A stretch of 21,057 bases of DNA, from the IMG/VR virus record IMGVR_UViG_3300043331_000369, positions 1 to 21,057 of that record. One strand, 5' to 3'. The DNA comes from a virus. This document shows positions 1-21,057 of this stretch, one piece after another (positions within the stretch are counted from its first letter, which is position 1; every line of letters begins with the position of its first letter). Both the position numbers and the translations under genes were made by a program. Under the pieces are notes generated by a model, which searched no databases, had not been told where the DNA came from, and saw only the letters and a list, made by a program, of their open reading frames with translations.

Positions 1-98
1 CCCATAATGCCGCGGTTGACGCGGTTCACCTCGCCGGACACCTTATCGGCGCCGGTGGTGCGGAACTTGACTTCGAGATCAGCGGCGGTGAGGGCCAT
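1..98 (-). CDS. Tail tape measure protein, N-terminal fragment (runs off the window)
   Basis: Only the first 32 codons are inside the window. The visible peptide begins MALTAADLEVKFRTTGADKV and continues with SGEVNRVNRGIMG. This is the usual opening of siphovirus tape measure proteins: a short beta strand (LEVKFRTTG) and then a helix that repeats along the tail length. Its place directly after the tail assembly chaperone frameshift gene supports the call, since tape measure genes follow G/GT-type chaperones in most siphoviruses. The protein sets tail length and is ejected ahead of the DNA. The ATG is at 98-96; the upstream sequence has only a weak AAGGGATG-like ribosome site. The family assignment rests on position and the short N-terminus. 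Confidence 0.75.
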   Translation of the reverse strand, partial: MALTAADLEVKFRTTGADKVSGEVNRVNRGIM

Positions 99-171
99 GG
101 GTCATCCCTTGACGGCGTGACGTATCATGAAGACAGAGAACGAGCGGCGTATGTTTAGGGAGGAATGAAGG

Positions 172-375
172 GTGTCGGTCATCACAAGCGCGGTCTTTTG
201 GTTTGCGGTCTTTCTTGGTGCGGTCGCGGCGTGGCTTGGCGAGATGATCTTGAATGATCGCTATGGACCGTTCGCCGTCGCCTGGCATCAGGCCGCCGCC
301 TCGGTCATGGCCATCGCCTTCCTCTTGGCGATGGCGACGGCGATTGACGAGACGGTACGAGAGTTCCGCCGCTAG
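172..375 (+). CDS. Small two-helix membrane protein, on the opposite strand to all neighbours
   Basis: This is a 67-residue protein with a GTG start at 172, preceded at 8 bases by AGGGAGG (157-163), a strong ribosome binding site. Two hydrophobic segments are visible, residues about 3-26 and 38-58, with the charged turn EMILNDRYGP between them and a basic tail (REFRR). I do not recognise the family. The size and two-span layout resemble small holins or superinfection-exclusion proteins, but nothing in the sequence decides between them. It is the only credible plus-strand gene in the window. It lies between the tape measure start (98) and the chaperone frameshift stop (374-372). The four bases CTAG at 372-375 supply the stop codons of both convergent genes. 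Codon use is GC-rich like its neighbours. Confidence 0.7.
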   Translation: MSVITSAVFWFAVFLGAVAAWLGEMILNDRYGPFAVAWHQAAASVMAIAFLLAMATAIDETVREFRR

Positions 376-979
376 GACTTCGCCCGCATCCGCTCCCGCG
401 CCTCGATCATCGCGAGCGCCGTCAAGCGGTAGTACGGCTCCTGGACTTCCGGCGCGGAAACCGGGCAGTTCAGCGCGTCCGCAATCGCGTAGTCCGTGAC
501 AAACGTTGGCAACCATTCCGTGCGCCCCGCCTCCGCTTCTACGAGGTAGATGTCCCAATTTTTCCAGGCCCACGCGATCCGTTCGCCTTGACTTTTGGGA
601 AGTCCCGCGCATGCTCGCTAATCGCGAGGTAGATTTGGACCAAGGCGGGGACGCTGAAATAGGTCAGGATGTCAGGATCGACCGGAATGACCGCGCCTTC
701 CGCCACAATCGCGCCCGCCGTAATGCCCGCCGCATGCAGGTCAACCGGCGGCACCGGTCCCTCTAAGTCCCAACCGACAACGCAGCCGGCGAGTTGCCGC
801 GCCATGAGGTTCCGGTTCTCCGGCGTATCCGGGCTGTCCTCATCCGGCAGAGTCGCCGCGTTCGCTTGGTCGAGGAAGACGAGTTGGTTTGGGTCGTAGG
901 TGATCTTCGCCGTATCGTCGCCGCCAAGATCAAGCGTCATGGTTAGCGTTTTCGGCATGAGCGCGCCCAAGGATGGCAT
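372..979 (-). CDS. Tail assembly chaperone, long form made by -1 frameshifting (GT-like)
   Basis: The product has 202 residues: codons 1-129 in the frame of the short form, then a one-base backward slip at CCCAAAA (599-593), then 73 codons ending in TAG at 374-372. The extension reads SQGERIAWAWKNWDIYLVEA and ends in EARERMRAKS. It contains a well-formed helical domain with aromatic residues (WAWKNWDIYL, EPYYRLTALAMIEA), quite unlike shadow translation. Lambda gpG/gpGT and its analogues across siphoviruses make exactly such a pair. The short and long forms coat and fold the tape measure protein and recruit tail tube subunits. Position between tail tube and tape measure is canonical. The frameshift itself is inferred from sequence, not measured. 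Confidence 0.85.
539..979 (-). CDS. Tail assembly chaperone, short form (G-like)
   Basis: The zero-frame product has 146 residues. I place the start at ATG 979-977 (MPSLGALMPKTLTMTLDLGG) because GGAGG lies five bases upstream. An in-frame start further out at about 1021 has no ribosome site. The N-terminal half is beta-rich and acidic (GGDDTAKITYDPNQ). The C-terminal half is helical up to the slip site at codons 128-129 and is followed by 17 codons of low-quality sequence to a TAG. That out-of-frame tail, next to a well-folded reading in the -1 frame, is typical of lambda G-type chaperones. It acts in the cytoplasm during tail assembly and is not in the virion. Confidence 0.8.
   Translation of the reverse strand: MPSLGALMPKTLTMTLDLGGDDTAKITYDPNQLVFLDQANAATLPDEDSPDTPENRNLMARQLAGCVVGWDLEGPVPPVDLHAAGITAGAIVAEGAVIPVDPDILTYFSVPALVQIYLAISEHARDFPKVKANGSRGPGKIGTSTS
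593..599 (-). promoter_or_regulatory. -1 ribosomal frameshift slippery heptamer C CCA AAA
   Basis: On the minus strand the bases 599-593 read CCCAAAA, phased as C_CCA_AAA in the frame of the short chaperone (codon 128 is CCA, codon 129 is AAA). This fits the X XXY YYZ rule for simultaneous P- and A-site slippage. Before the slip the anticodons pair with CCA and AAA; after it they pair with CCC and AAA. Reading on in the -1 frame gives an open 73-codon extension. No obvious long stimulatory hairpin is seen just downstream. Confidence 0.85.
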
Positions 980-1048
980 CGAATCCTCCGTGTCCGCGGG
1001 AAGAGCGGACGGTTCCCGCACCCGGTCAAGCGCCGGGCGTTGCGCGGT

Positions 1049-2044
1049 CTAGTAACTCGCGACGGTATTGATGAGCGTCAATTCCAGGGCGTTGCCGGTC
1101 ACATCCTCACGCGCCAGCACGCCGGGCAATTCGAGCGCGACGGCCGGGCTATTCGGCGCGGTGCCGACTTCGTTCACATCGGTCAGGAATTGCGCCCAAT
1201 CGAGTTGCATCCTGTAGGAGACCGCGCCGCCAATGACCGGACCATCGACCGCGAGCCGGAAAACCTTGATTGCGCCCGCCTCGAAACTGTCAATCAGGCC
1301 GCGCGCCGTCGCGTCGAGGCCGTAGGTGCCGGTCACGGTGTAGTCCTGATCCTCTGCCTCCAAGAGCGATTCAAAACTGACGATGGCGGAATTGATGGGC
1401 GCGTCCGGCGCGAACTTATCGCCCATATCCCAATTCATGCGGTAGCAGGCAAGTAGTTTCGTCGTACCGAGGTCGGCCCAGGCATCGTCGGCCCAGACAT
1501 CGAAGTCACGAGACGGAATTGGCGCGGATGGCATCGTCGTTCGACCCGCCGTCACAAGTGTCGCGTCGTAGTCGAGCGCCCGGCTCATGAAGCTACTCGA
1601 TAGGTTCAAATCGCCGCGCACGACTTCAATCCCGAGCGATTGAAACACCCCGAAGACACCTTGAATCGCGGCCGTCGCGTCGCCCCATTGGGTTGTATAC
1701 GTCCGCAGCGTATCGGCGGCATCCGGGTTCAGGGTAAAGACGTGCTGATACGCGGTCGGCTCCGCCGTCACCGTTGTCACCGGCACGGCGATGCGGCTGG
1801 CCGCGATCAAGCCAAGCGCGTTGAAGTCCATGACGGTATCAACGGACCACATCCCGCGCTGGTCCGGCAATTCAACCGACGTCGCAACCTTGCCTGTCAG
1901 GCCCTTGAACGGTTCCGCCGCGCCCTCGTTGCCGGGCCGCATCTTGAGCGCGGGCACTAAGAGCATGGCGTTTGTCGCCGCCGTGCCGGGCGTCGTCTCC
2001 TTCTGAATCTGCGTAGCTTGCCCCGCGATAGATCGTCCGGCCAT
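1049..2044 (-). CDS. Major tail (tail tube) protein
   Basis: The protein has 331 residues. It begins MAGRSIAGQATQIQKETTPG, the usual opening of tail tube proteins where Q-x-E-x-x-x-G-T precedes the first beta strand. The rest is rich in beta strands and has late segments such as DQDYTVTGTYGLDA, as found in tail tube and gpV-like folds. It polymerises as hexameric rings around the tape measure. The ATG at 2044 has AAAGGAG seven bases upstream. It lies 12 bases after the tail terminator gene and 70 bases before the chaperone gene, the standard order. The 331 residues exceed lambda gpV, which leaves room for an added Ig-like or duplicated domain; I cannot place a clear border. Confidence 0.8.
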   Translation of the reverse strand: MAGRSIAGQATQIQKETTPGTAATNAMLLVPALKMRPGNEGAAEPFKGLTGKVATSVELPDQRGMWSVDTVMDFNALGLIAASRIAVPVTTVTAEPTAYQHVFTLNPDAADTLRTYTTQWGDATAAIQGVFGVFQSLGIEVVRGDLNLSSSFMSRALDYDATLVTAGRTTMPSAPIPSRDFDVWADDAWADLGTTKLLACYRMNWDMGDKFAPDAPINSAIVSFESLLEAEDQDYTVTGTYGLDATARGLIDSFEAGAIKVFRLAVDGPVIGGAVSYRMQLDWAQFLTDVNEVGTAPNSPAVALELPGVLAREDVTGNALELTLINTVASY

Positions 2045-2056
2045 GTCGCTACTCCT

Positions 2057-2500
2057 TTAGGCCCTGAACACATGGGCCTGCAATATGAATCCCAACTGCC
2101 GATACAGCACCCCGCCATCCGTGACGGTGGTAATAGGCCACTCCCCGGCGGGAAGGAGCGTGAGGTCAAACGTCTCGCCGTCTTGGGTGATCGTCGCGGA
2201 CGCGTTGTCAATCGCGAGCGCCGTCAGCGCATCTTTCGCCGCGGCGCGAATCGGCGAGTCAGACTCGCCCTCGCAGATAAAGCGCACCACATAGCGGATC
2301 GTCTCTTCGGTCGGTTCCATCCCCGCGCTAAACGGCCCGGTGTAGTCGCCGTTTTCCATGTAATGCAGCGCCGCCGGCAGCGCCGTCCCTTGCGGCACGA
2401 CGGCAAGATTGCGGATGCGCGTGCCGACCGCGGCGGAGACGGCCGGTCGTATTCTTAGTTGATTGTAAACATGCTGGGCGACCACGCCGCTCCCAAACAT
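2057..2500 (-). CDS. Tail terminator / tail completion protein (DUF3168-like)
   Basis: The protein has 147 residues, starting MFGSGVVAQHVYNQLRIRPA. The ATG at 2500-2498 overlaps the upstream stop as TAATG. A longer reading to 2539 lies inside the previous gene and is rejected. The layout is typical of DUF3168/gpU-like terminators: an N-terminal helix, a segment giving the target value (VGTRIRNLAVVPQG), a strand pair with YVVRFICEG, and a C-terminal EWPITTVTDGGVLYRQLGFI that matches the common ending in which x-x-G-x-x-Y-R-x-x-x-x-F forms the last strand. Such proteins cap the tail tube and bind the head-side connector. The place between the gp10-like gene and the tube gene supports this. Confidence 0.7.
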   Translation of the reverse strand: MFGSGVVAQHVYNQLRIRPAVSAAVGTRIRNLAVVPQGTALPAALHYMENGDYTGPFSAGMEPTEETIRYVVRFICEGESDSPIRAAAKDALTALAIDNASATITQDGETFDLTLLPAGEWPITTVTDGGVLYRQLGFILQAHVFRA

Positions 2501-2817
2501 TAGAGTCGCCTTTCGATCTGCGCGAGCGCCGCTGTCCATTCGGGGAAGACGGTATTGGCGGCATTCGTCGCGAAGAGACGCGGCGCCATCCGTACCGTGC
2601 CCTTATCGACAAACGCGGCATACGCGGCGTGCCAGTGAACGAAATCCGGCCCGATACTCTTATTGTTTTTGAGATTGCCGGTATCAACCGGCGTCGCCGG
2701 GTCGGCCCGCGCGACGACCTGAAATACCGCCGCCTGCGTGATGTCGCGCACCGCCGGTTCGAACCGGGCGGCGATGGCCGGACAGCGATTCGAGTGGATG
2801 ACGACTTCAGCCGGCAT
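2500..2817 (-). CDS. HK97 gp10-like neck protein
   Basis: The protein has 105 residues, starting MPAEVVIHSNRC at 2817, where TAATG again joins it to the preceding gene. The signature of the HK97-gp10 family is clear: a long amphipathic N-terminal helix (RFEPAVRDITQAAVFQVVARA), then TPVDTGNLKNN, then a H-x-AYAAFVDKGTV segment, then MAPRLFATNA, corresponding to the family pattern of PVDTG ... Y-x-x-x-V-x-x-GT ... P-x-F. Members sit at the head-tail interface. A few bases upstream, CAGGAG in the end of the previous gene can serve as ribosome site. Length is normal for the family. Confidence 0.8.
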   Translation of the reverse strand: MPAEVVIHSNRCPAIAARFEPAVRDITQAAVFQVVARADPATPVDTGNLKNNKSIGPDFVHWHAAYAAFVDKGTVRMAPRLFATNAANTVFPEWTAALAQIERRL

Positions 2818-3197
2818 TAGCCCCGCTCCTGACAGACGGCGGTCGCCTGGATGCCCCACGCGCCTTCTCGCAAGACACCTTGAATCTCAAAATCCCGTGC
2901 GGCGATGCGGAGTGTATCGGTGGCGCCCGCCAGGGTCGCGTAGGGCAGATCGACCACATATGGCCCGGTCCACCCTAAGCGCCCCGCCATCTCGCGCTCG
3001 GTCGCTTGCAAGCCGCCGGTTCTCAGCCGCCCCATGCCGGACTCAATCAGCGTCTCGCCCGTCTCGGTGTTGCCGTAATCGTCGGTGCCGGTCGCAACCG
3101 GCCGCCGCAGTTGGTAGGCGTCAGGAAACGCCAGGTCTTCAACGAGCGCCCGGAACTCGGCGACATCGGCGGTAGACAGCACATCAGAGGCGGGCAT
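2817..3197 (-). CDS. Head closure / head-tail joining protein
   Basis: The protein has 126 residues. An acidic N-terminal helix (STADVAEFRALVEDLAFPDA) is followed by a beta-barrel-like region. The order YQLRRPVATGTDDYGNTET, a central TEREMAGRLGWTGPYVVDLP and a late DTLRIAARDFEIQGVLREG is the layout of small SPP1 gp16/lambda gpFII-type stoppers: strand, loop, then an F-x-I-x-G-V strand near the end. It would seal the portal channel and accept the tail. The ATG at 3197 lies one base after the upstream TGA. The assignment rests on layout and position rather than a strong motif. Confidence 0.6.
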   Translation of the reverse strand: MPASDVLSTADVAEFRALVEDLAFPDAYQLRRPVATGTDDYGNTETGETLIESGMGRLRTGGLQATEREMAGRLGWTGPYVVDLPYATLAGATDTLRIAARDFEIQGVLREGAWGIQATAVCQERG

Positions 3198-3198
3198 C

Positions 3199-3567
3199 TC
3201 AATTCACCCACGCCGAGGATAGCGGCACGGAAACGGCGCCGCCCCCGCTCCCGCCGCCGCCGCGCATGACCGCCGCCATCCGTAGGCAAAACTCCGGCGT
3301 CCACTGACGTTCAAAGCTCGTCCCGGCCCCAAGCGCGACCTTGAAGCGGTCAGTAAGTTTCGCGGCCCGCCATTCCCAGCCAACCGCCGCCGCCTCGCGC
3401 ACGTCATAGGTCGGCGTCCACCCGGCGTCGGCCGGCTCAAGACCGTCAATGTCGACGCGCTCCGCAAGCATCAGCAGATCGTCCACCTCAGCAACCGTCA
3501 GCGGACCAGGGCCGGTGTCCCATTGGGTATGCGTCTCGATCAAGCGGCGGGCGGTCGCGGCGTCCAT
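3199..3567 (-). CDS. Putative head-tail adaptor protein
   Basis: The protein has 122 residues. Its N-terminal two thirds are helical (ARRLIETHTQWDTGPGPLTV, then EVDDLLMLAERV) and WEWRAAKLTDRFKVALGAG forms another helix. A glycine-rich stretch (RGGGGSGGGAV) leads to a short hydrophobic end. The ATG at 3567-3565 overlaps the preceding stop as TAATG. Helical proteins of this size between the capsid gene and the stopper gene are usually adaptors of the gp15/gp6 connector type that dock on the portal. I see no diagnostic motif, so the role comes from gene order only. Confidence 0.5.
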   Translation of the reverse strand: MDAATARRLIETHTQWDTGPGPLTVAEVDDLLMLAERVDIDGLEPADAGWTPTYDVREAAAVGWEWRAAKLTDRFKVALGAGTSFERQWTPEFCLRMAAVMRGGGGSGGGAVSVPLSSAWVN

Positions 3568-3797
3568 TAGTCGGTCTCCGCATCGATCTTCGTGGGTTTC
3601 GCCGCCTCAGTCGCCGCCTTGCGTTCCGCCGCTTGCTCCCGGAGGTTCAGGTCATACGGCGAGCCGTCTTCGTAGCGCAGAATATCGACGGCATCCCCGT
3701 ACACCTTGGTCGCGGCATCGGCGCTTGACACCACCACCTCGGCCCCTTTGGGATAGGCGGCGTTGCGCCGGAAGCGGACCAGGACAGGCTTCGTCAT
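3567..3797 (-). CDS. Small hypothetical structural-module protein
   Basis: The protein has 76 residues. It starts MTKPVLVRFRRNAAYPKGAE, a strand followed by a Y-x-x-G-E turn as in small SH3-like barrels (compare phage proteins with VRF ... Y-x-x-G). It ends in a charged helix (NLREQAAERKAATEAAKPTK). I chose the ATG at 3797 because GGAGG then lies at seven to eight bases; the in-frame ATG at 3803 has that ribosome site almost touching it. The upstream gene stops at 3802-3800, so the two are translationally coupled. Function unknown. Position suggests a minor head-completion or capsid-associated protein. Confidence 0.6.
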   Translation of the reverse strand: MTKPVLVRFRRNAAYPKGAEVVVSSADAATKVYGDAVDILRYEDGSPYDLNLREQAAERKAATEAAKPTKIDAETD

Positions 3798-3799
3798 GG

Positions 3800-4063
3800 T
3801 CATCCCTCCGTGACTTCACCGCGCGCGACTTTGCGCTGATGCGCGGCGACTTTGGCGGCTTGCTCGTCATCCGTCTCCGGCGTCGGCAGGCCCTTTCCCG
3901 CGCCTTGCAGCGTGTAGTTTTCGTTCGGCGTCGGATCGGTCGTCACGCCGAAATAGCCCTTCTCATTCGCGGCGTCAAAGGCGTCTTGCACCTCAGCTTG
4001 CCCGGCGTCAGTTGACGATGCCGCAGGCGTCGGTTCGGGTGCGTTGGTCTCGGTCTTGGCCAT
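3800..4063 (-). CDS. Small acidic hypothetical protein of the head module
   Basis: The protein has 87 residues, starting MAKTETNAPEPTPAASSTDA. The ATG at 4063 is preceded by GGAG ten bases upstream; longer in-frame readings are arginine- and proline-rich shadow sequence. The N-terminus is low-complexity (Ala, Pro, Thr, Ser). A short ordered segment (DAANEKGYFGVTTDPTPNENYT) follows, then a basic tail (AAKVAAHQRKVARGEVTEG). Similar short acidic proteins are common just after major capsid genes, but I do not recognise the family. Its first 56 bases overlap the end of the gene before it. Confidence 0.55.
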   Translation of the reverse strand: MAKTETNAPEPTPAASSTDAGQAEVQDAFDAANEKGYFGVTTDPTPNENYTLQGAGKGLPTPETDDEQAAKVAAHQRKVARGEVTEG

Positions 4064-4238
4064 GGCGATGCATCTCCTGTTGGAATTGACGGATCGGAAG
4101 CCACTCGGCACGAACGGATGCGGCCAGGGTCGGATTGCCGCGGAGCGCGGCACAGCGGGCGGCATCCGCCTTGCGCCGTGCCGCGTCACGCGCCGCGAAA
4201 AAGGCGGTCCAGGCCGCATCCGTCGCCGGTTCACTCAT
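4008..4238 (-). CDS. Possible small helical protein after the capsid gene
   Basis: The ORF has 76 residues, starting MSEPATDAAWTAFFAARDAA. The ATG is two bases after the capsid stop, which allows reinitiation, but there is no ribosome site. Residues 5-50 form a plausible alanine-rich helix ending in RAEWLPIRQFQQEMHRHG. The last 18 residues lie in the overlap with the next gene and look poor (QDRDQRTRTDACGIVN). Without it there would be a 177-base gap in an otherwise tightly packed operon, which is the main reason to keep it. No family recognised. Confidence 0.5.
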   Translation of the reverse strand: MSEPATDAAWTAFFAARDAARRKADAARCAALRGNPTLAASVRAEWLPIRQFQQEMHRHGQDRDQRTRTDACGIVN

Positions 4239-4240
4239 GA

Positions 4241-5188
4241 CTAGGCGGCCGGGCTACGCAGGACGGCGGCCGGATAGCGGTTCGCTTCCGTTGCCTGCAT
4301 GTAGTTGAGCGGGTTGCTGACTTGCCACCCGACGCGGAACACGATCCGCAAGGCGGTCATGTCCTGTTGCATCAGGTTGTATTGGACGAGCCCCGCCGCG
4401 TCCGTGATGACGCCCTCGGTGTGGATCGTGACCGTGAAGTCCTGGCGCACGCCCAGCACGAATTGCGACGCTTGGAGGGCGAACAGTTCCGCCGCGCTCA
4501 GGCCGGTGGGCCACAGACCGCCAAGCGGATAGGTGGACGGCAGGCCCCAGATATTCGCGACCGCGCCATTGACATCGGAGAGCAGTTGCCCGTTCGCATC
4601 CCGCGCCCCCCGGAAGCGAGAGCGCATCGTCGGGTTACCGACAAACGCGGTCGGGAAGTAGCCATCGGCTTCCAAGGTGGCAATCAGTTGATTGATGTCT
4701 TCGGCGATGCCGCCTTGCGCGGTCGTCGCGGTGCCGCGGGCACGAACGTTGCCGGCCGCAATCGCCGCCGTGGTGATGTCGTCCGGCCAGGCCGCCGGCG
4801 CGTTCGTGCCGAAGAAGATCGCGGCGTCAAGCGTCCGGGCGATGGCGTTCTCCAGCAGCGGCCGGATATTGCCGAAGACGTCGAACGATGCATCGTTCAA
4901 CACCGCGTCAGGGATCGGCACAATCGCCGCGATCTCTTCGATGTCGATGTACTTGTTTGACCAGTTGACTTCGGTCGTTTGCTTGACGCCGGTATCGCCA
5001 CTCACGAAATAGGCGGTCGGCAGCGCCGCGAGGACCGGGAAGCGCGTTTGGTTCGTGGGGATGTTCAGTCGTGTGAAGATTTCGAGCGCGGCGCTTTGGT
5101 TTTCGAGCCCGCCCAGCATGATTTGGCTGACTTGCTCGGCAACCAGCGCCTGCAATTCGGATCGGGAAATAACGGAGTTGTACGGCAT
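4241..5188 (-). CDS. Major capsid protein, HK97 fold
   Basis: The protein has 315 residues. The start MPYNSVISRSELQALVAEQV has GAGGT eight bases upstream. The sequence runs like other HK97-type capsid proteins: an N-terminal helix, a strand pair with TRFPVLAALPTAYFVSGDTG, then the E-loop/P-domain stretch (TTEVNWSNKYIDIEEIAAIV, PIPDAVLNDASFD) and a spine helix (IRPLLENAIARTLDAAIFFG). The A-domain contains INQLIATLEADGYFPTAFVG and GLPSTYPLGGLW, and the end has MTALRIVFRVGWQVSNPLNY. Typical phage capsid family spacing is kept. The scaffold is encoded separately upstream. No chain of protease motifs is seen, so maturation cleavage cannot be judged. Confidence 0.9.
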   Translation of the reverse strand: MPYNSVISRSELQALVAEQVSQIMLGGLENQSAALEIFTRLNIPTNQTRFPVLAALPTAYFVSGDTGVKQTTEVNWSNKYIDIEEIAAIVPIPDAVLNDASFDVFGNIRPLLENAIARTLDAAIFFGTNAPAAWPDDITTAAIAAGNVRARGTATTAQGGIAEDINQLIATLEADGYFPTAFVGNPTMRSRFRGARDANGQLLSDVNGAVANIWGLPSTYPLGGLWPTGLSAAELFALQASQFVLGVRQDFTVTIHTEGVITDAAGLVQYNLMQQDMTALRIVFRVGWQVSNPLNYMQATEANRYPAAVLRSPAA

Positions 5189-5209
5189 AGCGGTCTACCT
5201 CATGTCGTT

Positions 5210-5232
5210 GATTCGAGGCGCCGCCCCGAATC
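5210..5232 (-). other. Hairpin between scaffold stop and capsid ribosome site
   Basis: GATTCG (5210-5215) and CGAATC (5227-5232) are perfect inverted arms around a GC-rich loop containing GGCGCC-like bases. The hairpin begins right after the scaffold TAG and ends about 10 bases before the capsid ribosome site. There is no T-run, so it is not a terminator. It could adjust mRNA stability or scaffold:capsid ratio; this is inference. Confidence 0.4.
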
Positions 5233-5233
5233 G

Positions 5234-5782
5234 CTACGCGGCGTGGCCCGTTGCCCGCCGCAATACCGCATTGATCGCGGCGTTCGGATCACGCACCGTC
5301 TCGCTTGAGCGCCCGCCGTCGCCGCTCCCCGCGCCCTGTTGGAAGAGGCGCGGCGCACTCTTGCGGACCTTGGCAAGCAGCGCATCGAGGTTGGTTGGTT
5401 CGTCGTCGTCGTCATACTCAAGGTCATCACGGATCAGCGCGTAGACGGCGAGCGGTTCTAAGGCATTCGCGGTACGGGCGGCTTCCAGCGCGGCCGCTTT
5501 GCCGGCTTTGCTCCGTGCCCGCGTCACGGCTGCTTCGCGCTCGGCTTTGAGGGCATCCCGCTCTTCAATGAGCTTTTGCGCGTCGCTCTTGTCGCGATCC
5601 TCGAAACCGGCAATCTTGGCTTGGAGGTCTTTGATCTGCTTGGCGGCATCCCGCGCGGCCTTGCGCTCTTTCTCCAAGGCTTCCTTGAGTTCCGCCCGAT
5701 CATCGGCGCCGGACATCCCGTCCGACGTATTCGCGGCATCCCGCCGCGTCTGATCGGTTTGGTCCTGTTGATCGTCGGACAT
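5234..5782 (-). CDS. Capsid scaffolding protein
   Basis: The protein has 182 residues, highly charged. It starts MSDDQQDQTDQTRRDAANTS. I use ATG 5782 because AGGAGAGG lies just upstream and longer readings run through the regulatory hairpin. Residues about 27-95 are a near-continuous coiled coil (RAELKEALEKERKAARDAAK, QIKDLQAKIAGFEDRDKSDA, LIEERDALKAEREAAV). A short acidic region (LEYDDDDEPTNL) and a basic, helical C-terminus (AAINAVLRRATGHAA) follow; the latter is probably the capsid-binding end. Size, coiled coil and position immediately before the capsid gene match scaffold proteins of the phage minor structural GP20 type. It guides procapsid assembly and is then lost. Confidence 0.8.
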   Translation of the reverse strand: MSDDQQDQTDQTRRDAANTSDGMSGADDRAELKEALEKERKAARDAAKQIKDLQAKIAGFEDRDKSDAQKLIEERDALKAEREAAVTRARSKAGKAAALEAARTANALEPLAVYALIRDDLEYDDDDEPTNLDALLAKVRKSAPRLFQQGAGSGDGGRSSETVRDPNAAINAVLRRATGHAA

Positions 5783-5825
5783 CCCGTCCGCCTCTCCTGT
5801 CCGGCATCCCGCCGGAATACGAAAA

Positions 5826-5862
5826 GCCGCCGGGCGGGGTATCGCACCCCAACACCGGCGGC
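5826..5862 (-). terminator. Hairpin with short U-tract upstream of scaffold gene (copy A)
   Basis: Read on the minus strand, the arms GCCGCCGG (5862-5855) and CCGGCGGC (5833-5826) form an outer stem. An inner stem of GGGGT and ACCCC has the loop GCGAT, and TTTT follows at 5825-5822. It has the shape of an intrinsic terminator read in the operon direction, yet lies in the leader of the scaffold-capsid unit. An attenuator or antitermination target is therefore as likely as a plain terminator. A second copy is at 10312-10344. Confidence 0.6.
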
Positions 5863-5886
5863 TCAGTCCGTCCACCCGCTCAGTTG
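5855..5886 (-). repeat. Conserved leader box, copy A
   Basis: This 32-base block has 28 identities with 10338-10369. The core, read on the minus strand, is TGAGCGGGTGGACG, followed by three variable bases and TGAGCCGCCGG, which is the first arm of the hairpin. In both copies the block follows shortly after a stop codon and precedes a hairpin plus T-run and a major structural gene. Confidence 0.8.
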
Positions 5887-5895
5887 TCTACGGCG

Positions 5896-5904
5896 ATTCT
5901 AGCA
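5896..5904 (-). promoter_or_regulatory. Candidate extended -10 promoter for scaffold-capsid genes
   Basis: On the minus strand 5904-5896 read TGCTAGAAT, an extended -10 element (TG-n-TAnAAT) a few bases after the MuF-like gene stop. No good -35 is seen (the nearest, GAGACA, is 19 bases upstream), as is usual for extended -10 promoters. The context GATGTGCTAGAAT is almost identical to 15033-15021 before the replication genes. Confidence 0.45.
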
Positions 5905-5906
5905 CA

Positions 5907-6971
5907 TCATGCGGCGCGCTTGTCTCGCCGTGCCGCCCGCTCTCGCGCTCCGGCTAAACTCCCCCGCCGATAGGACGATCCCCACGTTTGCGAGCGGTGC
6001 AGCGTTACGAAGTCCTCAAGCGTTACCTCATCCGCAGTATACGCCTGATACGCGGCCGGTCCTAGGATGCGCCGCTGGATTTTTTCAGGCTGCCGGGCGA
6101 ACCATTCCGCGCCGGTCTGCCGTGGTGTGAACGTTTCGTTCACATCGAAACCAAGTTCTTTCCACGGCTTGACGACCGGACTCACGCTGCACCGGCAGTT
6201 CACGTGCATCCGCGCCGGTTCGTCGAGGTCAAAGATGCGACCGTCAAGCGCAAGACACGCCGGACACGTCCGCACGGAGAGTGCCGCCGACCAGCGCCAG
6301 CCCTTGAGCAATTGCCGGTTCGCCCGGTAGGTGTCGAGCGTTGCCCCACGATAGGCGCGGTGCATCTCCGTCCGCACGATCCGTTCCGCTTTCCATCGCG
6401 CCCCGCCAAGATCGCGGGTGATCTGCCGGGCGATGATGCGGCTATTCGTGCCGGCCGCCATCCCCGCCGTGATCCGCTCGGTGATGGTGGTTGCGGCATC
6501 GGGGCCGAATCGGGCGAATGTCTCTTGCAACGGCGAGTCCGGCTCAGCGGCCGCCACAAATCGGCTCAGGGCGTCCGTAGGGAGTCGCGCGATAGGCAAG
6601 TCCACCCCGGGCGGGATCGGCCCGTAGGCGGCCGTTATGTGCGCGACGGCAGCATCCTGGGCCAGGGTCACGGCGCGGCGTTCCGCGTCGGCGGTCTCGC
6701 GGCGCACGATTTGGCCATAACGGTCGAAGGCGGCTTCGGCTTGCACGAGCAGTTGCCGGAGTTCCGCTTCACGCAAGATGCGCCATGTGGGGATGCGTTC
6801 GCCGGACGCTTGCAACGTTGCAATCCGGGTCTGCATCGCGGCCAGATCGCGCTCGAGGCTGGTGATGGTTTGGCGGTACGCGGCCTGCATCCGGCGCCGG
6901 GCATCGCGCTCATGGGTTGCCAAGCGACCGCGGTAGGACGTGATAACGCGTTCTAGGTCCGACGCGCCCAT
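5907..6971 (-). CDS. Minor head protein, phage Mu gpF-like (SPP1 gp7 family)
   Basis: The protein has 354 residues. The N-terminal half is a long helical region (ERVITSYRGRLATHERDARR; SLERDLAAMQTRIATLQASG). The MuF domain is clear at about residues 195-260: RIVRTEMHRAYRGATLDTYR, then GWRWSAALSVRTCPACLALD, then DLDEPARMHVNCRCSV. The pattern R-T-E, a CxxC pair, D-G and H-x-x-C-x-C is diagnostic and presumably binds metal. A C-terminal segment (EWFARQPEKIQRRILGPAAY) is common in the same family. The protein is carried inside the head near the portal in small numbers. The ATG at 6971 overlaps the portal stop as TAATG. Confidence 0.9.
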   Translation of the reverse strand: MGASDLERVITSYRGRLATHERDARRRMQAAYRQTITSLERDLAAMQTRIATLQASGERIPTWRILREAELRQLLVQAEAAFDRYGQIVRRETADAERRAVTLAQDAAVAHITAAYGPIPPGVDLPIARLPTDALSRFVAAAEPDSPLQETFARFGPDAATTITERITAGMAAGTNSRIIARQITRDLGGARWKAERIVRTEMHRAYRGATLDTYRANRQLLKGWRWSAALSVRTCPACLALDGRIFDLDEPARMHVNCRCSVSPVVKPWKELGFDVNETFTPRQTGAEWFARQPEKIQRRILGPAAYQAYTADEVTLEDFVTLHRSQTWGSSYRRGSLAGARERAARRDKRAA

Positions 6972-8374
6972 TACGCGGCCTCGGCGTCGATTTCCTCATC
7001 ATCGGTCGGTTCGCCGGCATCGAACATGGCCCGCGCCCGTTCCGCCATCGCGTCCGCATCGGCCAGGACCGACGCCACTTCGTCATCACTCAGTTTGAAC
7101 GCCATCCGCAGAATCGCGGGCAACGGCAGCCCCGCCGTGTTCATCGCGACGCCGATTTCCGCCATCTCGCGTTCCGTCCGTGGTTCAGCCGATTCGTAGA
7201 CGGCTTCCAGCGGAAACGCCAGGTCAATCCCCTGCATCCACATCGCGAGCGTCAAGGCATCTTCCCAGACGTTGCCGAAGGCGATTTGACGATCCAGCGC
7301 CTTGCGGACGAACGGCGCCTCCGCCGTCTTCAGCGATTCGCCGGACGGGAAGTCGCCGGTCAAGCCGAGATAATGGACCGGCACCCGCGAGACGCGGGAG
7401 ATGGTGAGGTCGAACATCTCCACCATCGCGATCAGTTGTGTCAGATTCGCGGCCGCGAACTGGCCCACGTTCACATCTTTGCCGCCAAAGGCGATCAGGT
7501 TATTGATGCCGACGTCGAACGGCGTCTCGGGTTTGTTGGTGGCCGGGTTGACCGGCGGCGTATAGCCCGTCACCCACCATTGCGGGAAGCCCATCCGCTC
7601 TGCCGTGACCATCGCGTCGGCCATCGCCTTATTGAGCGCATCTTGCAACGGCAGCACATCGGCCAATTCCGACCGTCCGAGTTTGCCGGTACGGGCATTG
7701 TTACCGAAGTGATGGACCGGGATATTCGGCGCGCCGTCCCGATACCAGTCATAGCCGAGCGGCCAGGTTAGATCGCCGTCCGGCTGGTACATCTCAAACG
7801 TCTCCGCCTTACTCGGCAGGCCCGTCCGGTACTTGCTCCGGCTGATGTACTTCTCAAGCCGGTTGGGGAGGTAGACGTTCAGCCGCAAATAGTCATCTTC
7901 GGTGCGCCAGAGCTTGACGGCGAGAATGATGAGGTCGGGTTGTTCGTCGTCATAGAGGACGCGGACGGCTCCGGCATCTTGCGGCCAGATCGTCGGCACG
8001 CCGGTCTGCGGATGCGGCCAGGTGATGATGTAGGCGTCGCCTTCGGAGAACGCCTCGACGTTGACTTCACCCTCGCGCTTATCCATCCGGTTCTCCGTCC
8101 AGAGGTTCATCACGGCGTTCGCGTCGCCGCGTCCGGTCGCGGATTGAAAGCCGGTGATGTGCAAGCGATCCGCCAAGGCATCGACCACGGACGGGCAGCG
8201 GTTGTAGGTGAGGGCGGAAAAGAGGGAACCGAAGGCCGTATTGAACTTGGGGGTTGCAAACGCGAGGTCTTGAATCCCCTCGTAATAGTTGCCGTAGGTG
8301 GTGTATTGCGCTTGCTTGCCGTCGTCACGGAACCGCTTGACGGCCCAGGCGAGCGGATCAGCAGGTAACGTCAT
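6971..8374 (-). CDS. Portal protein (SPP1 gp6-like)
   Basis: The protein has 467 residues. The opening RFRDDGKQAQYTTYGNYYEG is characteristic of the SPP1 Gp6-like portal family (an R-x-x-Y-x-x-YY-x-G helix). It is followed by NTAFGSLFSALTYNRCPSVV and DALADRLHITGF. Later come SEGDAYIITWPHPQTGVPTI, VPVHHFGNNARTGKLGRSEL, DVLPLQDALNKAMADAMVTA and VHYLGLTGDFPSGESLKTAE, all regular portal landmarks from the wing, stem and crown. Twelve copies would form the DNA channel at one capsid vertex and dock the terminase. The end is acidic (EPTDDEEIDAEAA). The gene follows the large terminase stop after three bases. Confidence 0.92.
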   Translation of the reverse strand: MTLPADPLAWAVKRFRDDGKQAQYTTYGNYYEGIQDLAFATPKFNTAFGSLFSALTYNRCPSVVDALADRLHITGFQSATGRGDANAVMNLWTENRMDKREGEVNVEAFSEGDAYIITWPHPQTGVPTIWPQDAGAVRVLYDDEQPDLIILAVKLWRTEDDYLRLNVYLPNRLEKYISRSKYRTGLPSKAETFEMYQPDGDLTWPLGYDWYRDGAPNIPVHHFGNNARTGKLGRSELADVLPLQDALNKAMADAMVTAERMGFPQWWVTGYTPPVNPATNKPETPFDVGINNLIAFGGKDVNVGQFAAANLTQLIAMVEMFDLTISRVSRVPVHYLGLTGDFPSGESLKTAEAPFVRKALDRQIAFGNVWEDALTLAMWMQGIDLAFPLEAVYESAEPRTEREMAEIGVAMNTAGLPLPAILRMAFKLSDDEVASVLADADAMAERARAMFDAGEPTDDEEIDAEAA

Positions 8375-8377
8375 GGC

Positions 8378-9694
8378 TCAAAATCCCCACGCTTCGCGAC
8401 TCTCGCCAATCTGGTCAACGTAGGCGACGAGGTAGCGAATATCGTCCATCCCGTGATCGCGTTCCTTTAGCGGTTGATCGCCCTTTTTGCGGCCGAGGCG
8501 CATGTCCCAGACGTAGGAGGCGAATTCCTCTTCGGTGCAGGTCGGTTCTGCGGCATCGACCAACACCGGGTCGCGCTCGATCAAGCTATCCCGCAGGAAG
8601 TAGAGCCGGGCGCGGTCGTTGTCTCCGACCCGCAAGCGTGCCTGCACCGCTTGAATGCCGTCGCTGACGGCTTTATGCGCCGGCGTCGTGTCGATGCCTA
8701 AGGCCCGATCCAACGTCGCCCGGTCTTCGGCGTCATGGTCAGTGATGACGGCCACCGGTCGGGGGTCGTCGCGGGTGACGGCTTTGATCGTCGCCGCGTG
8801 GTCGACCACGAGCCGATGCGTCATGTAGATTTCGCGCTCCCGGTACAGTTCCCCGTCCGGCGATTGCGCCCACTGTTGCCAGACGAACGGATGGACGTAG
8901 CCGAAGTCCACCACCCAATAGCGCGGCCACTCCGGCGGAATCGGGAAGCGGTCAATCACATGCACGTCAGGGTTGAAGGTTTCGTAGATGATGCCCTCAG
9001 CGGCCGCCCAAATGCCGTCAAGTAGACGCGCGCGCCGCACGCCGGTCAGGGCGCCGAGCTTGCCCAGGACGTAGGAGCGGCCCGCCTCGGTCCAGTCGGC
9101 GCCGTCCCAATAGCGCGGGTTGTCTTTGTGCGTGGAGCGGAGACGGGTGATCGTCCCGTCGTTCGCCCGCTGGTTCAGCCAATGCGTCGGCGCGTCGGGG
9201 TTGCAATCCGCGATCACCTGTTGATAGGGCATCACGCCGTAGCGGTTGCGGGCCGTCAGTTTTTCGTGATCGTCTAACACCAAGTCAGTTGCTTCGTTGA
9301 CGTAGATCAGGTCGTACTCGGTAGACATGATCTTGCCGGCGTTGTCGAGGCCGCCGACCACAATCACCGAGCCGTTCGGATACTCGAATTGCGCCGGCTT
9401 GACCTTGTTGCCGCCAAAGAAGCGGACGCCAAATGATCCTGAGCCGAGGACGTCATTGATGAACGTCACGAGGGCCGATGCGGTCAGGCTCGTCAAGGTT
9501 TTGCGGACGAAGAGGCCGCGCATCCGGGGATACTTGAGCGCGGCGGCATGCACTTTCCAGAGACAGGCCAGCGTCTTGCCGGTGCCGGCCGGACCTTCGA
9601 GCAAGACTTCGGAGTCGCGGCATTCGAGCACGCGGCGGGCGCCGCCGCGTGGGGCATAGGTGACGGTTGTGGCATCACGCGGCGGGGCAAGCAT
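8378..9694 (-). CDS. terL: Terminase large subunit
   Basis: The protein has 438 residues. ATPase motifs: Walker A GPAGTGKT at residues 34-41; an FVRKT arginine element near 62-66; Walker B YDLIYVNEAT at about 127-136 with the catalytic Glu at 134; coupling region CNPDAPTHWLNQ near 164-175. The RNase H-like nuclease starts at VVDFGYVHPF (Asp263) and continues with VITDHDAEDR (Asp319/321) and a late GMDDIRYLVAYV (Asp near 417). The order and spacing fit the terminase 3/6 families that cut concatemers and pump DNA through the portal. The ATG at 9694 overlaps the small subunit stop as TAATG. Length is normal. Confidence 0.95.
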   Translation of the reverse strand: MLAPPRDATTVTYAPRGGARRVLECRDSEVLLEGPAGTGKTLACLWKVHAAALKYPRMRGLFVRKTLTSLTASALVTFINDVLGSGSFGVRFFGGNKVKPAQFEYPNGSVIVVGGLDNAGKIMSTEYDLIYVNEATDLVLDDHEKLTARNRYGVMPYQQVIADCNPDAPTHWLNQRANDGTITRLRSTHKDNPRYWDGADWTEAGRSYVLGKLGALTGVRRARLLDGIWAAAEGIIYETFNPDVHVIDRFPIPPEWPRYWVVDFGYVHPFVWQQWAQSPDGELYREREIYMTHRLVVDHAATIKAVTRDDPRPVAVITDHDAEDRATLDRALGIDTTPAHKAVSDGIQAVQARLRVGDNDRARLYFLRDSLIERDPVLVDAAEPTCTEEEFASYVWDMRLGRKKGDQPLKERDHGMDDIRYLVAYVDQIGESREAWGF

Positions 9695-10293
9695 TAGATG
9701 GCATCCGTATCAACGCCGACGATGCGGACAACGGTGGTCGTCGATTCCACTTCGCTGCGGTCAACCCACTGGCCCAATTCTTTTGCGGCCTGCTCTTGGA
9801 GCGCCCGGATTTCCTTGACGAGCGCGGCATCGAAGGCGAACTCTTCGACCAGTTGCGCCGTGCGGCCCGCGCCGATTTGCTTGAGTTGCCGGACCAAGAG
9901 GCCGGTCTCGCCGCCGGCTGGCACGCTCCGATCACCGATCATCTGTCGGAGGGGCGTGATGGTCGGCTGTTGGGCGTCCTCTTCGGCCATCGCCTGATAT
10001 TCCGCGCCGCGCTGCTCAATGACCCGTAACGCCTTCTCATGTAGGGCGTTGAGTTCCGTAACGCGCTTATGCTTCTTGGCGATGGCGAGGCGGGTCATGG
10101 CCCGGTTGAGGTCTTCGATGTGATGGGCGACTTGAGCGGCGAAGTCGGGATGCTGTTTCCAGCGATCCAGGGTTGCCCGATGCACCCCAACCCGCGCCGC
10201 AATCTCGGTATCGGACAGATCGTCCTCAGCGACCAAGAGGACCGCCTGCTTGCGTGGCTCCGTCCAAGCAAATGTTGTCGCGTTTTGTCGCAT
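9694..10293 (-). CDS. terS: Terminase small subunit
   Basis: The protein has 199 residues. Residues about 26-50 hold a helix-turn-helix (DDLSDTEIAARVGVHRATLD, then RWKQHPDF), the usual DNA-binding start of phBC6A51-type small terminases. A long helical region follows (HIEDLNRAMTRLAIAKKHKR; NALHEKALRVIEQRGAEYQA) that would build the oligomeric ring. It recognises the packaging site and feeds the large subunit. The ATG at 10293 is odd: it has no ribosome binding site, an in-frame TGA lies two codons upstream, and the hairpin element at 10312-10344 sits just before it. Translation may depend on that leader structure; this last point is inference. Confidence 0.88.
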   Translation of the reverse strand: MRQNATTFAWTEPRKQAVLLVAEDDLSDTEIAARVGVHRATLDRWKQHPDFAAQVAHHIEDLNRAMTRLAIAKKHKRVTELNALHEKALRVIEQRGAEYQAMAEEDAQQPTITPLRQMIGDRSVPAGGETGLLVRQLKQIGAGRTAQLVEEFAFDAALVKEIRALQEQAAKELGQWVDRSEVESTTTVVRIVGVDTDAI

Positions 10294-10311
10294 CGTTCAC
10301 ACACACAAAAA

Positions 10312-10344
10312 CCGCCGGCTCCGCATCGCTGCGTCGTCCGGCGG
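10312..10344 (-). terminator. Hairpin with U-tract upstream of terS (copy B)
   Basis: Read on the minus strand, CCGCCGG (10344-10338) pairs with CCGGCGG (10318-10312). An inner stem CGCA/TGCG closes a GCGA tetraloop, and TTTTT follows at 10311-10307. It looks like an intrinsic terminator for the upstream replication operon, but it is only 18 bases before terS. The inner stem sequence differs completely from copy A at 5826-5862, while pairing is kept. Confidence 0.65.
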
Positions 10345-10369
10345 CTCATCACGTCCACCCGCTCAATTG
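10338..10369 (-). repeat. Conserved leader box, copy B
   Basis: This is the second copy of the 32-base block (28 of 32 bases shared with 5855-5886), beginning CAATTGAGCGGGTGGACG on the minus strand and running into the hairpin arm. It follows the stop codon of the zinc-ribbon gene (10385-10383) by 13 bases. Confidence 0.8.
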
Positions 10370-10382
10370 CATCTAGTCTACA

Positions 10383-10610
10383 TCATGTCAGCACGCGCCG
10401 CTGATGCGCGGCAAGATGATGGAATGATCGGCGTTGCCCGCAGACCGGGCACGACAGCCAGCCAAACCCCCGCTCTGGATCGACAAACCACTCACACACA
10501 TCCGGGTTGACCGTGAGGCAGTCATGGCGGACATAGCCAAGGATGGTCCGATGGCCGGTGGTCGGATCACGGCACCGGGGATTACGGCAGGCGAAGATGG
10601 AACGGGTCAT
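10383..10610 (-). CDS. Small zinc-ribbon protein
   Basis: The protein has 75 residues, with cysteines at 8, 13, 31, 39, 54 and 57. The pairs C-x4-C near the start (FACRNPRCRDP) and C-x2-C near the end (SCPVCGQRR) suggest one zinc-binding module. Aromatic residues (CEWFVDPERGFGWLSC) lie between them. The ATG at 10610 overlaps the stop of the preceding gene (ATGA). It is the last gene of the replication-side operon, before the leader element and terS. No specific role can be read; small zinc ribbons in phages often bind nucleic acid or host factors. Confidence 0.65.
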   Translation of the reverse strand: MTRSIFACRNPRCRDPTTGHRTILGYVRHDCLTVNPDVCEWFVDPERGFGWLSCPVCGQRRSFHHLAAHQRRVLT

Positions 10611-10969
10611 GCGCCGTCGTCTCCGAGCAGCACCGCGAGGTCGTCACTATTGAGCGCGTCAAGCGCCTCGTGGAGTTCGTCGCTGACATCGTTCCACATG
10701 CGCCATTCATTTGCGGCGTCAGCGACCCGCGCCAGTCGCCGGGCCAGGTCGTGATAGCGGTCGCGCTCGGCGGCAATCACGCCGCATACGTCGATAGTTG
10801 GCGGGTCGTCGGGGCTTACGACGCTTGCGCTCGCGGTATAGGTTTTGGTGTCACCATTCATCGTCGCCGCCCAGCAACCGTCGCAGACCGTAAACGGGTA
10901 GCCGTCGTAAAGGGCACGGCCGCAGTGATGGCACGTCAGGCCCTTGGTGTATGTCAACCGGTCGCTCAT
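10607..10969 (-). CDS. Hypothetical protein with N-terminal zinc ribbon
   Basis: The protein has 120 residues starting MSDRLTYTKGLTCHHCGRAL. AGGAG lies eight bases before the ATG, and longer readings are arginine-rich shadow. C-H-H-C and C-D-G-C (residues about 13-32) form a four-cysteine ribbon. A linker with VVSPDDPPTIDVCGVI leads to a helical C-terminal half (AAERDRYHDLARRLARVADA; DELHEALDALNSDDLAVLLG). The ATG overlaps the upstream stop (ATGA). Unknown function. Confidence 0.65.
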   Translation of the reverse strand: MSDRLTYTKGLTCHHCGRALYDGYPFTVCDGCWAATMNGDTKTYTASASVVSPDDPPTIDVCGVIAAERDRYHDLARRLARVADAANEWRMWNDVSDELHEALDALNSDDLAVLLGDDGA

Positions 10970-11304
10970 GTGGTTTTCTCCTGTCGCGCCGCGTCGAGGG
11001 CGGCATCGGCCGCGAAAATGGCATGAACGCCGGGCGAGAAGGCAAAGGTTGCCCCGGCCAGGTCCTTCTCGGTTTGGCGCATTTCCTCCGCCATCAGCCG
11101 CACGGCCGCGATGGCTTGGTCTATTGCCGCCCGCTCGTCTGCCGTGTCCGCACGGTAGGCGGCGATCACGGCGGCGGCAACGTCGATCCACACCTCCTGA
11201 ATCCTTGGGTCAAGCCAGTCCCAGCGATCTTGGTCTATAGGCTGCCATCCGAAAAAGCCAATCCGCCCGTACCGCTCCCGCTGGTCTGCCGTTAGGTCGC
11301 TCAT
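10966..11304 (-). CDS. Hypothetical small protein
   Basis: The protein has 112 residues starting MSDLTADQRERYGRIGFFGW. The ribosome site GAGG is eight bases upstream and the ATG overlaps the previous stop. It has an aromatic N-terminal section (WQPIDQDRWDWLDPRIQEVW) and then helices (AAAVIAAYRADTADERAAID; RLMAEEMRQTEKDL). I do not recognise the family. It belongs to a string of five genes whose coding sequence begins ATGAGCGA. Confidence 0.6.
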   Translation of the reverse strand: MSDLTADQRERYGRIGFFGWQPIDQDRWDWLDPRIQEVWIDVAAAVIAAYRADTADERAAIDQAIAAVRLMAEEMRQTEKDLAGATFAFSPGVHAIFAADAALDAARQEKTT

Positions 11305-11654
11305 GTCAACGCCTCCCCGATGGCACGTAACTGATCGTCGGAATACTGTGACAGCAACATCAGGAGTACGTCGCCGTGACATTCGGTCTCCGCAGTGCGC
11401 CGTTCGCCATCCCTCCGGCACCAACAGGCAAGCGGTTTGCCGCGCAACGTCGGTAGGAGCGTGAGCAGATCACGCCGGGTATTGATATGGGCGATGTAGC
11501 GGTCAATCGCCTCGCGCCGGCTGACGGTTGCGCTGATTGGGTACGGGTTGGCAAACGGGCTCGCTGCCAATCTCCGCCGCGGCGCCGCCCGCCCGATGTA
11601 GACGGCACCCTCGATGCGATCATGTACATGAACCACTCGCCCGCTATCGCTCAT
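11301..11654 (-). CDS. DUF4326 family protein
   Basis: The protein has 117 residues starting MSDSGRVVHVHDRIEGAVYI. It shows the DUF4326 pattern in order: V-Y-I-G-R, SPFANPYPIS, REAIDRYIAHI, LLTLLPTLRGKPLACWCRRD, and CHGDVLLMLL near the end. The cysteines of CWC and the C-H-G-D are the conserved core and suggest metal or nucleotide binding. The family is frequent in phages and its function is unknown to me. AAAGG lies ten bases before the ATG, within the 20-base repeat at 11647-11666. Confidence 0.8.
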   Translation of the reverse strand: MSDSGRVVHVHDRIEGAVYIGRAAPRRRLAASPFANPYPISATVSRREAIDRYIAHINTRRDLLTLLPTLRGKPLACWCRRDGERRTAETECHGDVLLMLLSQYSDDQLRAIGEALT

Positions 11655-11666
11655 GCCGTCAATGCC
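11647..11666 (-). repeat. Gene-start direct repeat, copy 1
   Basis: The minus-strand sequence GGCATTGACGGCATGAGCGA covers the end of one gene, the stop TGA and the start of the next. It is identical to 11834-11853. The two copies bracket the 60-residue gene at 11659-11841. Confidence 0.85.
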
Positions 11667-11841
11667 TTTCTTTATCCTCAGCGGTGTACACCCACGCCTG
11701 AACAGAACCGAGCCAGGCCGACAACCGACCGTAGAACAGTTCGGTGTCTCCGTCAGTGCCAACAAAACTCGGCGCGGGGCTTTCGAGAAAGTTCTGCACG
11801 TCGATAAGAAACGTGAGGGGGACAGGAATATCGTCGCTCAT
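11659..11841 (-). CDS. Hypothetical small protein flanked by direct repeats
   Basis: The protein has 60 residues: MSDDIPVPLTFLIDVQNFLE, then a serine/glycine turn, then ELFYGRLSAWLGSVQAWVYT and a charged end. It is aromatic and acidic, probably one small globular domain; no family recognised. The ATG at 11841 overlaps the VRR-NUC stop (ATGA). The gene and its start region are bracketed by an identical 20-base repeat, so it looks like an exchangeable cassette. Confidence 0.55.
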   Translation of the reverse strand: MSDDIPVPLTFLIDVQNFLESPAPSFVGTDGDTELFYGRLSAWLGSVQAWVYTAEDKERH

Positions 11842-11853
11842 GCCGTCAATGCC
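11834..11853 (-). repeat. Gene-start direct repeat, copy 2
   Basis: This is identical to 11647-11666 over 20 bases, 187 bases away, again centred on an ATGA stop/start overlap. A shorter relative (GGCGTTGACATGAGCGAC) is at the next gene start, around 11304. Confidence 0.85.
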
Positions 11854-12140
11854 TCCTGATACGCGTCCTGAATCATCGCCAACGCCCGGTCATAATCGGA
11901 CGGAAACACGAACATCGCCGTGATGCCCGCCGCTGCCAGTTCCGCAATCCACCGCTGTTGCGCGTCACTGATGACGCCGCGCGGTCCTTTGCATTCAATC
12001 GCCATCACCTTTCCATAACCGGCAATCACTAAATCCGGAAAACCACGCTCCGAGCCGATGCTATAGCGCGTGTGGTAGACGCAGAATCCAAGCGATTTGG
12101 CGGCGCCGGCGAGTCCGTTTTGAATCTGCGCTTCATTCAT
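11838..12140 (-). CDS. VRR-NUC domain nuclease
   Basis: The protein has 100 residues starting MNEAQIQNGLAGAAKSLGFC, with GGAGG eight bases upstream. It is a minimal PD-(D/E)xK nuclease of the VRR-NUC type. The N-terminal helix carries E3 and Q5. Residues 31-36 are ERGFPD (Asp36), then DLVIAGYGKVMAIECKGPRG gives the E-C-K catalytic pair (Glu49, Lys51), then SDAQQRWIAELAAAGI. The single domain, about 100 residues, is common in phages near replication genes. There it probably processes branched or flap DNA, as FAN1-type VRR-NUC domains do. All catalytic residues are present. Confidence 0.88.
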   Translation of the reverse strand: MNEAQIQNGLAGAAKSLGFCVYHTRYSIGSERGFPDLVIAGYGKVMAIECKGPRGVISDAQQRWIAELAAAGITAMFVFPSDYDRALAMIQDAYQEALTA

Positions 12141-12313
12141 GCCGCCCGCCTCCACGTCCACGGCTGCCACCAAATGCGCGGCGGGTCCATCGCCGCCGCC
12201 TCAAGCTCGGCTTTCACCCGGCGCAACCGGGGATCGTCGCTGAGTTCCAGCGCCGCGATCACGCAGTCCAGCGCCTCAGAGAGTAAGAAGTCGCGTTCCG
12301 TCCAATCGCTCAT
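12137..12313 (-). CDS. Small hypothetical protein (58 residues)
   Basis: The protein starts MSDWTERDFLLSEALDCVIA, continues ALELSDDPRLRRVKAELEAA and ends WWQPWTWRRAA. It has both overlaps expected in this operon: ATGA with the primase-helicase stop at 12310, and ATGA-like overlap of its TGA (12139-12137) with the nuclease ATG at 12140. It fills what would otherwise be a 170-base gap. The first 40 residues are an acidic helix pair; the tryptophan-rich basic tail is striking. Family unknown. Confidence 0.7.
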   Translation of the reverse strand: MSDWTERDFLLSEALDCVIAALELSDDPRLRRVKAELEAAAMDPPRIWWQPWTWRRAA

Positions 12314-14022
12314 GCTCGTACCTCGTGATAGCAGCCGGTGGCCCGGTCATAGGTGAAGAGGGCGTGCCCTTCCTCCCCGGTTTCGCTGAATCGGATTTTT
12401 TGAATATGGACTTGGACCGGCTCATCGCGGTTCGTCAGATCGCGCCAGATCGAGATGCCCGCATCCGCCTTGTTGCGGAAATGGGCGCTGCCAGAGATGT
12501 CCCATAGGCCGGGGAGGGGTTCAATCTTGTCGTCCGTTTTCTTGAGCTTCGTCGGGTGCGCCACGAGCCATAAATGCAGATCGTGATGCCGGGCGAATCG
12601 CCTGAGCGCCCCAAGGCATTCGCTGATGTACTCCGTCTCGGTTTTGCTGGCCGGGCGGCTATGCTCAATTTCGTTCCACGGATCAATCACGAGCCCTTTG
12701 ATGCCCATGCGATAGACCAGGATGCGGGCGCGGTGCAGGATCGCCTCGACGGTTGGCTCTTCTGGCAGGATGAACGCGAAGTGGCGCCCGATCCAGGCAT
12801 CCGCCCAGCGCAGTTCGTCCGGCGTGATACGCGGCGTCGGGCCGTCGTGAAACGGCTTGCCGGTGTAGACGCTGATGAGGCTTGCCACATGCCGGTGAAC
12901 GGGTTGGTTTTCAGGGGAGCAGACGCCGAAGGTCCAGCCGTGACGCACGGCGAGTTTGATGAGCAGTTGATCGAGGAAATGGCTTTTGCCGTGGCCGGGG
13001 ATGCCGGTGACGACCGTCATCAGGCCGGGCCGCACCCGGTAGAGTTTGTCAAGGTTCAGGTAGCCGGATTCGACGCCGCGATCAAAGCCGTGCTGATAGA
13101 GATGCGTCAGATCATGCGACCAGTCGTCGCCGGTAATGAGCCCTTCGACCGGGAACGGCGCGGCGTCCTCAATGCAGGCGGCGAGATAGGTGGGACCGGC
13201 TTGGATAAGGGCGTCATTGGCGTCTTTGATGCCGTCCGGCCAGAGGACGCGACTGCACTTTTCGGGACCGATCCGCCGCGCTAGCTCGTCAAGGAGTTTT
13301 TGGCCCGGCGCGTCGGCGTCCGGCGCGAGGATGATGCGGCGGGCCTGCGAAAAGACGGATTCGGCGCTTTCGAGAAAGGTGAACTTGCTCGTGTAGGCCG
13401 CGGCATCGGGGGCGGGTGCGCCGTCCGGCACGCTCAGGACGTTCGTGAAACCGGCGACTTCGAGGGAGAGTTTGTCGATTTCGCCTTCGACAATGATGAT
13501 GGTATCCGCGCCGGTCACATCATCGAGGCCGTAGAAGATGCGTTCCGCCCCTTTCTCCATGCGGAAATGCTTTTTGCCGCAGCGGTGTTTGGTGTTGACG
13601 TGGATGCCGTCGCGTTCGTAGGGGAAGAGGATGTGCCCGACCTCGGCATCACAAACCGGGCAATATTCGCGGGCGGCGGCAATCCGGTTGCGGTGGAGGA
13701 CCGCCTCACCGATCCCGCGCTCCTCGGCAAACCAGCGGACGGCGTTCGCCCAGACATCGGGCGCGATGGACTCCGGCACCGGGCGCGGCCGTTGATAGGT
13801 TTTCGGCGGCGCGGTGCCATAGGGCGCGGGGCCATCTTTCGCACCGCCCAGCCCGCCGCTCCAACCACAGTGCATACAGAGCCAGGTGCCCTTCTCGACA
13901 TTGACCGACAGGCAGCGGTCGCGGGATTTGCGCCGGGTTGGGCTGCATGTCGGGCACAGCACGTCGATTTCGCCGTGGGCGCCGTGGGGCAGATCAATCC
14001 CGAAATCGGCAAACGTCTTCAT
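12310..14022 (-). CDS. Primase-helicase, T7 gp4/Twinkle-like
   Basis: The protein has 570 residues in three parts. First, a zinc-binding N-terminus with CPTC (residues 23-26) and C-M-H-C-G-W (49-53). Second, a TOPRIM region with IIIVEGEIDKLSLE (Glu179, Glu181), ILAPDADAPG (Asp235, Asp237) and KDANDAL. Third, a RecA-like hexameric helicase with Walker A GIPGHGKS (340-347), SPENQPVHRH, Walker B GLVIDPWNEIEH (about 443-454), LVAHPTKL and ISGSAHFRNKADAGISIWRD. It would unwind DNA at the phage fork, and the N-terminal part may prime. The ATG overlaps the initiator stop (ATGA). The upstream initiator is the natural loader. Confidence 0.92.
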   Translation of the reverse strand: MKTFADFGIDLPHGAHGEIDVLCPTCSPTRRKSRDRCLSVNVEKGTWLCMHCGWSGGLGGAKDGPAPYGTAPPKTYQRPRPVPESIAPDVWANAVRWFAEERGIGEAVLHRNRIAAAREYCPVCDAEVGHILFPYERDGIHVNTKHRCGKKHFRMEKGAERIFYGLDDVTGADTIIIVEGEIDKLSLEVAGFTNVLSVPDGAPAPDAAAYTSKFTFLESAESVFSQARRIILAPDADAPGQKLLDELARRIGPEKCSRVLWPDGIKDANDALIQAGPTYLAACIEDAAPFPVEGLITGDDWSHDLTHLYQHGFDRGVESGYLNLDKLYRVRPGLMTVVTGIPGHGKSHFLDQLLIKLAVRHGWTFGVCSPENQPVHRHVASLISVYTGKPFHDGPTPRITPDELRWADAWIGRHFAFILPEEPTVEAILHRARILVYRMGIKGLVIDPWNEIEHSRPASKTETEYISECLGALRRFARHHDLHLWLVAHPTKLKKTDDKIEPLPGLWDISGSAHFRNKADAGISIWRDLTNRDEPVQVHIQKIRFSETGEEGHALFTYDRATGCYHEVRA

Positions 14023-14861
14023 CCGATGTAGACCTCGCCGGTAATCGCCGCCCTAAGCCCGGAATTGGCGGGAAGGGTCCGGGCATAGGCGAGCCGTTCC
14101 GCCTCCGGCATCGCCATCGCCTCCTTGTAGGTCAACGGGGGTTGCCGTCCGTTCGGTGCCGGCCGTGTGAAGGTTGGGACGTTTCGCATCCAATAGCGCC
14201 ACGCGGCGAGCCAGTCTTTCATCGTTGAGCCTTTCGCCCGGTGATGGTCACGCCACTTCTCGGTTTCGGCGTCAATCCGCTCCGCCGGGACGCCGTAACT
14301 GATCGCCTGTTCGCGCATCTCGTCCGTGACTTCGAAATCATCGGGGAGTTGTGTTGCGCGTTTTTCCTTAGGGGGAATAAAAGGGGGTTTATCTAATACT
14401 TCGTTAGAAGTATTAGAGGTACGGTTAGGTGTCCCGTTACGTGTCCGTGACGTAACGGTTACGTCACCGTTACTGCCCGTTTCCGGGTCTTTATTCTCGC
14501 GGCGGCGTTCCCGTAAACGGCGCTGTCGCTCAGCATTTGCCTCCCGTTGGATCGTCAACCGACCGATGTATTTCTCCCAATTGTGGATGCGAAGTGCGCC
14601 TGTTTCGGGGTCTTGGTCTATGAAACCGACCGTCATCAGGGCGTCAATAAACGCCCCATCTTGGCCTGTCCACAACGCGGCACGTTCAATAACGTTACGC
14701 CGTAACGTTACGTAACCGTTACGGTCGGCGTTATCGACGGACCATAGCCAGAGGCACACCATATGCCCGACGATTTGCGCCTCTGAGCAACCCAACTCAT
14801 CCGCCATCGCGAGCGTCTTGCGGTGATCTTTCAGCGATTGGTGAACTTCAATCCAGGCCAT
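14019..14861 (-). CDS. Replication initiator / helicase loader, DnaD-DnaT-like
   Basis: The protein has 280 residues (ATG 14861; a GTG one codon earlier is possible). The N-terminal winged-helix part reads AWIEVHQSLKDHRKTLAMAD, then a CLWLWSVDNADRNGYVT segment and DALMTVGFIDQDPETGALRI HNWEKYIGR. A basic helix (AERQRRLRERRRENKD) follows, then a low-complexity linker (residues about 125-170). The C-terminal domain contains LPDDFEVTDEMREQAISYGV, ETEKWRDHHRAKGSTMKDWL and AAWRYWMRNVPTF, the DnaT/replisome-organiser signature with DHH-x-AKGS and W-x-x-AWR-x-W. It is immediately followed by the primase-helicase. The linker and winged-helix sequences contain a dense set of short DNA repeats, so the origin may lie in the gene. 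Confidence 0.8.
   Translation of the reverse strand: MAWIEVHQSLKDHRKTLAMADELGCSEAQIVGHMVCLWLWSVDNADRNGYVTLRRNVIERAALWTGQDGAFIDALMTVGFIDQDPETGALRIHNWEKYIGRLTIQREANAERQRRLRERRRENKDPETGSNGDVTVTSRTRNGTPNRTSNTSNEVLDKPPFIPPKEKRATQLPDDFEVTDEMREQAISYGVPAERIDAETEKWRDHHRAKGSTMKDWLAAWRYWMRNVPTFTRPAPNGRQPPLTYKEAMAMPEAERLAYARTLPANSGLRAAITGEVYIG
14393..14416. repeat. Perfect inverted repeat in AT-rich stretch
   Basis: The arms CTAATACTTC (14393-14402) and GAAGTATTAG (14407-14416) flank the loop GTTA. The 10-bp stem is perfect. It encodes part of the linker (NTSNEVLD) of the initiator. Confidence 0.85.
14435..14473. repeat. GTTAC/GTAAC repeat cluster 1
   Basis: Four copies of GTTAC or its complement occur in 39 bases, most extended to CGTTACG or CGTAACGG, in both orientations. 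They lie next to the AT-rich hairpin and inside the linker coding region. Confidence 0.75.
14694..14722. repeat. GTTAC/GTAAC repeat cluster 2
   Basis: Five copies occur in 29 bases, alternating in orientation, with starts at 14694, 14702, 14707, 14712 and 14718. They include the palindrome TAACGTTA at 14703-14710. They lie in the winged-helix coding region (RNGYVTLRRNV). Confidence 0.8.
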
Positions 14862-14887
14862 CACGTCACCGCCCTTCGACGGAACGC

Positions 14888-14903
14888 GTCTAGACCTCTA
14901 GAG
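14888..14903. promoter_or_regulatory. Tandem palindromes, candidate operator
   Basis: Two adjacent 8-bp palindromes, GTCTAGAC and CTCTAGAG, are centred 8 bases apart, 27 bases upstream of the initiator ATG. A related pair of CTAG boxes, including GGTCTAGACC, is at 19912-19927. The spacing suits a dimeric repressor, but no repressor gene is visible here. Confidence 0.35.
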
Positions 14904-15020
14904 ATTGATAGGGGGGATGGGGTAGACTTTCGCACAACCGGACTCCGTGTTAGCGACGGGTGTTCGGTTAGAGCCGGGGATGGTGTTGACTGCACCGCCT
15001 CGGCTCGTTTCGTCCTCATC

Positions 15021-15029
15021 ATTGTAGCA
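15021..15029 (-). promoter_or_regulatory. Candidate extended -10 promoter for replication genes
   Basis: On the minus strand 15029-15021 read TGCTACAAT. The wider context GATGTGCTACAAT differs at one base from the candidate promoter at 5896-5908. No -35 resembling TTGACA is seen at 16-18 bases. Confidence 0.45.
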
Positions 15030-15066
15030 CATCCGGCCATGATAGGCGCTCCCATCCCCCGCGGAC

Positions 15067-15249
15067 CTACGCACTTTTCCGGGCGTCGATCTTGAGGATG
15101 CGGGCCCGCGGTTCCGTCGCCTCGAGCGCCACCGCCGCAATCCGTCGCCAGACCTCTTGCCGGTGATCGGGCAACCGGTCCCATGCGGGCAGGGCCTTGT
15201 TTGACGCCCACACCGCGTAGAGGCGGGCGGCGAGCGTATCGAGGGTCAT
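15067..15249 (-). CDS. Small hypothetical protein (60 residues)
   Basis: The protein starts MTLDTLAARLYAVWASNKAL, continues with PAWDRLPDHRQEVWRRIAAV and ends KIDARKSA. It is a compact helical protein with W-D-x-L-P-x-H-x-Q-x-x-W-x-x-I, a pattern common in small phage proteins that appear beside replication and nucleotide genes; the function is not known to me. The ATG overlaps the methylase stop (ATGA), so it is coupled to it. It is the last gene before the leader region. Confidence 0.7.
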   Translation of the reverse strand: MTLDTLAARLYAVWASNKALPAWDRLPDHRQEVWRRIAAVALEATEPRARILKIDARKSA

Positions 15250-17233
15250 GACGCTTCCACCTCCGCGAAGAGCGGCGCATCGCCGGTAATCCGCCGCTTC
15301 GCCATCGTCACGTACTCCGGGTTCAGGTCGATCAGGATGCTGTCCCGGCCCAATTGATCGGCGACGAGGCCCACGGTACCGCTCCCGCCGAACGGATCGA
15401 GGCAGACGCAGGGCACCGGCTCGCCGGCGTCGCAGGTGCAACCGGGCTGCCAGCCGATTGTTTCGCCTCCACGCCCAGGGCCGAAGTCCAACTTCGGCCC
15501 TCGTGGTGCTGATTGCGGCGATGAATATGCTTTCGCGGTATAGGTGTCCGTAGATCGACCCGCGCCGTTGTACCCGTTCTCCCGCTCCACCACCCGCCGC
15601 CACGGTGCCCCGCATGCCGGGCACGCGCCCCGTTCACTCGTCCCGGCCAGGATCAGCGGACGGACCAGCTTCGGCGGAAACGTTGCGAAATGCGCCTCTT
15701 TGAATGGCGCGGGGTTGACATCGAGCGCCAGCGGCTCGCCGGACTCGCTCAGGATCAGGCCGAGGGAATCGAAAAAGAGGTCGGAGTTACGGAGGTTACG
15801 GCCGGAACGTTCTTCGTCGGTGCGCTTGCCCTTCTCCCGCCCGTTCCGGTGAACCGATCCGTGAGATCCCGGCCCGGTGTCCCAGCCGTCCGGCGCTTTC
15901 ACGGTATAGGCCGAGCCAGCCCGCTTCACCGCCTCCGCGTCCCAAAAGTAGCGGCTCCGCTTCGTGAGCAGATAGACGTACTCGACGGCGGATGTTGGGC
16001 GGTCGGTCGCGCTCTCCGGCATCGAATTGCGCTTGAGCCAGGGGAGTTGACTGCGGAGATACCAGCCCGGCTCTACGAGCGGCTTGGGTTCTTCACACCA
16101 TGACGGAATGTCGATCTCTTGACGCTGGTTTGCTCGCTTGATGAGGTCGTAGAGCATCTCCCGCTTTTCTTGCTCGGATTGCGGGAGCCGTCCATTGCCA
16201 CGCATCTCGCGGCCGCGCTTGTTGGATAGGTCCAGGTTGTACGCGAGGATGGCCTGCTTGCGCTTGACGATGAGATAGGGATAGATCGCCCGGATCACAT
16301 CGACTGCGGCGTTCCCATCCAACCGCCACCCGTAGCTGTCGAACCTCGAAACGATGCCGCGGCCATCCGTCGTGTTTGCCCGCTGCTTGACCGCCGCTTT
16401 CCCATAGCCGGTGAGTTCCACGCATCGGTCGATCAGCGGCACGTCGTTATTCGTCAAGCTGGTGTAGACCACATAGCCGTCTTGGTATTCCTGCTCAATG
16501 GCCCGGCGATTTGAGCGGTGCCGCCGAATCCCGATGGTGCCCTCGCCGTCGAACATCGCAGCCAACCATGCTCGGTCGCGTTCATCCTTCACGCAGGTCG
16601 GAACGGTGTACGGCTCTTGCAGAGCGAGCGCGAGGCGGGCCGGGACCATCATCAGGTCTTTGGGCTTGAGGCCGTTCTGCCCGCGCGCAAACGTCCCGGC
16701 CTTGTTTCGAACACCGCGCGATGCTTCGGATTGCCGGCCACCGGGATTCAGAAACTCACCGTCTCGCCGCCCCCCCGGATCGTGCGAGCAGTAGCTATCC
16801 CCGAGATTGAGCCAGAGGGTGCCGTCCGGGCGGAGTACTCTCTTCACCTCGCGGAACACGTCCACCAGATGCGCGATGAAGAGGTCCAGCGTCGGCTCTT
16901 GGCCGAGTTCGCCGCGCCAGGCGTTGCAGCGGATGCAGAATGACGAAACAACATGCCTCGCCTGTTGGTCCATCTTCCGGACCTTGGTTTCCGGGTTGCT
17001 AAATCCGCCGAGTGTTGATTTGTACGAGTACCCGCCGCCACTGATTACTTGGCGCTGTCCTGACCAGTCATGGTCACACGTCGCATCCCCGCCCCACACT
17101 TGCGGATCAGTGCCATAACTGCGAAGTCCGTAGTACAGCTTTACGGGGGCGATGTCACGACACACTGAATCGAGTCACTTTCGATCTCGGACAGTCGCTG
17201 CCGGACATCGCCCACCAGGATTTTCACTCCCAT
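15246..17233 (-). CDS. DNA methyltransferase (N6-A/N4-C type) with embedded LAGLIDADG domain; frameshifted near the start
   Basis: The true start is ATG 17233, with AAGGAGGT just upstream. It reads MGVKILVGDVRQRLSEIESD, then SIQCVVTSPP, and hits TAA at 17143-17141. The family continues directly from SPP into YYGLRSYGTDPQVWGGD, which here is found in the -1 frame from about 17132 on. In that frame the gene is open to 15246: C-x-H-x-W, VFREVKRVLRPDGTLWLNLG, DSY, then MMVPARLALALQEP, an inserted homing-endonuclease domain, then GWYLRSQLPWLKRNSMPESA, TDRPTSAVEYVYLLTKRSRY, and the SAM motif CLDPFGGSGTVGLVADQLGR with DLNPEYV. It would protect phage DNA. The catalytic SPPY motif is split by the shift, so activity is doubtful unless the shift is a sequence error. 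Confidence 0.8.
16068..16616 (-). mobile_element. LAGLIDADG homing-endonuclease insertion within the methylase
   Basis: About 181 codons interrupt the methylase between LALALQEP and GWYLRSQLP. The insert has RDRAWLAAMFDGEGTIGIRR (a LAGLIDADG motif in the W-L-A-x-x-x-D-G-E-G form), SLTNNDVPLIDRCVELTGYG, FDSYGWRLDGNAAVDVIRAI and YPYLIVKRKQAILAY. The repeat CGGCTC stands at both ends (16068-16073 and 16611-16616). Removing one copy plus the insert (543 bases) restores a continuous methylase. No intein splice residues are present (no Cys/Ser at the first position, no His-Asn at the end), and the insert is open throughout, so it appears to be carried in the protein. Confidence 0.8.
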
Positions 17234-17245
17234 TCCGCACCTCCT
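17222..17245 (-). promoter_or_regulatory. Strong ribosome binding site that fixes the methylase start
   Basis: On the minus strand GAAAGGAGGTGCGGA precedes ATGGGAGTG. This is the best Shine-Dalgarno match in the window and shows that translation begins at 17233, 68 bases upstream of the first start in the long downstream frame. Confidence 0.8.
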
Positions 17246-17266
17246 TTCTCATGTATAGACGAGTGG

Positions 17267-18061
17267 TCATCGCGTGTGCCTATCGTCGCCAGCGACGCCG
17301 CCCGCCTTCGCCGCCAATTCCGCGTCGACCAGCCGCCCGATCCGCTCTTGCTCAGCGTCATCCATCACCTGCTCACGGCGGCTATCCCGTTCCGCCTGCC
17401 ATTCCTCGATCAGTTTTGACGCGCTGGCGCTGCTCAGTTTGTCGAGGGTCGCGTCAGGGTGAATCCGCTCCTGAATCCGCGCATTCATCGCCGCCTCGTC
17501 GTGATGCTCCCCGCCGTCCGGCCCTAGGACCGTCATGCCAAGGTCCTTCGCGAGCGCGATGAGGAATTGACGTTGCTTTGACGTGATGAAGCCGCCGCCG
17601 ACCCGTTCAGGCTGTCGATCCTTGCTCATGGGGCTTATGTTGCGTGGCGGGGCTGTTTTGTCGCTCTGAGCGGTATCTGTGCGGTTGGGCGGCATGCGGC
17701 CCGGCGTATCGACCACATTGACCGATCCATCCGGGTCCGTGCCTTCGCTCAGATCGTCGCCGGCGAATTGCGTCCCGTAACCAAGATGAGCCAGGGCGCG
17801 ACCGATGGCTTTTGTCTCCGATTTCTCGATATAGTCCCGGAAGTCGCCGGGCGTCTCGCTGCCATAGCCGGTCGCGCTGCCGCCGCTACTCAGCCGGACG
17901 GTCGCCCGGAAGATCGCTTGCGTATCGTCAAGGCGGATTGCCTCAGTCTCGAGCGCGGCATCGGGGTCCACATCGCGGAGCCACACCAGGCGCCACTTGA
18001 CTTCGAGATAATCCTGCCGTCCCATCTTTATGAGATATTTGCTCGGGTCGAATCCCGTCAT
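17267..18061 (-). CDS. Rad52-like single-strand annealing protein
   Basis: The protein has 264 residues from ATG 18061 (GGAGGT eight bases upstream; longer readings are Arg/Trp-rich shadow). The N-terminal domain reads FDPSKYLIKMGRQDYLEVKW, RLVWLRDVDPDAALETEAIR, DDTQAIFRATVRLSSGGSAT and FRDYIEKSETKAIGRALAHL, then GYGTQF. The E-T-x-A-I-G-R-A-L-x-x-x-G-Y/F-G core is shared by phage Rad52/Sak- and Erf-like annealing proteins. A flexible middle leads to a C-terminal part (GGGFITSKQRQFLIALAKDL, KLSSASASKLIEEWQAERDS) found in several phage annealing proteins. It would anneal strands during phage recombination, perhaps with the VRR-NUC nuclease. The subfamily is uncertain. Confidence 0.65.
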   Translation of the reverse strand: MTGFDPSKYLIKMGRQDYLEVKWRLVWLRDVDPDAALETEAIRLDDTQAIFRATVRLSSGGSATGYGSETPGDFRDYIEKSETKAIGRALAHLGYGTQFAGDDLSEGTDPDGSVNVVDTPGRMPPNRTDTAQSDKTAPPRNISPMSKDRQPERVGGGFITSKQRQFLIALAKDLGMTVLGPDGGEHHDEAAMNARIQERIHPDATLDKLSSASASKLIEEWQAERDSRREQVMDDAEQERIGRLVDAELAAKAGGVAGDDRHTR

Positions 18062-18188
18062 CTCGATTGACCTCCAGCGCCAAGCTGAACGCCTGGCGCG
18101 CCTCGTCATCCGTCAGACCGGCCCGGATGCAGGCGACGGCGGCGGCGTCGAGCCGCCACCATCGCGTCTGCTCAAACTCGGGGATCAT
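17943..18188 (-). CDS. Possible small protein overlapping the annealing gene
   Basis: The ORF has 81 residues, starting MIPEFEQTRWWRLDAAAVAC with IRAGLTDDEARQAFSLALEV. The first 43 residues look like a real acidic helical protein, and they fill the space between 18234 and 18061. The rest, 119 bases, overlaps the annealing gene in another frame and is poor (VAPRCGPRCRARD). The overlap is long compared with other junctions here. The annealing protein's ribosome site lies within this frame (LALEVNRDD). Confidence 0.5.
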   Translation of the reverse strand: MIPEFEQTRWWRLDAAAVACIRAGLTDDEARQAFSLALEVNRDDGIRPEQISHKDGTAGLSRSQVAPGVAPRCGPRCRARD

Positions 18189-18233
18189 TGGGCCGCGTCC
18201 GGTTTCGGCAGCATGCGAACCGTCGCCAGAAGT

Positions 18234-18440
18234 TCAAACGCTTGCACCGGGTCGCATACCGCATTCAACGATTTCAAACCCGGCGTACTCGTGGGGTTCC
18301 GGGCTCAGTTGTTCCGGCCCGCCATTCATCGCCCACTCCCAGCCTGACCGCTCAGCCGCGCCTTCGTCGTCAAACGCACCCAAGATGGCGCGCTCTATCC
18401 AATCGTCCGTACCGACATAGACCGTCGTCACGTAGATCAT
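18234..18440 (-). CDS. Small hypothetical protein (68 residues)
   Basis: The protein starts MIYVTTVYVGTDDWIERAIL, then GAFDDEGAAERSGWEWAM and EYAGFEIVECGMRPG. The strand-turn-helix-strand plan, with V-Y-x-x-x-x-x-x-x-x-x-x-x-x-A-F-D/x-x-x-x-A and Y-x-x-x-E-I-V near the end, is common to small phage proteins that begin with a hydrophobic strand and end with F-x-I-x-E. I know no function. The ATG overlaps the upstream stop (ATGA), and GGAG precedes it by eight bases. Confidence 0.65.
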   Translation of the reverse strand: MIYVTTVYVGTDDWIERAILGAFDDEGAAERSGWEWAMNGGPEQLSPEPHEYAGFEIVECGMRPGASV

Positions 18441-18859
18441 GGGGCTTGCTCCCGTTTCGGCACGATCAACACGTCACCGTCCATCCACCCCGCGTGTTGA
18501 CCGAGCGGCCAGCCGTCCGCAATCAACCGATCCCTGAGCGCGTTGCCACCGATGCCCCGCGCCTTCCCGGCGACCGTGAACGCGGTTGGGGCGTCGTCGC
18601 CAGCCGCGACGATGGCGAGGCCCTCCGCATTCGCGAGGACATGCACCGCTGGCGGTTCGCCAAGCGCCCGGTGTCCGGCCTGAAGCAACCGCATCCCGCT
18701 ATCAGTGAGACCGATGCCGGGACTATCGCCGCGCATCCGGGCCGGGGTAATCAGGTGGTAGCCCGCCTCTTGCGCCCGTTGCAGCGGCGTCATCTCGGCA
18801 AGCCGCAGTCGTTCCGCGAGTTGTTCGCTACGCTTTTCGCGGAGAGATGTGACGCTCAT
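18437..18859 (-). CDS. Hypothetical protein (140 residues)
   Basis: It starts MSVTSLREKRSEQLAERLRL at 18859, just after a GAGGGCGAG ribosome-site-like stretch. Residues 1-35 are a charged helix. Then come GYHLITPARMRGDSPGIGLT, LLQAGHRALGEPPAVHVLAN and a compact C-terminal section with GNALRDRLIADGWPLGQHAG and WMDGDVLIVPKREQAP. The last part resembles a small beta fold. Family not recognised. It lies seven bases after the membrane-protein gene stop and is joined by ATGA to the next. Confidence 0.6.
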   Translation of the reverse strand: MSVTSLREKRSEQLAERLRLAEMTPLQRAQEAGYHLITPARMRGDSPGIGLTDSGMRLLQAGHRALGEPPAVHVLANAEGLAIVAAGDDAPTAFTVAGKARGIGGNALRDRLIADGWPLGQHAGWMDGDVLIVPKREQAP

Positions 18860-18866
18860 CTCGCCC

Positions 18867-19073
18867 TCAGTTCGTGTGCGGCGGGACGACCAGATCATCC
18901 CGCCGAGAAATGGCGTTGACCCGCGATGTTACGGGGATGTGGTAGGTATGCAGGCGGCGCAACTCCCGTACCCGCTCGCGGTGGAGGCGCGCCCAACGCC
19001 GGTCGGTGATGAGCGCGCCGACGATGCCGCCGACGATGACGGCGCCACTCAGAAGGGCGATTGTCCAGATCAT
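18867..19073 (-). CDS. Small single-span membrane protein
   Basis: The protein has 68 residues starting MIWTIALLSGAVIVGGIVGA, with one membrane segment at residues about 2-22 and then a basic stretch (TDRRWARLHRERVRELRR), so the C-terminus should be cytoplasmic. I chose ATG 19073 because it overlaps the preceding stop (ATGA) and has TGGAG nine bases upstream; a GTG at 19094 is the alternative. Phage proteins of this form include spanins, superinfection-exclusion and replication-anchoring proteins; no motif decides. Confidence 0.65.
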   Translation of the reverse strand: MIWTIALLSGAVIVGGIVGALITDRRWARLHRERVRELRRLHTYHIPVTSRVNAISRRDDLVVPPHTN

Positions 19074-19351
19074 ATCCGTCGCTCCATCCGGCACGATTCG
19101 CAGACGGTCAAATCACCGCCGACCAGTAACAGGTAGTCGCAGCCGCAATAGACGCAGGTGAGATGTTCGACGGGACGGGCAATTGCCCGAGACGGGATTA
19201 CCGCGTTACGAAACCACGACCCGACTTCGATGATCGAGAGCGGGTCCGTGTGCGCCAGAAGATTCAGGACCGGCGCTGCACCGGGCGGCAAGAGCGCCAG
19301 CGATGGCAGCAGATCGGCGTCGGTGCGGGTGCGGTCAATGGTTGCGGTCAT
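19070..19351 (-). CDS. Hypothetical protein with C-terminal zinc ribbon
   Basis: The protein has 93 residues. It starts MTATIDRTRTDADLLPSLAL and has a hydrophobic proline-rich stretch (LLPPGAAPVLNLLAH), then helices, then LTCVYCGCDYLLLVGGDLTV CESCRMERRI near the end. Two C-x-x-C pairs, in CVYCGC and CESC, form a treble-clef-like ribbon. The ATG at 19351 overlaps the upstream stop. The function is unknown. Confidence 0.65.
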   Translation of the reverse strand: MTATIDRTRTDADLLPSLALLPPGAAPVLNLLAHTDPLSIIEVGSWFRNAVIPSRAIARPVEHLTCVYCGCDYLLLVGGDLTVCESCRMERRI

Positions 19352-19554
19352 TCGGCGTCCTCCGCCTCGGTATCGTCGGGATACGTGCAGGTGATGACGG
19401 CGGAATAGAGGTCGTCACCGTGATGAGCGGCGACGCTATGCGCCACGCCGGTTACGGTGCCTCCCGCCTTTTCACACCCGTCGACGCCCTTCTCCATTTC
19501 GTCTTGGAAGACGTCGGCGTCCCATGCCTGCACGTGATAGAGGCGCGTTTTCAT
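19348..19554 (-). CDS. Small hypothetical protein (68 residues)
   Basis: It starts MKTRLYHVQAWDADVFQDEM at 19554, with GGAG ten bases upstream; a TTG at 19563 is too close to that site. It continues with EKGVDGCEKAGGTVTGVAHS and DDLYSAVITCTYPDDTEAED. This is a small alpha/beta protein with a strand at each end and an acidic tail. I recognise no family. It is the first gene after the 19586-19620 hairpin. Confidence 0.6.
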   Translation of the reverse strand: MKTRLYHVQAWDADVFQDEMEKGVDGCEKAGGTVTGVAHSVAAHHGDDLYSAVITCTYPDDTEAEDAE

Positions 19555-19585
19555 GGTGTACAATCTCCGTAGGTTCCTTGCTCAA

Positions 19586-19620
19586 GAGCGGCTGAGGCGC
19601 GATGTACGCTTCAGCCGCTC
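19586..19620. terminator. Strong hairpin between small genes
   Basis: GAGCGGCTGA (19586-19595) and TCAGCCGCTC (19611-19620) are perfect 10-bp arms around a 15-base loop. It lies between the stop of the membrane-protein gene (19626) and the next start (19554). There is no T-run on the minus strand, so a leader structure or a Rho-type site is as likely as an intrinsic terminator. Confidence 0.55.
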
Positions 19621-19625
19621 GCCGT

Positions 19626-19889
19626 TTAGCCGATACCCCACAACGCCAAGAGATTCCGGGCATCGGTGACTTGCTCGATATAGGCGTCCGAGGCAATCCC
19701 GTACTCGCTCGCCCAGGCCGTGACATTGACGGATGCCGTGAGGATCAAGGCCACCATCAGCGGCCAGTACCTGACGGCGAGGTCGGCGATTTGACTGTCC
19801 CGTTTGGGTGATTTCGGCATCTTGGCTCGTCGGTTCATGATCGGCGTATCCGTCTCGATGCGCCGGACCATCGGTTGTACGCGGGTCAT
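19626..19889 (-). CDS. Small membrane protein (87 residues)
   Basis: It starts MTRVQPMVRRIETDTPIMNR. The first 35 residues are basic (RRAKMPKSPKRDSQIADL), then RYWPLMVALILTASVNVTAW gives one membrane span at about residues 41-60, then SEYGIASDAYIEQVTDARNL LALWGIG outside. The positive-inside rule puts the N-terminus in the cytoplasm. AGAGG lies 11 bases before the ATG; an internal ATG (MPKSPK) is possible. Family unknown. Confidence 0.6.
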   Translation of the reverse strand: MTRVQPMVRRIETDTPIMNRRAKMPKSPKRDSQIADLAVRYWPLMVALILTASVNVTAWASEYGIASDAYIEQVTDARNLLALWGIG

Positions 19890-19911
19890 CTGCGGGGGAT
19901 CCTCTCTACGG

Positions 19912-19927
19912 TTCTAGGGTCTAGACC
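19912..19927. promoter_or_regulatory. CTAG boxes with palindrome, candidate operator
   Basis: TTCTAG is followed by the 10-bp palindrome GGTCTAGACC (19918-19927), 23-38 bases upstream of the membrane-protein ATG. It resembles the tandem palindromes at 14888-14903. Confidence 0.3.
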
Positions 19928-20024
19928 GGCAGCCGTGCCGCCGTGGGATGATGGGAGCGCGGCCGGGTGTCATCCCCCACGCGCCGCCCGAAAACGGCAC
20001 CGGAAACGGCCGCGCCCGATGTAC

Positions 20025-20141
20025 TCATCCGTTTGCATCCCAGCCAATGACGGCCAGCATGTCAACGCCTGCGACCATCGCAACGGCGAACGCCATCACG
20101 AGTAGCAGACAGGTCAACGCGACAAGGTGCCTTGTGCCCAC
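20025..20141 (-). CDS. Tiny membrane protein (38 residues)
   Basis: A GTG start at 20141 lies seven bases after AAAGGAGG, a near-perfect ribosome site. The product begins MGTRHLVALTCLLLVMAFAV and ends GVDMLAVIGWDANG. Residues about 6-33 are one long hydrophobic segment. Very short phage membrane proteins of this type include lysis inhibitors and host-modifying peptides; no family is recognised. A further 35-codon ORF (20028-19921) overlaps the stop as ATGA but its composition is poor, and I leave it out. Confidence 0.6.
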   Translation of the reverse strand: MGTRHLVALTCLLLVMAFAVAMVAGVDMLAVIGWDANG

Positions 20142-20472
20142 ATCAATCCCTCCTTTCTTGCGACGACTCAGCGATCCATCCGGCCGTCTCGCGGCGCCAC
20201 CAGCGCAGGGGTACGGACACCAAACCGACGCCAGCGCCGCCGCGAGACGACCCGCCCCCGCGTGGCACGGGAGCGGATCGCCAGAGGAAGGGAAAACAGA
20301 CCGTGACGGTCGCATCGCCACGGCCCTGCCTCGGTGCGCCGCCAAGATCAAACCGGCACCCCGCAATGCGGTTGACCAGCGACCCACCGAGGCAGGGCCG
20401 CCCGCCGCCGGGGAGGGCGGCGGAACGGCAGAACGAGGGGTGAAGAGGGATACGGCGGTCATGGGAGCGTCC
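20142..20472. other. Structured stretch without a convincing gene
   Basis: These 331 bases hold three inverted repeats: 20185-20196 with 20238-20249 (12 bp perfect), 20321-20336 with 20385-20400 (16 bp perfect, 48-base loop), and 20402-20409 with 20416-20423 (8 bp). A minus-strand ORF continuous with the tiny membrane protein starts at 20462, but its Pro/Arg/Ser/Ala composition looks non-coding. No T-runs follow the hairpins. Confidence 0.6.
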
Positions 20473-21057
20473 TCAGTCAGCGGCCAGCGCAACGCCGCGC
20501 ACATGCGTCAGCAGTTGGCGGCCCAGGTATTCGGTGTAGGCGGGTGGAATCGCTTGGGAGAGTTCGCCGCGGGTCATCCAGTCAATACCCATCGCGGCGC
20601 GGCCCTCCGCGAGTTTGTTCTTGCGCCCCGCGGCGTGGCCGTGCCGCCGCGACCGGACTTCATGCCCGAAAATCACGTAATAGTCGCGGTCGTGGCTTGG
20701 GCAGGCCGTGCCGAACAGCAGCACGTCGGATTCAAACAGGCGGTGCCGTTTGACGTTGCAGCCGAGCGCCAAGCCGCAGACGGTGACGGGCTCGATGAGC
20801 GGTGCGCCGGGCACGTTCTCGATGATGTAGGGTCGGCCGAGTCCGGCCAGAATCGACCGCAGAGTTTCAATCAGCGTCGGCGCGGATCCGTCGTGTAGAT
20901 GCCGCACCGCTCGGCTATATGCCTGACACGGCGGCGAGGCGTGAATCGCGTCGTACTCATGCCCATGCGCGGCGACGTACTCCAATGCGTCACTCTGAAT
21001 GAAGGCGAACGGGTAGCGCGGTTGGGGGGCAAGATCGACGCCAGTCACGTCGAATCC
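20473..21057 (-). CDS. Cytosine-C5 DNA methyltransferase, N-terminus beyond the window
   Basis: There are 194 residues in view, beginning GFDVTGVDLAPQPRYPFAFI, which is the end of motif I/II (the FAGAG part lies outside). Then YDAIHASPPCQAYSRAVRHL holds the catalytic PCQ motif IV, YIIENVPGAPL the ENV motif VI, NVKRHRLFES motif VIII, and SQAIPPAYTEYLGRQLL the final motif X-like helix. The target-recognition part is short, as in small phage enzymes. It methylates cytosine in phage DNA, probably against host restriction. The stop is at 20473; the gene starts outside the window, so its operon position is unknown. Confidence 0.88.
   Translation of the reverse strand, partial: GFDVTGVDLAPQPRYPFAFIQSDALEYVAAHGHEYDAIHASPPCQAYSRAVRHLHDGSAPTLIETLRSILAGLGRPYIIENVPGAPLIEPVTVCGLALGCNVKRHRLFESDVLLFGTACPSHDRDYYVIFGHEVRSRRHGHAAGRKNKLAEGRAAMGIDWMTRGELSQAIPPAYTEYLGRQLLTHVRGVALAAD

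Follow-up and report, generated by a model that had tools for sequence, protein, structure and literature searches.

A candidate replication origin within the gene of its own initiator: 11-bp-phased repeats followed by a 5-nt-phased run in two phage initiator families

Introduction

Does the gene of a phage replication initiator carry, in the DNA that encodes its own linker, the origin from which the phage replicates? Origins located inside initiator genes are already known from lambda, SPP1, Tuc2009 and TP901-1, but DNA opening by phage initiators outside the lambda model is poorly known. The question is raised here by a stretch of viral DNA (the window) that comprises the whole of a virus record, 21,057 bases with a G+C content of about 63%, possibly a fragment of a genome. 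The original prediction, made from this sequence, regarded GTTAC/GTAAC words and a neighboring AT-rich inverted repeat in the initiator gene as origin-like and placed as in lambda.

Results

The initiator gene and its neighbors

The following features, all on the minus strand, are considered below.

12,310 to 14,022, minus strand: gene of a primase-helicase with Toprim and a DnaB-type helicase, which overlaps the stop of the initiator gene
14,019 to 14,861, minus strand: initiator gene (PHROG 9474), ATG at 14,861, MAWIEVHQ..., stop included
14,371 to 14,387, minus strand: C-run pair CCCCCTTTTATTCCCCC, downstream of the hairpin
14,392 to 14,417, minus strand: AT-rich perfect hairpin TCTAATACTTC-TAAC-GAAGTATTAGA, arms of 11 bp
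14,418 to 14,432, minus strand: short 5-nt-phased run ACACC TAACC GTACC, three units
14,433 to 14,473, minus strand: cluster I (iterons) GTAACGGTGACGTAACCGTTACGTCACGGACACGTAACGGG, in the linker and phased at 11 bp; relatives have repeats in the same place with the same spacing
14,690 to 14,723, minus strand: cluster II CGTAACGGTTACGTAACGTTACGGCGTAACGTTA, five GTTAC/GTAAC words, encoding residues 46 to 58 of the N-domain

The encoded protein matches the replication initiation proteins of PHROG 9474 (1e-35) and has nine other matches, the majority of which are initiator or replisome organizer families. The gene directly next encodes a primase-helicase, as indicated by matches to Pfam families Toprim_4 (1e-9) and DnaB_C (1.1e-7) and to PHROG 239, DNA primase/helicase (1.7e-83). 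In an AlphaFold2 model of the initiator, for which an alignment of 40 sequences was used as input, the N-domain is predicted with confidence and consists of helices followed by two strands (residues 81–92) that would form a wing, while the linker, roughly residues 131–170, is predicted to be disordered (pLDDT about 50) and the C-domain to be helical. A sequence search of the PDB with the initiator returned no match. In the fold search of the PDB many winged-helix proteins appeared near the top, none of them significant, and the designation of the N-domain as a predicted winged helix therefore rests on predicted topology.

Repeats, hairpin and codon use exceed the needs of the protein

The nine GTTAC/GTAAC words claimed for the initiator gene are present, four in cluster I (14,436, 14,452, 14,458 and 14,469) and five in cluster II (14,694, 14,702, 14,707, 14,712 and 14,718). 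One further word at 14,295 lies outside both clusters and brings the total of the gene to ten. The window as a whole contains 26 such words, a number above the expected 15.0 and not attained in any of 100 dinucleotide shuffles. When the synonymous codons of the gene were permuted with the protein kept fixed, ten words arose in only 1 of 20,000 permutations, and the same frequency (1/20,000) was obtained for five words within 40 nt. With codons drawn from the other genes of the window, neither the ten words nor the 40-nt cluster appeared in 20,000 trials. The units GTGACGTAACC, GTTACGTCACG and GACACGTAACG give cluster I an 11-bp phasing. Indeed, a lag of 11 is matched by only 7 of 1000 permutations of the gene and a lag of 22 by none of 1000; the latter we take for a harmonic of 11.

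The hairpin, with arms at 14,392–14,402 and 14,407–14,417 and a loop of 4 nt, lies beside cluster I. It is perfect, as had been claimed, but its arms measure 11 bp rather than 10, and an arm of this length was not reproduced in any of 2,000 codon permutations. The AT content is 0.66 across positions 14,389–14,432 and 0.73 in the hairpin. The linker (residues 125–172) has a GC3 of 0.40, compared to 0.62 before and 0.76 after it and to 0.68–0.82 in the other genes of the window, which bears out the AT-ending codons noticed earlier. As codon permutations rarely or never reproduce the repeats and the hairpin, the DNA itself is constrained beyond what the protein needs, and the proposal that the DNA sequence is under selection holds. 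Placement of the elements largely in the linker applies to cluster I and the hairpin, but not to cluster II, which encodes part of the confidently folded N-domain, an unusual place for five of the nine words. Two further elements do not stand out in the window by themselves: the 5-nt-phased run has only three units (p about 0.06), but occupies the position at which relatives have 4–18 units, and the C-run pair recurs in 262 of 2,000 permutations of the gene.

A blastn search of positions 14,357–14,724 against all phage records retrieved 13 Staphylococcus phages with E=0.4, all of them matching in cluster II. The score by itself proves nothing; what counts is the location. Of the ten matches listed, eight fall in genes whose annotation is replication initiation or replisome organizer, and the other two lie in records that carry no annotation. 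The match in phage StB12 concerns a PF09681 replisome organiser gene with AATAACGTTACCGTAACGTTACGTAACG in its linker; StB12 shares its iteron words with the window, yet neither lag 5 nor lag 11 is significant in this gene.

A pair of GTTACGG words in the methylase gene, which had been held against the specificity of the clusters, is present at 15,786–15,799, where it encodes RNLRNS. It has neither partner repeats nearby nor a comparable context and is probably coincidental. The methylase gene (15,246–17,165, minus strand) is interrupted by an in-frame insert, residues 195–342, which matches an HNH endonuclease PHROG and is flanked on either side by methyltransferase matches; it is perhaps a homing-endonuclease or intein-like insertion.

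Distant relatives share the layout of the linker

No close relative was found; the first matches in viral contigs were 32–46% identical over part of the protein. Wider scans yielded 43 loci, many of them within genomes of Clostridia, and some relatives possess a DnaD-type C-domain (DnaB_2). On the gene strand, the linkers of relatives present palindromic repeats, then five-base units, then AT-rich sequence or a hairpin and often a C-run pair. The palindromic repeat GTAACGTTAC recurs in several relatives of only 30–36% identity, while others have repeats of the types GTCACG, ACGTGC or GTCC/GGAC. The five-base units are TTACC, TAACC and GTACC, in some cases AGAGT/AGACC. Among 99 relatives, which represent the distinct genes of the window's family (family A), a GTWAC cluster was found in 10, with 5.3 expected. 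Since GTWAC is thus only one of several repeat types, it is the layout that is conserved and not that word. Of the 99 genes, 28 contain a hairpin whose arms measure 8 bp or more (5.5 expected) and 26 a C-run pair (3.7 expected), the latter across all three reading frames. Distant homologues from many phages and prophages carry, in the same linker stretch, repeats and an unwinding-type segment beyond the requirement of the protein, which argues for the predicted origin.

Several individual features deserve mention. Family-A C-run pairs are situated downstream of the hairpin or the run, in a quarter of the family. The loops of hairpins that directly follow the 5-nt run often have 4 nt, TAAC or TTAC, with unrelated stems (window, L003, L027, L232), and the initiator gene of locus L326 contains a 20-bp perfect hairpin from position 418 onward. 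The longest phased run seen, with 18 units, is that of locus L094 (5277–5360 plus flanks), which was apparently extended by in-frame duplications of 15 nt. In locus L004 (5001–6323) an HNH domain (Pfam HNH, 1.3e-5) lies between the initiator N-domain and the putative origin segment, and as judged by eye L017, L033 and L044 have a similar insertion. A comparison of linker similarity with the relatedness of the N- and C-domains weakly favored the N-domain, but was discarded because a control coding stretch behaves alike.

Lags of 11 and 5 nt recur in a second initiator family

To assess phasing independently of any motif, we used a lag test that keeps protein and codon use fixed. It was applied to the 99 distinct family-A genes, to 52 distinct genes of a second initiator family (family B) and, as controls, to the longest ORF other than the initiator gene at these loci (95 for A, 44 for B). 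Comparison of the N-domain profiles of both families detected no homology (hhalign probability 2.5). Lag 5 was significant in 29/99 and 36/52 genes of families A and B, respectively, but only in 2/95 and 0/44 controls; for lag 11 the numbers were 28/99 and 23/52 versus 1/95 and 1/44. Further significant lags were 10 (33/99 in A, 40/52 in B), 15 (18/99, 35/52), 20 (9/99, 24/52), 25 (7/99, 14/52) and 22 (13/99, 6/52), and each of the remaining lags reached significance in 0–6 genes. A lag of 3 was not in excess (3/99 in A, 0/52 in B). In all 48 genes with both signals (20/20 in A, 28/28 in B) the 11-bp repeats precede the 5-nt run. C-run pairs are absent from the 52 family-B genes.

The 5-nt step is exact: chains of at least four ACC units at this step were present in 15 of 42 homology-selected genes and in none of the 42 at any other step within 2–9 and 12–14, the only additional steps with such chains being 10, 11 and 15. 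A repeat of five residues in the peptide would account for a 15-nt period, but not for one of 5 nt.

A scan of viral contigs for the DNA pattern only, i.e. phased ACC units, returned at least 80 loci. Among the 80 listed, a simple criterion assigned 18 to family-A genes, where the coding strand bears the run, and 27 to family-B genes (MAQRRMFS...ADDDGF), where the run lies on the noncoding strand. The other 35 include several that inspection by eye identified as further initiators; low-complexity arrays account for many of those left.

Family B includes the Lactococcus phages r1t and Tuc2009 (VAQRRMFSKEVTTSDLF). The replisome organizers of Tuc2009 and TP901-1 bind repeat-rich regions in their own genes, which serve as origins (PMC8965321), and the Tuc2009 record is annotated "contains origin of replication". 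In Tuc2009 rep, lags 5 and 22 were each reached in 0/1000 permutations. In r1t rep (ORF11) lag 5 was reached in 0/1000 and lag 11 in 1/1000 permutations; here, GGAACC repeats every 11 nt are followed by AGATA AGAAT AGATT units. The rep gene of TP901-1, whose origin is reported to lie in gene-internal repeats, exhibits neither lag 5 nor lag 11, and the 11/5 layout is therefore not universal. Phage CBW1004C-Prop1, which has the C-domain motif HHRAKGSTMKDW in common with the window, shows the order of GGTAACG repeats, AGAGA units and C-run pair.

Discussion

A probable origin in the initiator gene

The sequence establishes the identity of the initiator, the two clusters, the 11-bp phasing, the hairpin and an order of elements that is conserved across families. 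We consider it very probable that the segment is an origin with initiator-binding repeats. This reading is supported by 11-bp-phased repeats and a hairpin in excess of what codon permutation yields, by the lag 5 and lag 11 excess over controls in 99 plus 52 initiator genes with one order throughout, and by the DNA-only scan, which leads to the initiators of both families, with the pattern on the coding strand in one and on the other strand in the second. In addition, the rep genes of Tuc2009 and r1t carry the same signals, with the Tuc2009 origin reported in that very gene, and a primase-helicase gene follows directly. Counted against it are the shortness of the window's own 5-nt run, the five of nine words in a folded domain, and the GC skew, which in two relatives with complete genomes, Lagaffe and the Paenibacillus phage Harrison, does not switch at the initiator. 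For the overall explanation, namely that the phage carries its replication origin inside the gene for its initiator, we estimate a probability of roughly 0.8.

The alternative that survives best accepts a true origin, but takes the phased run as a generic, easily melted tract, sometimes extended by slippage, in which no register is read; we would give it not quite an even chance. AT-rich tracts are used by lambda (PMC7466680) and SPP1 (PMC6316719), the units differ among lineages (NNACC, AGAGT/AGACC, GGTTA, AGATW), and both the apparent duplications in L094 and the short run of the window fit this idea. However, a melting tract needs no phasing, and many of the runs, for example CTACC GTACC, lack AT-richness. 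Moreover, the exact 5-nt step returns with degenerate units whereas other short lags do not.

Alternatively, the repeats could be operators through which the initiator or a repressor silences the gene, with the hairpin and C-runs acting as mRNA structures and replication starting elsewhere. Operators likewise typically have palindromic sites, and cluster II is near the 5' part of the gene; but the sites are found 140–440 nt into the gene instead of at a promoter and are coupled, in an order that does not vary, to a 5-nt-phased run, and the equivalent region of Tuc2009 is the reported origin, which makes this explanation unlikely. It is highly improbable, and strongly disfavored by the permutation tests, that the repeats simply follow from the protein sequence or from a local bias in codons: the linker is indeed of low complexity (rich in N, T, R and V) with AT-ending codons, and the window's 5-nt run alone would fit, but clusters, hairpin and lags are rarely or never recovered by permutations preserving protein and codons, the run is on the coding strand in one family and on the opposite strand in another, and C-run pairs occupy all three frames.

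A possible mechanism and its implications

If replication starts within the initiator gene, as we infer, initiation might proceed as follows. The winged-helix N-domain would bind the GTNAC repeats, and as the 11-bp phasing places successive copies on one face of the helix, bound initiators could form a dense array. Strain from this array would open the neighboring segment with its 5-nt-phased run and AT-rich hairpin. One opened strand might then be held by more initiator or by loading machinery, perhaps in steps of 5 nt, a step that we propose tentatively. Finally, the primase-helicase encoded by the next gene would be loaded on the opened segment. While the 11/5 layout is plain in the sequences of both families, its stepwise reading in units of five is a proposal.

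In the part of the literature covered by our search we found no earlier description of this layout, and the 5-nt run may be new. That a repeat of one helical turn and a step of 5 nt follow each other in fixed order, both in different families and in the mapped origin of a Lactococcus phage, predicts a register-sensitive function. The layout also offers a sequence rule for locating origins of uncultured phages, and the initiator gene is a case in which the codons of a linker are set largely by a function at the DNA level.

Comparison with known systems

The lambda O gene contains, in its middle, an origin made of repeats and an AT-rich tract (PMC7466680). The predicted likeness to lambda holds for the location in the initiator gene and extends to the helicase-related gene that comes next, but not for the type of origin. 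The window protein lacks Phage_rep_O (PF04492) and has no Pfam match, whereas lambda O scores 5.7e-36; the O gene shows lags of 20, 23 and 24 but neither 5 nor 11, in contrast to lags 11 and 22 of the window, so that spacing is 11 bp rather than 20–24; and the 5-nt-phased run of the window's relatives is absent from lambda. In SPP1, direct repeats and the AT-rich unwinding element of oriL are located within the gene of gp38 (PMC6316719). By this published description, gp38 resembles the window's initiator as an origin-binding protein with sites in its own gene.

Tuc2009 (Rep2009) and r1t (ORF11) share with relatives of the window's initiator repeats at 11 or 22 nt followed by a 5-nt-phased run, in Tuc2009 with the origin inside the initiator gene (PMC8965321 and record annotation). 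They differ in N-domains that are not detectably homologous to those of the window's family, in a run that is longer than that of the window and of the GGTTA/AGATW type, and, as in family B generally, in lacking the C-run pair.

In bacterial oriC, double-strand binding sites are accompanied to one side by short repeats that are recognized as single strands (PMC10201434). By analogy, the 5-nt run holds a position similar to that of the DnaA-trio and the DnaD recognition element next to DnaA boxes, and the DnaB_2 domain of some relatives is of DnaD type. The differences are a step of 5 nt instead of 3 and a phage initiator in place of DnaA; by the lag test, DnaA-trio-like 3-nt phasing is not in excess in either initiator family. 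It is conceivable, if somewhat short of probable, that at least two initiator families without detectable relationship share an origin code, composed of an 11-bp array on one face of the duplex and a run read on one strand at a 5-nt step during DNA opening, and that this two-part code is the phage counterpart of the DnaA-box/DnaA-trio unit with a different step.
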